This document shows positions 1 to 64,000 of a DNA stretch of 64,000 bases, piece after piece. The DNA is from Microbulbifer celer (GTDB lineage Bacteria > Pseudomonadota > Gammaproteobacteria > Pseudomonadales > Cellvibrionaceae), in NCBI RefSeq assembly GCF_020991125.1, contig NZ_CP087715.1, positions 4,255,501-4,319,500 of the forward strand. The letters are read 5' to 3'. Position 1 is the first letter of the stretch; each line of letters opens with the position of its first letter. Both the position numbers and the translations under genes were made by a program. Under the pieces are notes generated by a model that did not search any database, was not told the origin of the DNA, and was given only the letters and a program-made list of their open reading frames with translations.

Positions 1-292
1 CTGCCGGTGGTGGGTGTTGCTGGTCGTAGATTTGAAAACCGGGCAGTCTGGGGGCAGGGATTTTGCCGCGTTCTTTATAATGCCGGGTTATGAAACCGGC
101 CTCCTGTGCCACCAGATTGTCCAGCAGGGTGTCTTCAACAACATAAGCCACGACGGCGCAGATACCGGCATACACCAGGCACAGCAGCAGCGTGAATAGG
201 CCAAAAGTGATAAAGAAGCGTTGCTTTAAACTCTGCCTGACCGTTGGTGTGGATGACGTGTCAGGGCTGAGAGTGGGTTCAGGCGTGCCCAA
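1..292 (-). CDS. Sensor histidine kinase, N-terminal fragment (left edge)
   Basis: This is the first ~97 codons of a membrane sensor kinase whose remainder lies outside the window. The frame opens with TTG at 292, preceded by AGGGAGG, and overlaps the last 14 bases of the response regulator gene, so the two are translationally coupled. After a polar stretch of about 20 residues comes one hydrophobic helix (RFFITFGLFTLLLCLVYAG), then a periplasmic-looking segment. The N-terminal helix, the pairing with an OmpR-type regulator and the overlap are what is seen. The kinase domains are not in the window, so the sensor role is inferred from position and topology. Confidence 0.72.
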   Translation of the reverse strand, partial: MGTPEPTLSPDTSSTPTVRQSLKQRFFITFGLFTLLLCLVYAGICAVVAYVVEDTLLDNLVAQEAGFITRHYKERGKIPAPRLPGFQIYDQQHPPPA

Positions 293-1004
293 GGTCGCTG
301 CCTCCCTCTGAGGTGAGGCGGTAGCCCACGTTATTGAGGGTTTTCAGCATGGGACTGTTGTGACCGCGGTCCAACGTACGTCGCAGGCTGTAAATGTGGG
401 ATTTGAGGGCGTCGCTTTCGGGCGGCTCGGCGCCCCAGATGCTGTGAATCAAAGTGGACCGGCTAACCGGCTGCGGGTAGGCCTGTGCCAGAAGCCACAA
501 AATATCAAAGCCGATAGTGGTGAGTTGCAGTGATTGTCCGTTGCGAGCAGCACTGCGCTGTCGCTGGTCTATTTTCAGTTCCCCAATGCATAGCTGCCGG
601 CTCTGGTGCAATTTATTGCGTCGTGCCAATGCCTGGCAACGCAACGCCAGCTCGCGCAAGTCGAAGGGTTTGCAAAGGTAGTCGTCGGCGCCGGTACTGA
701 ATCCCTGTACTTTATCGGCAAAGGCATCCCGGGCGGTAAGCATCAGTACGGGAATATTTACCGGCGCATCCCGCTTGATTTGCTGGCAGACCTCAAGGCC
801 ATCCATATCCGGCAGGTTGAGATCCAGAAGTACCAGGTCGTACTGATTTTGTAAGGCGAGTTCCGTACCCAGTTGGCCATTGTGGGCAAAGTCCAGCTGC
901 CAGCCATGGGACTGCAAGAAATCCCCGGTCTGCCGGGCAATAGTCGGGTTGTCTTCGATCAGCAGGATGCAGAGCGGGGACACGGGCGCACCTGGGGTTT
1001 TCAC
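279..1004 (-). CDS. OmpR/PhoB-family DNA-binding response regulator
   Basis: A 241-residue two-domain regulator. The receiver domain (about residues 11-125) has the acidic pair E17/D18, the phosphoacceptor D61 in LLDLNLPDMDG, T90 and K112 in LCKPFD, so it should be phosphorylatable. A winged-helix output domain (about 140-230) ends in NNVGYRLT, typical of the family. The start is GTG at 1004 and lacks a close Shine-Dalgarno; GAGG lies about 14 bases upstream. The partner kinase overlaps its 3' end. The signal and target genes cannot be told from sequence. An imperfect inverted repeat lies just upstream (1021-1069) and may be its operator. Confidence 0.9.
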   Translation of the reverse strand: MKTPGAPVSPLCILLIEDNPTIARQTGDFLQSHGWQLDFAHNGQLGTELALQNQYDLVLLDLNLPDMDGLEVCQQIKRDAPVNIPVLMLTARDAFADKVQGFSTGADDYLCKPFDLRELALRCQALARRNKLHQSRQLCIGELKIDQRQRSAARNGQSLQLTTIGFDILWLLAQAYPQPVSRSTLIHSIWGAEPPESDALKSHIYSLRRTLDRGHNSPMLKTLNNVGYRLTSEGGSDLGHA

Positions 1005-1020
1005 TGTTTTATTTTTACCT

Positions 1021-1069
1021 CGGACTTGTCACATGTCGGGGATGACTGTGGCCATTGTGACAAGTTCCG
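1021..1069. promoter_or_regulatory. Inverted repeat upstream of response regulator
   Basis: CGGACTTGTCACA (1021-1033) faces TGTGACAAGTTCCG (1056-1069). The arms are complementary except for one extra base and are separated by 22 bases. It lies between the stop of the flavin reductase gene and the GTG of the response regulator, both on the minus strand. It could be a regulator-binding site or a weak terminator. There is no T-run directly after the arm on the minus strand, which favours an operator. Confidence 0.4.
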
Positions 1070-1109
1070 AGTGAAGTTGAAGTGAAATCTCCGGGTGCCC
1101 GTGCTGCTT

Positions 1110-2222
1110 TTAGCTCAGGCTTGCCAGTGCCTCTTTGGTAAACGGCACGATTTCTTCCTCGCGCCCTTCCTTCACCTTCTTCAGCCAGTTCGGGTCCTGC
1201 AGTAACGCGCGGCCCACGGCGATCATGTCGAATTCATTGGCGTCCATACGGCGAATCAGCTCGTCCAGGCCCGTGGGATTGGCGGTGCCGCCCATGCCCT
1301 GGTTGTTGCCACCGATAAAGTCATCGTCGAGGCCGACACTGCCCACAGAGATGACCGGTTTGCCGGTGAGCTCTTTGGTCCAGCCTGCCAGGTTCATATC
1401 GGAGCCTTCGAACTCCGGCACCCAGAACCGTCTTGTGGAAGCGTGGAAGATATCCACACCGGCATCTACCAGCAGCGTCAGGAAGCGCTGTAATTCTTCC
1501 GGCGTTTTTGCCAGCTTGGCTTCATAGTCCTGCTGTTTCCACTGGGAGAAGCGGAACACGATGGCGAAGTCCTCACCGACGGCCTCGCGCACGGCTTTGA
1601 CGACCTCTACCGCAAAGCGGGAGCGATTTTCCAGCGAGCCGCCGTATTCATCGTCACGCACGTTGGTGCCGTCCCAGAAAAACTGATCGATCAGGTAACC
1701 GTGGGCGCCGTGGATTTCCACACCGTCGAAGCCGACTTCTTTTGCCGCGCGGGCGGAATCCGCAAACGCTTTGACGGTGTCCTGAATATCCTGCTGGGTC
1801 ATGGCGTGGCCGTTGGGCTTGCCCGGTTTGAACAGGCCGGAAGGCGAATGCCCGGGAACGGATTTGTCCGGCCCGATACCCTCTTTGCGCACGGCACCCA
1901 CATGCCACAGCTGGGGAATGATCTGGCCGCCGGCGGCGTGGACCTCGTCCACGACCTTTTTCCAGCCCGCCATCGCTTCTTCGCCGTGAATGGCCGGTAC
2001 GTTTTCATAACCGTTGGCGGCAGGATGGCCCACCCAGGTGCCCTCGGTGATGATCAGGCCTACTTCACCCTCGGCGCGGCGGCGATAGTAGCCGGCAACC
2101 TGGTCATTGGGGGTATAGCCGGGAGAGGCGGTGCGGGTCATGGGGGCCATGGCCACGCGGTTGCGGAGTTTCAGGGATTTGTGTTCAAACGGACTCAGCA
2201 GGCTATTCAGGTCAGTACTCAT
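1110..2222 (-). CDS. NADH:flavin oxidoreductase, old yellow enzyme family
   Basis: A 370-residue FMN-dependent TIM-barrel ene-reductase of the OYE class, which reduces activated C=C bonds, quinones or nitro compounds with NAD(P)H in the cytoplasm. Visible signatures are the N-terminal RNRVAMAPMTR, QLWHVG, the HGAHGYLIDQFF block that places the ligand-binding His residues, the NVRDDEYGGSLENRSRF segment, and the C-terminal phosphate-binding VGRALLQDP. The open frame extends upstream, but the start is set at ATG 2222 because GGGAG precedes it and a longer form would run into the divergent regulator's control region. The HxlR gene is divergent, suggesting it controls this enzyme. The substrate is unknown. 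Confidence 0.9.
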   Translation of the reverse strand: MSTDLNSLLSPFEHKSLKLRNRVAMAPMTRTASPGYTPNDQVAGYYRRRAEGEVGLIITEGTWVGHPAANGYENVPAIHGEEAMAGWKKVVDEVHAAGGQIIPQLWHVGAVRKEGIGPDKSVPGHSPSGLFKPGKPNGHAMTQQDIQDTVKAFADSARAAKEVGFDGVEIHGAHGYLIDQFFWDGTNVRDDEYGGSLENRSRFAVEVVKAVREAVGEDFAIVFRFSQWKQQDYEAKLAKTPEELQRFLTLLVDAGVDIFHASTRRFWVPEFEGSDMNLAGWTKELTGKPVISVGSVGLDDDFIGGNNQGMGGTANPTGLDELIRRMDANEFDMIAVGRALLQDPNWLKKVKEGREEEIVPFTKEALASLS

Positions 2223-2288
2223 AACGGTCTCCCGTTGACAGGAATTCGGCGGGCAAGGTCGGCTTCGACGGTGTGGGCCCGCGATTAA

Positions 2289-2328
2289 GGTTGCGTAATG
2301 AAACCGGATTTGGTTTTTTAATGCAACC
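2289..2328. promoter_or_regulatory. Palindromic operator candidate between OYE and HxlR genes
   Basis: GGTTGC (2289-2294) and GCAACC (2323-2328) are the ends of an imperfect palindrome spanning 40 bases in the divergent intergenic region; inside the arms the match continues partially (GTAA against TTAA). HxlR-family dimers bind palindromes in such positions. The site covers the likely -35 area of the regulator gene, as expected for autoregulation. The assignment is inferred from position and symmetry. Confidence 0.4.
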
Positions 2329-2338
2329 GCTTTTCCCG

Positions 2339-2344
2339 TATACT
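2339..2344 (+). promoter_or_regulatory. -10 hexamer of a probably leaderless HxlR gene
   Basis: TATACT ends seven bases before the ATG at 2351, so transcription would begin at or within a base or two of the start codon. No Shine-Dalgarno can be placed between them. This points to a leaderless mRNA. The -35 region (about 2316-2321, TTTTAA) is poor, which fits a promoter that is weak or needs activation. Confidence 0.4.
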
Positions 2345-2350
2345 GGCGAT

Positions 2351-2827
2351 ATGACACGCAAACGCTTTGACGATATGGGCTGCTCGGTGGCCTGCGCACT
2401 GAATGAAGTCGGTGACTGGTGGTCCCTGCTGGTAATCAAGCAGGCGATGCTGGGTACCCGTCGTTTTGTGGATTTTCAGAATGGACTGGGGATCGCGAAA
2501 AACATTTTGTGTGACCGCCTGTCCCGGTTGGTAGAAAACGGAGTGATGACCCGTGTCAATGTGGGCGAGCACGGGACCCGCTACGAGTATCGTCTGACCG
2601 ACAAGGGCCGGGATCTGTTTACTGTGGTGGTGGCGTTGCGCCAGTGGAGCGAGCGCTGGAACGGCAAGAAAGATTCGATGCAGCTGGTGGCGCGGGAGTC
2701 AGGCGTGCCTGTTGCGCCGTTGCTGGTACAGGGCGCCGATGGCGGTACCCTGAGTGTGCGGGATGTACTTTTCGTCGAGGAGGGCGAGGCCGGGGAAGGC
2801 GAGCCGTCACAGGAGCAGGCGGGCTGA
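2351..2827 (+). CDS. HxlR-family transcriptional regulator
   Basis: A 158-residue winged-helix regulator. MTRKRFDDMGCSVACALNEVG matches the conserved opening of HxlR proteins, followed by WW(S/T)LLVI and the wing ending TRYEYRLTDKGRDL. The open frame runs further upstream, but the family always begins close to this ATG. Two cysteines sit at positions 11 and 15; redox-sensing members (YodB, QorR, HypR) use a Cys in this N-terminal region. Its divergent neighbour is an OYE reductase, so a role as an electrophile or quinone sensor controlling detoxification is a reasonable inference. The C-terminal ~35 residues after the wing are an extension rich in Gly and Glu. Confidence 0.88.
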   Translation: MTRKRFDDMGCSVACALNEVGDWWSLLVIKQAMLGTRRFVDFQNGLGIAKNILCDRLSRLVENGVMTRVNVGEHGTRYEYRLTDKGRDLFTVVVALRQWSERWNGKKDSMQLVARESGVPVAPLLVQGADGGTLSVRDVLFVEEGEAGEGEPSQEQAG

Positions 2828-2859
2828 GTCGGTGCCGCCTGCTCACTGGTGGCCAGCCA

Positions 2860-3441
2860 TTACTGTGTTTTTTTGACCTTCTTTAGCAGATCCTGGTGGC
2901 GGCGCAGCTCCGGCTTGTTCTCCAGGATCTCCGCTTCCGTCAGCCCTTTCAGCTCGTGGGGGAACACCAGCCATTCCTCGGTCTTGTGCAGGTAGTAATC
3001 CGGTTCGAATTCGGTCTGGTTGCGGCCCGGTTTGAAGTAGGGGCAGGCGATACGGATTTCCGGCGTATTTTTCTTGCACGCCCTGCGCAGGTCGCTGATC
3101 GCCTGTTGGATACTGAGGCCGGTATCGTAGACATCGTCGACGATCAACAGTTTCTGGTGCGATTCCACCCGTTTTATCAGATAGGTCAGGCCGTGCACGA
3201 TCACTTCCTTGCTGCGCTGATCGACGCCAGAATAGGAAGAAGTGCGGATGGCGATGTGGTCGGCGTGGAAGCCGAGATAATCGAACATCTCCTGCACGGC
3301 AATACCAATGGGGGCACCGCCGCGCCAGACGCCGACAATATAGTCCGGGCGAAAGCCACTTTCGACCACTTTCATCGCCAGGGTGAAGGAATCCTCCAGC
3401 AGGGACTGGGCGGAAATAAACTGTTTATCGCTCACTGACAT
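2860..3441 (-). CDS. Phosphoribosyltransferase (Hpt/Gpt-like)
   Basis: A 193-residue type I phosphoribosyltransferase that would use PRPP and a purine-type base in salvage. The PRPP loop is LLIVDDVYDTGLSI (about residues 97-110), and GVWRGGAPIG (about 37-46) is the PPi loop. The C-terminal ~40 residues are highly charged and end in a Lys-rich tail. It belongs to the group usually annotated as hypoxanthine or xanthine-guanine phosphoribosyltransferase, but base specificity cannot be read from sequence. It ends 32 bases from the convergent HxlR gene; the pteridine reductase gene ends 34 bases beyond its 3441 start codon on the same strand. Confidence 0.85.
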   Translation of the reverse strand: MSVSDKQFISAQSLLEDSFTLAMKVVESGFRPDYIVGVWRGGAPIGIAVQEMFDYLGFHADHIAIRTSSYSGVDQRSKEVIVHGLTYLIKRVESHQKLLIVDDVYDTGLSIQQAISDLRRACKKNTPEIRIACPYFKPGRNQTEFEPDYYLHKTEEWLVFPHELKGLTEAEILENKPELRRHQDLLKKVKKTQ

Positions 3442-3475
3442 ACCTCGAGCTTCGATTGGATTGTGGATTCATAAT

Positions 3476-4201
3476 TCATAGGTTCAGGTTGCGGCCGCCG
3501 TCCACGGCAATGATCTGGCCGGTGATGTAGGGCGCGTCGCTCACCAGAAAGCGCACCGTCCGGGCAATGTCTGATGGGGCGCCGCTACGTTGCAGGGGGA
3601 TGCGCGCCAGTATCTCTTCCCTGTTATAGCCTTCACTCTCCTGTTCCGGCCACAGAATCGCACCGGGGGCGACGCCATTGACCCGCACCGCCGGTGCCAG
3701 CTCCCGCGCCAGGCTCTTGGTGACCATCGCCAGGCCGGCCTTGGCGGCACTGTAGACGGTGTGCTGGGGCATGGGACGCTCCGCGTGAATATCCACCATA
3801 TTGACGATGCAGCCGCGCTGCTCGGACAGAGCTGGCGCCAGGGCCTGGCTGAGAAAGAACGGCGCCTTCAGGTTGCTGCCGACTAAGGTATCCCAATCCG
3901 ATTCATCGGCGCCGCCGATGGGGGTGGGGTAGAAGGCGGAGGCATTGTTGATCAGGGTGCTGATCTCGCCAAACCGGTCCCGCGCGGCTTCGGCCAGCCG
4001 TCTACAATCTGCGGCGGACGACAGGTCACTGTGCAGTGCGGCGGCGGAGTCCGGGCGCTCACGGTTGAATCGATCCACCAGGGATTGGGCTGCGTCGCGG
4101 GAGTGACGGTAGTGGACGATGACCCGGTGATCGCGGTGCAGTTCTTCGGCGATGGCCCGGCCCAGGCGGGCGGCGGCGCCGGTGATCAGAGCTGTAGCCA
4201 T
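3476..4201 (-). CDS. Pteridine reductase-like short-chain dehydrogenase (FolM/PTR1 type)
   Basis: A 241-residue NADPH-dependent Rossmann-fold SDR. TGAAARLGRAIAEEL near the N-terminus is the cofactor loop with the Arg seen in PTR1-type enzymes (TGxxxRxG), NNAS follows about residue 86, and the catalytic YSAAK is near residue 149. VNGVAPGAILWPE is typical of bacterial pteridine reductases that supply dihydromonapterin or act on dihydrobiopterin. The gene lies downstream of cca on the same strand with a 73-base gap. The folate/pterin role is by family; the exact substrate is not known. Confidence 0.82.
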   Translation of the reverse strand: MATALITGAAARLGRAIAEELHRDHRVIVHYRHSRDAAQSLVDRFNRERPDSAAALHSDLSSAADCRRLAEAARDRFGEISTLINNASAFYPTPIGGADESDWDTLVGSNLKAPFFLSQALAPALSEQRGCIVNMVDIHAERPMPQHTVYSAAKAGLAMVTKSLARELAPAVRVNGVAPGAILWPEQESEGYNREEILARIPLQRSGAPSDIARTVRFLVSDAPYITGQIIAVDGGRNLNL

Positions 4202-4274
4202 GGTGTATTTCTCGTGTTTCGGGTCTCGTGTGCTGCGTATGGGTGGCGCGGGATCGCTAGCTGTGTGGCCGTGA

Positions 4275-5507
4275 TCAGGGTTTACCGGGGGTGTCGTAAC
4301 TATTCTTCAGCTGCGTAAGTGCCCGGAGCCGTGCGCGGTCCAGGGCCTTGCCCAGCTCGGCGCCCTCGAAGCCTTCTGCGATCAACGCTTGTGGATCCAC
4401 ATTAGCCGCGGCAGACCGGGCCGCGCGCAGGTAGTCGACCTGTGGGTAGTCGCGATCCTCCAGCCCGAGGCGGCCGCGGGCATCCGCCTCACAGCTCTGC
4501 AGAAACTGTTCGAATTTGTCCGGCTTGCGCAATGCATCCAGAGTGCGCAGCAGTTTGAGCAGGGTTTTCGGGTTGAGCTCAAACGCCTTGTGGCAGTGGA
4601 GGTGGTACTCGCAGACGCCAAGAGACAGAGAGGTAATGGGATTGGGTACCCGTAGCCGTTCGCATACCGCTTTCACCAGCGGTAGCCCGGCGCGTTCGTG
4701 GCCGCGGTGGCTGGGCAGGATTTCTTCCGGAGTGATGCCCTTACCGAGGTCGTGCACCAGTACCGCAAAACGCACCGGCAGATCGGCCGGTGCCTGGCGC
4801 AGTGCGCGCAGGACGTGATCGCCGGTATCCACTTCCGGATGGTGCAGCGGTGGTTGCGGCACCCCAAACAGGCGGTCTACCTCTGGCAAAATTACTTTCA
4901 GTGCCCCGCACTCTCTCAGTACCTGAATGAATACGTCCGGGTGCGGTTCCATCAACGCGCGGCTGACTTCCTTCCAGATACGCTCTGGCACCAGATGTTC
5001 CACTTCCCCTGCATCCACCATGCCCTGCATCAGCGTCATAGTCTCGGGTGCGACGGTAAAACCCAGTGAATGGTAGCGCGCGGCAAATCGGGCCACCCGC
5101 AGGATGCGCAGCGGGTCCTCGCTGAAGGCGGGGGAAACGTGGCGTAACAGGCGGGCTTCCAGGTCCGCGCGGCCATCATAGGGATCGATGAGTTCGCCAT
5201 CCGGGGACTCCGCAATGGCGTTGACCGTCAGGTCACGACGCTGGAGGTCCTCTTCCAGCGTGACCTCGGGGCTGGCAAATACCGTAAAGCCGCCGTAGCC
5301 GTGACCACTCTTACGCTCTGTGCGCGCAAGTGCGTACTCCTCGCCGGAGTCGGGATGCAGGAAAACCGGAAAGTCTTTGCCTACCGGGCGGAAACCCCGG
5401 GAGAGCATATCTTGTTCGCTGGCACCGACTACTACCCAGTCGCGCTCGTGAACCGGGCGCCTCAGCAGTCTGTCGCGGACGGCACCGCCCACCAAGTAGG
5501 TCTTCAC
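4275..5507 (-). CDS. cca: Multifunctional CCA tRNA nucleotidyltransferase
   Basis: A 410-residue class II enzyme that builds and repairs the 3' CCA end of tRNAs. The N-terminal head has YLVGGAVRD and RDWVVVG, followed by [10 protein letters not shown] and [19 protein letters not shown]-type motifs of the class. An HD domain follows (VHDLGKG with [10 protein letters not shown], about residues 250-275), which in the multifunctional form gives phosphatase and 2',3'-cyclic phosphodiesterase activity. Length equals the usual 410-415. The start is GTG at 5507 with AGCGGAG upstream. A perfect seven-pair hairpin (5587-5612) and a candidate small RNA or attenuator (5644-5822) lie upstream on the same strand. 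Confidence 0.95.
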
Positions 5508-5586
5508 TGTTTCGCTCCGCTCGTAAGAGCTGTCGGTGAGATGGGGCTTATAGAAGGGGCCGGAGATGCCATATACGCCACGAAAC

Positions 5587-5612
5587 CTGACGAAAGTTCG
5601 CTGCCGTCAGGT
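5587..5612 (-). other. Hairpin in the cca leader
   Basis: CCTGACG and CGTCAGG form a perfect seven-base-pair stem around a 12-base loop, 80 bases upstream of the cca GTG. There is no T-run, so it is not a classic terminator. It may shape the 5' leader if transcription starts further upstream. Confidence 0.3.
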
Positions 5613-5643
5613 AAATACTAGGAAATTGCAGGTCGGGGAAGAT

Positions 5644-5822
5644 AAAAAAAAGGCCCCGAAAATACAAGGGGGCCCAGGGTCTTAGGGTATTCACCAAGAG
5701 AGATAACCTGACAAACTCGTATGTGCCCGGTTAGAAACAGATGCAAGCAAATCGCAGCAGATCTGCGATTTTTAGTGACTGTTTGGCCAAGTTTTTGATC
5801 ACGATGTGACCTTGATCAACTT
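5644..5822 (-). ncRNA. Candidate structured small RNA or cca attenuator
   Basis: About 180 bases on the minus strand lie between a good sigma70 promoter (5830-5857) and an intrinsic terminator (5644-5674), with no reading frame. Inside are a TTGATCA/TGATCAA stem (5795-5801 with 5813-5819) and an AATCGCAG/CTGCGATT stem with a five-base loop (around 5750-5771), then an unpaired middle. It does not show the long end-to-end pairing of 6S RNA. It may be an independent small RNA, or a leader whose terminator controls entry into cca about 135 bases further on. Confidence 0.5.
5652..5674 (-). terminator. Rho-independent terminator of the candidate small RNA
   Basis: On the minus strand GGCCCC (5674-5669 side) pairs with GGGGCC (5657-5652 side) around an 11-base loop and is followed at once by eight T residues (5651-5644). 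No coding sequence lies upstream of it on that strand, which is why a small RNA or attenuator is proposed. Confidence 0.7.
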
Positions 5823-5829
5823 GCTAGCC

Positions 5830-5857
5830 ATTTTATTTAACCTGTCATACCTGTCAA
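5830..5857 (-). promoter_or_regulatory. Sigma70 promoter for candidate small RNA
   Basis: On the minus strand TTGACA (5857-5852) is a perfect -35 element, followed by a 16-base spacer and TAAAAT (5835-5830), five of six to consensus. Transcription would begin near 5822. Confidence 0.6.
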
Positions 5858-5996
5858 CTGTGGATAACAAACTTTTATTGAGGGATGTCCCGGTTAGTTC
5901 GTTAAATATATAAGGGCATAGAATTAATGCCTGCAAGTCTGGTTTAATTCAGGATAATTGATAAATAAAAATGCGATCCGTGGGGGAATATCATAA

Positions 5997-6560
5997 ATGA
6001 GCGAGGTGCATGTTCTTACAACCGGTGAGGCCGCAAGGTATTGCGGGGTCAACTTCCGGACGGTTATCCGTTGGATCGAGCGAGGTCAGCTGAAGGCATA
6101 CAAATTGCCCGGGCGCGGTGACCATCGGATTTGTGTGGAAGATTTTGTGGGGTTCCTGAGGGACAACTCCATGCCGGTACCGACCGAGCTGGCGGCTGCC
6201 AGTCGTAAAGTGCTGTTGGCAACGGCTTCTCCGGCCTTGATCGAGGGGCGGCACATACTGCAGCAAGCTGGATGTGAGGTTGAAATTGCTTCCGACAGCT
6301 TTTCCGCGGGTGCCATGCTTGCCTGCGGCAAGCCGGCGATGCTGGTGCTGGATACCAATCTGGAGGGGGTTAACGGGATGCAGATCCTGGATACAATCCG
6401 CTCCCGCGGTGAATTCTCTGGTGTCAGCGTGCTACTGGTGGCACCGACAGAGGACTCGGATCAACAACGTTGGCTGGATGCCGGCGCCGATGCCGTCGTG
6501 GATGCCAGTTGTGATGGCAGCGAGCTGGCAGGTCGTATCAAGCTGCTGTTGGATGCCTGA
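5997..6560 (+). CDS. Excisionase-type HTH protein fused to a degenerate receiver domain
   Basis: A 187-residue two-domain protein. Residues 1-57 are a MerR/excisionase-like helix-turn-helix (LTTGEAARYCGVNFRTVIRW, then KLPGRGDHRI and a C-terminal helix). Residues 70-187 have the length and pattern of a CheY-like receiver: LLATAS replaces the usual acidic pocket, D119 in LVLDTNLEG keeps the phosphoacceptor position, and the conserved Lys near the end is absent (DAVVDASC). It is therefore probably a phosphorylation-independent pseudo-receiver. GGGGGA lies ten bases before the ATG. Its partner and target are unknown; it stands alone, convergent with spoVR. Confidence 0.75.
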   Translation: MSEVHVLTTGEAARYCGVNFRTVIRWIERGQLKAYKLPGRGDHRICVEDFVGFLRDNSMPVPTELAAASRKVLLATASPALIEGRHILQQAGCEVEIASDSFSAGAMLACGKPAMLVLDTNLEGVNGMQILDTIRSRGEFSGVSVLLVAPTEDSDQQRWLDAGADAVVDASCDGSELAGRIKLLLDA

Positions 6561-6641
6561 TCTGACGTGCGGTAGTCAAATCAGGTAGAGTGGAACTCTG
6601 CCTAACCGTCTCTTCCTTCCTGTCTATGCTCGGTACCGACC

Positions 6642-8204
6642 TCAAATAGGTCTAGGTACCAGCATTGACTCTTCTTCTTCCGAGCGATCCCTGCCGGCTT
6701 CCGGACAGTGGAAACTCTCGGTAATCTCATCGCCGTTCAGGCTGTGCAGATGTACATCAAATCCCCACAATCTGTGTAAATGCCGCAATACCTCGCCGGT
6801 ATCGCGCCCGAGGGGGCGTCGTTGGTGTTGCGTGTGGTGCAGCGTGATGGAGCGATCGCCACGGGTATCGACGGAGAATACCTGGATATTGGGCTCGCGA
6901 TTCCCAAGATTATACTGGCCAGCCAGTTTTGCCCGCAGTTCACGATAGCCATCCTCATTGTGGATGGCATTCACCACAATCTCTTTTTCCCGATCGTCGT
7001 CGGAAATGCAAAACAGCTTCAGATCCCGCATCACCTTGGGTGATAAAAACTGCAGAATAAAGCTTTCATCCTTGAAGTCGCGCATGGCGAACTGCAGGGT
7101 CTCCACCCAGTTACTGCCGGCGATATCCGGGAACCACTCCCTGTCTTCCTCGGTGGGATCTTCGCAGATGCGGCGGAGATCCGTAAAAATACTGAAGCCT
7201 AGTGCATAAGGATTGATGCCATTGTAATAGGGGCTGTCGTAGGAGGGTTGATAGATGACGCTGGTGTGGTTCTGCAGAAACTCCAGCATAAAGCCGTCGG
7301 TTACCTTGCCCCGCCGGTATAGCTCGTTCAACAGCGTGTAGTGCCAGAAGGTTGCCCAGCCCTCGTTCATAACCTGCGTCTGGCGTTGTGGATAAAAGTA
7401 CTGGGCCAGTTTGCGTACGATGCGCACCAGCTCCCTCTGCCAGTTCTCCAGTAGCGGCGCATGTTTTTCCACAAAATAGAGCAGGTTTTCCTGTGGCTCT
7501 TCCGGGAATCTATGGGGTTGAGATTCCGCTTCATCGTCGTTCATTTTCGGAATCGTACGCCACAGGTCGTTGAGTTGCCGCTGGCGGTACTCTTCGCGCT
7601 CTTTCTGGCGACGTTCCTCCTCGTGGGCGGAAATCGGATAGGGGCGCTTGTAGCGATCCACGCCGTAATTCATCAGTGCGTGGCAGGAATCCAGCAGCGC
7701 CTCCACTTCATCCACACCGTAGCGCTCTTCGCAGCGGGCGATGTAGTTTTTGGCAAACAACAGGTAATCGATAATACTGCCGGCATCGGTCCAGCTGCGG
7801 AACAGGTAGTTTCCTTTAAAAAAAGAATTGTGGCCGTAACTGGCGTGTGCAATCACTAGCGCCTGCATGGTCATGGTGTTCTCTTCCATGAGGTAGGCAA
7901 TGCAGGGATTCGAGTTGATGACGATCTCATAGGCCAGGCCCATGCGACCGCGCTGATAATTATTTTCCACACTGATGAACTGTTTACCGAAGGACCAGTG
8001 GCTGTAACCCACAGGCATACCCACAGAAGAGTAGGCGTCCATCATCTGCTCGGAGCTAATCACCTCAATCTGGTTGGGATAGGTGTCCAGCCCAAATTCT
8101 TTGGCGATTTTGGCGATTTCGCGGTCGTATTCCTGAATAAGCTCAAAGGTCCACTCGGAGGTCGTGGAAATTGGCTGAGATTTTTCCAATGTGGTATCTA
8201 GCAT
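6642..8204 (-). CDS. SpoVR family protein
   Basis: A 520-residue cytoplasmic protein of the SpoVR/YcgB family (usual length about 510). SpoVR was first seen in spore cortex formation, but this family is widespread in non-sporing bacteria and its biochemical role is unsettled. It is the last gene of prkA-yeaH-spoVR; its ATG overlaps the yeaH stop as TGATG, giving translational coupling. The family block SHWSFGKQF is present near residue 66, and conserved His-rich segments (IAHASYGHNSFFKGN, MNEGWATFWHY) resemble metal-binding motifs. The three-gene set is known to respond to starvation and stress in enterobacteria. Confidence 0.93.
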   Translation of the reverse strand: MLDTTLEKSQPISTTSEWTFELIQEYDREIAKIAKEFGLDTYPNQIEVISSEQMMDAYSSVGMPVGYSHWSFGKQFISVENNYQRGRMGLAYEIVINSNPCIAYLMEENTMTMQALVIAHASYGHNSFFKGNYLFRSWTDAGSIIDYLLFAKNYIARCEERYGVDEVEALLDSCHALMNYGVDRYKRPYPISAHEEERRQKEREEYRQRQLNDLWRTIPKMNDDEAESQPHRFPEEPQENLLYFVEKHAPLLENWQRELVRIVRKLAQYFYPQRQTQVMNEGWATFWHYTLLNELYRRGKVTDGFMLEFLQNHTSVIYQPSYDSPYYNGINPYALGFSIFTDLRRICEDPTEEDREWFPDIAGSNWVETLQFAMRDFKDESFILQFLSPKVMRDLKLFCISDDDREKEIVVNAIHNEDGYRELRAKLAGQYNLGNREPNIQVFSVDTRGDRSITLHHTQHQRRPLGRDTGEVLRHLHRLWGFDVHLHSLNGDEITESFHCPEAGRDRSEEEESMLVPRPI

Positions 8205-9484
8205 CAGGCGGCCACCTTTTCACTGAAGAGTTGGCGGAATACCGGGTAAATATCCTGTACGTCGATAATCTGCTCCATGGCGAAGTGATCCGGAAAGGCG
8301 TGTGACACACTCTGGTACTCATCCCATAGTGCCTGGTGGTCCCGGGGCGTGATTTCCACATACGAGTAGTACTGCACGTGGGGCATGATGTCGTCGATCA
8401 GGATTTTATGGCAGGTACTGGAATCGTCGTTCCAGTTGTCGCCATCCGACGCCTGGGCACCGTAGATATTCCACTCGCTGGCTGGGTAGCGCTCGCGCAT
8501 GATATCGCGCATCATCTTCAGGGCACTGGAAACGATGGTGCCACCGGTCTCACGGGAGTAAAAGAATTCCTGTTCATCTACTTCCTTGGCACTGGTGTGA
8601 TGGCGAATAAATACGACTTCGGTATATTCGTAACTGCGCTGCAAAAACAGGTACAGCAGTAGGAAAAACCGTTTGGCCATGTCCTTGGTGGCCTGGTTCA
8701 TGGACCCGGATACATCCATCAGGCAGAACATGACGGCCTTGGAGCTGGGACGGGGCTGCTTGACCAGCAAGTTGTATTTCAGATCAAAATCGTCGAGGAA
8801 TGGAATACGCTTGATACGGTTTTTGAGGTCTTCCATATCGCGTCGCAACTGCTCGACTTTGCGTTGATCCCTGAGCGCTGGATCTTTGCTCTGCTCGAGT
8901 TCCAGCTCCTGTTCGAGCAATTTTAGATTGCGACGTTTGCCACCGGAAAGGGCAATCCGCCGGGCGTTTGCCGAACGCATGGAGCGGACCACATTGAGTC
9001 TTCCCGGTGTGCCTTCGTTACAGATGCCCGCACGCACTACCTGGAAAGAATCGTTGCCGGCGAGCTTGCGCTTGACCATGTTCGGCAATTCCAACCCCTC
9101 GAACATGAAGTCAAGGAACTCTTCCTGGGAGATCTGGAACACAAACTCATCCATCCCCTCGCCGCTGTCGCTGGCACCGCTGCCGCCGCTGCCCTGCCCC
9201 TGTCCTTGCCCGGGGCGCGGGATGCGATCGCCGGTAACAAATTCTTTGTTGCCAGGCAGCACTTGCTCCATGTGACCGCCGCGGCCATTGGAGAAAATGG
9301 GTTCGTTGATATCGCGGGTGGGAATACTGATCTTCTCACCCTTGTCCATATCGGTGATGGATCGGCTGTTCATGGCCTCGCCAACGGCCTTTTTAATATG
9401 GGCTTTATAGCGCCGTAAAAAACGCTGACGGTTTACGGTACTTTTTTTCTTGCCGTTCAGGCGACGGTCGATGATGTAGCTCAT
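8204..9484 (-). CDS. yeaH: YeaH/YhbH family protein (DUF444)
   Basis: A 426-residue protein of the DUF444 family, matching the E. coli YeaH length (427). The C-terminal half has a von Willebrand-type metal site, MDVSGSM (DxSxS), near residue 270, followed by [22 protein letters not shown] Gly/Gln-rich linker ([14 protein letters not shown], about residues 93-106) follows the N-terminal basic region. It lies between prkA and spoVR and is coupled to spoVR by a TGATG overlap. It likely acts with the kinase PrkA; the molecular role is not established. Confidence 0.93.
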
Positions 9485-9570
9485 AGTACTGCCTTAGACC
9501 TGTTGGAAAATAAGGTCATTTTGTGGCGGCATCTGCACCGCCACTGAATCTCGACGGAACCACGCAGAGG

Positions 9571-11493
9571 TTACTGAGACTTCCTCACCCGCAGATACCA
9601 TTCGGAAAGCAGGCGTACCTGTTTCTCGGTATATCCACGCTCCACCATCCGCTCGACGAAGTCTGCGTGCTTCTTCTGGTCGTCTGCAGAGGCTTTGGTG
9701 TTGAACGAGATAACCGGTAGCAGATCTTCCGTATTCGAGAACATTTTTTTCTCGATCACCGCCTTGAGTTTCTCGTATGAGCGCCAATCCGGGTTTTTGC
9801 CCTGGTTGCCCGCGCGGGCGCGCAGCACAAAATTGACGATCTCGTTGCGGAAATCTTTCGGGTTGGAAATGCCCGCGGGTTTCTCGGTCTTTTCCAGCTC
9901 TTCGTTCAGCGCCGCACGGTCGAGGATTTCGCCGGTTTCCGGATCGCGGTATTCCTGGTCCTGAATCCAGAAGTCTGCGTAAGTCACGTAGCGATCGAAC
10001 AGGTTCTGGCCATACTCTGCGTAGGATTCCAGGTAAGCGGTCTGAATTTCCTTGCCGATAAACTCGACGTAGCGGGGCGCCAGGTATTCCTTGATGAACC
10101 CGAGGTAGTTTTCCTGCTGCTCCGGTGGGAACTGTTGCTGTTCAATCTGCTGTTCCAGTACATACAGCAGGTGGACCGGGTTGGCCGCCACCTCGGTGGC
10201 ATCGAAGTTGAATACCTTGGACAGAATCTTGAATGCGAAGCGGGTGGACAGGCCGTTCATGCCTTCATCGACACCGGCGTTATCGCGGTATTCCTGGATT
10301 GTTTTGGCTTTGGGATCGGTGTCCTTCAGGTTCTCGCCATCGTACACCCGCATCTTGGAGAAGATGCTCGAGTTTTCCGGGTTTTTGACCCGCGACAGTA
10401 CGGAGAACTGTGCCAGCATTCGCAGGGTGTCCGGGGCGCACGGCGCTTTGGACAGGGAACTGTGCTCCAGCAACTTGTCGTAAATTTTCATTTCTTCTTT
10501 TACGCGCAGGCAATAGGGCACCTTGACGATGTAAATACGATCAAGGAAAGCTTCGTTATTGCGATTGTTGCGGAATGACTGCCACTCGGACTCGTTGGAG
10601 TGCGCCAGAATCACGCCGTTAAACGGAATCGCGCCCAGCCCTTCGGTACTGTTGTAATTGCCTTCCTGGGTGGCGGTCAGCAGTGGGTGCAGCACCTTGA
10701 TCGGCGCTTTGAACATTTCCACAAACTCCATCAGCCCCTGATTGGAGCGACACAGGCTGCCGGAGAAACTGTAAGCGTCGGGGTCGTTCTGGGGGAAGTC
10801 CTCCAGCTTGCGAATATCCACCTTGCCCACCAGGGAGGAAATATCCTGATTGTTCTCATCACCGGGCTCGGTTTTCGCAATCGCGGTCTGGTCGAGAATC
10901 GAGGGGCGGAGTTTGACCACTTTGAACTTGCTGATATCGCCCTGGTATTCATGCAGGCGCTTGACCGCCCAGGGAGACATGATGGTATTCACGTAGCGGC
11001 GTGGAATGCCGTAGTCCTCCTCCAGGATCTGGCCGTCTTCCGAGGGAGAGAACAGGGCCAGCGGCGATTCAAACACCGGCGAGCCTTTGATGGCGTAGAT
11101 CGGCACCTGCTCCATCAATGCCTTGAGGCGCTCGGCCAGTGAGGATTTACCGCCGCCGACAGGGCCCAGCAGGTAGAGAATCTGTTTCTTCTCCTCCAGC
11201 CCCTGTGCCGCGTGACGGAAGAAAGAAACAATCTGCTCGATGGCCTCTTCCATTCCGTAGAATTCGCTGAATGCTTTGTAGCGTTTGATGACCTTGTTGG
11301 AAAAGATGCGCGAGAGTCGTGGATCGCGGGAGGTGTCTACCAGCTCGGCTTCGCCGATTGCCATCAGCATGCGTTCGGCGGGGGATGCATAGGCGCTGCG
11401 ATCATTTTTACACAGCTCCAGATATTCCTGGATGGTGAGTTCTTCCTCCTGAATCGACTCGTAGCGTTCCAGGTAGTGGTTGAATATCGACAT
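9571..11493 (-). CDS. yeaG: PrkA/YeaG serine protein kinase
   Basis: A 640-residue AAA+/kinase fusion, first gene of the prkA-yeaH-spoVR operon. Walker A is GPVGGGKSSLAERL (about residues 105-118), the AAA domain spans roughly 60-380, and the C-terminal PrkA kinase domain follows. The frame stays open upstream for about 100 codons, but MSIFNHYLERYESIQEEELT is the family start, and GGGAG sits 10-12 bases before ATG 11493. YeaG in E. coli is induced by nitrogen starvation and RpoS. I looked for a sigma54 site upstream and did not find one with correct spacing. The gap to yeaH is 86 bases. Confidence 0.95.
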   Translation of the reverse strand: MSIFNHYLERYESIQEEELTIQEYLELCKNDRSAYASPAERMLMAIGEAELVDTSRDPRLSRIFSNKVIKRYKAFSEFYGMEEAIEQIVSFFRHAAQGLEEKKQILYLLGPVGGGKSSLAERLKALMEQVPIYAIKGSPVFESPLALFSPSEDGQILEEDYGIPRRYVNTIMSPWAVKRLHEYQGDISKFKVVKLRPSILDQTAIAKTEPGDENNQDISSLVGKVDIRKLEDFPQNDPDAYSFSGSLCRSNQGLMEFVEMFKAPIKVLHPLLTATQEGNYNSTEGLGAIPFNGVILAHSNESEWQSFRNNRNNEAFLDRIYIVKVPYCLRVKEEMKIYDKLLEHSSLSKAPCAPDTLRMLAQFSVLSRVKNPENSSIFSKMRVYDGENLKDTDPKAKTIQEYRDNAGVDEGMNGLSTRFAFKILSKVFNFDATEVAANPVHLLYVLEQQIEQQQFPPEQQENYLGFIKEYLAPRYVEFIGKEIQTAYLESYAEYGQNLFDRYVTYADFWIQDQEYRDPETGEILDRAALNEELEKTEKPAGISNPKDFRNEIVNFVLRARAGNQGKNPDWRSYEKLKAVIEKKMFSNTEDLLPVISFNTKASADDQKKHADFVERMVERGYTEKQVRLLSEWYLRVRKSQ

Positions 11494-11875
11494 GGTGTAC
11501 GACTCCCTGTAGCGTACCGCGACAGTAACTGGCCTCCAGCCGTGGAGTGCCAACTGCGCTGCAGCGTGGTGGTGACCGCGAATACATCTCGCAACGAATG
11601 CTGAAGAGCGCTGACGCGCGAGAACGCTATCTTTATTACCTATTAATGGCGCGACGATGCTGCTGTCGCAACAGGGGACTGCTATCCCCGCACTTTCAGG
11701 ATAGCCACCGCTGTGGTCTTCAATGTTGAATCGGCCAAAGATGGGTTGAATGTTGCGCCAGTTTTGCGAAACCCCTGGAAGGCGTAGAATAGCTCGCACA
11801 AATGGCAGGTTAGACTGCCGCCGCCTTCAAATTCACCCATCGGAAGGCAAAATTCGCGAACAGGAAAGGAAAAGC
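11494..11875. other. Divergent intergenic region, prkA and galE
   Basis: This 382-base region separates the prkA operon (minus) from galE (plus) and must hold both promoters. Open frames extend into it from both genes but lack ribosome sites. TGGCACTCC on the minus strand near 11550 resembles half of a sigma54 site, but the -12 GC is one base out of register. I see nothing else I can support. Confidence 0.4.
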
Positions 11876-12901
11876 ATGAAAGTTCTGGTAACCGGGGGCG
11901 CGGGCTATATCGGCAGCCACACCTGCGTAGAGTTGATTCAGGCCGGTTTTGAGCCGGTGGTTGTGGACAACCTCTGTAACAGCAGTGAAGAGGCCCTGCG
12001 TAGGGTTGAGGCGATCACCGGTGTTGCGGTCCCGTTCCATCAGGTGGATATCAGGGACGCGGATGCACTGGGCGACGTTTTCCGTCATTACGACATTGCT
12101 GCAGTGATCCACTTTGCCGGCCTCAAGGCGGTTGGAGAATCTGTTGCTCAACCTTTGCGTTATTACCAGAATAATGTCGCAGGCACGCTCACCCTCTGTG
12201 AAGTGATGGAGTCCTTTGGTGTACGCCAGCTGATATTCAGCTCATCCGCTACCGTTTATGGCGATCCGGCCTCTGTGCCCATCCGCGAAGACTTCGCTAC
12301 CGGCGCTACCAACCCCTATGGGGCCAGTAAGCTGATGGTGGAGGATATGCTCAGGGATCTGTGTCAGGCACCGGATAGTCAGTGGAAAGTGAGCCTGCTG
12401 CGCTACTTCAACCCCATCGGTGCCCATAAGAGCGGCACCATCGGCGAAGATCCTGCAGGTATCCCCAACAACCTGCTGCCCTACGTGGCACAAGTCGCCG
12501 TCGGTCGCCTCCCACAACTACAGGTATTTGGTGACGACTATGCAACTGCGGATGGTACGGGCGTGCGCGACTATATCCATGTGGTGGACCTGGCTCGCGG
12601 ACATCTGGCGGCACTCAACAAGCTTAAACAGGAAGATACGGACGCCGGTTGTTATACCTACAACCTGGGCACTGGCCGTGGTAGCTCTGTGCTGGAAATC
12701 GTGCGCGCGTTTGCCGAGGCGTCCGGCAAAGAAATTCCCTACAAGATCGTACCCCGCCGGCCCGGAGATATTGCCGAGTGTTACGCAGACCCGACCTATG
12801 CCGAACAGGAGCTGGGCTGGAAAACCGAGCTCGATCTAAAACGTATGGTGGAAGATACCTGGCGCTGGCAGTCGCAGAATCCAAACGGGTACAAAAGCTG
12901 A
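11876..12901 (+). CDS. galE: UDP-glucose 4-epimerase
   Basis: A 341-residue extended SDR that interconverts UDP-glucose and UDP-galactose for polysaccharide and LPS sugars. [11 protein letters not shown] is the NAD-binding loop at the N-terminus. The catalytic YxxxK is NPYGASK near residue 149, with SSSATVYG before it. The start is ATG 11876, preceded by AGGAAAGG; an upstream in-frame extension has no ribosome site. It is a single gene divergent from prkA, ending just before two strong hairpins that separate it from the convergent DUF4168 gene. Confidence 0.95.
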
Positions 12902-12910
12902 TTGATGTGA

Positions 12911-12951
12911 GATTACAGCCTGAGCCCGGCTCACTGGCTCAGGCTGTAATC
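12911..12951. terminator. Perfect 16-bp hairpin after galE
   Basis: Arms 12911-12926 and 12936-12951 are perfectly complementary over 16 bases (key core AGCCTGAGCC) around a nine-base loop. It sits ten bases after the galE stop, between convergent genes. There is no T-run on either side, so it may halt polymerase weakly, protect the 3' ends of both mRNAs, or be a short repeat. Confidence 0.5.
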
Positions 12952-12952
12952 A

Positions 12953-12986
12953 GCAGGGCGCGCTAGGATCCCGTAACACGCCCTGC
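12953..12986. terminator. Second hairpin between galE and DUF4168 gene
   Basis: GCAGGGCG (12953-12960) and CGCCCTGC (12979-12986) form an eight-pair stem with an 18-base loop, one base after the preceding perfect hairpin. Together they fill the gap between the convergent genes and probably act as a bidirectional transcript end. Confidence 0.4.
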
Positions 12987-13001
12987 CAAGCAGGGAAGAC
13001 G

Positions 13002-13397
13002 TTATTTCAGTTGTGCAAGTTTTTCAGCCAGTTTGGGATCTTTCATCACAGCCTGGACAATCTGATTGTATTTTGAGCGTGAAAGTCCGGCGGATTCCAC
13101 AGCGGAAATCATTCTGGAGTTGGCTTCCTCACGCAGCTTTTGCGCTTCCTCTGGATCCTGGGTGGTTTGTAACTTGGCAGAAATCTCGGTGCGAATCGCA
13201 TCCACCTTGCTCTGGGCCTCATTGAATGCGGTCAGGTCGCTATCGGTGAAAGTGGTAGGCGTCGCTGCCTGGGACGGTTGTGCGTAGGCACCGGCATCTG
13301 CGTTGGTGTCGGATTGCTGGGCGTGAACGGACATGCCGAAAGTCAGTAACAGTGCGGTAGCCAGGTGACAGGTAATCGTGGACGTCCACTTTTTCAT
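13002..13397 (-). CDS. DUF4168 domain periplasmic protein
   Basis: A 131-residue exported protein. The N-terminus (MKKWTSTITCHLATALLLTFG, cleavage near VHAQQ) is a signal peptide. The mature part carries the DUF4168 pattern: FTDSDLTAFNEAQSKVDAIR, a charged helical middle, then GLSRSKYNQIVQAVMKDPKLAEKL. ATG 13397 is chosen over a TTG five codons upstream because GGAG is correctly spaced for it. The function of the family is unknown. It is divergent from the ECF sigma gene, so it may belong to that regulon, but nothing in the sequence proves this. Confidence 0.85.
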   Translation of the reverse strand: MKKWTSTITCHLATALLLTFGMSVHAQQSDTNADAGAYAQPSQAATPTTFTDSDLTAFNEAQSKVDAIRTEISAKLQTTQDPEEAQKLREEANSRMISAVESAGLSRSKYNQIVQAVMKDPKLAEKLAQLK

Positions 13398-13566
13398 TTC
13401 GGATGACTCCAATTATTGCAGTTAACTTGTCTTAATTTGATCTGCGGCAACTTTTGCTGCCGCCATCACTTACACAAACAAGACAGCTTCCATCCGGTTC
13501 CAAAAAATTCTGATAAACCCGATTTCCCTCTGTATTGGTTGAAAAGCAACCATATTTCGGAGTTTC

Positions 13567-13600
13567 GGGAACTTTATTCATAGATACCTGTTAGTGGTAC
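13567..13600 (+). promoter_or_regulatory. ECF-type promoter candidate upstream of the sigma factor gene
   Basis: GGGAACTTT (13567-13575) matches the AAC core of ECF -35 elements and lies about 85 bases before the sigma gene. A matching -10 (GTTA or GATA region near 13590) is weak. Autoregulation is typical for ECF factors. The call rests mainly on the -35 motif. Confidence 0.3.
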
Positions 13601-13655
13601 TGTGTGAGAGCTCATTAGCTTTTACAGATGACAGCAAACTGGCAGCGAGCGCTCT

Positions 13656-14198
13656 ATGAATTTTGAACAAAACGTGTGCAAGCAAATACCCCATTTGCGT
13701 CGGTACGCACAGAGCCTGACCAATGATTCGGTTGCTGCTGAAGACCTTGTACAGGATTGCCTGGAGCGCGCATTGCGCAAGCGCTTACTTTGGCGCCGCA
13801 GCGGCAATGTCCGCGCCTGGTTATTTCGGATGCTATATCGAATTTTCCTGAATCACCGCAGCAGTGCGGCGACCCGAAGAGAAGTCTCCTCAACCAACCC
13901 GGGGGAGGACCTTCACGTGACAGCGGATCACGACGCGCAATTACTGTGCAGGGATGCCGCTTCAGCCATTGAGCGGTTGCCGGTGGAGCAGCGTGCAGCA
14001 CTGATGCTGATCGTGCTGGAAAACCCCAGCTATGAAGAGGCAGCAGATATCTTGGGAATCAAAGTGGGAACGCTGCGCTCGCGGCTATCCCGGGCCCGGG
14101 AGTTTGTACGCGAATATTGCCAGCCTGCAGACCGTGCCCCCCGCACGGCAAGTGCCGTATCAGGCTCTGAGGGAGCGATGTTACGTCGCGTAAAGTAA
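13656..14198 (+). CDS. ECF-family RNA polymerase sigma factor
   Basis: A 180-residue group 4 sigma factor. Region 2 (about residues 8-75) includes AEDLVQDCLERAL and WLFRMLYRIFLNHRR-type sequence for -10 recognition. Region 4 (about 103-160) has IERLPVEQRAALMLIVLENPSYEEAADILGI, the -35-binding helix-turn-helix, and GTLRSRLSRAR. The C-terminal ~20 residues are an extra polar tail. It is followed after 65 bases by a membrane protein with the features of an anti-sigma factor, so the pair likely senses an envelope signal. Confidence 0.92.
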   Translation: MNFEQNVCKQIPHLRRYAQSLTNDSVAAEDLVQDCLERALRKRLLWRRSGNVRAWLFRMLYRIFLNHRSSAATRREVSSTNPGEDLHVTADHDAQLLCRDAASAIERLPVEQRAALMLIVLENPSYEEAADILGIKVGTLRSRLSRAREFVREYCQPADRAPRTASAVSGSEGAMLRRVK

Positions 14199-14263
14199 AT
14201 CGCCAGCGTAATTGATAGTGCGCAGACAGTAATCAGGAAAGGGTCGTCAGAAGAGGCAACACT

Positions 14264-15199
14264 ATGTTTGGCCGGAACCAAGCGCAGGAAAAACCAGCAG
14301 TGCAGATGGAGGATCTGAGTGCGTTCGCCGACGGGGCTCTCTCCCCATCGCGGGCGCGAGTCGTGGCTGAACATCTGCGTCGCCACCGGGATAGTGCCGA
14401 CGTGGTTTACCAGTATTGGTGTCAGGACGCTGAGCTGATGGGCAGCTTCTCTGGTCTGGACGATGAAACATCGGCAGCGCGCGACAGTGAGTTACCACCG
14501 CGCCTGCGGAATCCGGACCTGGGCTGGTTTCGCGCCGTAGCCGCATCCGTACTATTTGTTTCCGGTATCGTGGTTGGCGGTGCGTCAGACCTTATCCCCG
14601 GGCTTGGCGAAGCCCCCGCTTCGACATCAGGCGATGACGGCGTGGGAGGTCCTCTGGTTGAAATGGCCCCAGCTGTTCCCCAAAAACAGGCGGTTGCACC
14701 AATAACGGTCAGTGATGCCGGGGAAATCCCCGCCCTGCAGCAGGAAGGCGCTCCAGTGCCGCCCAAGCCCAGTGTGGCTACATTGTCTAACGAGCCTGCG
14801 TTGAGTCTGCCCGAACCTGACATGCTGCCGAAAAGTCAGCTTTCCCCTCCGCCGCAATCCCAGACGTTCCATTTCACGGGTGCCGATGGTGTCCAGCTGA
14901 CGCTGATCAAATCACGCCTCGCCAGTGCCGTGGATGAAACCGCAATCGAAGCCCCTTCCATCGGCGGTACGGACGAAGTCCGATGGATACAGGGCGAGAA
15001 TGTCCTGACACTAACCGGTAATCTCGATCCGGCAGGGTTATTGCTTGTGGCAATGAAGCTGCAGACGCAAAACGCTGGCAATGGCACCGGTGCAGCGGGC
15101 GCAGGATTGCAGGCAACTCCCGGCACCACTGCCGAGCAACCGACGGCAACGACCGAGTCAGCCTCGGTACGCTCGGAAGCACCATTGCACAGTCTCTGA
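14264..15199 (+). CDS. Membrane anti-sigma factor-like protein
   Basis: A 311-residue protein next to the ECF sigma gene. The cytoplasmic part (about 1-86) begins with a helical segment (MEDLSAFADGALSPSRARVVAEHLRRHRD) like the ADGxL and HLxxC helices of anti-sigma domains, but the HxxxCxxC zinc site is missing. One transmembrane helix follows (FRAVAASVLFVSGIVVGG, about 88-105). A Pro/Ala-rich linker leads to a small outer domain (about 205-265) and an Ala/Thr-rich tail. The anti-sigma role is inferred from gene order and topology. Confidence 0.75.
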   Translation: MFGRNQAQEKPAVQMEDLSAFADGALSPSRARVVAEHLRRHRDSADVVYQYWCQDAELMGSFSGLDDETSAARDSELPPRLRNPDLGWFRAVAASVLFVSGIVVGGASDLIPGLGEAPASTSGDDGVGGPLVEMAPAVPQKQAVAPITVSDAGEIPALQQEGAPVPPKPSVATLSNEPALSLPEPDMLPKSQLSPPPQSQTFHFTGADGVQLTLIKSRLASAVDETAIEAPSIGGTDEVRWIQGENVLTLTGNLDPAGLLLVAMKLQTQNAGNGTGAAGAGLQATPGTTAEQPTATTESASVRSEAPLHSL

Positions 15200-15424
15200 T
15201 CACTTCGTGGAAGTCTTGCTCGATACCAAAGAGGGGTAACTGCAGCTGCAGATTGTCTGGTGTTGGCGTGCCTCGTCGTGAAGTGTCGTGGTGAAGTGTA
15301 ATGGTCTGTAATGGCTTGCTATTGATTCTTAATCCAGATCAATCAATTATGCGTCATATAGGATGCAAATTGTGCTTGGCGAATACTGCGTCAGGTTGTC
15401 AGACTGGATGGAAAGGAGATGGCA

Positions 15425-16249
15425 ATGGAACCTGCTGTGGGAGCTTCTGATAAGGAAAATACGGTAAGCGATAACGCGGAAAGAGGCGCTGCGGCGAGAG
15501 TCCATTCGGCTGTGGAACAACTCCCCAAGCCCTGGCGTGCAACCGGCTGGCTTATGGTTTTTGCCCTGCTGCATTTTGTCGGTGTTTTTCTGTACATCGC
15601 AGGTTACGGTGGATATCTCGGTGCCAAACTGGGGGCTGCTGGCCAAGTAGTGGACCCCGCGGCCATCCAGGCCGAAGTGGCCGCGCATATCACAACACCG
15701 ACGGCGATGGCCGGAATGTATCTTGTCCAGTTTGTGTTTATTTTGCCGGTTCTGCTTTTGGTGGCGCGGTTCAGGACACAACCGGCGCTGGATACCCTGG
15801 CCGTTAAGGCCTTTCCCAGAAAGCAATTACTGCCGTGGATTGGTGTGCTGCTTGCCTTTATCGCGCTGGAAGTGGCTGCGGTTCAATGGTTTGATATCGA
15901 GCCGGGCCAATTTATGGAGACCCTTGCCGGCAGCAAGCATCTGCTACTGGCGTTGATCATCGTATTTGCCGCGCCGCTATTGGAAGAGTTGGTTTTTCGT
16001 GGCTATCTCTTCCGCGCCTGGCGTCACTCCCGGCTTGGGTTCAGCGGCACGCTGTTACTGACCTCCATCCTCTTCGCATTATTGCATGCGGGCCAGTATC
16101 ACTGGATTCAATTGAGCTTTATTTTTGTGCTCGCACTTATTCTCGGGGTAGCGCGTGAAAAAAGTGGTTCAGTACTACTGCCGATGTTGCTCCATCTGCT
16201 CAATAACCTGACCAGCGCGGTCGTGGTAATTTACTTTGGGATTCTTTAA
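15425..16249 (+). CDS. CPBP-family intramembrane metalloprotease
   Basis: A 274-residue multi-pass membrane protein. Motif 1 is EELVFRGYLFRAW (EExxxR) near residue 185, motif 2 LLHAGQYHW (FxxxH-like), motif 3 LLHLLNN; these are the catalytic Glu and His residues of CPBP (CAAX/Rce1-like) proteases. About seven hydrophobic helices are visible. ATG 15425 is chosen because AAGGAG sits six bases upstream; an ATG two codons earlier touches the ribosome site. Bacterial CPBP members act in protein maturation, bacteriocin immunity or unknown roles. Substrate not evident. Confidence 0.88.
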   Translation: MEPAVGASDKENTVSDNAERGAAARVHSAVEQLPKPWRATGWLMVFALLHFVGVFLYIAGYGGYLGAKLGAAGQVVDPAAIQAEVAAHITTPTAMAGMYLVQFVFILPVLLLVARFRTQPALDTLAVKAFPRKQLLPWIGVLLAFIALEVAAVQWFDIEPGQFMETLAGSKHLLLALIIVFAAPLLEELVFRGYLFRAWRHSRLGFSGTLLLTSILFALLHAGQYHWIQLSFIFVLALILGVAREKSGSVLLPMLLHLLNNLTSAVVVIYFGIL

Positions 16250-16298
16250 AAGTATTAAAAAGAAAATTCCAAGTGCGTGCGCTAATATCGGGAATAGT

Positions 16299-16332
16299 GG
16301 TATAAGAAAATAACCGCGGTATAAGACAATAA
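16299..16332 (+). repeat. Tandem 15-bp direct repeat upstream of small membrane protein gene
   Basis: GGTATAAGAAAATAA (16299-16313) is repeated as GGTATAAGACAATAA (16318-16332), with a period of 19 bases, close to two helical turns, ending 20 bases before the GTG of the next gene. The arrangement is that of a tandem regulator-binding site. Confidence 0.55.
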
Positions 16333-16351
16333 GATAGAAAAGTACAAGGAG

Positions 16352-16657
16352 GTGGCTTTGAAGGATTGGAGAGATACCGTAAGGCTGAAGTATGAAATCC
16401 TGTTTTTACTACTTTCCGCATGCCTGATATTTTTTGCCCTCGGCGCTCTATGGATATTCAACTTTATCCAGCAGGCGCAAGGGCAATCGGGGACATTATT
16501 CTGGATCCCCCTACTGCCAGCAGGTGCCGCCTATCTGTGGTGGGCTGCTGGTGTCATTCATCGATTAATCCTGTCGGATATTGGTGATCTCGCCGCTTAC
16601 AGTGCGCAATCCGCGCAGAAAAGTACATCGCCCTCCAGTCGCGTCACAGTTCGATAA
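16352..16657 (+). CDS. Small two-helix membrane protein
   Basis: A 101-residue protein with two hydrophobic helices (YEILFLLLSACLIFFALGAL, about 14-33, and FWIPLLPAGAAYLWWAAGVI, about 49-68), then a polar Ser-rich tail. AAGGAGG lies immediately before GTG 16352 and five bases before TTG 16358, so translation may begin at the TTG, two codons shorter. No family is recognised. It starts the AT-rich island and is preceded by the tandem direct repeat, so it may be the first gene of the ABC transporter operon. Confidence 0.65.
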   Translation: MALKDWRDTVRLKYEILFLLLSACLIFFALGALWIFNFIQQAQGQSGTLFWIPLLPAGAAYLWWAAGVIHRLILSDIGDLAAYSAQSAQKSTSPSSRVTVR

Positions 16658-16975
16658 CCTCCTGATCACAGTTAATGAGTTGTGCGTGGGACTCTTTAAC
16701 CAAGGCGCAGTGAACTGTTACAGAAATTTGCGCATGGTCCACTATATTTTCTCGGTATTGGATTTTCTTCATCTGCATCCTGAATTTTCATTGCGCCTAA
16801 GGTATACACATTCGCTGCTTCTGAGAGGCTGGCTCTTTTTTATCAACTGGCTGAGCAACAGGTCGAGAGAAACCAGAAGCGGAAAATCACCGATTGAACT
16901 ATTTGTAGGCTAGCGACATGATCCGCCCTCCGCGTAAAGAATTGCAGTTATTACCTGAATTCAAAAGGCCAGATT
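16658..16975 (+). other. Gap with weak small frames before the ABC ATPase gene
   Basis: This 318-base stretch joins two plus-strand genes. It holds a 59-codon frame (16734-16913, hydrophobic and Arg-rich, ends IELFVG) and a 23-codon frame (16918-16989) overlapping the ATPase start. Neither has a clear Shine-Dalgarno. The frames follow each other closely (four bases apart), as in an operon, so one could be a real small protein or peptide, but I cannot support either as a firm gene. Confidence 0.35.
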
Positions 16976-17548
16976 ATGACAAGTATTAACTTAACATCCC
17001 TAGAGATAAAACGGTCTGGAAAAAGCGTTGTTCGTGGATTGAACTTTGTGTCCAGTAGTTCAAGGGTTAGGGTGACGGGCGTAAATGGGGCCGGAAAAAC
17101 GACATTGCTGTTAGCGTTGGCTGGGCTGATTCCGGTGGCATCTGGCTCTATTTTTTTGGAAGGTAGTGTGCGGCCGTCGAATAGGCGTAAACTATGCGGG
17201 TTTTTTTCGTCTGCAATTCAAGTTCCGGGGTATTTGACTGTTGCGCAGACGCTATCTTTTTTTGATCCTAGGAGTGGGTGTCACTTTGAGGAGCTTGAAT
17301 CTTCGCTTCTAAGGGGAATAAATTTTAGTGAGAAGTATGAAGGACTGTCAGAGGGACAAAAGAGACGGGTCTCGATTGTTTGTGCGGTGCGCAAGGAGCG
17401 CGGGGTTTTGATTATGGATGAGCCGTTCAATGCATTGGATGGCAGGTCTGTTGCTGCGATAGAGAATTACTTAGAAAGTTATGAAGGGAAATTGATTTAT
17501 GTGGATCATAGAGGGGTGGCTCCTCCGGAAGAGGTGCTTTCTCTGTGA
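16976..17548 (+). CDS. ABC transporter ATP-binding protein
   Basis: A short 190-residue ABC ATPase, about the size of CcmA-type subunits. Walker A is GVNGAGKTTLL (about residues 37-47), the signature LSEGQKRR (about 123-130), Walker B GVLIMDEPFNALD, and the H-loop VDHRG near the C-terminus. The stop overlaps the permease GTG as GTGA, so the two are coupled. Codon use is AT-rich compared with the flanks, suggesting acquisition by transfer. The substrate is unknown. Since the permease is broken by an IS, the ATPase may now lack a partner. Confidence 0.88.
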   Translation: MTSINLTSLEIKRSGKSVVRGLNFVSSSSRVRVTGVNGAGKTTLLLALAGLIPVASGSIFLEGSVRPSNRRKLCGFFSSAIQVPGYLTVAQTLSFFDPRSGCHFEELESSLLRGINFSEKYEGLSEGQKRRVSIVCAVRKERGVLIMDEPFNALDGRSVAAIENYLESYEGKLIYVDHRGVAPPEEVLSL

Positions 17549-18241
17549 AGTCGGAATTGGGCTTTATTTTGAAGCTTGGTGTAAATTATAAGTTTCAGTT
17601 GTTTGAGCAAACACATAGGTGGTTATACCTCCTGTTAGGAGTTTTGTTTACGCCAATTCTTCTAACTATACACTTGCCTGTAAGTCTGCTTTTGATTGGT
17701 GATGAAGGACAGAAGAGTGGTGCGATAACGTTTCTTTTAGCGATACACATTCTATTTTCAGTCGTTGTTGTGTTACTTTTTCCGAAGCTGGAGGAGTTGG
17801 TTTGGTTTTTGACCAACTGCGGTTGGCGTAAATTGATTTTTGAGCTTTGCAGGGTTCAATTTACGTTTAATTATGTGTTTTGGGCTCTATGGTTGGTTCC
17901 TCTCGTAATTTTGCTGTGGTCTGGGAAAAGTTTTAGTTTTTTACACTATCTTCTCTATTTTTCATTGTTTTCGATCGTTTGCACTTTATTCACTGTAGCT
18001 TTTACCTGTTTAAAGTATCGTGATTTGCTTCTTCCTGGTTTTTTCAGTGTAAAGTTTTGGTCTTCCTGGGATTTATTAGCCAGGTGTATAACCTTTATCG
18101 GTTACATGGGAGTAGGTTATGCGTTCTTTGATTCGAGTCTGCCCTTTATTGTGCGAGCTTTTTGTATTGGGGGTGGGGCTTTCTTGATTTCTCAGGGAGT
18201 CAGGTTTGTATTGAAAGAAGAGTCTGTAACTTTTTTCTGGA

Positions 18242-18277
18242 TGTATGCCCCCTGTGTCAGGATAGATGTCGCGCTCA
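18242..18277 (+). repeat. IS left terminal inverted repeat
   Basis: Begins TGTATGCCCCC and includes GATGTCGCG. It pairs with the right end at 24 of 36 positions. Confidence 0.8.
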
Positions 18278-18321
18278 CTTTCTAACCAGCAATGTATCAG
18301 GGGGTGGTAACAGAGTGAAGG

Positions 18322-18819
18322 ATGCCACGATATAACGATGGCTTTAAAGAACGCACTGTTCAGATGATGATGCCGCCGAACGCGAAGTCGATAGCGGAGG
18401 TTAGCCGGGAAACCGGCGTTTCAGAGCCAACCCTGTACAATTGGCGAAATCAATTTCGTGAACAGGGTGTAGCCGTGCCAGCTGATCCAAAGAACCCCGA
18501 AAATTGGAGCGGGGAGAGTAAATTCGCCGTAGTCCTTGAGACCGCAGCGCTGAATGAAGCCGAGCTGGCGGAGTATTGCCGCAAGAAAGGGCTCTACGCC
18601 GAGCAGATACAGCGCTGGCGTGAAGCTGCGATTAGTGGGGCCGGTAGTCGCGACCAGATGTCCATGGAGGAGCGGCGCGACCTGCAGAAAGAGCGCAAGA
18701 AAAGCCGCAAGCTAGAGAAAGAGCTCAAGCGCAAAGAGAAGGCGCTGGCGGAGGCGGCTGCGTTACTGGTGCTGCAAAAAAAGGCCCAAGCCATCTGGGG
18801 GGAAAGCGAGGACGAATGA
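18322..18819 (+). CDS. IS3-family OrfA (helix-turn-helix)
   Basis: A 165-residue DNA-binding subunit. An N-terminal helix-turn-helix (SIAEVSRETGVSEPTLYNWR) is followed by a second HTH-like part and a C-terminal coiled coil (RRDLQKERKKSRKLEKELKR) used for dimerisation. Near the end, the in-phase heptamer A-AAA-AAG (18777-18783) is a classic -1 slippery site; shifting there leads without a stop into the orfB frame, giving an OrfAB fusion transposase. The stop also overlaps the orfB ATG as ATGA, so separate OrfB could be made. GTGAAGG precedes the ATG. Confidence 0.88.
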   Translation: MPRYNDGFKERTVQMMMPPNAKSIAEVSRETGVSEPTLYNWRNQFREQGVAVPADPKNPENWSGESKFAVVLETAALNEAELAEYCRKKGLYAEQIQRWREAAISGAGSRDQMSMEERRDLQKERKKSRKLEKELKRKEKALAEAAALLVLQKKAQAIWGESEDE

Positions 18820-19868
18820 TCGCCTCGGAAGACCGTCAGGTGGCGATAGAGCTTATCGAAGAAGCGGTGACGGCAGGCGCTGCCCGGTACAAAGCGTGCG
18901 CGGTATTGAACCTCACTGTGCGTACCCTGCAACGCTGGGAGAAAGCATTGCAGGAGCGAAGCTTGGTCGATCAGCGCAAGCGCGCGGCTCAGGCACGTAC
19001 CCCGGGTAACAAGCTCACTATCGAAGAGCGACAAAAGATACTGGCAGTCTGCAACCAGCCGGAATACCGCAGCCTTCCGCCATCACAGATTGTCCCGATG
19101 CTGGCCGATCAAGGAATCTATATCGGCTCTGAATCCAGCTTCTACCGCGTATTGCACGAAGCGAATCAGCTGCACCGCCGAGGTAAGGCGGAGGCGCCAC
19201 GTAACGTCGCGAAACCGAATGCGTACCTGGCAGATCGCCCGAACCAGGTGTGGAGCTGGGATATTACCTTCCTAGCGTCCAGTGTAAGAGGAGCCTTCTA
19301 CCGGCTGTATCTGATACTCGATGTCTTCAGCCGCAAAATAGTGGGCTGGGAAGTGCATACTGAAGAGTCGTCAGAACATGCCAGCACCCTGATTCGCAAA
19401 GCGCAGCTTGCGGAGGGCGCCGTCAAGAATGGATTGGTTCTGCACTCAGACAATGGTGGGCCGATGAAGGGCGCCACCATGCTGGCCACATTGCAAAAGC
19501 TCGGGGTGGTGGCATCGTTCAGTCGGCCCTCAGTGAGCAATGACAACCCGTACTCGGAGAGCTTGTTCAGAACCTTGAAATACGGACCGAGCTATCCGAG
19601 CAAACCGTTTGAGAGTATCTCCGCAGCAAGGCAATGGGTTCATAGCTTCGTGCAGTGGTACAACAATGCACATCGCCACAGCGCGATCCGCTTTGTGACG
19701 CCGAGCCAGCGTCATAGTGGCGAAGAGATTGAACTACTAAAGCGCCGTAAAACCGTGTACGAAGAGGCGAAACGGAAGAACCCGAGACGGTGGCCACGCC
19801 ACACCAGGAACTGGAATCCTATTAGAGGCGTCTGGCTTAACCCACCACAAGAAAAACAAGCCGCTTAA
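18816..19868 (+). CDS. IS3-family OrfB (DDE integrase-type transposase)
   Basis: A 350-residue rve-type catalytic subunit. The triad is D149 (VWSWDITFL), D212 (LHSDNGGP) and E248 (NPYSESLFRTLKY), all with the expected local sequence, so the enzyme looks active. An HTH lies in the first ~115 residues. It is in the -1 phase relative to orfA and can be made as an OrfAB fusion by frameshift at 18777-18783. No internal stop or frameshift damage is seen. Confidence 0.92.
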   Translation: MIASEDRQVAIELIEEAVTAGAARYKACAVLNLTVRTLQRWEKALQERSLVDQRKRAAQARTPGNKLTIEERQKILAVCNQPEYRSLPPSQIVPMLADQGIYIGSESSFYRVLHEANQLHRRGKAEAPRNVAKPNAYLADRPNQVWSWDITFLASSVRGAFYRLYLILDVFSRKIVGWEVHTEESSEHASTLIRKAQLAEGAVKNGLVLHSDNGGPMKGATMLATLQKLGVVASFSRPSVSNDNPYSESLFRTLKYGPSYPSKPFESISAARQWVHSFVQWYNNAHRHSAIRFVTPSQRHSGEEIELLKRRKTVYEEAKRKNPRRWPRHTRNWNPIRGVWLNPPQEKQAA

Positions 19869-19872
19869 CCGC

Positions 19873-19908
19873 TGATCGCGACATCTTCTTTGACAAACAC
19901 CGTATGCA
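19873..19908 (+). repeat. IS right terminal inverted repeat
   Basis: Ends ...CACCGTATGCA and contains CGCGACATC. It starts five bases after the orfB stop. Confidence 0.8.
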
Positions 19909-20160
19909 AAGTGCCGTAGCCGGAGTTATTTGTTTGTTTCTGAAATCTGGGGTCGATTCCTTTTTTCGCTTCCAGTTGTGTATTTGATGTCTCTGCTTTT
20001 TAATGACCAGACTATGCTTCCGTATGCCCTATTTGGGATACTTTGCAATGTGATTAACCTGTTATTTCTTATTTCTGTGCTTCAGGTGTTGGTTTCTCCA
20101 TTACTTGTTATGGCGGGAATTGGGGTGCTGGCGTATTTTGGGTAAATTATTATTTGAAAT

Positions 20161-20988
20161 TTACGTAAATGCACAATCCGCACAGAAAAATTCCTCATCT
20201 TCCAGTCGCATCGCGGTCAGGTAACCCCCCCACACGCAGCCGGTATCGAGGGCGTAGATGTTCTCGGTATTGGCTTCTCCCTCCAGCGCCGCCCAGTGGC
20301 CGAAAATGATCCGGTCATTGATGGTTTTGCGGTGTTCGAAGCTGAACCAAGGCTGGTAGTCGTGGTGGGCGGCGAGCGGGCCCTGTTTGGTGATCAGATC
20401 CAGGGTGCCGTCGGCCTTGCAAAAACGCATGCGGGTGAAGTAGTTGGTGATGGAGCGCAGGCGCTCGACGCCGATCAGGTGGTCATTCCACAGGTGCGGC
20501 TCATTGCCGTACATGCCATAGAAGAAAGCCTTGGCCATGGCCGGGTCCTGCAGGGCGTGGTGTACTTCGCCCGACAGTTCCAGTGCTTTGCTCATGCTCC
20601 AGATGGGCGGGATGCCGGCGTGGACCATGGAAAAGTATTTGCCGGCGACTTTCTTGTGCACCATCAGCGGCTGGTTCTGCAGCCAGCCGAGCAGCTTGTC
20701 GGCATCTTTGGCCCGTAACACTTCGGCCAGGTCGTGTTCCTTGTCGGTCAGACGTTTGGCGCCGTGGGCGAGCGCCAGCAGGTGCAGGTCGTGGTTGCCG
20801 AGTACCGCGGTGACCTGGTGGCGGTGCTCGTACAGAAAGCGCAGGGTACCGAGGCTGTCCGGGCCGCGGTGGACCATATCGCCCGCCAGCCACAATCTGT
20901 CTTTGTCTGCATTGAAGCGGACTTTTTTCAGCAGTCTCTGTAGTGGTTCCAGGCAGCCCTGGATATCGCCGATTGCGTAAGTCGCCAA
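20161..20988 (-). CDS. apaH: Symmetrical bis(5'-nucleosyl)-tetraphosphatase
   Basis: A 275-residue metallophosphatase that splits Ap4A into two ADP and can remove Np4 caps. The metal-binding set is GDIQG, GDMVHRGPDS and GNHDLH in the first 70 residues, then MVHAG and the C-terminal ALDTG. The reading frame stays open far upstream, but homology begins at ATYAIGDIQG; the only fitting start is TTG 20988, with a weak CGGAAA upstream. It is the last gene of lptD-surA-pdxA-rsmA-apaH, as in many gammaproteobacteria, separated from rsmA by a REP-like repeat. Confidence 0.94.
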   Translation of the reverse strand: MATYAIGDIQGCLEPLQRLLKKVRFNADKDRLWLAGDMVHRGPDSLGTLRFLYEHRHQVTAVLGNHDLHLLALAHGAKRLTDKEHDLAEVLRAKDADKLLGWLQNQPLMVHKKVAGKYFSMVHAGIPPIWSMSKALELSGEVHHALQDPAMAKAFFYGMYGNEPHLWNDHLIGVERLRSITNYFTRMRFCKADGTLDLITKQGPLAAHHDYQPWFSFEHRKTINDRIIFGHWAALEGEANTENIYALDTGCVWGGYLTAMRLEDEEFFCADCAFT

Positions 20989-21004
20989 AATTTTTTCCGT
21001 GCTT

Positions 21005-21036
21005 ATTGGTGGATGCGTTTCACTTATCCACCCTAC
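21005..21036. repeat. REP-like palindrome between rsmA and apaH
   Basis: GGTGGAT (21008-21014) faces ATCCACC (21026-21032) around an 11-base loop, followed by CTAC. It resembles the GTAGGGTGGATAAG type repeats scattered in many gammaproteobacteria. The rsmA stop codon (TAG, 21035-21033 on the minus strand) lies in its flank, so the repeat has been inserted or retained flush with the gene end. Confidence 0.55.
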
Positions 21037-21842
21037 GGGGAGGGTGCATTCAGGGTTGAGCAGTAGTCTGCCAGCGCCACGTAGTCTTTGACACCGAGCG
21101 CCTCCGGGCGCTGGCTGGCGTCCACCGGCAGTTGTGCGGGATCCAGGTCCGGGAACAGGGGTTTGAGGGCATTGCGCAGGGTTTTGCGGCGTTGTTGGAA
21201 GGCGACAGCAACGATGCGTTCCAGCAGTTTTTCGTCTTTGGCCGGGTGAGGAAGCTCCTGGTGCGGGACCAGGCGCACAATGGCGGATTCCACCTTGGGC
21301 GCGGGGCGGAAAGACTGCGGCGGCACCGGAAACAGGCCCTGTACGCGGCAGAAGTACTGCACCATCACACTGAGGCGTCCGAAGGCCTTCTCCCCCGGCA
21401 CCGCGCTCAAGCGGTCCACTACTTCCTTCTGCAGCATAAAGTGCATGTCCTGTACCTTGCCGCGGAAGCTGAGCAGATGGAACAGCAGTGGTGTGGAGAT
21501 GTTGTACGGCAGGTTGCCGACGATACGCAGCTGCTGTCCCTCGTCCACCAGCGTGCCGAAATCGAATTTCAGCGCGTCTTTTTCGATGATGGTAAATTCC
21601 GGGTATTCGCGGAATTTGAATTCCAGCATCGGGATCAGGTCCCGGTCCAGTTCCACGGCCGTGAGCGATGGGCAACGGCCCAGCAGCAACTCGGTGATGG
21701 CGCCCTGGCCGGGGCCGATTTCCACCAGTTTGTCGGTTTCTTTGGGGCCGATGGCGCGCACGATGCGCTCGATGATGTTCTCGTCGACGAGAAAGTTCTG
21801 GCCAAAACGCTTGCGCGCCTTGTGTTGGAAAAAGTTGTCCAT
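21033..21842 (-). CDS. rsmA: 16S rRNA dimethyladenosine transferase
   Basis: A 269-residue enzyme (KsgA) that dimethylates two adjacent adenosines in the 3' hairpin of 16S rRNA, a late ribosome assembly step. Motifs are RFGQNFL, the SAM loop EIGPGQGAIT, and the catalytic NLPYNIS. ATG 21842 gives the family start MDNFFQHKARKRFGQNF; a TTG seven codons upstream is also open. No strong Shine-Dalgarno is seen; a REP-like hairpin (21856-21878) lies directly upstream. It sits in the conserved pdxA-rsmA-apaH order. Confidence 0.95.
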   Translation of the reverse strand: MDNFFQHKARKRFGQNFLVDENIIERIVRAIGPKETDKLVEIGPGQGAITELLLGRCPSLTAVELDRDLIPMLEFKFREYPEFTIIEKDALKFDFGTLVDEGQQLRIVGNLPYNISTPLLFHLLSFRGKVQDMHFMLQKEVVDRLSAVPGEKAFGRLSVMVQYFCRVQGLFPVPPQSFRPAPKVESAIVRLVPHQELPHPAKDEKLLERIVAVAFQQRRKTLRNALKPLFPDLDPAQLPVDASQRPEALGVKDYVALADYCSTLNAPSP

Positions 21843-21855
21843 GGATTGGTTATTT

Positions 21856-21878
21856 GCCCGCAAGCGGGCTCCTACAGG
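21856..21878. repeat. REP-like hairpin between pdxA and rsmA
   Basis: GCCCGC-AA-GCGGGC (21856-21869) is followed by TCCTACAGG. The pattern TGTAGGAGC...GCGGGC resembles REP sequences common in pseudomonads. It lies in the short gap after the pdxA stop and before rsmA. Confidence 0.5.
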
Positions 21879-21883
21879 AGTGA

Positions 21884-22885
21884 TTAGAGGTTGCGCAATT
21901 GGACCAGCTCAATGGCCTGGCTCAGGGCGGCATTGAGGCTGCCGAGATCGGCGATGCCTGTGCCGGCAATGTTGAGCGCGGTACCGTGATCCACTGAGGT
22001 GCGGATAAACGGGAGGCCCAGGGTGATATTGATGGCGCGGCCGAATCCCTTGAATTTTAACACCGGTAGCCCCTGATCGTGGTACATGGCCAGTACCGCG
22101 TCACAGCGCGCCAGTTGTGGCGGGGTAAACAGGGTATCTGCGGGCAGGGGGCCGATCAGGTGCATGCCGAGGGCACGCAGGGTATCCAGGGCGGGTTCGA
22201 TAACCTCGATCTCTTCACGCCCCAGGTGTCCGCCTTCACCGGCGTGGGGGTTGAGGCCACACACACCGATACGGGGCTGCTCGATACGGAACTGGTTCTG
22301 CAGGCTGCGGTGCAGGATGGTGAGCACCTGCTGCAGGGAGTCTGCGCTGATGGCGCCGCTCACATCCTTCAAAGGTAGGTGGGTGGTGGCCAGTGCTACC
22401 CGCAGGTCGTCCGCGGCCAGCATCATCACCACTTTTTCCACCCCTGCCTGCTCGGCGAAAAACTCGGTATGGCCGCTGAAGGCGACACCGGCGTCATTGA
22501 TCACGCCCTTGTGTACCGGGCCTGTAACCACCGCATCAAAGGTGCGCGCCTTGCAGCCATCGGCGGCGCGCTGCAGGGTTTCCAGCACGTAGGCGCCGTT
22601 GGCGATGTCGAGTTGGCCGGGGTGGGCCTCGTGGGCGAGCGCAACCGGCAGGATGTGCAGGCTGTCGGCGGGAGTGGGGCTGGAAGGTTGTTCGGGATCG
22701 AAGGGAATCAGTTGCAGCGCGCGGCCCTGGCGCGCGGCCTCCTGCTGCAGTAGGTCCGGGTCGGCGATGGCAATGATCTGGGCGCGTGTGGCGTCAGGGG
22801 ACCGCCCGGAGCAGGCCAGCTTGACTGCGAGCTCCGGGCCGACCCCGGCGGGTTCGCCGGGTGTGAAGGCAATACGAGGAATCAT
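21884..22885 (-). CDS. pdxA: 4-hydroxythreonine-4-phosphate dehydrogenase
   Basis: A 333-residue NAD-dependent, metal-requiring enzyme of the DXP-dependent pyridoxal phosphate pathway. Signatures are [12 protein letters not shown] at the N-terminus, [26 protein letters not shown] and [11 protein letters not shown], the last supplying the metal-binding His/Asp. Length matches the family (about 330). It starts four bases after the surA stop and is cotranscribed with surA and rsmA. Confidence 0.95.
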
Positions 22886-22889
22886 CCGA

Positions 22890-24266
22890 TTACTGGCTTT
22901 CGCTCTCGCCGCCGGCGGCTTCTGTAGGTTCTTTCAGGTCGGGGAGTTTGATCTCCACGTAAGCCTGGTCGCGGATTTCCTGACGCCAGTTCTGAAGCTC
23001 TTCTTCATAGCGGCGGTTGCGCAGCAGGTTGGCAGCCTGATTGCGGATGTACTGGTCCGTCATATCCTGCTGGCGGCGGCCTTCTACTTCCAGCAAGTGC
23101 CAGCCGAACTGGCTGCGGAACGGCATGCTCATTTCGCCGGCGGGGGTGTTTTCCATGGCCTGGGTAAACTCGGGTACAAACTGGCCGGGGTTGGACCAGC
23201 CCAGGTCACCGCCCTGCAGCATGGTGCCGATATCCTCGGAGTGCTCGCGGGCGGCATCTTCAAACTTGAGGTCGCCGGATTCGATCTGGCCACGCAGGTC
23301 CATCAGCAGCTTGTACGCGGCATCGTCATCGCGGATGGCGGAGGTTTTCACCAGAATATGGCGGACCTTGGTCTGCTCGACCACCTGTTCGGCAGCGCCA
23401 CCGCGCTGTTCGTGAATTTTCAGCAGGTGAAAGCCGGCATCGCTGCGGAAAGGTTTGGTGGTTCCGCCGACTTCGACGCCTTCCAGGGCATCAGCAAACA
23501 GGGTGGGCAGTTCCACGGTTTTGCGCCAGCCCAGGTCGCCGCCCTGCAGGGCGTTCTGTCCGGCGGAGCTGGAGATCGCCAGGGCGCGGAAGTCCTCTCC
23601 ACCGGTGGCCTTCTCATACACGGATTCGGCCTTGGCACGGGCCTCCGCGACTTCTTCCGACGGTGCGCTGGAACCCACCGGGATCAGGATATGGCCCAGG
23701 GAGTACTGGGGAGACTTCCAGAACTCGCCTTCTTTGGAGCGCAGGAAGTTGTTGATGTCCTGATCAGTAATCTGGATGCGGCGATTGACGCTGCCCTGTT
23801 CCACCTGGCGAATGATCATCTCCTGTCGGATCTGCTGGCGGAAGGCGTTGTTGGACATGCCGTCTGCTTCCAGCTTCTGCTGGAACTGCTCCGGGGAAAC
23901 GCCCATGTTCTGCTGTACCCGGGCGATGGCCTGGTCGAGCTCTTCCTCGGCGATGGTGACGCCGGCGCGGGCGCCCATCTGCAGTTGCAGGCGCTCGATA
24001 ATCAGCTGTTCCAGTACCTGGCGGCGCAGGACGTCGATGGGAGGCGCCTGGACATCCTGGGCGGCAATCTGCTGGGTGATGGTGTTTAGGCGCTGTTGCA
24101 GTTCGCTGGCCATCACTACATCGTCGTCCACCACGGCCACGACCCGGTCGAGCTTCTGTACCTGTGCCAGGGCAGAGCTGGCAAAGGCGCATAGGGTCGC
24201 ACTCATTACGACACCCAGTGCAAGCAGGGTGCGGTGGGGAAATCTGAACATCGGCATTATTGTCAT
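22890..24266 (-). CDS. surA: Periplasmic chaperone and peptidyl-prolyl isomerase SurA
   Basis: A 458-residue periplasmic chaperone that escorts outer-membrane proteins, including LptD, to the BAM complex. A signal peptide ([24 protein letters not shown]) is followed by the SurA N-domain (about 40-160) and two parvulin domains (about 180-280 and 295-395), each with the GGDLGW and FRSxxGxHLLxV hallmarks. The ATG at 24266 overlaps the lptD stop as TGATG; a GTG one codon earlier is also open. The lptD-surA coupling joins a chaperone to its main client. Confidence 0.95.
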
Positions 24267-26893
24267 CACTGTTTCAGTACTTCTCTCTGTTCAAAGTTGG
24301 CGATGCCCTGGGAGAGCATACGGTTGACCGAGCCGCCGAGGCCGGCGAGGCCTTTCAGCTGCAGTTCCAGATAGATGCCTTCGTCGTACTCCAGGTCTTC
24401 CGGTTTGACCACGTCTGCGAGGTCGTTATCGAGTTCGCGCCGCCACACGACGCGCGCACGATAGCAGCAACTGTCATATTCGAGTCCCGCGAGGTACTCC
24501 AGTTCCCGGTCAAAGGTTAAATCGTAGTTGGCCCGGGCGAGTATGGACAAGCGGCTGCTCAGTGGCCAGGCCGTAGAGATATCCGCCTGCTTGACGGGGC
24601 CCCGGGTCAGGTTGCCGTCGTTATCAAACTCTTCGTCATCGCGCAGATAGCGGTAGCTGACGTTGAGCAGACGGAAGTCGGGGTCCAGGTAGCGCAGGGT
24701 GACGTTACCGCGGTCGATGGTGTGGTCGGTATCGTCATAGATCACTTCACTGCTGATACGAAGGCTGTCGCTAGGGCGGCTCTCCAGGCGCGCGGCGAAC
24801 TCCGAGCGGGGGACTTCCTCGATAAAGCCCTGCAGTTCGATGCGGCTGTTTTCGGAATAGAAGATCTGTCCGGCGCTGGCGGACAACAGGTCGCGCCCGC
24901 TGGTGGGATCAACAAAGCGGGTGGTTAGACCGAAAGCGGCGCGGTCGGCGTCATCAATACGGTCATTGCCGTTGAAGCGGCTGCTGCGGAACAGCTGGTC
25001 GTAGCTGAAGGTGAACAGCGAGGTGTCATACAGCAGATTGTTGCTCTTGCGATCAATCTGGCGGATATCGCTGACGTCGAGCAGGTCGGCCTGGTCGGCG
25101 TCGGTACTGGCGAGCAGGAACAGGCGTGGTTCCAGAGTCTGCACGTAGTCGTAATCAAACAGACGGCCATCGCGCTCGAAGTACAGGCCGCTGTCGATGG
25201 AAAGCTGTGCAGCGGAAGCCTCCGGGGTGTTCTGACTGGGGTCCGCAAGGAAGGCTTTGTCCACATCGTAGCCGAGGTAGATACCGGTCAGCTGCGGATT
25301 GAAGAAGCCCCACAGCCATTGCTTGTCCCAGCCGAAACCGTAGTCGATCCGGGTGCGATGGGCGTTGATAAAGTCTCGCGTACGTTCAGTAACGCTATCC
25401 GGGTCGTCTACATCGTCGATAAAGCGGATGGTCTGGGTGTCCGAGTGATCGAAGCTGGTGAGCTCGTGCTCCATCAGCAGTTGCCAGTCGCCCCATTTGT
25501 AGTTGCCATCGACATTGAGCCGCGGTAGCTGGCTGAAGGTATCGAAGCGGTCTTTGACCAGCTGCTGGTACTCCTGGGCGCGGATACTGGCGCGCCAGTG
25601 CTCACTGGTCAGGCTGCCCTCGACGGTCTGCTGCAGGCTGGTGAGTGCGCGCGAACTGACGTTCATCGGTACCTGCACGTTGGCGGTATCGAGATCGCGG
25701 AAATAGTCCGCATCGCTCACCTTGGTGTAATCAATTCTGGTCCGCCAGATACCGCCATTGCCACCCAGCTGGTTCAGGTTCACCAACCAGCGGTCTTTGC
25801 CCTTGGCGGGCAGTACCAGGTCTTCCGGAAACCCTTCATTGATCAGCCTGCGCGCGTCCTCGTCGTCGCCGCCCTTGTCGTTGGGCAGCCCCGCCAGGCG
25901 TGCTTCGGTACTGAACCAGGGGCTTAGATGGCGGCCTTCGAGCTCCAGCCCGGTGCCGCGGTACTGGATATAGCGCGGGGCGATGGTGGCATCCATCTGC
26001 GGGGCGATATTCAGGTAATAAGGAATAGCCACGTCGAAGCCGTTGTCGTCGTCGCGGCTGATACTCGGGAACAGGAACCCGGACATGCGATCACTGCCGA
26101 CGGGAAAACGCAGGTACGGGAAGTAGAATACCGGTACATCGGCGATTTCCAGGCGCACATTGCGCGCGGTGCCCTGGCGCTCCACATTGTCGATGCTGAT
26201 TTCGCCGCCGCTCATGCGCCAGAACTCGTTATCCGGCTCGCAGCGGGTGTAGGTGCCTTCGGTCAGAATCAGTTCCCCACTGGCCTGGCGGGAGGCGTGC
26301 CGGGCAGAACCGTGTACCGACTGTTCGTGTACAACGTAAGTGGCGTCCTCAATGGAGGCGGCCTTGCTGACTGTGTGCACCTCGGCGGATTTGCCCCGCA
26401 CCAGCAAGTTGGGTTCGCGCATCTCGATTGCGCCGGTCAGGTGGGCGGTGTTGTCGTTGCGGTTGATATCCACCTGATCCGCAAACAGCTGTCGGTAGCC
26501 CTGGGTGGCATGCACATTGCCGCGCAATTGTGCGGTGCCGTCTTCCAGCCACCTTGCGGAATCGGCGGTAGCCCGCATGGGCGCTTCTTCCGGCAACAGG
26601 TCGGCGTCCGGGTACAGCCTGGGCGGTTCGATATACACGCCACCACATACCGGTGGCACCAGCGCGTGCTCGGCAGGCGTCAGCTGGCTCCTGGGAAACC
26701 AGTCCAGATACAGGTAGGGGTTGTCTTGCGCGTCGGCAATGGTTGCGGCCCGGGGTCCGTCTGTGTTTTCTGTTCCTGCTTCCGCCACTACCCACAGGGG
26801 CTGCGCAGCCAGCAGGCCGAGGGCGAGAGAGCGGGGTCGAGATAAATGTCCTATGGCTAGCGCAAGGCGGCGCCAGCGGGAAGCTTCCAGCAT
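24266..26893 (-). CDS. lptD: LPS-assembly protein LptD
   Basis: An 875-residue outer-membrane protein that inserts LPS into the outer leaflet with LptE. After an N-terminal hydrophobic segment, an OstA-like jellyroll domain (about 105-230) carries the LPS path, and the rest is a 26-strand beta barrel with many alternating strands. Cysteines in the N-terminal part (VCGGVY and TRCEPD) and the adjacent pair SCCYRARV near the C-terminus fit the disulfide pattern needed for LptD maturation. First gene of the lptD-surA-pdxA-rsmA-apaH run, divergent from amgK. No clear Shine-Dalgarno before ATG 26893. Confidence 0.95.
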   Translation of the reverse strand: MLEASRWRRLALAIGHLSRPRSLALGLLAAQPLWVVAEAGTENTDGPRAATIADAQDNPYLYLDWFPRSQLTPAEHALVPPVCGGVYIEPPRLYPDADLLPEEAPMRATADSARWLEDGTAQLRGNVHATQGYRQLFADQVDINRNDNTAHLTGAIEMREPNLLVRGKSAEVHTVSKAASIEDATYVVHEQSVHGSARHASRQASGELILTEGTYTRCEPDNEFWRMSGGEISIDNVERQGTARNVRLEIADVPVFYFPYLRFPVGSDRMSGFLFPSISRDDDNGFDVAIPYYLNIAPQMDATIAPRYIQYRGTGLELEGRHLSPWFSTEARLAGLPNDKGGDDEDARRLINEGFPEDLVLPAKGKDRWLVNLNQLGGNGGIWRTRIDYTKVSDADYFRDLDTANVQVPMNVSSRALTSLQQTVEGSLTSEHWRASIRAQEYQQLVKDRFDTFSQLPRLNVDGNYKWGDWQLLMEHELTSFDHSDTQTIRFIDDVDDPDSVTERTRDFINAHRTRIDYGFGWDKQWLWGFFNPQLTGIYLGYDVDKAFLADPSQNTPEASAAQLSIDSGLYFERDGRLFDYDYVQTLEPRLFLLASTDADQADLLDVSDIRQIDRKSNNLLYDTSLFTFSYDQLFRSSRFNGNDRIDDADRAAFGLTTRFVDPTSGRDLLSASAGQIFYSENSRIELQGFIEEVPRSEFAARLESRPSDSLRISSEVIYDDTDHTIDRGNVTLRYLDPDFRLLNVSYRYLRDDEEFDNDGNLTRGPVKQADISTAWPLSSRLSILARANYDLTFDRELEYLAGLEYDSCCYRARVVWRRELDNDLADVVKPEDLEYDEGIYLELQLKGLAGLGGSVNRMLSQGIANFEQREVLKQ

Positions 26894-27299
26894 CGGGTGA
26901 TCGGTTCCGGCTATCTTTAGAGTCTGTTCCGTTGGCGAGGGAGGCGGCTGGCTCAGACTGACTAGAGCTGACTAGTCAGCCGCCTGGGCGCACACTTTTT
27001 CCTTCCTGTGTTGTCCGTATCACAATCTCAAAACTGAGGATGGCAACGTTTGGCGTGGAGGGCTGAGCGAGTGCACAAAATCAGCGGACGATTCTACTTG
27101 AATGGGATAAGGCATGGAAACACTAACCGGATGTGCAACAGGTGATCCCCGACGCGGTCACGGTTACAATGCGCAGTTTTTAAGCGATGCCGAAGGGCGA
27201 CGTAACCAATGGCGCAGGTCCGGGTCGCCCGGTGCCTGTTCGTGGCCAACAGTTCGTGGTCAATAAATAGTCATGGTCAAGAGACGCAGCAGGTGACGG
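26894..27299. other. Divergent promoter region, lptD and amgK
   Basis: This 406-base region separates lptD (minus) from amgK (plus). It contains a hairpin, GGCGGCTG (26943-26950) with CAGCCGCC (26977-26984), with an inner CTGACTAG/CTAGTCAG pairing, about 50 bases upstream of lptD. A TACAAT hexamer near 27166 on the plus strand could be the amgK -10, without a good -35. No gene is supported here. Confidence 0.45.
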
Positions 27300-28400
27300 A
27301 TGAGTGAATGTGTAACCGAGGGGCTGGACCAGCGCCGTGATGAATTGCGTGACTGGGCTGCCCGTGCGCTGGTCTCGGGGCACGACCAGTTGTCAGTGCC
27401 GCCGCTGCAGGAAACCCTGCACCTGCGTCCGCTATCTGGCGACGCGGGCTTCCGCCGCTATTTCCGCACCGATACCAGCCCCAGTCTGATCGCGGTGGAT
27501 TCACCACCTCAGCGCACCAATCCCAGCCGCTTTGTTGCCCTCGCGGACTACCTGCGTCGCAATGGCATCCACACACCGCTGGTGATTGCCGCGGATGTGG
27601 AGCGGGGATATATGCTGCTGGAAGATCTCGGTGACACCCAGCTGCTGCGGGAACTGGATGAGGACAGCGTTGCCGGCTTGTATGCCGAAGTCATGAACGA
27701 ATTGCTGTGCCTGCAGCAGATCAAGCGTGCAGAGGGGCTGTTTCCTCCCTACGATCGCGCACTGTTGCACATGGAAATGCGGCTGTTGCCGGAATGGCTT
27801 GTGGGCAAACTGCTACAACGCGACATCAGCGACGCAGAAGACCAGATGCTGGAGCGCACCTTCGCGCACCTGCTCGACAGCGCCAGCGCCCAGCCCCAGG
27901 TGCTGGTGCACCGGGATTACCACAGCCGCAACCTGATGCTGCGCGACGGCGAGAGCCCCGGTGTGGTGGACTTCCAGGACGCGGTCTGGGGCCCCGTCAC
28001 TTACGACCTCGCCTCCCTGTTGCGTGACTGTTATATCCGCTGGCCGCGAGAGCAGGTGGAAAACTGGGCCCTGACCTACCGCGCCATCGCCACCGACGCC
28101 GGCGTGATTCCGGAAGTGTCGGCAGAGACCTTCCTGCGCTGGTTCGACTGGATGGGGCTACAGCGCCACTTCAAGGTGTTGGGCCTGTTCCCGCGACTCT
28201 ACCTGCGCGACGGCAAACATGGCTATCTGCCCGACCTGCCACTGGTAATCCGCTACACCGTCGAAGTGTGCGAGCGCTATCCTGAACTCAGCCCTTTCGC
28301 CGACTGGTTTCGCGGTGAGATCCTGCCATTGCTCGAACAGCAGGACTGGTACCGCGACTACCGCACCGCCGGCGAGCGACAAGCCGTCACCACCGAATAA
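27300..28400 (+). CDS. amgK: N-acetylmuramate/N-acetylglucosamine anomeric kinase
   Basis: A 366-residue aminoglycoside-phosphotransferase-fold kinase. Brenner's motif is LVHRDYHSRNLML near residue 203, with the metal Asp in VVDFQDAVWGP. In Pseudomonas, AmgK phosphorylates MurNAc at C1 for the MurU step of peptidoglycan sugar recycling. The position divergent from lptD and upstream of murU is the same as in pseudomonads, which supports this over a drug-modifying role. ATG 27300 has AGGTGACGG before it. Confidence 0.92.
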   Translation: MSECVTEGLDQRRDELRDWAARALVSGHDQLSVPPLQETLHLRPLSGDAGFRRYFRTDTSPSLIAVDSPPQRTNPSRFVALADYLRRNGIHTPLVIAADVERGYMLLEDLGDTQLLRELDEDSVAGLYAEVMNELLCLQQIKRAEGLFPPYDRALLHMEMRLLPEWLVGKLLQRDISDAEDQMLERTFAHLLDSASAQPQVLVHRDYHSRNLMLRDGESPGVVDFQDAVWGPVTYDLASLLRDCYIRWPREQVENWALTYRAIATDAGVIPEVSAETFLRWFDWMGLQRHFKVLGLFPRLYLRDGKHGYLPDLPLVIRYTVEVCERYPELSPFADWFRGEILPLLEQQDWYRDYRTAGERQAVTTE

Positions 28401-28427
28401 ACCGCCTCCTCAGACAGCGACCTCACC

Positions 28428-29150
28428 ATGACCTCAGAAAACCGACAGGCCCCCGCCGCCATGTTGCTCGCCGCCGGTTTCGGCAAGCGTATGCGGCCCC
28501 TCACCGACCGCCTCCCCAAACCGTTGATCCCGGTACTGGGCAAACCGCTGATCGAATACACCCTCGAACGCCTCGCCGCCGCTGGTATCCAGCGCGTCGT
28601 CATCAACCTCGCCTACCGCGGCGACCAGATCCGCGACCACCTCGGCAACGGTAACCGCTGGGGCATACAGATCCAGTACTCGGAAGAAAACGAGCCCCTG
28701 GAAACCGCCGGCGGCATCACCAGAGCACTGCCGCTGTTGGGCGACGGGCCTTTCTTGGTCGTGAACGGCGACGTCTGGTGCGATTTCGACTTCAAGCACT
28801 GGCTCGAAAACCCGTTACCGGAAGCTTGTCCGGGGCGCCTGTTGATGGTCCCCAATCCGCCGCACAATCCCGAGGGAGATTTTGGTATAGATGGGGGAAG
28901 AGAGGACGATACCGAACGTGGCCTCTTGTCCGGCACCGCCAAACCGCGCTTTACCTATGCCGGTATCAGCTGGCTGAGACCGGAAATCCTCACCACTTAT
29001 CCACATGCGCGGGACTGCTACGGCCTGGGCGAGGTTTTTACCCACAATGAGGATCTTATGCAGGCGGAGGTTTATCGCGGCGATTGGTGTGACGTGGGAA
29101 CGCCGGAGCGGTTGAGCAAGTTGGAGGAACGCCTGCGCAGTGATGTGTAA
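28428..29150 (+). CDS. murU: N-acetylmuramate alpha-1-phosphate uridylyltransferase
   Basis: A 240-residue sugar-1-phosphate nucleotidyltransferase. The N-terminal loop LLAAGFGKRMRPLTDRLPKP carries the UTP-binding Gly/Arg and the catalytic Lys; VVNGDVW holds the metal-binding Asp. It converts MurNAc-1-P to UDP-MurNAc, bypassing MurA, and so confers intrinsic fosfomycin tolerance where the pathway exists. It follows amgK by 27 bases, forming the recycling operon. Confidence 0.92.
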   Translation: MTSENRQAPAAMLLAAGFGKRMRPLTDRLPKPLIPVLGKPLIEYTLERLAAAGIQRVVINLAYRGDQIRDHLGNGNRWGIQIQYSEENEPLETAGGITRALPLLGDGPFLVVNGDVWCDFDFKHWLENPLPEACPGRLLMVPNPPHNPEGDFGIDGGREDDTERGLLSGTAKPRFTYAGISWLRPEILTTYPHARDCYGLGEVFTHNEDLMQAEVYRGDWCDVGTPERLSKLEERLRSDV

Positions 29151-29202
29151 CCAGCTAAAACCTGTCAGCTGACGAAGTAAAGAACTACAAATTGAAGGCT
29201 GG

Positions 29203-29308
29203 GTGCTGGGTGGCGCTTTTCAGGATCGTCGCAAACAGGATGTTTGCGCCGAAGCGCCCAGGGATGGGTTCACAGCGCTCCTGAAAAGCGCCACCCAGTG
29301 CCCGGCCG
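29203..29308 (-). repeat. Intergenic palindromic element, copy A
   Basis: The outer arms 29206-29225 and 29279-29298 are perfectly complementary over 20 bases. Within them lie an inner stem CGCAAAC/GTTTGCG (29230-29236 with 29242-29248) with loop AGGAT, and the conserved core, on the minus strand GTGAACCCATCCCTGGG. Read on the minus strand the order is outer arm, core, inner hairpin, outer arm, as in copies B, C and D. It lies between murU and rpe. It is the most diverged of the four copies. Confidence 0.75.
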
Positions 29309-29380
29309 CCACTGAGGGCCATTAAAAACGAGAACCCTTGGGGCGACCTAACTCTAAACAGAAGAGATTGAGACGAGAAC

Positions 29381-30049
29381 ATGCCAGACTACAAAATTGC
29401 ACCTTCCATTCTTTCCGCCAACTTCGCCCGCCTGGGGGAAGAGGTGGACAATGTCCTCGCCGCGGGCGCCGACTGGGTGCACTTCGATGTGATGGACAAT
29501 CACTACGTCCCCAACCTCACCATTGGCCCCATGGTGTGCAAAGCCCTGCGCAAACACGGCGTCGAAGCGCCCATCGACGTGCACCTGATGGTCGAGCCTG
29601 TCGACGACATGATCCGCATGTTTGCCGACGCCGGTGCCAGCTACATCACCTTCCACCCGGAAGCCAGCAAACACGTCGACCGCTCCCTGCAACTGATCCA
29701 ATCCCTGGGATGCAAGGCAGGCCTTGTGTTCAACCCCGCCACCGGACTGGACACCGCCAAGTATGTACTCGACAAGCTCGACATGATCCTGCTGATGTCG
29801 GTCAACCCCGGCTTCGGCGGGCAGAAATTCATTCCCGCCACCCTGGATAAACTCAAACAAGCGCGCAAACTGATCGACGATAGTGGGCGGGATATCCGCC
29901 TGGAAATCGACGGCGGCGTAACCCGGGATAATATCCAGGAAATCGCCAAAGCCGGCGCCGACAGCTTTGTTGCCGGCTCAGCGATTTTCAATGCAGATGA
30001 TTACGCGGAAGTGATCAGCGCCATGCGTTCTGAGCTCGCACAGGCATAG
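29381..30049 (+). CDS. rpe: Ribulose-phosphate 3-epimerase
   Basis: A 222-residue TIM-barrel enzyme interconverting ribulose 5-phosphate and xylulose 5-phosphate in the pentose phosphate pathway. Motifs [35 protein letters not shown] and LEIDGGV provide the metal and phosphate ligands, with the two catalytic Asp residues. Length agrees with E. coli Rpe (225). It is flanked on both sides by palindromic elements A and B. Confidence 0.95.
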
Positions 30050-30068
30050 CGGTTTAAGCTCGCTTAGA

Positions 30069-30187
30069 GGCGGTACCGCTACCGGGAACAGCCTTGCCAG
30101 ACACGCCGTGAACCCATCCATGGGGGCTCTTCTAAAACGTCCCTGTTTTAGAAGGTCTGGCAAGGCTGTTCCCGGTAGCGGCACCTT
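30069..30187 (+). repeat. Intergenic palindromic element, copy B (type copy)
   Basis: Arms 30072-30102 and 30155-30185 pair over 31 bases with one mismatch. Between them are the core CGTGAACCCATCCATGGGG (from 30107) and a perfect ten-pair inner stem, CTTCTAAAAC (30129-30138) with GTTTTAGAAG (30145-30154), loop GTCCCT. The ends read GCTACCGGG and CCCGGTAGC. It sits between rpe and the convergent ptsP end. The core and inner loop are shared with copies A, C and D; the outer stem sequence is not. Confidence 0.85.
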
Positions 30188-30245
30188 CGCGTTGGGCCGC
30201 AGTGGTTCAATTCAGTAAGGGTTATATTATTAGTAAGCTGGAAAC

Positions 30246-32525
30246 CTACCCCCCCAAACTCGTCTCCGCCGGCTGGGGCTGCACCAGCCCACTGATCCCC
30301 AGATCCTGCAGATACCCGTGCAGCTTCTCTTCAATCTGCTCCGGACTCTCCATTTTCAGCACCTGCTGTAACAATCGATCCAGATCCGACTTGTTCACTG
30401 CTCGCAACGCGGCCTTTACCCGTGGCAGGTTGGTGGCGTTCATGGACAGGACGTCGTAACCCATTGCGACCAAGAGCAGCGCCCCGGCAGGGTCGCCCGC
30501 CAGTTCCCCGCAAATCCCCACCTTGGTGCTGGTTTCATGGCCGGCGGTAACCACCTGTAACAGTGCCTGTAACACCGCCGGGTGGAAGCCGTGGTAGATG
30601 CCGGCCACGCGGCTGTTGTTGCGATCCACCGCCAGCAGGTACTGGGTGAGGTCGTTGCTGCCGACGGACATGAAGTCTACCCGTGCGGCGAGTTCGCGGG
30701 CCTGGTACACGGCGGAGGGTACCTCGATCATGATGCCGAGCGGCGGGCGCTGGATTTTGTAGCCTTCGTCCACCAGTTCGTCGTAGGCGCGGTCCACCAG
30801 GCGGCGGGCGGCTTCCAGTTCGCCGACGCCGCTGATCATGGGCAGCATGATGCGCAGGTTGTCGAGGCCGAGGCTGGCTTTCATCATCGCGCGCACCTGG
30901 CCGAGGAAGATTTCCGGGTGGTCGAGGGTGACGCGGATGCCGCGCCAGCCGAGGAAGGGGTTGGTTTCCTCAATGGGGAAGTAGCTCAGGGCTTTATCGC
31001 CGCCGATATCCAGGGTGCGCATGGTGACCGGGCGGGGGGCAAAGGCCTGGAGTTGCTCGCGGTAGATTTCCCGCTGTTCTTCTTCCGAGGGGAAGCGGTC
31101 CCGCAGCAGGAAGGGGACTTCGGTGCGGTAGAGGCCGACACCTTCGGCGCCGCGCTCGAGGGAACGCACGACGTCTGCCATCAACCCGGTATTGACCCAC
31201 AATCTTACCCGGTGGCCATCGGCGGTTTCACAGGGGAGCTTCGCCAGGTGGTCGAGGTTGCGCGCCAGTTCGCGCTCTTCTTCGGCGATGTCTTCAAAGC
31301 GACGTTTGAGCTCGGCGCTGGGATGGATGTGCAGCTCGCCGCGGTAGCCGTCCAGTACCAGATCGACACCGTCGATCTGCTCCCAGGGCAGTTCCTGGGC
31401 ACCCATTACTGCGGGCACACCCATGGCGCGGGCGATGATGGCAACGTGGCTGTTGGCGGAACCTTTGATGGAGATGATGCCGGCGAGTCTTTCTCGGGGC
31501 ACTTCTGCCAGTACTGCGGCGGTGAGCTCTTCGCCCACGAGGATGGTGTTATCGGGGTAGTCGCGCTGACTCTGTTCCTGCTGGCGCAGGTGCATCAGGA
31601 CCCGGGCGCCCAGGTCGCGTACGTCGGCGGCGCGGTCGCGGAAGTAGGAGTCGGACATGGCCTCGAAACGCCGCACATGCTCCAGCATGACTTCGGCCCA
31701 GGCGCGGGCGGCAGTGAGTTGCTGGCGGATGCGCTCGCACACTTCGACGGCGATGGAGTTGTCGTCGAGCATGCTGATGTAGGCATCGAACAGTGCGCGC
31801 TCTTCCTTGTTCAGGTTGTCTTTGAGGCGCTCTCCCACATCGCGGATTTCTTCGCGCGCGGCGGCCAGCGCATGCTGGAACAGCGCCAGTTCCGCATCCA
31901 CATCCATGCTGCAGGCAAAGGGGACAGTAGCGAGATTGGCCGGAGGCGCAACGATATGCGCGCGGCCGATGGCGACGCCGGGGGAGGCGGCAAGGCCGAT
32001 GAATTTGGCTTCGTTGCGCTGCTGGCCGATATTGACCAGGGCACCGGTGGCTTCGGCGTGAGCGATGACGCCTGCCAGCTGGGCGGCAAGGGTGACCAGG
32101 AATGCCTCTTCCCCTTCATCGAAACGGCGGCGCTCGGTCTGCTGTACCACGAGTACGCCGAGCACATTGCGGTGATGGATAATGGGGGTGCCGAGAAAGG
32201 CGGAAAACTGCTCTTCGCCAGTGGTGGGGAAGTACTGGAACGCGGGGTGTGCCTCCGCCTGCTCCAGGTTGATGGGCTCTTCGCGGGTGACCACATTACC
32301 CACCAGGCCTTCGCCCGGGGCCATGTGCACCTGACCTACCGCGTCCTGGTTCAGGCCCTGGGTGGCCATGAGCACATAGTTACCCGATTGTTTGTCGAGC
32401 AGATACACCGAGCATACTTTGGTGTTCATCACCGCCTGTACCCGGCGGACGATGATATCCAGCACCGAGGGCAGGTCCCTGGCGGCGTTGACTTCCTGAA
32501 CGATACTGCGCAGTGATCCGAGCAA
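30246..32525 (-). CDS. ptsP: Phosphoenolpyruvate-protein phosphotransferase of the nitrogen PTS
   Basis: A 759-residue EI-Ntr, first enzyme of the regulatory PTS-Ntr chain (PtsP, NPr, EIIA-Ntr). An N-terminal GAF domain (about 1-160) precedes the EI part: the phosphorylated His lies in IKGSANSHVAIIA near residue 355, and the PEP-binding barrel has GVGLYRTEV and GSNDLTQYLLAVDR. The start is TTG 32525, with GAGGAAG seven bases upstream, and the sequence LGSLRSIVQEVNAA matches the family N-terminus. rppH lies upstream as in other gammaproteobacteria. Confidence 0.95.
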   Translation of the reverse strand: MLGSLRSIVQEVNAARDLPSVLDIIVRRVQAVMNTKVCSVYLLDKQSGNYVLMATQGLNQDAVGQVHMAPGEGLVGNVVTREEPINLEQAEAHPAFQYFPTTGEEQFSAFLGTPIIHHRNVLGVLVVQQTERRRFDEGEEAFLVTLAAQLAGVIAHAEATGALVNIGQQRNEAKFIGLAASPGVAIGRAHIVAPPANLATVPFACSMDVDAELALFQHALAAAREEIRDVGERLKDNLNKEERALFDAYISMLDDNSIAVEVCERIRQQLTAARAWAEVMLEHVRRFEAMSDSYFRDRAADVRDLGARVLMHLRQQEQSQRDYPDNTILVGEELTAAVLAEVPRERLAGIISIKGSANSHVAIIARAMGVPAVMGAQELPWEQIDGVDLVLDGYRGELHIHPSAELKRRFEDIAEEERELARNLDHLAKLPCETADGHRVRLWVNTGLMADVVRSLERGAEGVGLYRTEVPFLLRDRFPSEEEQREIYREQLQAFAPRPVTMRTLDIGGDKALSYFPIEETNPFLGWRGIRVTLDHPEIFLGQVRAMMKASLGLDNLRIMLPMISGVGELEAARRLVDRAYDELVDEGYKIQRPPLGIMIEVPSAVYQARELAARVDFMSVGSNDLTQYLLAVDRNNSRVAGIYHGFHPAVLQALLQVVTAGHETSTKVGICGELAGDPAGALLLVAMGYDVLSMNATNLPRVKAALRAVNKSDLDRLLQQVLKMESPEQIEEKLHGYLQDLGISGLVQPQPAETSLGG

Positions 32526-32553
32526 TCTGGCTTCCTCGCCGAATATTTTCTAT

Positions 32554-32611
32554 CGCGGCTCTGTTGCGCTTGTTCGCGCCTGCTGGTGCAGACAAGAACA
32601 AGTGAGCCGCG
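32554..32611. other. Nested hairpin between rppH and ptsP
   Basis: CGCGGCTC (32554-32561) pairs with GAGCCGCG (32604-32611), and inside it CTTGTTC pairs with GAACAAG. The 13 bases CGCGGCTATGGTG at 32608-32620 are identical to 57687-57699, just outside palindromic copy D, so this may be a decayed relative or share a flank motif. Confidence 0.35.
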
Positions 32612-32677
32612 GCTATGGTGCTGCTGGCTATTCAGGAACGGCCCCTGTGCTCGCAGCCGGAGCCGCACGGGTGGCGG

Positions 32678-33364
32678 TCAGCTGTCGCGCTTGTGCCAGC
32701 GTCTTTCCAATTGTATTTGTGTCGGCGCCAGCTCGGTGAGCGCACGCCGGTAGACCTCTCGCTTGAAGGTCACCACTTTGGTCAGCGGGTGCCAGTAACT
32801 TACCCAGCGCCAGTGATCAAATTCCGGTTTGTAGCCGTTATCGAAGCCGATGTTGCTTTCATCGGCTTCGAGCTGCAACAGAAACCACTTTTGCTTCTGT
32901 CCGATACACAGGGGTTCCGAGCGCTTGCGAACCAGTCTGCGGGGCAACCGGTAACGGAGCCAGCCGCGGGTGCTTGCGAGGAGCTTGACCTGGCTGCGAG
33001 TGAGCCCGACCTCTTCGTAGAGCTCGCGGTACAATGCCTGTTCCGGGGATTCGCCGGGATTAATTCCACCCTGGGGAAATTGCCACGCGTCCTTACCGCC
33101 TACCCTGCGCGCCCAGAGCGCCTGGCCGCGCGCATTCAGTACAATGATACCCACATTGGGGCGAAAGCCCTCACTGTCGATATTGCTGCTGTTACCCGAA
33201 TGATTGTTGCCAGCTTTGTCCGCACCCCGCGGGTGGGAGTTCCTGCTCTCTGCAGATTTTTCCTGACGCGCGGAGTGTTTGGCAGGTCTGCGGCGGTTTT
33301 TACGCCCGGCGGGTGATTGCTTGCCGTCGCCCAAAATGCCGTCCTCAAATTCTATCTGGTGCAT
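32678..33364 (-). CDS. rppH: RNA pyrophosphohydrolase with N-terminal extension
   Basis: A Nudix hydrolase that removes pyrophosphate from 5' ends of mRNAs to trigger decay. From [10 protein letters not shown] onward it follows RppH closely: [18 protein letters not shown], the Nudix box REVYxEVGL-type REL(Y)EEVGL, and [13 protein letters not shown]. In most members the protein starts just before this block. Here no ATG, GTG or TTG lies near it; the first in-frame ATG is 33364, adding about 65 polar, basic residues. The family form would need a non-standard ATC start. The gene end and function are secure, the start is not. Confidence 0.85.
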
Positions 33365-33570
33365 TGTTGCACCGGTTGTCCAGCATTGTTCCACAGCCAC
33401 CGGTTTACGGCAATTCAGTGACACTGGTCGATGCCAGCGGCGCGTCGTCGGGGTAAAATCTCCCGCCGGGGGCATTCTCATGGGATGGCCGGGGTGAGGA
33501 CGGCGAAAAATGGGCCAAACAGATCACCTCCGCGACAGCCTTGCCCTATATTCAATACAAGGAGATTTTT

Positions 33571-34263
33571 GTGCAGCTGGCGATTTTTGACCTGGATAAC
33601 ACTCTGATTGGCGGTGATAGCGATCACGCCTGGGGAGAGTTTCTGGTCTCCCGGGAATATGTGGACGGCGAGCGTTACCGCAATGAGAACGACCGTTTTT
33701 ACCGGGACTATCAGAGTGGGGAGCTGGACATCTTCGCCTATCTGGAATTTGCGCTGGAGCCCCTGGTGCAGATGACGCGGGGACAGCTGGACAATCTGCA
33801 TCGGGAATTCATGCAGGAGGTGATCGGCGATCTGTGGTTGCCGCACGCGGAAACCCTGATCCAGCGCCACCGCGATGCCGGCCATCACATCATGATCATC
33901 ACCGCCACCAACCGCTTTGTGGTGGAGCCGATCGCTGCCCGATTGGGGGTGGATACGCTGCTGGCCACAGAGCCGGAAGAAGTGGACGGCAACTTTACTG
34001 GCCGGGTTGCGGGTGAGCCCTGTTTTCAGGGCGGTAAGGTGCTGCGACTGCGTGACTGGCTGGCGCGTAATGCCGATTACGAGCGCGGTGAAAAGTGGTT
34101 TTACAGCGACTCCATCAATGACCTTCCGCTGTTGCAGGAGGTGGAGCACCCGGTGGCAGTGGATCCAGACGAGCGCCTGCGCAGCGAGGCCGAGGCGCGG
34201 GGCTGGCAGATAATCAGCTTGCGCGCTGATGAAGCATCCTTCAGCGCGGCACTGAATTTTTGA
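33571..34263 (+). CDS. HAD-superfamily (subfamily IB) phosphatase
   Basis: A 230-residue phosphoserine-phosphatase-like HAD enzyme. The nucleophile motif is IFDLDNTL near residue 4, motif II IITATN, and motif III/IV FYSDSINDLPLL. GTG 33571 is chosen because AAGGAGA lies six bases before it. The same gene adjoins rppH and ptsP in pseudomonads, where as I recall the homologue has been assigned as a histidinol-phosphate phosphatase; I cannot confirm that specificity here. It is divergent from rppH. Confidence 0.85.
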   Translation: MQLAIFDLDNTLIGGDSDHAWGEFLVSREYVDGERYRNENDRFYRDYQSGELDIFAYLEFALEPLVQMTRGQLDNLHREFMQEVIGDLWLPHAETLIQRHRDAGHHIMIITATNRFVVEPIAARLGVDTLLATEPEEVDGNFTGRVAGEPCFQGGKVLRLRDWLARNADYERGEKWFYSDSINDLPLLQEVEHPVAVDPDERLRSEAEARGWQIISLRADEASFSAALNF

Positions 34264-34357
34264 GCACTGCGTTTCAGCCGTTCGCGGTTCTACTATTCAC
34301 ACTGACTGCCCAATCATTCACACCGTCCGAGTCGGGGCGGAGCGAAAGAGGAAACAA

Positions 34358-35635
34358 GTGATACGCTTCAATTCGCCCACAGGCCGGCCCTCCCACCAAG
34401 TGGACCGTCCGGCATCCCAAATGACACAGGTTCCTGCCGGGAAACCGCTGTGTGACCTGATTCGCGGCACCGGTTTGCTGGCACTGACTGCAGGGCTGTT
34501 ATTTGCCACCGGTTGTGAACGCAAGGGCGAGGAGTCCCAGGCTGCGGTGGAGGTCGAAAAGCCCGCTGTCAGCGCGCCGGCCATTGACGAAGCGGCGGCG
34601 GATACCCTGTCCACCGCCTTTTGGCAGGCAGGTCAGGCCCAGGTTATTGATGCCGAGGCCGCCGCCGAAGCGCTCACCCGGGCCGTCACGCGGCTGTTGG
34701 AATCCCCCACTGAAGACCATCTCGAGGCGGCCAAGCTCGCGTGGCTGGACGCGCACCGGGAGCTGGCGGCGGCACTGCCCTATATTCGTGTTGCTTTTGC
34801 GCCGGCAGAACTGCAGGAGCAGGGCCGTGAGATAATACTGGCTCTGGATAGCTGGCCGACCCAGGCCGGTTACCTGGATACTGTACCGGGATATTCTTCC
34901 AGTGGCATCGTCAACGATACTGCCATTGATCTGACCCTGGCCAACCTGCGCAAACAGCATCGGCTCACTGCCCATGAAGAAGCCAGTACCGGCTATCACG
35001 CGCTGGAAGTAATGCTGTGGGGGCCGACCAGCGAGCGCAATGCCAGCGAGTTTGCCCAGGCCAGTGGTGGCGAAAAGCCCCAGGCGAAGGCCGCCAACCG
35101 CCGGCGTGAGCTGACGCGTCTGATTGCCCAGGGGATTGGTGAAGACAGTCGTCGTCTGGCGGCGCGTTGGCCGCTCGCGGCCAATGATCTCTCGCAACCG
35201 TTCCTTGCCCAGTCGCCGAGCGGCCGCATACGCGCGGTACGCGATACGCATATAGCATTTTTGCGCAACGATGTGCTGCCGCGGATACCGGAGAGTTCCG
35301 AGAGCGATGTGGAAAGCGGTCGCGCGGCGGATTCCAAGCAGGCGGTGCTCGCCATGTTGCGGACTATCCAGGCCAATTGGTTGCCGGGGGGAGGCGGCGG
35401 CATGGCAGATCTGCTGCTGGATCCTCGTCAGCGGGAGGCGCTGGCGCTCAACTTTGCCGAGCTGGAGCAGCGGCTATTGAAAATGGAGGATCCGATCGAG
35501 CTGGCTGCGCCGACAGCGCTGCATCGCAGCCGCCAGCAGGTCGAAGCGTTGATCGGACTGATGTCCGGCAATACCCAGGTACCGCCGCGGCAGGAGGATA
35601 TGACGCCAGTCAGCCATACGGAATCTGAAGGGTGA
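34358..35635 (+). CDS. Imelysin-family lipoprotein
   Basis: A 425-residue exported protein with a lipobox (LLFATGCERK, Cys about residue 53), so it should be membrane-anchored. The mature part is an imelysin-like (M75) helical domain with the GxHxxE motif as STGYHALEVMLWG near residue 212. Imelysins bind iron or haem-related ligands in the periplasm, and many sit near TonB or iron genes; this one is alone. GTG 34358 has GAGG upstream; an ATG 21 codons later would give a more typical signal length. Confidence 0.85.
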   Translation: MIRFNSPTGRPSHQVDRPASQMTQVPAGKPLCDLIRGTGLLALTAGLLFATGCERKGEESQAAVEVEKPAVSAPAIDEAAADTLSTAFWQAGQAQVIDAEAAAEALTRAVTRLLESPTEDHLEAAKLAWLDAHRELAAALPYIRVAFAPAELQEQGREIILALDSWPTQAGYLDTVPGYSSSGIVNDTAIDLTLANLRKQHRLTAHEEASTGYHALEVMLWGPTSERNASEFAQASGGEKPQAKAANRRRELTRLIAQGIGEDSRRLAARWPLAANDLSQPFLAQSPSGRIRAVRDTHIAFLRNDVLPRIPESSESDVESGRAADSKQAVLAMLRTIQANWLPGGGGGMADLLLDPRQREALALNFAELEQRLLKMEDPIELAAPTALHRSRQQVEALIGLMSGNTQVPPRQEDMTPVSHTESEG

Positions 35636-35661
35636 GAGGATGAGTTGATCAACCTGAAAAC

Positions 35662-35691
35662 AAAAAAACCAGGCAATGCCTGGTTTTTTTG
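35662..35691. terminator. Bidirectional terminator
   Basis: Seven A, then CCAGGCAATGCCTGG, then seven T. It serves the imelysin gene (plus) and the convergent DUF882 gene (minus). Confidence 0.85.
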
Positions 35692-35714
35692 TGTCGGGGC
35701 CGGATGCCGGTGGA

Positions 35715-36248
35715 TTACCAGCGACGTACCGGGCCTGTGTCAACGTGCACGAAGTTACTCTTCGGGTAGTAGCCTACACCACCAGCCTTGAGATCCAGTG
35801 CCGCTCTACGGACCTTCGACAGGGGGATGCCGGGCATCCGGATGTCGATGGCCATACCGCGAGTGTGGTAGCTGCGGCGGGCAACGCCGCGGCCAGCGGC
35901 ACGCAGTTTGGCGTTGGTCTTGGCTGAGCGGTAGCCGGAGATAATCTCCACTTCACCGTTAAAGTTCAGCTTTTCTTTGATTTTGTACACGATGTCCAGC
36001 ACTTTCGGGTCCATACGTGTCACTTCGTTGGCGCGGTGGTCACGCAGCAGACGGTTGAACTGTTTCAGTCCGCTGCCGACGTAATCACCATCTGCCCAGT
36101 AAGATGCAGTCAGGCGTTCACCGGTGTGGAGGTTACGCATCTTGAGGGTGCGTGATTTACCCACCTTCGCCAGTGCCGGGCCGGCTGAAACCGCGGCCGC
36201 GGTAGCTGCAGAAACTGCTAAAAACCTGCGTCTTGATACTTCTTTCAT
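35715..36248 (-). CDS. DUF882 / YcbK-like M15-type peptidase, Tat-exported
   Basis: A 177-residue protein with a Tat signal (SRRRFLAVSAATAAA). The mature domain has the peptidase M15 zinc ligands: SYHTRGMAIDIRM (His, Asp) and NFVHVDTGPVRRW (His). Family members are thought to act on peptidoglycan peptides in the periplasm. In E. coli the homologue YcbK lies beside the L,D-transpeptidase YcbB; here the same kind of gene stands before three L,D-transpeptidases, supporting a shared cell-wall role. GAGGCGG precedes the start. Confidence 0.88.
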   Translation of the reverse strand: MKEVSRRRFLAVSAATAAAVSAGPALAKVGKSRTLKMRNLHTGERLTASYWADGDYVGSGLKQFNRLLRDHRANEVTRMDPKVLDIVYKIKEKLNFNGEVEIISGYRSAKTNAKLRAAGRGVARRSYHTRGMAIDIRMPGIPLSKVRRAALDLKAGGVGYYPKSNFVHVDTGPVRRW

Positions 36249-36796
36249 ACCCTGTCACCGCCTCTGAGTTGTAGTGAATCTTGCTTTCGCTTGAGTCGCC
36301 TCCACTGCCACTCGACTTGATTGGCACTGTACGAAAAATAGTCAGGGGTTACAAACAGAACAGTGCTCATGACGAATTGATCATAAAAAACCATTGTAAT
36401 TTTGTTCTAGCAGGCTACGACCAGGAGACTTTTTTACCGATTTATTCACAAGTGAATATCGAAACTTGTTGACAGCGTTGTCACTCGTGGAAATTAATTT
36501 TTTTGCGACTGCCTGGTTCTGTTTCAGGTTTAATAGCGGGTTTGGGGAATTAGCCCCCGAATAGTCGCTAAACCGGGGAATGTGGGGGCCCGGAACGGCT
36601 GTATGGGGGAAATTTCCGATGACAGCTTGTCGCTGGGAGTCAGTACTCGGGACAGTGGAGGCAACGGCGTCCTTTTTTGGGGCGACCCGGTGAAACCCTT
36701 GTCTGGTGAGTGCGGCTCGCCGATTCCAGCCGCTGCCCGGGGAGGTGACCGGCGGAGACTGTAGGGGATGTAGGGCGGCGCACGCGGCAGCGGATG
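36249..36796. other. 548-bp region without a supported gene
   Basis: This stretch separates DUF882 from the first L,D-transpeptidase gene. Short frames of about 60 codons on the plus strand lack ribosome sites and family features. A plus-strand TTGACA (36469-36474) with ATTAAT 18 bases on is a possible promoter leading into noncoding sequence, and GGGG-AATTA-GCCCC near 36545 forms a short hairpin. The DUF882 promoter should be in its left part. Confidence 0.4.
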
Positions 36797-37975
36797 TCAG
36801 GGATCCCTGTGGTACACATCCGGGCGGAAATGTACCTGACCGCGGGGATCGACCCAGGCGGTGAGATAGGTGATAAACAGGACTGGGGGATTATCCACCT
36901 TGATGGTGACAGACTCATCGCCGATGGTCGCCTGGGCGACCCGGGTTCTGTCCCAGCCCTGGCGTGCCAGCAGGGCATATGCCAGCTCTTCCGGCTGCTC
37001 GAGTCGGATACAGCCATGACTGAATGCCCGTTCCCGGTGTTTGAACAGGCTCTGGGCCTGGGTGTCGTGGAGAAAGATTGCCTGTTTATTGGGGATCACG
37101 AATTTGACCTGGCCCAGCGTATTATCCGGCCCCGATATCTGGCGCAGGGTGGCCTTACCCTTGGCGGCACTGGCAATACTCTCGTCAGAGATCGGTATGG
37201 TGGTGTTGGTACCGTATTTCACCACCCGGTAACCGCGTTTGTGCATGGCCTCGGGATTGTTGCGCGCCTTGGGCAGCAGGTCGGTGAGCAGGATACTGCG
37301 GGGCACGGTCCAGGTGGGATTGAACACCACCGATACCACTTTGCTGTTCATATCCGGTGTGCGTTTGCTGCTTTTGCCCACCACGGTTTTCATATTCAGG
37401 GTGACCCTGCCGTTTTCTACCAGCTGTAGCTGATAATCGGGAACGTTGATCAGGACATAGCGCGCCCCGGGGTTGTCTGGCAGACGATCCCAGCGCTCGG
37501 CATTTTTATCCAGTAGCTCTGCCAACTCCTGGGGCGGGCGCGCGAGTTCTGTGGCAGTTGCTCTGTCGAGTATGCCTGTGACCGGCAGGCCGTGACGGCG
37601 CTGATAGGCTTCCAATGCCAGCTGCAGACCGACGCCAAAAAGTGCCGGGTTCTGGCTGCCCACGGGCACGGGCCCCGGTTGCCCCCGGTAATCCCCATAC
37701 AGCTTCAACAGTGCGCGCAATTGGGTCACCCGCGGCCCCCGGTCGCCAGGCCGCAGGGCGGCGCCGGCGGTGACCGGTTCCCACTTATCTGCCAGTGCGC
37801 GGTAGCGCTCGGCCTGCAGTCGCAATTGCTCGCCGGCGGTTGAGAATTTCACGGCGTCTACAGGTGTTTTCGGTTCGGCGCCGGCGCTCATGGCGCCGAG
37901 GGCAGTCAGCCCGGAGAGCACTGTGCACAGTGCCATCTGTCGCCACGGGTATTGTCGGGGTGTTGGTTGATTCAT
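36797..37975 (-). CDS. L,D-transpeptidase (YcbB type), copy 1
   Basis: A 392-residue periplasmic enzyme that forms 3-3 cross-links in peptidoglycan or attaches proteins to it. An N-terminal signal-like helix (MALCTVLSGLTALGAMSAGA) is followed by a peptidoglycan-binding domain (LQLALEAYQRRHGLPVTGILD, about 130-165) and a YkuD catalytic domain (about 195-370) with the nucleophile in FSHGCIRLEQP. ATG 37975 has GGGGAG upstream; the frame is open further. It is third in transcription order in a run of three paralogues. Confidence 0.9.
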   Translation of the reverse strand: MNQPTPRQYPWRQMALCTVLSGLTALGAMSAGAEPKTPVDAVKFSTAGEQLRLQAERYRALADKWEPVTAGAALRPGDRGPRVTQLRALLKLYGDYRGQPGPVPVGSQNPALFGVGLQLALEAYQRRHGLPVTGILDRATATELARPPQELAELLDKNAERWDRLPDNPGARYVLINVPDYQLQLVENGRVTLNMKTVVGKSSKRTPDMNSKVVSVVFNPTWTVPRSILLTDLLPKARNNPEAMHKRGYRVVKYGTNTTIPISDESIASAAKGKATLRQISGPDNTLGQVKFVIPNKQAIFLHDTQAQSLFKHRERAFSHGCIRLEQPEELAYALLARQGWDRTRVAQATIGDESVTIKVDNPPVLFITYLTAWVDPRGQVHFRPDVYHRDP

Positions 37976-38064
37976 TGCTCTCCCCTCAACATATCGCAAA
38001 CTCTGGGCTTGCAATCCGGTCACAGCCTTCGCTGTCGACAAGCCGCGTGACTGTATTTTTCTGC

Positions 38065-39372
38065 TCAGTCTCGCTGCTCATGGTTTTCTTCCGGGGTTGC
38101 ATCGGTCTGTGCGACTTTGTCGCCATCTACAGGATCGCGCCCGTAGATATCGGGGCGGAAATTCAGTTGGCCTTTCTCATCCACCCAGGCGGTCCAGTAG
38201 GTGATGTGTACGGGAATCGGCTGCTCCAGAGCGACCGAGCGGGTACGGCTGCCGGTGGTCATTTGCGCCAGTTTGTCCGCAGTCCAGTTGCCCTGGCTGG
38301 CGAGTACGATCTCTGCCAGTTCTCCGGGCTTTTCCAGTCGAATACAGCCATGGCTGTAAGCCCGAGTGCTGCGGCTGAAGAGCTTTTTGCGGTTAGTGTC
38401 ATGGAGGAATATTGCCTGTCGATTGGGAATCACAAACTTGAATCGTCCCAGCGCGTTGCCTTCACCTCCGCGCTGTTGCAGGGCCACACTGCCGAGTCTC
38501 AGCGCGCGAAGGTTGCGGCCACTGAAGGGCACCGATTTGCCGCTGTTGTTGACCAGGCGGTATCCGCCGGCGGTCAGATTGGCACTGCCTTTTGGTAGCA
38601 GCTCGCGCACCGCGATATTGCGTGGCACCGTCCAGGTGGGATTGAACACCACCCGGGTAAGGCGCGTGCTGAGCTGGGGCGTGGCGTGTTTGCTTTTGCC
38701 GACCACCACCCGCATTCGGTACTGCTCTTTCTCACCCTGTACCAGACGCAGGGTGTATTCGGGGATATTGACGTGGATATAGCGGGGCCCGAGATCCTTG
38801 GGCAGGGTCTGCCAGCGCTGCAGGTTTGCGCGCAGGGTGGCAAGCCGCCGCTGTGGCGGTGTGTTCAGGTGTTCGCGGGTATGGCGGTCGACGATGCCAT
38901 CGGCACGCAGGCCGTGACGGCGCTGAAATCGCTCTACCGCCTGACGCAGTTTGCTGTCAAAACGGGTTGGATCGGCTTCTTGGGGATTCTCTTCGGCAGT
39001 ACCGGCACCGGCTGTCGCTGCCGGCATATCGCCGGTCACTGGCAGGTCGCCGTACTGCATCAGTAGTGAGCGCAGTGTTTTGACCCGCTCGTCGCGCATT
39101 CCTGAACTCAGCGCCTGACCGTCTGGCAGGGGCTCCCAGGCGTCGCTTTCAGCAAGAGCCTGATAGCGGGCGAGCGCCTCGCGCATCAACGCGTATTGCC
39201 GGCCGTAAGGGGTGTAGGGGCTGTAGGGCTTCAGCAGTTCTTTGCTGGCGTTTTGCTGGTCATTTACGGTCTCCTGCCTGCTTTCCTCCGCGCCAGTCTG
39301 GGCGGAAATGGACAGGATCAGCGCCGCCAGTGCAGCGCGGCCAAAATGTGGAGAGGTCCCCGTTGAGCCCAT
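38065..39372 (-). CDS. L,D-transpeptidase (YcbB type), copy 2
   Basis: A 435-residue paralogue with the same order: signal-like N-terminus (AALAALILSISAQTGA), peptidoglycan-binding domain (FQRRHGLRADGIVDRHT, about 155-175), and YkuD domain with VFNPTWTVPRNI and YSHGCIRLEKP. Identity with copies 1 and 3 is highest around these motifs, so the three arose by tandem duplication. The short gap to copy 1 (89 bases) suggests cotranscription. Confidence 0.9.
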   Translation of the reverse strand: MGSTGTSPHFGRAALAALILSISAQTGAEESRQETVNDQQNASKELLKPYSPYTPYGRQYALMREALARYQALAESDAWEPLPDGQALSSGMRDERVKTLRSLLMQYGDLPVTGDMPAATAGAGTAEENPQEADPTRFDSKLRQAVERFQRRHGLRADGIVDRHTREHLNTPPQRRLATLRANLQRWQTLPKDLGPRYIHVNIPEYTLRLVQGEKEQYRMRVVVGKSKHATPQLSTRLTRVVFNPTWTVPRNIAVRELLPKGSANLTAGGYRLVNNSGKSVPFSGRNLRALRLGSVALQQRGGEGNALGRFKFVIPNRQAIFLHDTNRKKLFSRSTRAYSHGCIRLEKPGELAEIVLASQGNWTADKLAQMTTGSRTRSVALEQPIPVHITYWTAWVDEKGQLNFRPDIYGRDPVDGDKVAQTDATPEENHEQRD

Positions 39373-39541
39373 GTCAGTACCCCTGAACTATTACCAACTT
39401 GCCGGCAGCCAGGTCTGTTTGGATGCCTGAGAGGGGCCGCAGCTGCGACCGCATTGTCCCTAATTGGTAATTCGTGACCGGGATGGCCCCAAATTAGTTT
39501 TGGCGTATGCGCAGGGGTGGGGTGAGGGCTTTGGGAATAAA

Positions 39542-39568
39542 GCCGGGCGGCGGGGCCGCCCGGCAAGG
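39542..39568 (-). terminator. GC-rich terminator after L,D-transpeptidase copy 3
   Basis: GCCGGGCGGC (39542-39551) and GCCGCCCGGC (39555-39564) form a perfect ten-pair stem with a three-base loop. On the minus strand it is followed by TTTATT. It lies 55 bases beyond the copy 3 stop. Confidence 0.65.
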
Positions 39569-39619
39569 TCGGGGCAGTGAGACGTCCCGTTACAAAGGGG
39601 GAAAGTCCGTTGGTGACGT

Positions 39620-41581
39620 TCAGTCGAACTGATTGACCGCCAGTCCGTCTTTGCCATAGATATCCGGGCGGAAGTGCATGCGCCCTTCGCCGTCGACCCA
39701 GGCGGTCCAGTAGGTGATGTAGACCTTGACGTTCTGATTTTTCATGCGCACTTCTGTGGTGTCGTCGCCGGTGGTCAGCTGGTCGATGCGGAATCGGCTC
39801 CAGTCGCCAGGCTCGTCCCGCAGCAGGGCTTCTGCCAGCTGGCGGGGCTTGGCCAGGCGTACACAGCCGTGGCTGTAGTCGCGGTCAGTAAGCGAGAACA
39901 GACTCTTGGCGCGGGTGTCGTGGAGATAAATATCATCCTTGTTGGGGATCTCGAACTTGATGCGGCCGAGAATATTCTTCTCACCGCCTTTCTGGCGCAT
40001 CAGGAAGCCGCCACTGGCCGCGGTGCGCAGGTTACTCGGGGTCAGGGGCAGATATTCGCCGCTGCCATTCACCACCCGGTAGCCCATATTTTCCATGCCG
40101 TGCGGATTGGAGCGCGCCTTGGGCAGGATCTCGTTCACCAGAATGCTGCGGGGTACGGTCCACGTGGGGTTGAAGACCACACGGGACACCCGCGTGGTCA
40201 TCTCCGGTGTCTGGTGGATCTTCTTGCCCACCACCACGTTCATGGACAGCTTGATGCGGTTATTGCGCACATAATTGAGTTTGTACCCGGGCACGTTTAC
40301 CTGGATGAAGTTGTCCCCCAGGTTGGCGGGCAGCTTCTCCCGGCGACGGATATTGGTCTCGATAATATGGGCGCGGGCGGTGGGCGACAGGTTCAGGCGC
40401 TGGCGGGTCTGGCGGCCGACAATGCCATCCGGTTTGAGGCCGTGACGCACCTGGAACCGGACCACGGCATCGTGTAACCGCTGGTCGAACTTGTTGCTGT
40501 TGGGATCATTGCCGTAGCTGTAGTAGTCACCGTATACCGCGAGCATATTGCGCAGGATGGCCACGTGGGGGTGCTTGGCACCGATGGTCATGGCCGGTCC
40601 CGCCGGTAGCGGGCGCCAGCGACCGGTAGCGGCCATATCGCGGTAGCGGGCCAGCTGCTGGCGCAGGGCTTGGGCGTCGCCGCCAAAGGGTGTGTTTTCC
40701 TCGAGCCAAATGCCCTCGCCACTGGCGGGCGGCATTGCGGTCGGCCCGTCGGACAAATTGCGATAGCGCGGCATCGAGGAGCCGTATGTGCGCGGATAGC
40801 TGCGCGTCGAGTAGCGAGCAGAGTGGCTGGTACCGTATCGGGTGCTACCGGAATAGGTAGTTGGACGCGAGCGGCGCTGGGACTGCCCGCGCTGGGTGTA
40901 GTAAGTGGAGCGGTCTACGGAACGGCCGTCGCGTTTTTCGCTACCACGATTGTAACCGCGGAAGTATTTGCGGCCGCTGTCCTCCGCGCGCGCATAGAAT
41001 CGGGTGCTGGCCATCTGGAAACCGCCCTCGGTGGTATTTACCGGGGTGATGTCCTTGCGGCGGGGGCGGGGATGGTACTTGCGGCTGTCCGGGTTCAGCT
41101 TGTCCAGCTGGGTGTCCTGGGCGTAGGAAATAAATGCATCGGTAAGCAGCACGTCCAGAACAGCGGCCATTTGCAGCCGTTGCGGTGTATCGCGCAGGGT
41201 GCGGTCGAAATAGCCCAGGTGATAGCGATAATCCACCAGGCTGCTGGGATTGCCCGAGCTGGATGCAGTGAGCTGCTTGAGCAGGTCGTTGGCGGTGTCG
41301 CTGAGACTGTAGTTGTCAAACCACAACAGGCGGTAGTCGGTGCGGCGGTAGATCCGACGCACGGCCGCCGGATTGAAGATCGGGTCCTGTGCCGGCCAGG
41401 CGTCCGGGTTCTCCTCCAGCCAGTTGACCAGATGGGGGCGAACGGCATTTTCCGGAAGCACCGGAACGGTCTTCTGGTTAGCCATGAAAGCGTAATACAG
41501 GGCAAACAGACAGAGACTGCCCAGTATCAGCATGGGCAATGGCGACTTGCGTTTGTGACGCTCTGGAATGAAATAAGACAT
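39620..41581 (-). CDS. L,D-transpeptidase, copy 3, long form
   Basis: A 653-residue enzyme. A single N-terminal helix (PMLILGSLCLFALYYAFM) anchors it, followed by the YcbB-type scaffold domain (about 50-180), a low-complexity insert rich in Ser, Arg, Tyr and Thr (about 195-285), the peptidoglycan-binding domain (FQVRHGLKPDGIVGRQT) and the YkuD domain with YSHGCVRLAKP. The full-length form matches E. coli YcbB/LdtD in plan (615 residues) except for the insert. It is first in the direction of transcription among the three paralogues. Confidence 0.9.
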   Translation of the reverse strand: MSYFIPERHKRKSPLPMLILGSLCLFALYYAFMANQKTVPVLPENAVRPHLVNWLEENPDAWPAQDPIFNPAAVRRIYRRTDYRLLWFDNYSLSDTANDLLKQLTASSSGNPSSLVDYRYHLGYFDRTLRDTPQRLQMAAVLDVLLTDAFISYAQDTQLDKLNPDSRKYHPRPRRKDITPVNTTEGGFQMASTRFYARAEDSGRKYFRGYNRGSEKRDGRSVDRSTYYTQRGQSQRRSRPTTYSGSTRYGTSHSARYSTRSYPRTYGSSMPRYRNLSDGPTAMPPASGEGIWLEENTPFGGDAQALRQQLARYRDMAATGRWRPLPAGPAMTIGAKHPHVAILRNMLAVYGDYYSYGNDPNSNKFDQRLHDAVVRFQVRHGLKPDGIVGRQTRQRLNLSPTARAHIIETNIRRREKLPANLGDNFIQVNVPGYKLNYVRNNRIKLSMNVVVGKKIHQTPEMTTRVSRVVFNPTWTVPRSILVNEILPKARSNPHGMENMGYRVVNGSGEYLPLTPSNLRTAASGGFLMRQKGGEKNILGRIKFEIPNKDDIYLHDTRAKSLFSLTDRDYSHGCVRLAKPRQLAEALLRDEPGDWSRFRIDQLTTGDDTTEVRMKNQNVKVYITYWTAWVDGEGRMHFRPDIYGKDGLAVNQFD

Positions 41582-41907
41582 GGTACCTCAGCGATACAGC
41601 AGGGCGCCGGTTTACAGTGCGGAAGCCGGGGCCCGATCGTTCATACCTTCCCAACTTTAGGTGCCCCTATCCTGCTGTGACCGACGGGTAACCCGTCGAC
41701 GGCGCACCTGAGTCGAGCATCCCGCGCGACCTTCCTTTATTTGAGGCGGATGTGAGTGTCCGATTAGCGCGAAACTCAACATGCGCCTGCCTGTGAAATT
41801 AAGTATGGCAACAAATCCGGAATTTGCTTGGCGTCAGTTTCATTTCACCTTACGGCGTCTGCTCTATATCCGGAGAGCGGGGGAGCCCGGGATCTGACTG
41901 GTTCCGG
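41582..41907. other. Gap upstream of L,D-transpeptidase copy 3
   Basis: 326 bases hold the control region for copy 3 (minus strand). A hairpin CGACGGG-TAA-CCCGTCG lies near 41688-41703. No gene or clear promoter is supported. Confidence 0.35.
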
Positions 41908-42747
41908 TTACGACGGCGCGCGGGGCGTGACGGAGGCTGTAGTGGAGGGAATAGTGAAGTGTCTGGGGCTGCCGAGGGGCTGACCTTCCCGGTAGCTCTG
42001 TTCCCAGAAATACACACGGCCTTCCCGATCACTCAGGACCAGGGTACTGGCACGGGTACCGTAACCGCTGGAACCTTCGCGGAGATTACCCGCGGGGATT
42101 CGCACGAAAATGGGCGCCAGGGCGCGTTCCATTTCCAGGCCAACGCCGGTATCGGGCAGCGCGCTGTCTTCGGCGACGGCGGTGTCCTGAAGCAGTGCGA
42201 GGGAAGGGGCCAGTAGCCACTCTGGTGGCGCATTGTGGGGGAGTGACTGAACCAGTTGCGCCAGGCTTTCGCGACCGCGGGTGACCTTGGGCCAGGGTGC
42301 ATCGGCGGCACCATTGGAAATACCGTGTACGCCGGAGGTCATGGCAAACGGCCGGTGGCGATTGCCCGCGCAGATCAGCGATTCGGGGGCCGCTGGATCG
42401 TACAGCATGGCGTTAAAACCGCGGTAGCGCTCCCCGGCGAGGGTCTCTGCAAAGCGCAGGGGGGCGTTGTCTGCTGCGAGAAACTTCGTGGGGATATCGC
42501 CGCGGGATGCCGCCGCCGGTGGCGTGGGCACGCCGGGTTCGCGCACATTGGTCACCGCCGCCAGGCGCCCGCCGTCCGTTGCACCAAGCCAGGTGCCGCC
42601 GGCCTCGAGGTCGCGTCCGGCTACGATGGGCGGTGTGTGCCAGAGGTCTGCCGGCGCGGTGGGGCGCTGGTAAAACTCATCGCGGTTGGCCAGCAGTATC
42701 AGCGGGTAGCGAGGGTGCTGGCGGTAGGCAAACAGCAGCAGGCACAT
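41908..42747 (-). CDS. NRDE-family (TANGO2-like) protein
   Basis: A 279-residue protein of the NRDE family. MCLLLFAY begins with the conserved Cys at position 2, and LLANRDEFYQRPT is the NRDE motif that names it. ATG 42747 is chosen because the conserved Cys must directly follow Met; the frame is open for 58 codons upstream without similarity. The fold is an N-terminal-nucleophile type. Homologues in eukaryotes (TANGO2) are linked to haem or lipid handling; the bacterial role is unclear. It is divergent from lgt. Confidence 0.9.
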   Translation of the reverse strand: MCLLLFAYRQHPRYPLILLANRDEFYQRPTAPADLWHTPPIVAGRDLEAGGTWLGATDGGRLAAVTNVREPGVPTPPAAASRGDIPTKFLAADNAPLRFAETLAGERYRGFNAMLYDPAAPESLICAGNRHRPFAMTSGVHGISNGAADAPWPKVTRGRESLAQLVQSLPHNAPPEWLLAPSLALLQDTAVAEDSALPDTGVGLEMERALAPIFVRIPAGNLREGSSGYGTRASTLVLSDREGRVYFWEQSYREGQPLGSPRHFTIPSTTASVTPRAPS

Positions 42748-42861
42748 GGCAATCTCGTCTTGGTGTCTGTTCCCGCTGTTCAAATTTGGTGAGCAGCGGG
42801 GGTTAAAAGGTGGGAGATTTGCCACCATAATAACCGCACTTTTTATAACCGCGGTTCCAGC

Positions 42862-43707
42862 ATGCTGACTTACCCTGAAATCGACCCTGTTGCGCTGGCC
42901 ATCGGGCCGCTCAAGATCCACTGGTATGGGCTTATGTATCTGGCGGGCTTCGTCGCCGCCTGGTGGCTCGCCATGCGTCGGGCCGCCAGGCCCTGGTCAC
43001 CGGTGATCAAGTCCGAGGTTGAGGATCTGATTCTGTTCTGCGCCATTGGTGTGGTCGTGGGCGGACGCCTCGGATACATGTTCTTTTATAACTTCCCCGA
43101 GCTGGTTGCCCACCCCCTCAGTCTGTTCAAGGTGTGGGAAGGCGGTATGAGTTTCCATGGTGGCCTGATTGGCGTGATGCTGGCAGCGGCCATCTATGCG
43201 CGTCGTATTGGCACCACCTTCCCGGCCCTGATCGATTTTGTCGCTCCGCTGGTGCCTATTGGTCTCGGCCTGGGTCGAATTGGCAACTTTATCGGGCAAG
43301 AGCTGTGGGGCCGTCAGACCGATGTGCCCTGGGGCATGGTGTTCCCCAAGGATCCGGAACTGCTGGTGCGGCATCCATCGCAGCTGTACCAGGCGTTTCT
43401 GGAGGGGCTGGTACTGTTTGTGGTGCTGTGGCTCTTTTCCAGCAAACCGCGCCCGCGTCTGGCGGTCGGCGGCCTGTTTGTGATGCTGTATGGCATTTTC
43501 CGCTTCCTGGTGGAATTTGTGCGCGAGCCAGACGGCCACATCGGCTTCGATCTCTTCGGCTGGATGACCCGTGGCCAGCTGCTGAGCCTGCCGATGATTG
43601 CCGCCGGCCTGGCTCTCCTGATCTGGAGCTATCGCACGCAACCGCTGCCGGAAGGGCGCAGTGAACAAGTTGAAGACCTGAAATCGGCGAAGGGCGCCAG
43701 TAAATAA
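42862..43707 (+). CDS. lgt: Prolipoprotein diacylglyceryl transferase
   Basis: A 281-residue inner-membrane enzyme that adds diacylglycerol to the lipobox Cys of prolipoproteins, the first step of lipoprotein maturation. About seven helices and the Lgt signature [18 protein letters not shown] (about 136-153) are visible, with SFHGGLIG before it and HPSQLYQ after. The stop overlaps the thyA ATG as TAATG, as in the lgt-thyA order common in gammaproteobacteria. Confidence 0.95.
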
Positions 43708-44540
43708 TGAAGCAGTATCTCGATCTAATGCGCCATGTGCGCGACAACGGCACCCTCAAAAGCGACCGCACCGGTACCGGCACCCGCAGCGTGTTCGGCT
43801 ACCAGATGCGCTTTGATCTGGCGCAGGGGTTTCCGCTGGTAACCACCAAGAAGTGTCATTTGCGCTCCATCATTCACGAGCTGCTGTGGTTCCTGAAGGG
43901 CGATACCAACATTGCCTACCTCAAGGAGCACGGTGTGCGGATCTGGGACGAGTGGGCCAGCGAGGACGGTGATCTGGGGCCGGTGTACGGTTATCAGTGG
44001 CGCTCGTGGCCAACGCCGGACGGCCGCCATATTGATCAGATCAGCGAGTTGGTTCAGCAGATCAAAACCCGCCCGGATTCCCGGCGCCTGATCGTCAGTG
44101 CCTGGAACCCGGCGGACCTGCCGGATGAGGGGGGCTCCCCATCGGACAACGCCCGCGCCGGTAAAATGGCCCTGGCGCCCTGTCACGCCTTGTTCCAGTT
44201 CTATGTGGCAGACGGCAAGCTGTCCTGCCAGTTGTACCAGCGCAGTGCGGATATCTTTCTCGGGGTGCCGTTCAATATCGCTTCTTACAGCCTGTTGACC
44301 CTGATGATTGCCCAGGTGTGCGGTCTGGAGCCCGGCGATTTCGTGCATACCTTCGGCGATGCCCACCTGTATTCCAACCACTCTGAGCAGGTAGAGCTGC
44401 AACTGTCCCGCGAGCCCCACCCGCTGCCGCAGATGCGCCTCAATCCCGAGGTGACGGACCTGTTCGAGTTCCGCTTTGAAGACTTCGATCTGCAGGGTTA
44501 CGAAGCGCATCCGCATATCCCGGCACCGGTGGCGGTCTGA
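43707..44540 (+). CDS. thyA: Thymidylate synthase
   Basis: A 277-residue enzyme making dTMP from dUMP with methylene-tetrahydrofolate. The active-site Cys is in [10 protein letters not shown], with [20 protein letters not shown] and [12 protein letters not shown] as further signatures. The chain has the ~12-residue insert ([14 protein letters not shown]) that separates some proteobacterial forms from E. coli (264). It overlaps lgt at its start and folA at its end (TGATGG), so dihydrofolate made here is recycled by the next gene product. Confidence 0.96.
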
Positions 44541-45058
44541 TGGTGGCGGAACAGATTCCGGTGGCGATGATCGTCGCCGCCGCCCGCAATGGCGCCATCG
44601 GGCGCGAGAATACCCTGCCATGGAAGATCTCTGGCGATCTGCAGTTCTTCAAGCGCACCACCCTGGGCAAGCCCATCGTCATGGGGCGTAAGACCTTTGA
44701 GTCCATCGGGCGCCCCCTGCCGGGGCGGCGCAATATCGTGATAACCCGCAACCCTGCGTGGCAGGCCGACGGAGTGGATGCCGTGACCTCCCTGGATCAG
44801 GCCCTGGAACTTGCGGCCGAAGTGGCCAAAAAGGAGGGGGCTGATGAAATTATGGTGATCGGTGGGGCGCAGATCTACCGCCAGGCCATGCCCCTGGCAC
44901 GGCGCTTGTATGTGACCGAAGTTGAGGCTGAGGTCGACGGGGATGCCCACTTCCCGGCGCTGGATGAAAGCTGGAAAGAGGTGAGTCGGGACTGTTACCC
45001 GGCCTCGGAAAAGGATGAATACAACTACTGCTTAGTTCAGTACGACAGGTTTTTTTAA
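44540..45058 (+). CDS. folA: Dihydrofolate reductase
   Basis: A 172-residue NADPH-dependent enzyme regenerating tetrahydrofolate. AMIVAAARNGAIGRENTLPW starts the fold, GDLQFFKR holds the catalytic Asp, and GRKTFESIGRPLPGRRNIV and VIGGAQIY follow. It ends the lgt-thyA-folA chain; the stop is followed by a run of T. Target of trimethoprim. Confidence 0.96.
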   Translation: MVAEQIPVAMIVAAARNGAIGRENTLPWKISGDLQFFKRTTLGKPIVMGRKTFESIGRPLPGRRNIVITRNPAWQADGVDAVTSLDQALELAAEVAKKEGADEIMVIGGAQIYRQAMPLARRLYVTEVEAEVDGDAHFPALDESWKEVSRDCYPASEKDEYNYCLVQYDRFF

Positions 45059-45330
45059 AAACAAATTGACCAAAATTTACTCTTTCAGGTAGATTTGATC
45101 ATTAGTTGCACAGCGTTGGACGCCGCAAATGTGTGCATGCAACCCGAAGGTGTTACCTCGGTGTTACCGTGCTACTCAGGGTGTCCGGCGCGGACATTCC
45201 GCATTTGAATAATCAATTCGGCTGTTTACAATGTGCGGCTCTTAGCTGTCTTCAAACCAAAAACTACCGCGTTGTGGCAGCTAAACCATCGCGACCATGT
45301 TGTGAAATATTGAACCCACTGGGGGGTCTA

Positions 45331-46113
45331 ATGAAAACCAAGCGATTCATGGCTGTGGCGCTGACCACTGCGCTGTCTGCCGGCGCACTGTACGGTAGCG
45401 TAGCCACTGCGGATACACTGGATACCGTTCTCAAGGTTGGCGAGCAGAAAACGACTGCTGCAACTGCATCTCAAAAGCGCATCGACAAGATTGCCCAAGA
45501 GACCACCGATCTGCTCCAGCAGTTCAAAGTGGTCAATAAGGAAATCGACGGCCTGCGCGTCTACAACCGTCAGCTCGAAAAGCAGCTGGCTAACCAGCTG
45601 GCTGTGATCAAGGACCTCGATGAGTCTATTGATGGCGTAACCGTGATCGAGCGTCAGATTCAACCGCTGATCCTGCGCATGCTGGATGGCCTGGAGCAGT
45701 TCATCGAACTGGATATGCCGTTCAAACTGGCCGAGCGCAAAGAAAACCTCGAAGGTGTTAAGAGCACCATGGACCGTTCCGACGTAACCGTTGCGGAGAA
45801 ATTCCGTCAGGTTCTGGAACTGTACAACTTCGAAGCGGAATACGCGCGCAAGATTGACAGTTACTCCGACACCCTGAACGTGAACGGTCAGGACCGCGAA
45901 GTCAACGTACTGCAGATCGGCCGTATCGCCCTGGTCGCACAGACCACCGACTCCAAGATCTCCCTGGCTTACGACAAAGACCAGAAAGCCTGGGTTGAAG
46001 TCGATGGCGGTGAATACCGTCGCGCCATCATGCAGGGCCTGAAAATCGCCAAGAAACAGGCCACCACCGACATCATGACTATGCCGATCCCGGCTCCGGA
46101 GGCAGCGCAATGA
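45331..46113 (+). CDS. DUF3450 periplasmic protein of the TonB module
   Basis: A 260-residue secreted coiled-coil protein. Signal peptide MKTKRFMAVALTTALSAGALYGSVATA. The region 20-115 is a long heptad-rich helix (QTTAATASQKRIDKIAQE... NRQLEKQLANQLAVIKDLDE), then the DUF3450 part. ATG 45331 follows GGGGGG. It is the first gene of the energiser cluster and overlaps the next by four bases (ATGA), as in Vibrio TonB2-type systems. Thought to be a periplasmic accessory. Confidence 0.88.
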   Translation: MKTKRFMAVALTTALSAGALYGSVATADTLDTVLKVGEQKTTAATASQKRIDKIAQETTDLLQQFKVVNKEIDGLRVYNRQLEKQLANQLAVIKDLDESIDGVTVIERQIQPLILRMLDGLEQFIELDMPFKLAERKENLEGVKSTMDRSDVTVAEKFRQVLELYNFEAEYARKIDSYSDTLNVNGQDREVNVLQIGRIALVAQTTDSKISLAYDKDQKAWVEVDGGEYRRAIMQGLKIAKKQATTDIMTMPIPAPEAAQ

Positions 46114-47480
46114 AAACCATCGCCAAACGCGTATTAGCCGTAGCAGCTGCTGGCCTGATCAGCGTTTCCGCTGTCGCCCAGGACGAGAAAGCTACCTCTC
46201 TGGATCAGCTGCTGAAAATGGTTCAGCAGTCCAAGATCGCTGAATCTGCCGAGCACAAAAAGCGCGAAGCAGAATTCCGTCGTCAGAAATCCAATCAGGC
46301 CTCCCTGCTGAGCCAGGCCGAGAACACCCGTGCTTCTGAAGAAGCCCGTTCCGCGGCACTGGAGAAAAAGTACGAAGAGCAGGAGCTGCTGGTTCAACAG
46401 AAGCGTCAGCAGTTGGATGAGCGCATGGGCTCCCTGAACGAACTGTTCGGCCACATGACCTCTACCGCTGGTGACCTGCGTGCGAACCTGGACACTTCTC
46501 TGGTTTCCGCTCAGTACCCGGGTCGCGCTGAGTTCCTCGATCAGCTGATCGATAAAATGAACTCCCAGACCAAACTGCCGACCATCCAGGAAATCGAGCG
46601 TCTGTGGTACGAGCTGCAGCGTGAGACCGTTGAAGCCGGTAAAGTTGTGAAGTTCAACAGCACCGTCATCCTGCCCGACGGCGAACAGGCCGAGCAGGAA
46701 GTGGTTCGTGTAGGTAACTTCAACATCGTTTCCAACGGTAAGTACCTGGAAATGAACGACAACCACAAAATGGCCGAGCTGATCCGTCAGCCGGATGGTA
46801 AGTACCAGAGCATGGCGGCCGACCTGCAGGCGGCTACCAGTGGCTTCACCGCATTCGGTGTTGACCCGACTGGTCCTACCGGTGGTTCTTACCTGAAAGC
46901 CATGATCGCGAGCCCGAGCATCGTAGAGCGCTGGCATCAGGGCAAAATCGTGGGCTACATCATCACTGCGGTGGGTGTGTTCGCGGTACTGCTGGCTATC
47001 TGGCGCCTGATCGTGCTGTCTGGTGTGAATGCCAAGGTCAACTCCCAGCTGCGTTCTTCTACCCCGAACACCAACAACCCGCTGGGTCGTGTTCTGTCCG
47101 TAGCGGAAGAGAACAAAGGTGTTGACGGAGAGACTCTGGAACTGAAGATGGAAGAAGCGGTGCTGAAAGAGCGTCCGGCCATCGAGTCCGGTCTGAACCT
47201 GCTGAAGATCATCGCCATGGTGGCACCGCTGCTGGGTCTGCTGGGTACCGTGACCGGTATGATCATCACCTTCCAGGCCATCACCATCTTCGGCGCGGGC
47301 GATCCCAAGGCTATGGCCGGCGGTATCTCCTCTGCACTGGTGACCACCGTTCTGGGTCTGTGTGTTGCGATTCCGACTGTTCTGCTGCACACCGTGGTTA
47401 ATGGCCGCGCCAAGCGCATCCTGCACATCCTGGACGAACAGAGTGCCGGTATCGTTGCAGAAAACGCTGAGCGTAAATAA
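46110..47480 (+). CDS. MotA/TolQ/ExbB family protein with long periplasmic N-terminus (TtpC-like)
   Basis: A 456-residue protein. A signal peptide (LAVAAAGLISVSAVA) and a coiled-coil periplasmic domain of about 250 residues precede a helix (VGYIITAVGVFAVLLAIWRL, about 277-297) and the ExbB-type channel domain with GLLGTVTGMIITFQAI and GLCVAIPTVLLH. This layout is that of TtpC, the extra protein required by the TonB2 system in vibrios. It overlaps DUF3450 and is followed by a normal ExbB after 14 bases. Confidence 0.9.
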   Translation: MKTIAKRVLAVAAAGLISVSAVAQDEKATSLDQLLKMVQQSKIAESAEHKKREAEFRRQKSNQASLLSQAENTRASEEARSAALEKKYEEQELLVQQKRQQLDERMGSLNELFGHMTSTAGDLRANLDTSLVSAQYPGRAEFLDQLIDKMNSQTKLPTIQEIERLWYELQRETVEAGKVVKFNSTVILPDGEQAEQEVVRVGNFNIVSNGKYLEMNDNHKMAELIRQPDGKYQSMAADLQAATSGFTAFGVDPTGPTGGSYLKAMIASPSIVERWHQGKIVGYIITAVGVFAVLLAIWRLIVLSGVNAKVNSQLRSSTPNTNNPLGRVLSVAEENKGVDGETLELKMEEAVLKERPAIESGLNLLKIIAMVAPLLGLLGTVTGMIITFQAITIFGAGDPKAMAGGISSALVTTVLGLCVAIPTVLLHTVVNGRAKRILHILDEQSAGIVAENAERK

Positions 47481-47494
47481 GAGGAGGCGGCAAC

Positions 47495-48022
47495 ATGCAC
47501 GCATTAAATGACGCATGGGCCGCCGTCAACGCCTTTATGGCGTCGGGCGGGCCAGTACTACTTCTGATCGCCGGCCTGACCTTCTTCATGTGGACGCTGA
47601 TTTTCGAGCGGGTGTTTTACTTCAAGGGCGGCCTGAAGCGTGATGTTCAGGGCGCCGTGGACGCCTGGGAGGCGCGCCCGGAGCGCAAATCCTGGAATGC
47701 ACACCAGATCCGTTATGCGATGATTTCCCGGGTATCCGAGAAGGTTCAGAGCAATATGGACATGATCCAGACCTGCGTTGCCCTCGCGCCGTTGTTCGGC
47801 CTGCTGGGTACCGTATGGGGCATGATCAACGTGTTTGAAGTGCTCGCAATCACCGGCGGTGGTGATGCCAAACAGATGGCCAGTGGTGTATCCATGGCAA
47901 CCATCCCGACTATGGCGGGTATGGTGACTGCGCTTTCGGGCGTATTTGCCAACACCTATGTCACCCGTACTGCCGAGCGTGAAACCCAGCTGCTGGAAGA
48001 CCATCTGACGATGGATCACTGA
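47495..48022 (+). CDS. exbB: ExbB, TonB-system proton channel
   Basis: A 175-residue inner-membrane protein with three helices: VLLLIAGLTFFMWTLIF, then CVALAPLFGLLGTVWGMINVF and MATIPTMAGMVTALSGVFA. It has the MotA/TolQ/ExbB channel motifs and with ExbD uses the proton gradient to drive TonB. GAGGAGG precedes ATG 47495. Confidence 0.93.
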   Translation: MHALNDAWAAVNAFMASGGPVLLLIAGLTFFMWTLIFERVFYFKGGLKRDVQGAVDAWEARPERKSWNAHQIRYAMISRVSEKVQSNMDMIQTCVALAPLFGLLGTVWGMINVFEVLAITGGGDAKQMASGVSMATIPTMAGMVTALSGVFANTYVTRTAERETQLLEDHLTMDH

Positions 48023-48171
48023 CGGCACCACAGAAAAGGCAATCAGCTTGCTGTTTGCCGAGAAGGTTTAGCCAATTGAAGAAGTTCCCGTTATCCGAGG
48101 TTGCTCACTGAGAGTAGCGGGGCTTCACAAGGCCAAATCTCGCTAAGAGCATTTCGCTAGAGAGAGTTGCT

Positions 48172-48573
48172 ATGAGCAAGAAAAAGACTACGGCGGAAGA
48201 AGAAGGGCAAGCGATTGACCTCACGCCCATGCTGGACGTGGTGTTCATCATGCTGATCTTCTTCATCGTCACCGCGACCTTTATCAAGGAGCCGGGTGTC
48301 GATGTACTGAAGCCGGAAGCGACACAGTCTGAACTCAAGACCACCTCTATTCTGGTAGCGGTCAACAACAACGACGAGATCTGGATTGCCAAAGAGAAAG
48401 TGGAAGACCGTCAGGTGAGAAATACCCTGGAACGTCTTCGTGCCGAAAACCCGAAAGGGTGGTTGGTAATTCAGCCGGATAAAGAGGCGAGTATCGAGAA
48501 GGTTGCCCTGATCGCAGATGCGGCCAGGAGAGTCGGTATCGAGAAAGTGTCCGTCGCTACAGAGAAGAGTTAA
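48172..48573 (+). CDS. exbD: ExbD, TonB-system biopolymer transport protein
   Basis: A 133-residue protein with a short cytoplasmic N-terminus, one helix and a periplasmic domain. The key motif is IDLTPMLDVVFIMLIFFIVTA, where the Asp of TPMLDVVF is the proton-carrying residue. A 149-base gap after exbB is larger than the others in the cluster and may hold an RNA processing or internal control site. GAGAGAG precedes the start. Confidence 0.94.
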   Translation: MSKKKTTAEEEGQAIDLTPMLDVVFIMLIFFIVTATFIKEPGVDVLKPEATQSELKTTSILVAVNNNDEIWIAKEKVEDRQVRNTLERLRAENPKGWLVIQPDKEASIEKVALIADAARRVGIEKVSVATEKS

Positions 48574-48578
48574 CTGCT

Positions 48579-49199
48579 ATGAACCCGGTAAGACTATTAG
48601 GGGCGGGTGCGCTGGCGGTAGCCACGACTTTTGCCCTGATCTTCACCATGCATGCGCTGATCGAAGCGAACCTGGGTGCTCCCGAAGAAGAGGAGCCTCT
48701 CAAGGTTGCTGACGTGGTCATGCCTGAGCAGGAGATCGAAACGCAATACGATACCAGGAAGCCGGACAAACCCGAGGAACCCGAGCAGCCGCCGCCCGAT
48801 ATGCCGGAGCCGGAATTTGATGAGCCTGATGTAGATGGCGAAATCAATATGGCTGCGCCGCGAGCGAACGCTGACCTGAACGTCGGTGGTATCGGTGGCT
48901 TTGCCTCCGAAGGTGACTATCTACCGATCGTAAAAGTGCAGCCTCAGTATCCCCGTCGCGCACTGCAGCGTGGTATCGAGGGCTGGGTAATCGTGGAATA
49001 CACGGTGACCAAGAACGGTTCTGTACGGGACCCGCAGGTTGTGGAAGCCTTCACCAAAGATGGCAACCCCACTTCCATCTTCAACCGCGCTGCGGTGAAG
49101 TCGGCCCTGAAGTACAAGTACAAGCCGCGGGTTGTTGATGGCGAGCCGATTGAAGTGCCTGGTGTAAAAACCAAGATCAGCTTCAATATGGCCAACTAA
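48579..49199 (+). CDS. tonB: TonB family energy transducer
   Basis: A 206-residue TonB protein. One N-terminal helix (LGAGALAVATTFALIFTMHAL) spans the inner membrane, a Pro/Glu-rich stretch (KPDKPEEPEQPPPDMPEPEFDEP) crosses the periplasm, and the C-terminal TonB domain (about 115-206) has VQPQYPRRALQRGIEGWVIVEYTVTKNGSV. It starts six bases after exbD. It passes energy to outer-membrane receptors; none of these is encoded in the window. Confidence 0.94.
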   Translation: MNPVRLLGAGALAVATTFALIFTMHALIEANLGAPEEEEPLKVADVVMPEQEIETQYDTRKPDKPEEPEQPPPDMPEPEFDEPDVDGEINMAAPRANADLNVGGIGGFASEGDYLPIVKVQPQYPRRALQRGIEGWVIVEYTVTKNGSVRDPQVVEAFTKDGNPTSIFNRAAVKSALKYKYKPRVVDGEPIEVPGVKTKISFNMAN

Positions 49200-49213
49200 T
49201 ATAGGGGACGCAT

Positions 49214-50551
49214 ATGAACATGACGACCGTGACGAAAGGTTTATCCAAGTTCGTCCTGCGCACGTCCGTGGCGCTGCCCCTGGTGCTGGCCCCGGCGGTA
49301 AGTGTGAGTGTGCTTGAGGCAGTTGGCGTATCCGCGTCATTTGCCCAAGCCAATGCACAGAGCGAAGAGAAAACCCGCAAAGCACCTTCCATGCGCGAAA
49401 GTGCATTCAAGCACCTGGGTAAAGCACAGGAAGCGGCCGATGCCGGTAACTGGCAGGAAGCGTTGGCCGCACTGCGGGAAATGGAAGCGGGTAAAGACAA
49501 GCTGAACGCGTATGAAACCGCGCAGATGTACTACTTCTATGGCTTCGTGAATTACAGCATGGAGCGGTACCCGCAGGCGATCAATTACTACAAACAGGTG
49601 CTGGCGCAAGGGCAGGAAAACCTGCCGGTAGCACTGGAAGTCGGTACCCTGTTGACCATTGCTCAGCTGTACTTCGTTCAGGAAGACTACAAGCAGGCGC
49701 TGGTGTACCTGAACAAGTGGTTCGCACTGTCTGACGACGTTACTGCCGACAAGTACGCCCTGCGGGCTCAGGCCTACCACCAGGTAGGAGAGTCCGGAAA
49801 GGCGATGGCCGATATTACCAAGGCCATCAACATGTACGAGCAGGAAGGCAAGACGCCGAAGGAAAACTGGTTCCAGCTGCAACGCTACTTCTACTACGAG
49901 GATAACGACTACAAAAATGTAGCCAAGGTACTCGAGAAGCTGGTGAAGTATTATCCGAAAGGGGAATACTACAAGCAGCTGGCAGGTATGTACGGTGAGC
50001 TGAAGCGCGAAGACGATATGCTTCACATGATGGAAGCTGCGTACGTTGCCGGTGCTCTGCAGAAAGAGAAAGAGCTGTTGAACATGGCCTATCTCTTTAT
50101 GGGTGCTGAGATGCCTTACAAGGGCGCCAAGGTGATCGACAAGGGCATCAAAGAGAAGAAGATTGAACGCACCTCTAAGAATCTGGAAAGCCTGGCTCAG
50201 GCGTACCAGATGGCTCAAGAGCTGCAGAAATCTATTCCCGAGTTGGAAGCCGCTGCCAGTATGTCTGACAAAGGTGATCTCTACTCTCGTCTGGCCGGTA
50301 TCTACCTGGATCTGGACAAGAACGAGAAAGCCGTCAGCATGGGCTCTAAGGCGCTGCAGAAGGGCGATATCAAACGTCCGGATCAGCTCTACATCGTGCT
50401 GGGGATGGCCAACGCCAACCTGAAAAAGTACGACACCTCGTTGGATTACCTGAAGAAAGCCCTGAAAGACAAACGTTCCGAGAAGTTTGCCCGTCAGTGG
50501 ATCTCCTTTGTGGAAAACGAGAAGAACCGCGCAGAACAGCTGGCAATGTGA
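49214..50551 (+). CDS. Tetratricopeptide repeat protein of the TonB module
   Basis: A 445-residue exported protein, mature part almost entirely helical TPR-like repeats (for example GKAQEAADAGNWQEALAALREM, YEDNDYKNVAKVLEKLVKYYPKGEYY, YSRLAGIYLDLDKNEKAVSMGSKAL). The N-terminus (TSVALPLVLAPAVSVSVLEAVGVSASFAQA) is a signal peptide. TPR proteins end many DUF3450-TtpC-ExbBD-TonB clusters and are thought to be periplasmic scaffolds. It is followed by a strong terminator. Confidence 0.88.
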   Translation: MNMTTVTKGLSKFVLRTSVALPLVLAPAVSVSVLEAVGVSASFAQANAQSEEKTRKAPSMRESAFKHLGKAQEAADAGNWQEALAALREMEAGKDKLNAYETAQMYYFYGFVNYSMERYPQAINYYKQVLAQGQENLPVALEVGTLLTIAQLYFVQEDYKQALVYLNKWFALSDDVTADKYALRAQAYHQVGESGKAMADITKAINMYEQEGKTPKENWFQLQRYFYYEDNDYKNVAKVLEKLVKYYPKGEYYKQLAGMYGELKREDDMLHMMEAAYVAGALQKEKELLNMAYLFMGAEMPYKGAKVIDKGIKEKKIERTSKNLESLAQAYQMAQELQKSIPELEAAASMSDKGDLYSRLAGIYLDLDKNEKAVSMGSKALQKGDIKRPDQLYIVLGMANANLKKYDTSLDYLKKALKDKRSEKFARQWISFVENEKNRAEQLAM

Positions 50552-50573
50552 TTCAGCATTTCTCCGGATTCGA

Positions 50574-50602
50574 AAGGCCGCACACTGTGCGGCCTTTTTT
50601 TT
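50574..50602 (+). terminator. Terminator of the TonB module
   Basis: AAGGCCGCACA and TGTGCGGCCTT pair, followed by a run of eight T. It lies 22 bases after the TPR stop and closes the six-gene operon. Confidence 0.9.
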
Positions 50603-50778
50603 GGCGCTGTTCCGCGTGGTCGAGCCGCCGATACGCATCGGCTAATTCTGAAAATAAATAAGACTTATTTGCAAATACGCCAAAATCAACTAATTATTGA
50701 AAGTAGCTGATCAGCTTTTCCAACCGCACGGTTCGCCGTGTGCTCGATAAACACCTGAAAATAAAAAGGAGAGGTGTT

Positions 50779-51429
50779 ATGGAACAGGCTTATCCGCTGA
50801 ACTCCACCCCCCCTATCTTTATCTCGTCTCGCCCGCTGGCGCTGGCCCGCAGTGGTGCCTTTGCGTTTGGCATTACCGGGCTTCTGCTACTCGGCATGAC
50901 GCAACTGATTGCCACCGACTACCGGGCGCCACCTGAAGAGCTACCGCCAAAAGTGGCGCCAATCCATCTCCCGGATCTGACGCCGACGGTGCAGGAGTCG
51001 CTACCACCGGTTAAACCTCAGGAAATTCCTCCCGCTTTGCAGCCGGTCAGAGTCGAGTCCCGGGTGACTCCGGGAGAGATTCCCACTGGCATCACACCGC
51101 CCGTAGTAGATGACACCGGTCTGGATCCGAGCATCATCAGTGCCGATCCGCTGCCGATCTATAAACCTGCACCGCGTTATCCGCGTCGTGCGCTGTCCCG
51201 TGGTATCGAGGGTTATGTGGTGGTGGAGTTCACCATTACCCCCAGTGGCGGGGTGCGCGATGCCAACGTGGTAGGTGGTTACAAGAATGATGGGGAGCCC
51301 ACCACGGTATTCGATCGCGAGGCCCTGAGAGCGGTAGAGCGCTTCAAATACCGTCCACCACTGTCCGAAGGACGGCCGGTGGAAAAGCGCGGGGTGCGCA
51401 ACCGGATAGTGTTCAAAATGGCGGAATAA
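50779..51429 (+). CDS. Second TonB family protein
   Basis: A 216-residue TonB paralogue: N-terminal helix (AFAFGITGLLLLGMTQLIA, about 28-46), a Pro-rich linker, and a TonB domain (about 125-216) with YKPAPRYPRRALSRGIEGYVVVEFTITPSGGVRD. The C-terminal domain is close to the first TonB, so it is probably a local duplicate, but it has its own ribosome site (AAAGGAGAGG), a 230-base leader and its own terminator. It may serve other receptors or act under a different signal. Confidence 0.92.
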   Translation: MEQAYPLNSTPPIFISSRPLALARSGAFAFGITGLLLLGMTQLIATDYRAPPEELPPKVAPIHLPDLTPTVQESLPPVKPQEIPPALQPVRVESRVTPGEIPTGITPPVVDDTGLDPSIISADPLPIYKPAPRYPRRALSRGIEGYVVVEFTITPSGGVRDANVVGGYKNDGEPTTVFDREALRAVERFKYRPPLSEGRPVEKRGVRNRIVFKMAE

Positions 51430-51448
51430 ATTACCGGGGGCAACAACG

Positions 51449-51477
51449 AAAAGAGCGGGCATTTGCCCGCTCTTTTC
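51449..51477. terminator. Bidirectional terminator, tonB2 and ilvD
   Basis: AAAAGAGCGGGC-ATTT-GCCCGCTCTTTT is a 12-pair stem with A and T flanks, between convergent genes. Confidence 0.88.
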
Positions 51478-51505
51478 TGTTCTCAATCAACTTTTAGCGT
51501 CGAAT

Positions 51506-53341
51506 TCAATCGATTTCCCGTATCGCACCTTTATCCGCGCTGGTGGCCAGTAATGCATAGGCCTTGAGCGCGCGGCTTACTTTGCGCGGGCGGGCTTTGG
51601 CCGGTTTCCAGCCTGCGTCGCCTTTATTGTTCATGGCCTCGCGGCGGCGATGCAGTTCCGCTTCCGGAATATCCACTTCGATCAGGCGGTTGGGAATATC
51701 GATACGCACCAGGTCGCCGTCCTGAACCAGCCCGATATTGCCGCCGCTGGCGGCCTCTGGCGAAACGTGGCCGATGGAGAGCCCGGAGGTACCACCGGAG
51801 AAGCGGCCATCGGTGATCAGCGCGCAGGACTTACCCAGCCCCTTGGACTTCAGGTAGCTGGTGGGGTACAGCATTTCCTGCATTCCCGGCCCGCCCTTGG
51901 GGCCTTCATAACGAACGATCACTGCCTCGCCTTCCTTGACCCGACCTTCGAGGATATTGGCGACCGCATCTTCCTGGCTTTCGACAATGTGCGCCGGGCC
52001 CTCGAACTTCCACAACTCCTCCTCAACGCCGGAGGTTTTCACCACACAGCCATCCGGTGCCAGGTTGCCGAACAACACCGCGAGTCCGCCTTCGGCGGAG
52101 AACGCATGCTCCACCGAGCGGATGCAGCCGTTCTCGCGGTCGCCGTCGAGATTGTTCCAGCGGCAGTCCTGGCTGAAGGCGGTCTGGGTGGGGATACCCG
52201 CGGGGCCGGCGCGGAAAAACTTGTGTACCGCCGGATCATCGGTGCGGCGGATATCCCATTGCTCCAGGGCTTCCTTGAAGGAGCTGCTGTGCACTGTGGG
52301 CAGGCTGGCGTCCAGCAGGCCGGCAGCTTCCAGTTCCCCCAGAATTGCCATCACACCGCCGGCGCGGTGGACATCCTCGATGTGGTATTTCTGGGTGTTG
52401 GGTGCCACCTTGCACAGTTGTGGAATCTTTCTCGACAGGCGGTCGATATCCGCCAGGTTGAAATCCACCTCCCCTTCCTGGGCCGCAGCGAGCAGGTGCA
52501 GGATGGTGTTGGTGGAACCGCCCATGGCGATATCCAGCGCCATGGCATTGCTGAAGGCGGCGCGATTGGCGATATTGCGCGGCAATGCGGCTTCGTCGTC
52601 GTCTTCGTAATAGCGTTTGGCCAGAGTGACAATCTCGCGGCCGGCGCGCAGGAACAGCTCTTCGCGATCGGCATGGGTGGCGAGCATGGTGCCATTGCCC
52701 GGCAGGGACAGTCCCAGCGCTTCGGTCAGGCAGTTCATGGAGTTGGCGGTGAACATACCGGAACAGGAGCCACAGGTGGGGCAGGCTGAGCGTTCGTACT
52801 CGGCCACCTTTTCATCGGAAGCGTCGTCGGTGGCGGCGATGACCATCGCGTCCACCAGGTCCAGCTTGTGATCGGCGAGCTTGGTTTTCCCGGCCTCCAT
52901 GGGCCCACCGGATACGAAGATGACCGGGATGTTCAGGCGCAGGGCCGCCATCAGCATTCCGGGGGTGATCTTGTCGCAGTTGGAAATACACACCAGGGCG
53001 TCGGCGCAGTGGGCATTAACCATGTACTCGACGGAGTCGGCGATGATCTCGCGGCTGGGCAGGCTGTAGAGCATGCCATCGTGGCCCATGGCGATACCGT
53101 CGTCCACCGCAATGGTGTTGAATTCCTTGGCGACGCCACCGGCCTTTTCGATCTCCCGTGCCACCAGCTGTCCCATATCTTTCAGGTGCACATGCCCGGG
53201 TACGAACTGGGTGAAGGAGTTGGCTACGGCAATGATGGGCTTGTGGAAATCGTCATCCTTCATGCCGGTGGCGCGCCACAGGGCGCGGGCGCCGGCCATA
53301 TTGCGGCCGGCGGTGGAGGTGCGGGAACGGTACTGAGGCAT
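51506..53341 (-). CDS. ilvD: Dihydroxy-acid dehydratase
   Basis: A 611-residue Fe-S enzyme of isoleucine/valine synthesis, third common step. Cluster-binding Cys are in [12 protein letters not shown] and [19 protein letters not shown], with the phosphorylated-Lys-like region and [19 protein letters not shown] near the C-terminus. Length matches E. coli (616). Upstream is a leader of about 150 bases from a likely promoter at 53498, with a CCGGGGTA/TACCCCGG hairpin. I see no leader peptide rich in branched-chain codons. Confidence 0.96.
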
Positions 53342-53497
53342 AGTGGCTCTTTACGAATATCACAGATTGATGAACACAGGCCGGGGTAGTACCCCGGAAG
53401 CCTGACAGATTAACAAAGTGCAAGAAAGTTTGCGCGGCTGTGGAGTCTGGCTGTTTCCAGCGAAAGGGTTATCCGTCCTGTTCCGGATTTAAAAGCA

Positions 53498-53503
53498 ATT
53501 ATA
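53498..53503 (-). promoter_or_regulatory. -10 element upstream of ilvD
   Basis: The minus strand reads TATAAT here, exact to consensus; TTGTTC 19 bases upstream is a weak -35. Transcription would begin near 53491, giving a leader of about 150 bases. Confidence 0.4.
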
Positions 53504-53543
53504 TTGCGCGAAACAACAAATTGAACAATACGGGCAGGGGCGT

Positions 53544-54848
53544 TTACAGGGGTTTGCGCAGCACCCGGGAGTTGCGCTGGATGTTGTACAGCGACTTGCG
53601 CGCAGCAGGCAGATCGCTGGCATCTACCTGGGTAAAGCCGCGCTCGATAAACCAGTGCTCGGTCTGGGTCGTGAGCACATAGATTTCCGGCAGCTCCAGC
53701 GCCCGCGCCTGCCGCTCCAGGTGCTGCAACAGCTTGGCGCCGCGGCCACCACCGCGGAACTCCGGATGGATCGCCACACAGGCGATTTCTGCGGCGACGG
53801 TATCGCCCTGATTGTCGAGAATCGGATACAGCGCAGCACAGGCTACTGGCGTGCCGTCCACTTCCACCAGGGTGAAATGGTCGATTTCCGCCTCGAGCTT
53901 TTCCCGTGAGCGGCGCACCAGAATCCCCTGCTTCTCCAGCGGTCTTATCAGCCCCAGTATTCCGCCCACATCGGTGATCCGCGCGCGCCTCACCACCTCG
54001 TAGCTGTCGCGGTAGATCATGGTGCCGGCGCCCTCGCGGCTCAGCAGCTCCTGCAGCAGGGCCCCGTTATCGGCGTAACTCAGCAGGTGTACGCGCTGAA
54101 TACCGGCGTTACAGGCATTGATCGCACAGGCGAGGGTTTCACTATCCACGGACTCCTGCGCATCTTCCGCCTGATGGATACTGAGATCGTAAACCGGGGC
54201 GCCATCCACAATGAGCTGTGGTGTATCGCGGAACACAATCAGCTTCTCTGCCTTCAGGCTCTGTGCCGCTTCCGCTGCCAGGTCGAGGTAGTTCAGGTTG
54301 AACAGCTCACCGGTGAGGGAAGTGCCCAGCGGAGAGATCAGTACCAGTGACCCTTCATCCAGCGCGCGGCTTATGGCGGCGACCTCCATACGCCGTACCT
54401 TGCCGGTCCAGCCCATATCGGTACCGTCAATCACGCCTACCGGGCGTGCGGTAACGAAATTGCCGGAAACTACCTTGAGCGCCGCGCGGGCCATGGGGGA
54501 ATCCGGGAGTCCCTGGGAAAATGCCGCCTCGATCTCGAAACGCAGTTTGCCCACTGTCTCTTTGATGACCTCGAGGGTTTCGCGATCGGTTACCCGGGTA
54601 TTGCCCTGGAAGCGGCTGTGGACACCGTTTTTCTCCAGGGTGCAATTTACCTGCGCGCGGGCGCCGTGCACCAGCACCAGCCTAACTCCCAGGCTGATCA
54701 GCAGCGTCAGATCGTGCACCAGATTGCGAAAGTTCTCGTGCCCTAAGCCTTCGCCCGGAATCGCAACCACCAGGGTTCGCCCGCGCAGATCATTGATATA
54801 GGGCGCGGCGTTACGGAACCAGTTTAGGGTGGTGTTTTCTGTGTTCAC
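53544..54848 (-). CDS. argA: Amino-acid N-acetyltransferase (N-acetylglutamate synthase)
   Basis: A 434-residue two-domain enzyme that makes N-acetylglutamate, first step of arginine synthesis. The N-terminal amino-acid-kinase-like domain (about 15-285), without catalytic residues for phosphorylation, binds arginine for feedback; the C-terminal GNAT domain (about 295-430) has the acetyl-CoA loop RGGGRGAKLLQHLE. The start is GTG 54848. argE, the deacetylase of the same pathway, lies upstream beyond palindromic element C. Note that the linear pathway with ArgE is used here. Confidence 0.94.
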   Translation of the reverse strand: MNTENTTLNWFRNAAPYINDLRGRTLVVAIPGEGLGHENFRNLVHDLTLLISLGVRLVLVHGARAQVNCTLEKNGVHSRFQGNTRVTDRETLEVIKETVGKLRFEIEAAFSQGLPDSPMARAALKVVSGNFVTARPVGVIDGTDMGWTGKVRRMEVAAISRALDEGSLVLISPLGTSLTGELFNLNYLDLAAEAAQSLKAEKLIVFRDTPQLIVDGAPVYDLSIHQAEDAQESVDSETLACAINACNAGIQRVHLLSYADNGALLQELLSREGAGTMIYRDSYEVVRRARITDVGGILGLIRPLEKQGILVRRSREKLEAEIDHFTLVEVDGTPVACAALYPILDNQGDTVAAEIACVAIHPEFRGGGRGAKLLQHLERQARALELPEIYVLTTQTEHWFIERGFTQVDASDLPAARKSLYNIQRNSRVLRKPL

Positions 54849-54963
54849 GATGTTTTCAGTTCGGCAATTAAATTGGTTGAGGGTACAATATAACGCATTT
54901 TCTGCGGGATTTATTTGGACTACTGATTAGGAGTTCTGATAGATCTGCAAAACTTCGGGCGCA

Positions 54964-55087
54964 GGCATCGATACCGGGTACGCTTTCGCGAGACCGTCTG
55001 CGGCCAGGACGGCCGCAGCCGAGCCCCCATGGATGGGTTTACGGCGTGTCTCGCGAAAGCGTACCCGGTAGCGGTGCCGCCACCGAA
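54964..55087 (-). repeat. Intergenic palindromic element, copy C
   Basis: Arms 54972-54994 and 55048-55070 pair perfectly over 23 bases, with weaker pairing further out. The inner stem CTGCGGCC/GGCCGCAG (54998-55005 with 55011-55018) has loop AGGAC. The core on the minus strand reads CGTAAACCCATCCATGGGG, as in B. The outer and inner stem sequences differ from the other copies. It lies between argE and argA, in reverse orientation to B. Confidence 0.85.
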
Positions 55088-55104
55088 GCTTAAAACAGGT
55101 ACCG

Positions 55105-56268
55105 CTACAGGCAGAACCGCCCAATCATCCCCCGCAGGGTTTCCACCATCGGGTCAATCCGCTCCAGCCCGAGATATTCATCCGGCTGGTGGGCCTGATC
55201 GATATCGCCGGGGCCGAGGACAATGGTCTGCATCCCGAGCTTCTGCAGAAACGGTGCCTCGGTGGCAAAGGCCACGCTTTCCGCACTGTGCCCGGTCAAT
55301 TTTTCCGCCGCCTGCACCAGCTCCGATTGCGCCGGTTCTTCAAATGCCTCCACGCCACCGATCAGCGAATCCATCTCCAGCTTGATCTTGTCTCCACCAA
55401 CCACACTGTTAAGTCGCTGGTGCAACTCACCGCGCAGCTCGTCCATGGCCATACCCGGTAGCGGGCGCAGGTCGAACTGTAATTCAGTGTGGCCGCAGAT
55501 ACGGTTGGGATTATCGCCGCCGTGAATACAGCCAAAATTGAGCGTGGGCACTTCCACCGCAAAGCCCGGATTGCGAAAGCGGCTCTGCCACTCGCCGCGC
55601 AGCTTGAGGATTTCGCCCATCGCGGTGTGCATCGCTTCCAGGGCGCTGGCACCGTAAGCGGGATTCGACGAGTGCCCCGCCTGGCCGGTAATGCGCAGGC
55701 GCTCCATCATCATCCCCTTATGCATACGGATGGGCTTGAGACCGGTGGGCTCACCGATAATCGCGTAGCGGGCTTTCGGCAGACCCGCTTTGACCAGTGC
55801 GCGGGCGCCGGACATGGAGGTTTCCTCGTCGGCGGTGGCGAGAATGATCAGCGGTTGCTGCAGTGGTTTCTCTGCAAAACTCTTTGCCGCCTCGATCGCC
55901 AGCGGGAAAAAGCCTTTCATATCGGTACTGCCGAGCCCGTACAGACGGTTGTCCCGTTCGTCGAGCTTGAATGGATCCGATTGCCAGCGGTTATCGTCGT
56001 AGGGCACCGTGTCGGTGTGCCCGGCCAGAACCAGACCACCGGCGCCGCTGCCGCTACCGGAGAGCGTGGCGATCAGGTTGGCTTTATTGGGCTGCCCCTC
56101 GATAGGCATGATCTCGATACTGAAGCCGAGGGTTTCCAGCCAGGCTGCGAGCAGATCGATCACGCCGCGGTTGCCCATATCCAGCGCGGGGTTGGTGGCG
56201 CTGACGCTGGGGCTGGCCACCAGCTGTTTCAGCTGGCTTTGCAGGTCGGGCAGGGTGCGGGCATTCAT
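55105..56268 (-). CDS. argE: Acetylornithine deacetylase
   Basis: A 387-residue M20-family zinc hydrolase releasing ornithine from N-acetylornithine. Metal ligands are in LAGHTDTVPYDDNRW and the catalytic/metal block ADEETSMSGA, with GEPTGLKPIRMHKG and the dimerisation domain (about 180-290). Length fits ArgE (383). It is followed on the same strand by argA after palindromic element C. Confidence 0.93.
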   Translation of the reverse strand: MNARTLPDLQSQLKQLVASPSVSATNPALDMGNRGVIDLLAAWLETLGFSIEIMPIEGQPNKANLIATLSGSGSGAGGLVLAGHTDTVPYDDNRWQSDPFKLDERDNRLYGLGSTDMKGFFPLAIEAAKSFAEKPLQQPLIILATADEETSMSGARALVKAGLPKARYAIIGEPTGLKPIRMHKGMMMERLRITGQAGHSSNPAYGASALEAMHTAMGEILKLRGEWQSRFRNPGFAVEVPTLNFGCIHGGDNPNRICGHTELQFDLRPLPGMAMDELRGELHQRLNSVVGGDKIKLEMDSLIGGVEAFEEPAQSELVQAAEKLTGHSAESVAFATEAPFLQKLGMQTIVLGPGDIDQAHQPDEYLGLERIDPMVETLRGMIGRFCL

Positions 56269-56292
56269 GGCGCTGTCCTTATGTCGCTGGTT

Positions 56293-57171
56293 TCAATTCC
56301 GTCTGTGTTGCTGCTGTCGTTGTCGAGTGTGCCATTCGCTGAGGGCAACCGCGGCGACGATAAGCAGGCCACCGGCGAGCAGCCGCGGCAGGTGGGCGTC
56401 GCGATTCCAGATTAACAGATTCACCAGCAGGCCCGCAGGAATCAGGGCATTGTTCATTGCCGCAAGAGTGCCGGCGGAAACCTGGGTGGCGCCCTTGTTC
56501 CAGAGAAAATAGCCGAGACCGGAGGCCACCGCACCCAACCACAGCAGAATACCCCATTGGATGGGTGTTTTCGGATAGTCTGCCTGGCCCAATGCCAGCC
56601 AGGCGATTGAGACGACGAGACTGGCGCCAACAAAGAACCAGCCAAATACCTGTCGCTGGGGCAATGGGTGCTCGCGATAACCGGCAGATTGCATAAACTG
56701 CCTGTAGGCCACCTGTCCGCTGGCGAAACAGAGGTTGGCGCCCTGGACGACCAGAAAACCGCGCCAGTAGCCGCCACTCAGTTCATCCCAGCGAATAACT
56801 GCGGCACCGAATACCGCAATGGCGGCGACCAGGAGATTCCACCAGGAAAAATGTCGCTTTAGCAGGTCGTCGATCAGGGTGATATACACCGGTGTGAAGA
56901 TGGTGAACAGCAGTACTTCCGGTACGCTCAATAGCAGGAATGACTGGTAGTAAAACAGGTACATGGCCCCCAGTTGTACGGCGCCGATGACCATCAACGA
57001 CAGTGCTGTGCGCGGTGGGGTGCGCCAGTTGATCAGGGGCAGGAATACCGCGGCGGCGAGCAGTACGCGGGTGAGAACGGAAAAATAACTGTCCACCTGT
57101 CCGGCCAGGTAAACGCCGATCAGGCTGAAAGAGAAGGCCCACAGGAGGGTGACCAGTATCAACAGTGTCAT
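56293..57171 (-). CDS. EamA/DMT-family transporter
   Basis: A 292-residue inner-membrane protein with about ten helices arranged as two EamA repeats (about 1-140 and 150-285). Members export amino acids, their analogues or other small metabolites. The C-terminus is short and basic (EWHTRQRQQQHRRN). It ends 24 bases before argE and may be cotranscribed with it, but the substrate cannot be read from sequence. Confidence 0.88.
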   Translation of the reverse strand: MTLLILVTLLWAFSFSLIGVYLAGQVDSYFSVLTRVLLAAAVFLPLINWRTPPRTALSLMVIGAVQLGAMYLFYYQSFLLLSVPEVLLFTIFTPVYITLIDDLLKRHFSWWNLLVAAIAVFGAAVIRWDELSGGYWRGFLVVQGANLCFASGQVAYRQFMQSAGYREHPLPQRQVFGWFFVGASLVVSIAWLALGQADYPKTPIQWGILLWLGAVASGLGYFLWNKGATQVSAGTLAAMNNALIPAGLLVNLLIWNRDAHLPRLLAGGLLIVAAVALSEWHTRQRQQQHRRN

Positions 57172-57191
57172 AAGGTTTGGAGTCTGGATGA

Positions 57192-57668
57192 ATGTCGGCT
57201 GATTTAGATAATGATAAGGCTTTTCAGACGGCGCTTGCGCAGCTGTGGGCGAGGCTCGGAAAAATCACGGCGTTCAGTTTCAGTGCCAGCAACGGGCCCG
57301 GTTCAAGAACCAACTGGCGCGGTCACGGCCGTGGTGAGGTGGCGGTGACTTCGGATGAGGGTAACCTGATATTTTCCGAGCAGGCGGAATATACCGATGG
57401 TGACGGCCACAAAATCCAGTTGCAGAACCGCTATCGCTGGAGCCGGGATGACAATGCCATTCGCCTGGAACACCTGCGCCGTGAAGAGCCGGTGCTGTTG
57501 TTTGCCCTGGCGCCGGTGACCGAACACGGTTTTCGCGAGGTGGCCGCGCATCACTGTGGCGACGATATTTACACCGCGGAGTTGCTGTTACACAAGGATC
57601 AACTGGAGCTGATCTGGCAGATCCACGGGCCGCGGAAGAATGAACGGTTGCACTATCACTATTGGTAG
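57192..57668 (+). CDS. DUF6314-like protein
   Basis: A 158-residue cytoplasmic beta-rich protein. The run of alternating strands, HHCGDDIYTAEL in the second half and the ending QIHGPRKNERLHYHYW match the DUF6314 pattern (C..D.Y, GPRK near the C-terminus) as I recall it. The family has no established function. ATG 57192 is divergent from the EamA gene with a 20-base gap, too short for two full promoters. Confidence 0.65.
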   Translation: MSADLDNDKAFQTALAQLWARLGKITAFSFSASNGPGSRTNWRGHGRGEVAVTSDEGNLIFSEQAEYTDGDGHKIQLQNRYRWSRDDNAIRLEHLRREEPVLLFALAPVTEHGFREVAAHHCGDDIYTAELLLHKDQLELIWQIHGPRKNERLHYHYW

Positions 57669-57693
57669 CTCTCAAAGAAGCCCTGTCGCGGCT

Positions 57694-57845
57694 ATGGTGG
57701 CGGTGACGCTACCGGGTGCGAACTTGTGAGACACGCCGTGAACCCAGTCCGGCCGCTCCATCGCGGCGCCTTCGGCCCATGGGGGCTCTTCTAAAACATC
57801 CCTGTTTTAGAAGGTCTCACAAGTTCGCACCCGGCATCGCCACCT
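57694..57845 (+). repeat. Intergenic palindromic element, copy D
   Basis: Arms 57712-57732 and 57814-57834 pair perfectly over 21 bases and more weakly beyond. The inner stem CTTCTAAAAC/GTTTTAGAAG (57788-57797 with 57804-57813) is identical to that of copy B; the loop is ATCCCT. The core matches CGTGAACCCA...CCATGGGGG but carries an extra ~25 bases between CCCA and CCATG that include GGCCG and CGGCC and can fold on themselves. It lies between the convergent DUF6314 and PhzF genes. Confidence 0.85.
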
Positions 57846-57881
57846 TCTCGGAGATTGACGCACGTTGATTTAACCGTTGGG

Positions 57882-58673
57882 TCAAAGGCTTATCTGTCCA
57901 CGTAAATAAGTCACCGCCCGCCCACGCATAATCACCCGCTCACCATTCAGCTCGCAGTCCAGCTCGCCACCGCGGGACGAAATCTGCTTCGCCTGCAACG
58001 CAGTCCGGTCCAGTTTCTCTGCCCAGAACGGCACCAGCAATGTATGCGCGGAGCCGGTGACAGGGTCTTCGTCGATACCGATGGCGGGGGCGAAAAAGCG
58101 GCTGACGAAATCGCAGTCGTTACCGGGGGCGGTGCAGATCAGGCCTTTGTAGGGCAGCGCGGCCACAGCGCGCATATCCGGGGTGAGGCTGGCGATGTCT
58201 TCGGCAGTGGCGAATTCCACCAGTAACTGGTCGTTGGAACCGGCCACTTCCAGCAGCTTGAGTGGCCTGGCGCCGAGGGCGGCGGTATAGCTGTCATCGA
58301 GCGGGATTTCGCGGGTCTGCTTTGCGGGAAAGTCCAGAGACAGCAGATCACCTTCCTGACGCACGATCAGTTCGCCGCTGCGAGTGAAGAAGTGGATTTC
58401 CGGGTCGGTGAACCCCAACTCGGTCCACAGCAGGTGTGCGGTGACCAGGGTCGCATGGCCGCACAGGGGGACTTCTTCGCCCGGAGTGAACCAGCGCAGC
58501 TCGAAGCCGTTGCCGACGGGGACGGTGAAGGCGGTCTCGGCGAGGTTGTTCTCGGCGGCGATCTGTTGCATCAGCTGGTCGTCCAGCCAATGGGTCAGGG
58601 GGACGTAAGCGGCGGGGTTACCTTGGAACAGTTCGGAGGTAAAGGCGTCGGCTTGATAGATAGGCAGTTGCAT
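57882..58673 (-). CDS. PhzF-family isomerase-like protein
   Basis: A 263-residue member of the PhzF/YddE family with the diaminopimelate-epimerase fold. The N-terminal domain has YQADAFTSELFQGNPAAYV with the catalytic Glu region (NLAETAF) and CGHATLVTAH. The C-terminal domain includes GIDEDPVTGSAHTLL. There are no phenazine genes nearby, so this is a general family member of unknown substrate. ATG 58673 follows AAGGA with correct spacing; the frame opens eight codons earlier. Confidence 0.88.
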   Translation of the reverse strand: MQLPIYQADAFTSELFQGNPAAYVPLTHWLDDQLMQQIAAENNLAETAFTVPVGNGFELRWFTPGEEVPLCGHATLVTAHLLWTELGFTDPEIHFFTRSGELIVRQEGDLLSLDFPAKQTREIPLDDSYTAALGARPLKLLEVAGSNDQLLVEFATAEDIASLTPDMRAVAALPYKGLICTAPGNDCDFVSRFFAPAIGIDEDPVTGSAHTLLVPFWAEKLDRTALQAKQISSRGGELDCELNGERVIMRGRAVTYLRGQISL

Positions 58674-58695
58674 GGGAATGTCCTTCTCCATTGCC

Positions 58696-58730
58696 AAAAA
58701 AAAAAGGGGAGCTCGGAAGCTCCCCTTTTT
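58696..58730. terminator. Terminator between pit and phzF
   Basis: GGGGAGCT-CGGA-AGCTCCCC (58706-58725) has eleven A on the left and five T on the right. On the minus strand this is a strong terminator for pit, with a long T-run just upstream of the PhzF gene. Confidence 0.88.
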
Positions 58731-58777
58731 ATCAGTTGTGGCCGGTTTTTACTATGGCCAGGTTACCAGCCCTTTTT

Positions 58778-60055
58778 CTACCAACCGAAGACGCCCTTGA
58801 AGAAGAAGAAAAAGATGATCGCGATGCCGGCGCCGGCGGGCAGGGTAACGACCCAGGAGGCGGCGATGGTGGTGATCATGCGCAGGTTCAGGGCGCCGAT
58901 GCCGCGGGCCAGGCCCACACCCAGCACCGCCCCCACCAGGGTGTGGGTGGTGGAGATGGGCAGGCCGGTACCGGACGCGAGTACCACGGTGGCGGCGGCA
59001 CCCAGCTCGGCGGCGAAGCCACGGCTCGGGGTCAGTTCGGTGATCTTTCTGCCAATGGTGGCCATTACCTTGAAGCCGTAGGTGGCGAGACCGACTACGA
59101 TACCGGCACCCCCGAGCAACAGAATCCACGGCGGCATGGAGGCCTTGGCGGTCACTGCGCCCATCTGCACGGTATTGACTACCGCTGCGAGCGGGCCGAC
59201 GGCATTGGCCACGTCGTTGGAGCCGTGAGCGAAGGCCATGGCACAGGCGGTAAATACCATCAGGATGGCGAACACCCGCTCTACGTTGGCAAAGCGGTTG
59301 TCGCGCTCGCGTTCCGGATCCCGCTTGATACGTTTCAGCATCATCACACCGATGCCCATCACGATCAGCCCGGCGACACCCGCGATGAGGGCGTCCTGCC
59401 AGAAAGACAGGGAGATATCCGCATCCTTCAATACATGCTTCAGCCCCTTGGTGAGGGTAACCATGGCGATCATCCAGCCTACGGCAAACATGTAGAAAGG
59501 AATGTAGCGCTTGGCATTGCCGAAAGGATCTTCAGTGTTGAGGATCAGGCGTTGCACACTGCGGAACAGCATAAAGGAGATGGTGCCCGCCAGTACCGGC
59601 GAGACCACCCAGCTGGCAACGATGCTGCCCACTTTGCCCCAGGCCACGGCGTCCGGTGAGATGCCGACCGCAGAAAAACCGACGATGGCGCCGACGATGG
59701 AATGGGTGGTGGATACCGGCCAGCCCAGGATGCTGGCGATCAGCAGCCAGGTGCCGGCCGCCAACAGTGCCGAGAGCATACCGTAGACCAGCAACTCGGG
59801 CTGGTCGTTGAAAATATCCGAGGAAATGATGCCCTTGCGGATGGTGGCGGTGACCTCACCGCCAGCGAGGTAGGCACCGGCAAACTCGAAAATCATGGCG
59901 ATGATGATCGCCTGTTTGATGGTAAGTGCGCGGGAGCCGACGGAGGTCCCCATGGCGTTGGCAACGTCGTTGGCACCGACGCCCCAGGCCATAAAAAAGC
60001 CGAATACACAGGCCAGGATCAAAAAGATATGGCCGTACTGAGCAATGATATCCAC
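58778..60055 (-). CDS. pit: Inorganic phosphate transporter, Pit family
   Basis: A 425-residue inner-membrane metal-phosphate/proton symporter. Two inverted halves are visible, each with the family motif: GANDVANAMGTSVGSRAL near residue 28 and GSNDVANAVGPLAA near residue 290. About ten helices. The C-terminal helix (GIAIIFFFFFKGVFGW) ends the chain. It follows the DUF47 gene by 15 bases, the usual pairing for low-affinity phosphate uptake. Confidence 0.94.
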   Translation of the reverse strand: MDIIAQYGHIFLILACVFGFFMAWGVGANDVANAMGTSVGSRALTIKQAIIIAMIFEFAGAYLAGGEVTATIRKGIISSDIFNDQPELLVYGMLSALLAAGTWLLIASILGWPVSTTHSIVGAIVGFSAVGISPDAVAWGKVGSIVASWVVSPVLAGTISFMLFRSVQRLILNTEDPFGNAKRYIPFYMFAVGWMIAMVTLTKGLKHVLKDADISLSFWQDALIAGVAGLIVMGIGVMMLKRIKRDPERERDNRFANVERVFAILMVFTACAMAFAHGSNDVANAVGPLAAVVNTVQMGAVTAKASMPPWILLLGGAGIVVGLATYGFKVMATIGRKITELTPSRGFAAELGAAATVVLASGTGLPISTTHTLVGAVLGVGLARGIGALNLRMITTIAASWVVTLPAGAGIAIIFFFFFKGVFGW

Positions 60056-60070
60056 GTTTTCTCTCCCCCG

Positions 60071-60748
60071 TTAACGCGCCAGCAGCAGCTGCAATCGGTT
60101 GCCCACGCCGTGGGCCTCATCTGCCAGGTCGCCGACCCACTCGATAATCCGGTAGAGAAAAATCACGTCTACCGGCGGCAGGTCTTTTTCTAGTTTGAAC
60201 AGTGCGGCGCGTACTTCGACTTCGAGTTTGTCGGATTTACGCTCGAGGTCGTCCAGCTCTTCGGTCATGCGGCGGGTGATGTCCACCTCGCGCCCGGCAA
60301 AGCCGGACTCCAGCAGTTCGTCCAGCTCGTTGATGGCCTTCAGTGCCTGGGCGGAGGCCGCCACGGCGCTTTCCACAAAGGTGGCCATCATGCCGTGCAT
60401 GGATTCGGGGATCTGCATCTTCCGGCCGGTGGCGAGACCGGCGATATCCTGAGCCTTGTTGGCTACCTTGTCCTGGACGTGCAGCAGTTCCAGCAGGTCG
60501 GTGCGGGAGACCGGCATGAACAGGCTGTCCGGCAGATGCAGGCGCAGGTCTTTCTTGATGTCATCGGCGCGGTTCTCGCTGGCGGAAATGCGCAGTTGAA
60601 TCTCGCCCGCGGCGTCGAAGTCGCCCTTCATAAGGGCCTCAAAGAAGGGCACCAGATCCGCGGACGCCTCGTGGGCGGTCGCCATGTGCTCCTTGATCGG
60701 CTTGATTGGTGAACGGCCGAACAGGTTGGCGATATTGGACAGGGGCAT
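60071..60748 (-). CDS. DUF47 (TIGR00153) PhoU-like Pit accessory protein
   Basis: A 225-residue all-helical cytoplasmic protein with PhoU-like charged helices (RRMTEELDDLERKSDKLEVEVRAALFK). In many bacteria the gene directly precedes pit and tunes phosphate uptake. Length agrees with TIGR00153 (about 216-225). First gene of the two-gene operon; its promoter lies in the 200 bases shared with the divergent ATPase gene. Confidence 0.92.
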   Translation of the reverse strand: MPLSNIANLFGRSPIKPIKEHMATAHEASADLVPFFEALMKGDFDAAGEIQLRISASENRADDIKKDLRLHLPDSLFMPVSRTDLLELLHVQDKVANKAQDIAGLATGRKMQIPESMHGMMATFVESAVAASAQALKAINELDELLESGFAGREVDITRRMTEELDDLERKSDKLEVEVRAALFKLEKDLPPVDVIFLYRIIEWVGDLADEAHGVGNRLQLLLAR

Positions 60749-60950
60749 GGTCTGTTCCTTTTCCGATCCTGACTGAAATTAAGTGAAACGCCGCCCGGGC
60801 GGCCAAATTGGGCGGCATGGTACCCCAACCTGTGCGCAGGTCACAGTGACGGTTTGGTTTCCATGTCATTCTGTCTACCCCGCGCACTGTAGGCCGTCGT
60901 TATAAGAGCTACAATGCGCCTTCACACTAAGCGTAGACGGGTGCAATTGT

Positions 60951-62726
60951 ATGGCTGTGACAGGAGCGGCGGACAGGATCCTGGATTTGCCGGGGCTGCT
61001 GGAAGACCTGGTGAGCCGGGGGTATATCAGCCGTCCGGACGCCAATCGTCTGATTGGCACCCCGCGCACCGCCGAACAGGCGCAGATGCACCCTCTCAGC
61101 TATATTGCCAGCTGCGAACTGGAAAACCAGCACCAGCCCGGCAAACTGCTGGACGCCGCCACGCTGACCCAGTGGCTGGCGGATACCTCTGCACACGGGA
61201 TTTACCACATCGATCCGCTGAAGATTAATGTGGCGGAGGTGACGGAGGTGATGAGCTTCCAGTTCGCGAAGCGCCACCAGATCCTGTGCGTGGAGGCGAA
61301 TCGGGAAACGCTGCTGGTAGCCACCGCTCAGCCTTACACCAGCGGGTGGGAGGAGCAACTGGAGCACACCAGTGGCCGTACCGTGCAGCGGGTAGTGGCG
61401 GATCCAGCCGACATCCGCCGTTATGTTACCGAATTCTACTCCCTCGCCAACTCCATTTCCGGCGCCAGCGGCCTCAAGGGCAGCTCCGGTGCCGGTAACT
61501 TCGAGCAGCTACTGGAGCTCGGCAGCCTCAAGGATCCCGAGGCCAACGACCAGCATATCGTCAATATTGTCGACTGGCTGCTGCAGCATGCGTTTGACCA
61601 GCGCGCCAGTGATATCCACATCGAGCCGCGCCGCGGTATCGGCCGTATCCGCTTCCGCATCGACGGTGTACTGCACCCGATTCACGAACTGCCGGACCAG
61701 GTCAACGCCGCCATCACCAGTCGCCTGAAGATCCTCGGGCGGATGAACGTGGCGGAAAAGCGCAAGCCCCAGGATGGGCGTATCAAGACCAAGCGCCCGG
61801 ATGGCAGTGAGGTGGAGCTGCGCTTATCCACACTGCCCACGGCGTTCGGGGAAAAGCTGGTGATGCGGATCTTCGACCCGGAAGTGCTGGCGCGCTCCTA
61901 TCACGACCTGGGCCTGGGCGGTGAAGATCTCCACCGCTGGCAGACCATGCTGTCTCGCCCCAACGGCATCGTGTTGGTGACCGGCCCCACCGGCTCCGGT
62001 AAAACCACCACCCTTTACACGGCCCTCAAGCAGCTCGCCACCACGGAAGTGAATGTATCCACTGTCGAAGATCCCATCGAGATGGTGGAAGACAGCTTCA
62101 ACCAGACTCAGGTGCACCACAGTATCGGCCTGGATTTCGCCGCGGGTATCCGCACCCTGATGCGTCAGGACCCGGACATCATCATGGTGGGGGAGATCCG
62201 CGATCTGGAAACCGCACAGATGGCGGTACAGGCGGCGCTCACCGGTCACCTCGTTATCTCCACCCTGCACACCAACGACGCGCCCACGGCGGTAACCCGT
62301 CTGCTGGACCTCGGGTTGCCGCACTATCTATTGAAGTCCACGGTGCTGGGCGTGATGGCCCAGCGCCTGGTGCGCACCCTCTGCCCCAGCTGCAAGCGCA
62401 AGGCGGAGGTCAGCGATGAAGACTGGCAGGCGCTGGTAAAACCGTGGAAAGCGCCCAAGCCGGAAGTGGTGTATCAGCCGGAAGGCTGTCTCGATTGCCG
62501 CAATACCGGTTACCGCGGGCGCCAGGGTATATACGAGATACTGCCGTTTAGCGAAGGGGTGCAGTCGCTGGTTACTCACGACTGCGACCTGCAACAGGTG
62601 CGCCGCCAGGGCATGCGTGAGGGCATGAACAGCCTGCGTTTATCCGGGGCGAGAAAAGTGGCTGCCGGTATCACCACGGTGCAGGAAGTATTGCGGGTGG
62701 CGCCGCCGCCGGATATTGCGTTTTAG
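60951..62726 (+). CDS. Orphan GspE/PilB-type secretion ATPase
   Basis: A 591-residue type II secretion/type IV pilus motor ATPase. An N-terminal MshEN-like domain (about 10-150) leads to the catalytic part: Walker A GPTGSGKTTTLYTALKQ (about 345-360), Asp box, Walker B LMRQDPDIIMVGEIRD, His box TGHLVISTLHTNDAPTA, and a zinc site CPSC...CLDC (about 480-520). No pilus or Gsp gene is near. It may serve a pilus elsewhere or be a c-di-GMP-responsive orphan; the partner cannot be named here. Confidence 0.9.
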   Translation: MAVTGAADRILDLPGLLEDLVSRGYISRPDANRLIGTPRTAEQAQMHPLSYIASCELENQHQPGKLLDAATLTQWLADTSAHGIYHIDPLKINVAEVTEVMSFQFAKRHQILCVEANRETLLVATAQPYTSGWEEQLEHTSGRTVQRVVADPADIRRYVTEFYSLANSISGASGLKGSSGAGNFEQLLELGSLKDPEANDQHIVNIVDWLLQHAFDQRASDIHIEPRRGIGRIRFRIDGVLHPIHELPDQVNAAITSRLKILGRMNVAEKRKPQDGRIKTKRPDGSEVELRLSTLPTAFGEKLVMRIFDPEVLARSYHDLGLGGEDLHRWQTMLSRPNGIVLVTGPTGSGKTTTLYTALKQLATTEVNVSTVEDPIEMVEDSFNQTQVHHSIGLDFAAGIRTLMRQDPDIIMVGEIRDLETAQMAVQAALTGHLVISTLHTNDAPTAVTRLLDLGLPHYLLKSTVLGVMAQRLVRTLCPSCKRKAEVSDEDWQALVKPWKAPKPEVVYQPEGCLDCRNTGYRGRQGIYEILPFSEGVQSLVTHDCDLQQVRRQGMREGMNSLRLSGARKVAAGITTVQEVLRVAPPPDIAF

Positions 62727-63046
62727 TGGAGTACCCTTTTATAGGGTATTAGCAGGGTACCCTTGCAAAATCTGTCTGGTGGCGCACCGTCATTATAAAT
62801 GGCCACTGGTAGTTGCAAGTAGTGGCAAACGGAAACAATAAAAAGGAATGCAAGGGTGGCGGAGGAAAAGAATATTTCCTTCAGCAAATACCAGCCGCTT
62901 GTGGTGAGAGTGGAGTCTCCCACTCTGGTCGTGCCTTTCACTCGCCCCGAACCTGGCGAAAAATGTCTTCCCGCCCATCGGGAAAGTGATCAAGATGGAG
63001 GAGGGGAAATTGTTTTTCCCTAAGGGATAAAACTTTTCCTTGAATG
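62727..63046. other. Region between the ATPase gene and the DUF4340 gene
   Basis: About 320 bases with no supported gene. TACCCT-TTTAT-AGGGTA just after the ATPase stop (around 62735-62751) may be its terminator. A second perfect hairpin is AGAGTGG (62907-62913) with CCACTCT (62920-62926). No promoter or RNA family is recognised. Confidence 0.4.
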
Positions 63047-63087
63047 GCCAAAAGAAAAACCGCGCATTGCGCGGTTTTTCTTTTGGC
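63047..63087. terminator. Bidirectional terminator, 19-bp perfect stem
   Basis: Arms 63047-63065 and 63069-63087 are perfectly complementary (GCCAAAAG...CCGCGC) with loop ATT, and contain runs of A and T. It ends the DUF4340 transcript on the minus strand. Confidence 0.88.
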
Positions 63088-63095
63088 TGAAGTCT

Positions 63096-64000
63096 TCAGC
63101 TTTTTGCGTCTTCCTTCTGCGTCATACTGGAGTCATCCTCCGCGGTCTGCTCCTCCTCATCCCGTTCAACCAGCACCAGATCCTGGTAACGTTTATCCAT
63201 CACCCGGTCGAAATCATATCGGCTGATCTCAAAGAACTGATTGCGGTCGTCGCGGCGTACATAGTATTTGTCGTCCGCGTTGGCGAAGTGGTAGCGCCGT
63301 TCACCTGTATCGGTATGCACCACAATTTCGGTTTCTTCTGCCTGCGGGGCTTCGTCAACCGCTTTGGTGATGCGTAGTTTCTCCAGAGCGGTGGCCAGTT
63401 CACGGGCTTTGCCGGGATCCACCGCGGGGGATTCGTCCGAGTCATCTGCAGTAAAGATCCAGCCGTCATCCCCCTTTTCGAGCTGGTAGTCCGGCCCCTG
63501 AATACGCTGGATATCGCCCGCCGCCAGCAGGGATTTATCCAGCCAGGTGTCCGCTTCGCTCGGCAGGTCAAAGCTGTTCAGCTCCACCGCGTAAATGGCG
63601 TCGTCATCCGCGCGGCGTACGTGCACCTTACGAAAGCCCGGGGAGGTGCCCAGGTAAAGCTCCAGTGTCGGTTCGTTGTCTTCGCCAGCAAACAGCTTCA
63701 GGTGTTTGCGGAATTTATCCTCCGCCACCTCGAAGCGCTCGCGGGCGCTGTTGCTCGTAGCCACCGGCCAGTTGCTTTGCAGGTTGGTCAGTTTGTCCAG
63801 CAGGGACGCAAGCTTGTCGCTGTTGACCGGGAGTTGGTGCAGTTCCGGCAGCTGCCACTGGCCGTCGATTTTTTGCAGGGTGACGCGGTTGTCGTCACCG
63901 GCGATTTCCAGCCGCTGCAACGCATCGGCTTGCGTCTGCACCAGTTGGGTCGGTTGTGCCTGCGCCTGTTGTCGGGACGTGGATTGCCAGAACAGGCCCG
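63096..64000 (-). CDS. DUF4340 domain protein (right-edge fragment)
   Basis: The 3' ~301 codons of a gene running past the right edge. The C-terminal part is a repeated beta-rich DUF4340 pattern (RVTLQKIDGQWQLP, LYLGTSPGFRKVHVRRADD, YQLEKGDDGWIF) and an acidic tail ending EEEQTAEDDSSMTQKEDAKS. The last window bases encode GLFWQSTSRQQAQ, typical of what follows the N-terminal helix. In many bacteria it lies beside GldF/GldG-type ABC genes; those would be outside the window. A GTG at 63941 is open but is not the start. Confidence 0.85.
   Translation of the reverse strand, partial: GLFWQSTSRQQAQAQPTQLVQTQADALQRLEIAGDDNRVTLQKIDGQWQLPELHQLPVNSDKLASLLDKLTNLQSNWPVATSNSARERFEVAEDKFRKHLKLFAGEDNEPTLELYLGTSPGFRKVHVRRADDDAIYAVELNSFDLPSEADTWLDKSLLAAGDIQRIQGPDYQLEKGDDGWIFTADDSDESPAVDPGKARELATALEKLRITKAVDEAPQAEETEIVVHTDTGERRYHFANADDKYYVRRDDRNQFFEISRYDFDRVMDKRYQDLVLVERDEEEQTAEDDSSMTQKEDAKS

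Follow-up and report, generated by a model that had tools for sequence, protein, structure and literature searches.

What a long palindrome does in the gap between rpe and ptsP of Microbulbifer celer is the question raised by a 64,000-nucleotide stretch of its chromosome (the window), which holds this element and three relatives. A sequence-only reading had described the four as a family built on one plan, had kept them apart from REP elements, and had offered three options: a MITE-like mobile element, a structured RNA or a terminator. We followed the family through this genome and others, and tentatively propose a role in the binding of the regulator CsrA.

A dispersed family of palindromic elements

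All four palindromes are present, and their RNA folds lie 6.7 to 10.9 standard deviations below those of shuffled sequences (for the copy at 57697-57849, one strand was folded). Their ends proved to extend up to about 11 nt further (Table 1). For the loops, first read as RTCCYT, the better reading is A(N)GGAY on the opposite strand, referred to below as the GGA strand.

A covariance model (R1) was built from 36 diverse copies of the same genome (alignment A1), which were drawn from the 71 of 89 copies passing length and edge filters and which match R1 by construction. In the 4.35-Mb genome, R1 matched no fewer than 149 copies over their full length (E ≤ 2.1e-11), in addition to one fragment; this is a lower bound, since 150 of 2840 candidates were scored. 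The core pattern, with up to three mismatches, matched at 133 places, as compared to two for the reversed pattern. The further copies on which the sequence-only reading had made the family depend are thus plentiful. All 150 copies longer than 100 nt are distinct. One copy from the core-pattern list was added by hand, giving the 151 copies used for position and subtype counts.

By their cores, these 151 copies comprise 87 of subtype A, 24 of subtype B, 18 of subtype C (TACANGGATGTA) and 22 others. One shared plan is followed only approximately by the four window copies. That at 29192-29312 belongs to the second subtype: its core, read on the GGA strand, is GCGCCCAGGGATGGG, and the GCTACCGGG/CCCGGTAGC ends are missing. 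The copy at 54959-55083 has GTAAACCC in its core, and in 57697-57849 an insertion of ~29 nt at about 57747-57775 breaks the core hairpin. A length of 130 nt is exceeded by 31 of the 151 copies. The long copies include the one with the window insertion 57747-57775 and those at genome positions 2376616, 3747713, 463054, 323821, 2140484 and 3985527. Two types of recurrent insert were seen by eye, a GAGCTAGGCGCCCCCC-type piece ahead of the core and a GGCCGCTCC...GGCGCCTTCGGCC hairpin within a loop.

Table 1. Copies of the element in the window and parts of the copy between rpe and ptsP.
Feature	Position in window	GGA strand	Evidence
Subtype A copy	30067..30190	(-)	R1 138.8 bits, E 5.9e-27; fold z -10.9 on this strand
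Subtype B copy	29192..29312	(+)	R1 102.2 bits
Subtype A copy	54959..55083	(+)	R1 136.9 bits
Copy with interrupted core hairpin	57697..57849	(-)	R1 124.8 bits; sequence
Outer stem, 5' arm	30156..30185	(-)	A1 columns 6-35
Outer stem, 3' arm	30072..30101	(-)	A1 columns 91-120
Inner hairpin, loop AGGGAC at 30139-30144	30129..30154	(-)	Fold and A1
Core hairpin GCC-CCC-AUGGAU-GGG-UUCAC-GGC, loop AUGGAU at 30116-30121	30105..30127	(-)	Fold and A1
About 25 nt preceding the hairpin, weakly conserved among copies	30191..30215	(-)	Column information profile, 89 copies

Architecture and covariation

Every copy is most informative on the strand opposite to the core as originally read. The order along the GGA strand is GCGAAGG, an outer stem of ~28 pairs, an inner hairpin, the linker AGCC, the core hairpin, the returning arm and CCGCCAC. 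Each of the two hairpins that the long stem encloses has a GGA loop of the CANGGAYG type. The core hairpin has the layout GCC-CCC-ANGGAU-GGG-UUYAC-GGC, and the inner hairpins, whose stems are of several unrelated kinds, present A(N)GGAY in their loop.

In A1, changes on both sides were found in 33 of 43 pairs, with 344 cells as compared to 98 in shuffles, and the covariation score was 0.580, against 0.190 for shuffled and at most 0.125 for slid alignments. A second alignment, A2, contains 56 elements of other genera, one for each of 34 named taxa and 22 from class loci; it leaves out the class loci L274, L282, L284, L291, L292, L293, L300 and L303, and one named locus with a short flank. Here both sides changed in 25 of 28 pairs, a count reached by 16 of 500 shuffles, with 429 cells versus 140 and a score of 0.635, where shuffled alignments reached 0.180 and slid ones no more than 0.183. 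Around ANGGAU, the core stem alternates among UAC/GUA, CCC/GGG, UCC/GGA and other pairings; since its arms differ between genera and are invariant in A1, the core stem covaries between genera.

The compensatory changes thus reach beyond the four copies in which they had first been noticed, and the statement that selection or copying acts on the fold is borne out, also between genera. However, the near-perfect middle of the stem may stem partly from copying at the DNA level, and covariation alone is therefore no proof of an RNA function.

Conservation of the paired GGA loops

The inner loop is absent from every search pattern, and its GGA was recovered in 124 of the 128 own copies that an automatic parser could resolve (22 of 150 remained unparsed). 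It was also present in 98 of 121 elements at the named-record loci L106-L224, a few of which are from Microbulbifer, and at 20 of 29 class loci, the chance locus L284 included. By eye, some of the misses are parser errors and others are variants with TCC in the upstream hairpin. Such a TCC instead of GGA before the core occurs in some genera, at L119, L137, L142, L146, L180, L282, L291 and L293, where it resembles an oppositely oriented neighbour element.

In A2, which is a selected set, GGA stands in the inner loop of all 56 elements. Its columns hold 1.5-1.9 bits, as compared to 0.01-0.3 bits for the outer-arm columns away from the junction and up to 1.0 for the three nearest to it. The core loop, UU.AC and GCG reach 2.0 bits but were fixed by the search patterns, so that these values prove nothing.

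One strand of the element folds

A palindrome that acts only as double-stranded DNA should lack any asymmetry between its strands in the mismatches of its stem. Outer-stem mismatches were therefore counted with a symmetric pairing score. In 150 own copies, read on the GGA strand, G·T outnumbered A·C by 200 to 24 and A·G outnumbered C·T by 119 to 13. The same direction was observed in 119 elements outside Microbulbifer (G·T 149 versus A·C 45; A·G 118 versus C·T 24) and, more weakly, in A2 (40 versus 24; 55 versus 10). The mismatch cells are not independent, so that p-values would be overstated; the direction is nevertheless shared by several columns and by the elements of other genera. By folding energy, too, the GGA strand was the more stable one, in 101 of 150 own copies and in 91 of 119 others.

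The excess of G·T over A·C favours folding of the GGA strand as a single strand, which supports a structured single strand as in the structured-RNA option; the asymmetry speaks for a single strand and not for RNA specifically. In the own copies the G·T excess sits distally (columns 6-17, G·T 176 versus A·C 11), whereas the middle of the stem (columns 18-34) is nearly all Watson-Crick and shows no strand asymmetry (19 versus 13). A middle part so nearly perfect and so free of bias suggests a further contribution, in which one arm is copied onto the other.

Distribution in the genus and the class

Among 58 genomes, M. celer included, R1 gave matches at E ≤ 0.001 in 39, namely in 35 of 37 Microbulbifer genomes and in four of 21 outside the genus. 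The number of copies per genome ranges from 0 to at least 61 within Microbulbifer. The 21-base core pattern was found at 119 loci or more, and most titles among the matches listed are of Gammaproteobacteria; the taxa listed are Microbulbifer, Stenotrophomonas, Xanthomonas, Halomonas, Marinobacter, Shewanella, Rheinheimera, Alteromonas, Methylotuvimicrobium, Pseudomonas, Erwinia and more. A search of plasmids with one copy as query gave no match. The core also occurs in a record titled Bacillus subtilis strain SK7B5 (L209), possibly by contamination or as a mislabelled contig, and in two putative viral contigs of 39-42 kb (L225, L226), one of which holds it twice.

With the six arm bases left free, the core pattern matched in 29 of 369 genomes of the class, from 26 of 272 genera, and the reversed control gave 0 in every row shown. 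One match (G348) is unpaired and was counted as chance, leaving 28 carriers among the 369. A single genome (G305) holds 169 core places. Among the places listed, the core arms are TAC/GTA in 14 genomes, CCC/GGG in eight, TCC/GGA in six and TGC/GTA, with one wobble, in two. TGC/GCA, ACC/GGT, GAC/GTC, GCC/GGC and TCC/GGG (wobble) occur once each, as do the mismatched arms CAC/GTA, CGC/GTA, TAC/ATA, CCC/CGG and GGT/CAG, the last being that of G348.

Position relative to genes

Genes were called by a script, the output of which was inspected for the window. None of the 151 copies lies inside a called gene; 107 occupy tandem gaps, 38 convergent and six divergent ones. The element-free gaps of the same stretches include 29 convergent and 50 divergent. 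In the tandem gaps the GGA strand is sense in 66 copies and antisense in 41 (p 0.02), a bias too weak for read-through from upstream as the sole source of RNA.

In the window, with gene names read from the open reading frames, the copy at 30067-30190 lies between the convergent rpe (+) and ptsP (-), and that at 29192-29312 lies between a nucleotidyltransferase-like gene (+) and rpe (+) with its GGA strand sense. The copy at 54959-55083 is located between an argE-like (-) and an argA-like (-) gene with its GGA strand antisense, and that at 57697-57849 sits between convergent genes. In M. celer, rpe and ptsP are adjacent with the element between them (window 30049-30246). In the other genomes of the genus for which both matches are listed, the two genes lie apart, so that a rearrangement joint may lie at this element. 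Of 29 rpe/ptsP loci in the genus that were searched with R1, five matched strongly and a sixth weakly, and at two loci (L317, L319) an R1 match lies near the rpe match, apparently on its upstream side.

The copies are spread across the whole chromosome, with 58 of 151 located within 10% of its length on either side of coordinate 1 (22 in the first tenth, 36 in the last; p 2e-7). If the origin is assumed at coordinate 1, no significant bias between the replication strands was observed (66 versus 85, p 0.14).

A hairpin that is long, GC-rich and located at gene ends, with an excess in convergent gaps, is what would be expected of a bidirectional intrinsic transcription terminator. However, TTTT within 15 nt past the stem was found in just two of 150 copies on the GGA strand and in 13 of 150 on the other, a scan of 29100-30300, which includes two copies, revealed no terminator-like site, and three copies lie, by eye, within a separate terminator with a T run of its own. 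The terminator option was accordingly dropped as very improbable.

Dispersal and mobility

The copies at 3457983 and 4144126 are 97.5% identical and those at 4024221 and 4101283 are 96.7% identical. Their flanks are mostly unrelated, the second pair having a 14-nt block in common just upstream, which indicates that a short unit moves. Of the MITE-like option, this dispersal as a short unit stood, while the inverted-repeat ends did not: of 150 copies, three (2722767, 2508705, 2310143) lie inside a two-sided inverted-repeat unit, TAATGCTGTTCACTTAA, and a fourth (2587230) has it on one side. By eye, the inverted-repeat units with three copies sit within intrinsic terminators, and duplications of 10-11 bp are visible at two inverted-repeat copies. 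A MITE with terminal inverted repeats and target duplication was rejected on the basis of these counts.

Comparison between relatives revealed three gaps in which one genome has the element and the other lacks it, the edges being blurred; the own loci had been chosen for holding elements, and these gaps yield no rate. In one gap, four genomes (M. celer, L085, L076, L079) have all retained the element. Its outer stem has undergone compensatory change there, and the whole inner hairpin differs between M. celer and L085.

The Y1 transposase (PF01797) gave no match at E ≤ 0.001 in three genomes with 48, 38 and 18 matches to the element (G012, G022, G036); it is present in low-copy genomes, and M. 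celer has a single Y1 gene. A REP/RAYT system was rejected, as presence of the transposase does not track copy number. The earlier separation from REP is supported: the element has no GT(A/G)G head, is ~124 nt long and does not depend on a Y1 transposase.

Two accounts at the DNA level were weighed against this background. The element may be a non-autonomous mobile DNA whose single-stranded hairpins are read in trans by a transposase or recombinase, with the loops and the folding strand as recognition features. The ~97% identical copies in mostly unrelated flanks and the filled and empty gaps point in this direction, and single-stranded DNA, too, would agree with the folding of a defined strand. 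However, the distribution of Y1 genes and the absence of a significant bias relative to the assumed direction of replication speak against it, and we consider this account unlikely, if still a serious rival.

Somewhat less unlikely, and likewise a serious rival, is a selfish or neutral palindrome of the REP/ERIC kind, tolerated at gene ends, where its long hairpin would at most shield mRNA 3' ends on either strand, and with arms repaired by hairpin-templated copying and gene conversion. It would fit the gene-end location and the absence from called genes, the weak orientation bias, the near-perfect stem middle, the variable copy number within Microbulbifer, and the inner hairpins that differ between orthologous copies as if exchanged. 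It does not fit the GGA that stays fixed in both loops while the stems change, nor the preponderance of G·T and A·G on just one of the strands, which is seen outside the genus as well.

A putative CsrA-binding element

The GGA in hairpin loops, and in pairs, is a feature of CsrA-binding RNAs, to which, like the folding strand and the pairing of the GGA loops, the sequence-only reading had paid no attention. According to passages of PMC7652899, CsrA/RsmA sites have the consensus RUACARGGAUGU, with mostly six-base loops and AC/GU pairing, and UACARGGAUGU is the core obtained by SELEX. In most carrier genomes the core version of the element is UACANGGAUGUA. As the likeliest function, held tentatively, we propose the binding of a CsrA dimer by a dispersed RNA element at 3' ends, which has the build of TwoAYGGAY and the spread of a repeat. 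The GGA strand would be transcribed, often within a 3' untranslated region, and its long stem would hold two hairpins side by side, with ANGGAY loops closed by C-G that may dock on both faces of one CsrA/RsmA dimer. Each copy would thereby equip a transcript end with a CsrA-binding clamp that may protect this end, and the copies together may act as a distributed CsrA sponge. They would spread as short units to gene ends and then evolve in place by compensatory change.

Several results argue for this proposal. GGA is kept in both loops while the stems vary and covary. The UAC/GUA core arms, left free in the search, fit the SELEX core of CsrA. The strand asymmetry, the alignment with TwoAYGGAY described below and the gene-end location (38 convergent versus six divergent copies) point the same way. 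csrA was matched in 27 of 28 carriers, and the CsrA of M. celer looks canonical by eye.

On the other hand, the sense orientation of only 66 of 107 tandem copies argues against it, as does the frequency of csrA among the remaining genomes, 286 of 341 of which have a match too; the co-occurrence thus runs in the right direction but is not significant (p 0.098; the carrier without a match is 75% complete). Further points against are that the weak relative Ysr224 is modelled on the opposite strand, that TwoAYGGAY matches are few and below the cut-off, and that the stem middle lacks strand asymmetry. The linker AGCC, UUYAC and GGCG are conserved although CsrA would not need them, but most of them were in the search patterns. 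Moreover, the stems of the element are long, and very stable stems may disadvantage CsrA binding, as stated in a part of the review PMC7652899.

A bolder version, which we regard as quite unlikely, sees the family as a mobile, genome-wide CsrA sponge of well over 100 two-loop clamps at gene ends, kept because it tunes the regulator: free CsrA would fall as bulk transcription rises, and Ysr224 would be a member described on the opposite strand. If CsrA binds the GGA strand, a global regulator gains a very large pool of sites in what appears to be genomic clutter, and since species of one genus carry from none to at least 61 copies, the effect is testable by comparison. Even without CsrA, one has to expect some protein that recognises an element which, in many genera, preserves its loops, varies its stems freely and folds from a defined strand.

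Comparison with known systems

At the gathering score, Rfam gave no match in the window, and at E ≤ 10 the eight matches on 29150-30250 included no TwoAYGGAY, Ysr224 or Csr RNA. Among the literature listings and passages covered, we recognised no paper that describes the element as a CsrA site or as a named family.

REP elements with their RAYT transposases are likewise high-copy extragenic palindromes with complementary changes, as reported in part of PMC2817692. In contrast to the short REPs in a table of that paper, the element measures ~124 nt; its edges are GCGAAGG and CCGCCAC in place of a GT(A/G)G head, and the GTAG of GGTAGC lies inside the stem. ERIC and the enterobacterial MITE-like repeats share the intergenic location and differ in their inverted-repeat ends, which here occur at three to four copies only. 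In Yersiniae, ERIC is said to affect neighbouring genes via RNA hairpins (a passage of PMC2267715). Integron attC sites, which have conserved end boxes and stand in a cassette array, were also considered; the copies of the present element are scattered along the whole chromosome.

The sponge RNAs CsrB, RsmX, RsmY and RsmZ also present multiple GGA motifs in hairpin loops, as outlined in PMC7652899. They are, however, single genes with many sites each, whereas here many two-loop copies are dispersed, with no promoter identified and no terminator within the unit.

The Yersinia sRNA Ysr224 (RF02770) gave 69 matches at E ≤ 1 in the M. celer genome. Of these, 43 overlap listed copies, all 43 on the opposite strand, and 26 lie at further places outside the copy list, six of which were inspected and are subtype C elements. 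Elements of this third subtype, with the core UACAGGGAUGUA, were found in this way at 1219602, 3421942, 2635467, 2971876, 3251510 and 4101493, near R1-listed copies and often ~200 nt off; the family is therefore larger than the R1 list. The best match scored 36.6 bits against a gathering score of 70, and five of 14 control genomes gave matches below the cut-off as well. Ysr224 is thus a weak relative, modelled on the opposite strand, with a real likeness in layout. It is multi-copy and transcribed in Yersinia ruckeri, according to a section of PMC12112432, and ranks among the 20 most prevalent sRNAs in a passage of PMC9029176. A dispersed repeat would explain this prevalence, and if the proposal made here is true, it helps to account for the abundance of this 'sRNA'.

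The closest likeness in build is to TwoAYGGAY (RF01731), in which an outer stem closes two hairpins with (A)NGGAY loops. In the M. celer genome its model matched at five places at E ≤ 10, none of them over the cut-off, and one of 14 control genomes gave a match too. In other genera, none of 18 loci matched at the gathering score and none of eight at E ≤ 1. Most own copies and the 26 tested loci of other genera are thus without a match, and the present family differs further in being a repeat of ~150 copies. However, the model aligns end to end with one own copy on the GGA strand, with both loops in register (39 bits, below the gathering score of 43; E 3.2e-5 for that stretch). The layout of two hairpins in an outer stem is the same, and the loops, ANGGAY or AGGAY, are wider than AYGGAY. 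TwoAYGGAY shares the Rfam clan CL00106 with rsmX, and its binding of CsrA is a prediction published by its authors' successors, in a passage of PMC4333381. If the reading preferred here is correct, TwoAYGGAY gains a high-copy relative in the Gammaproteobacteria.
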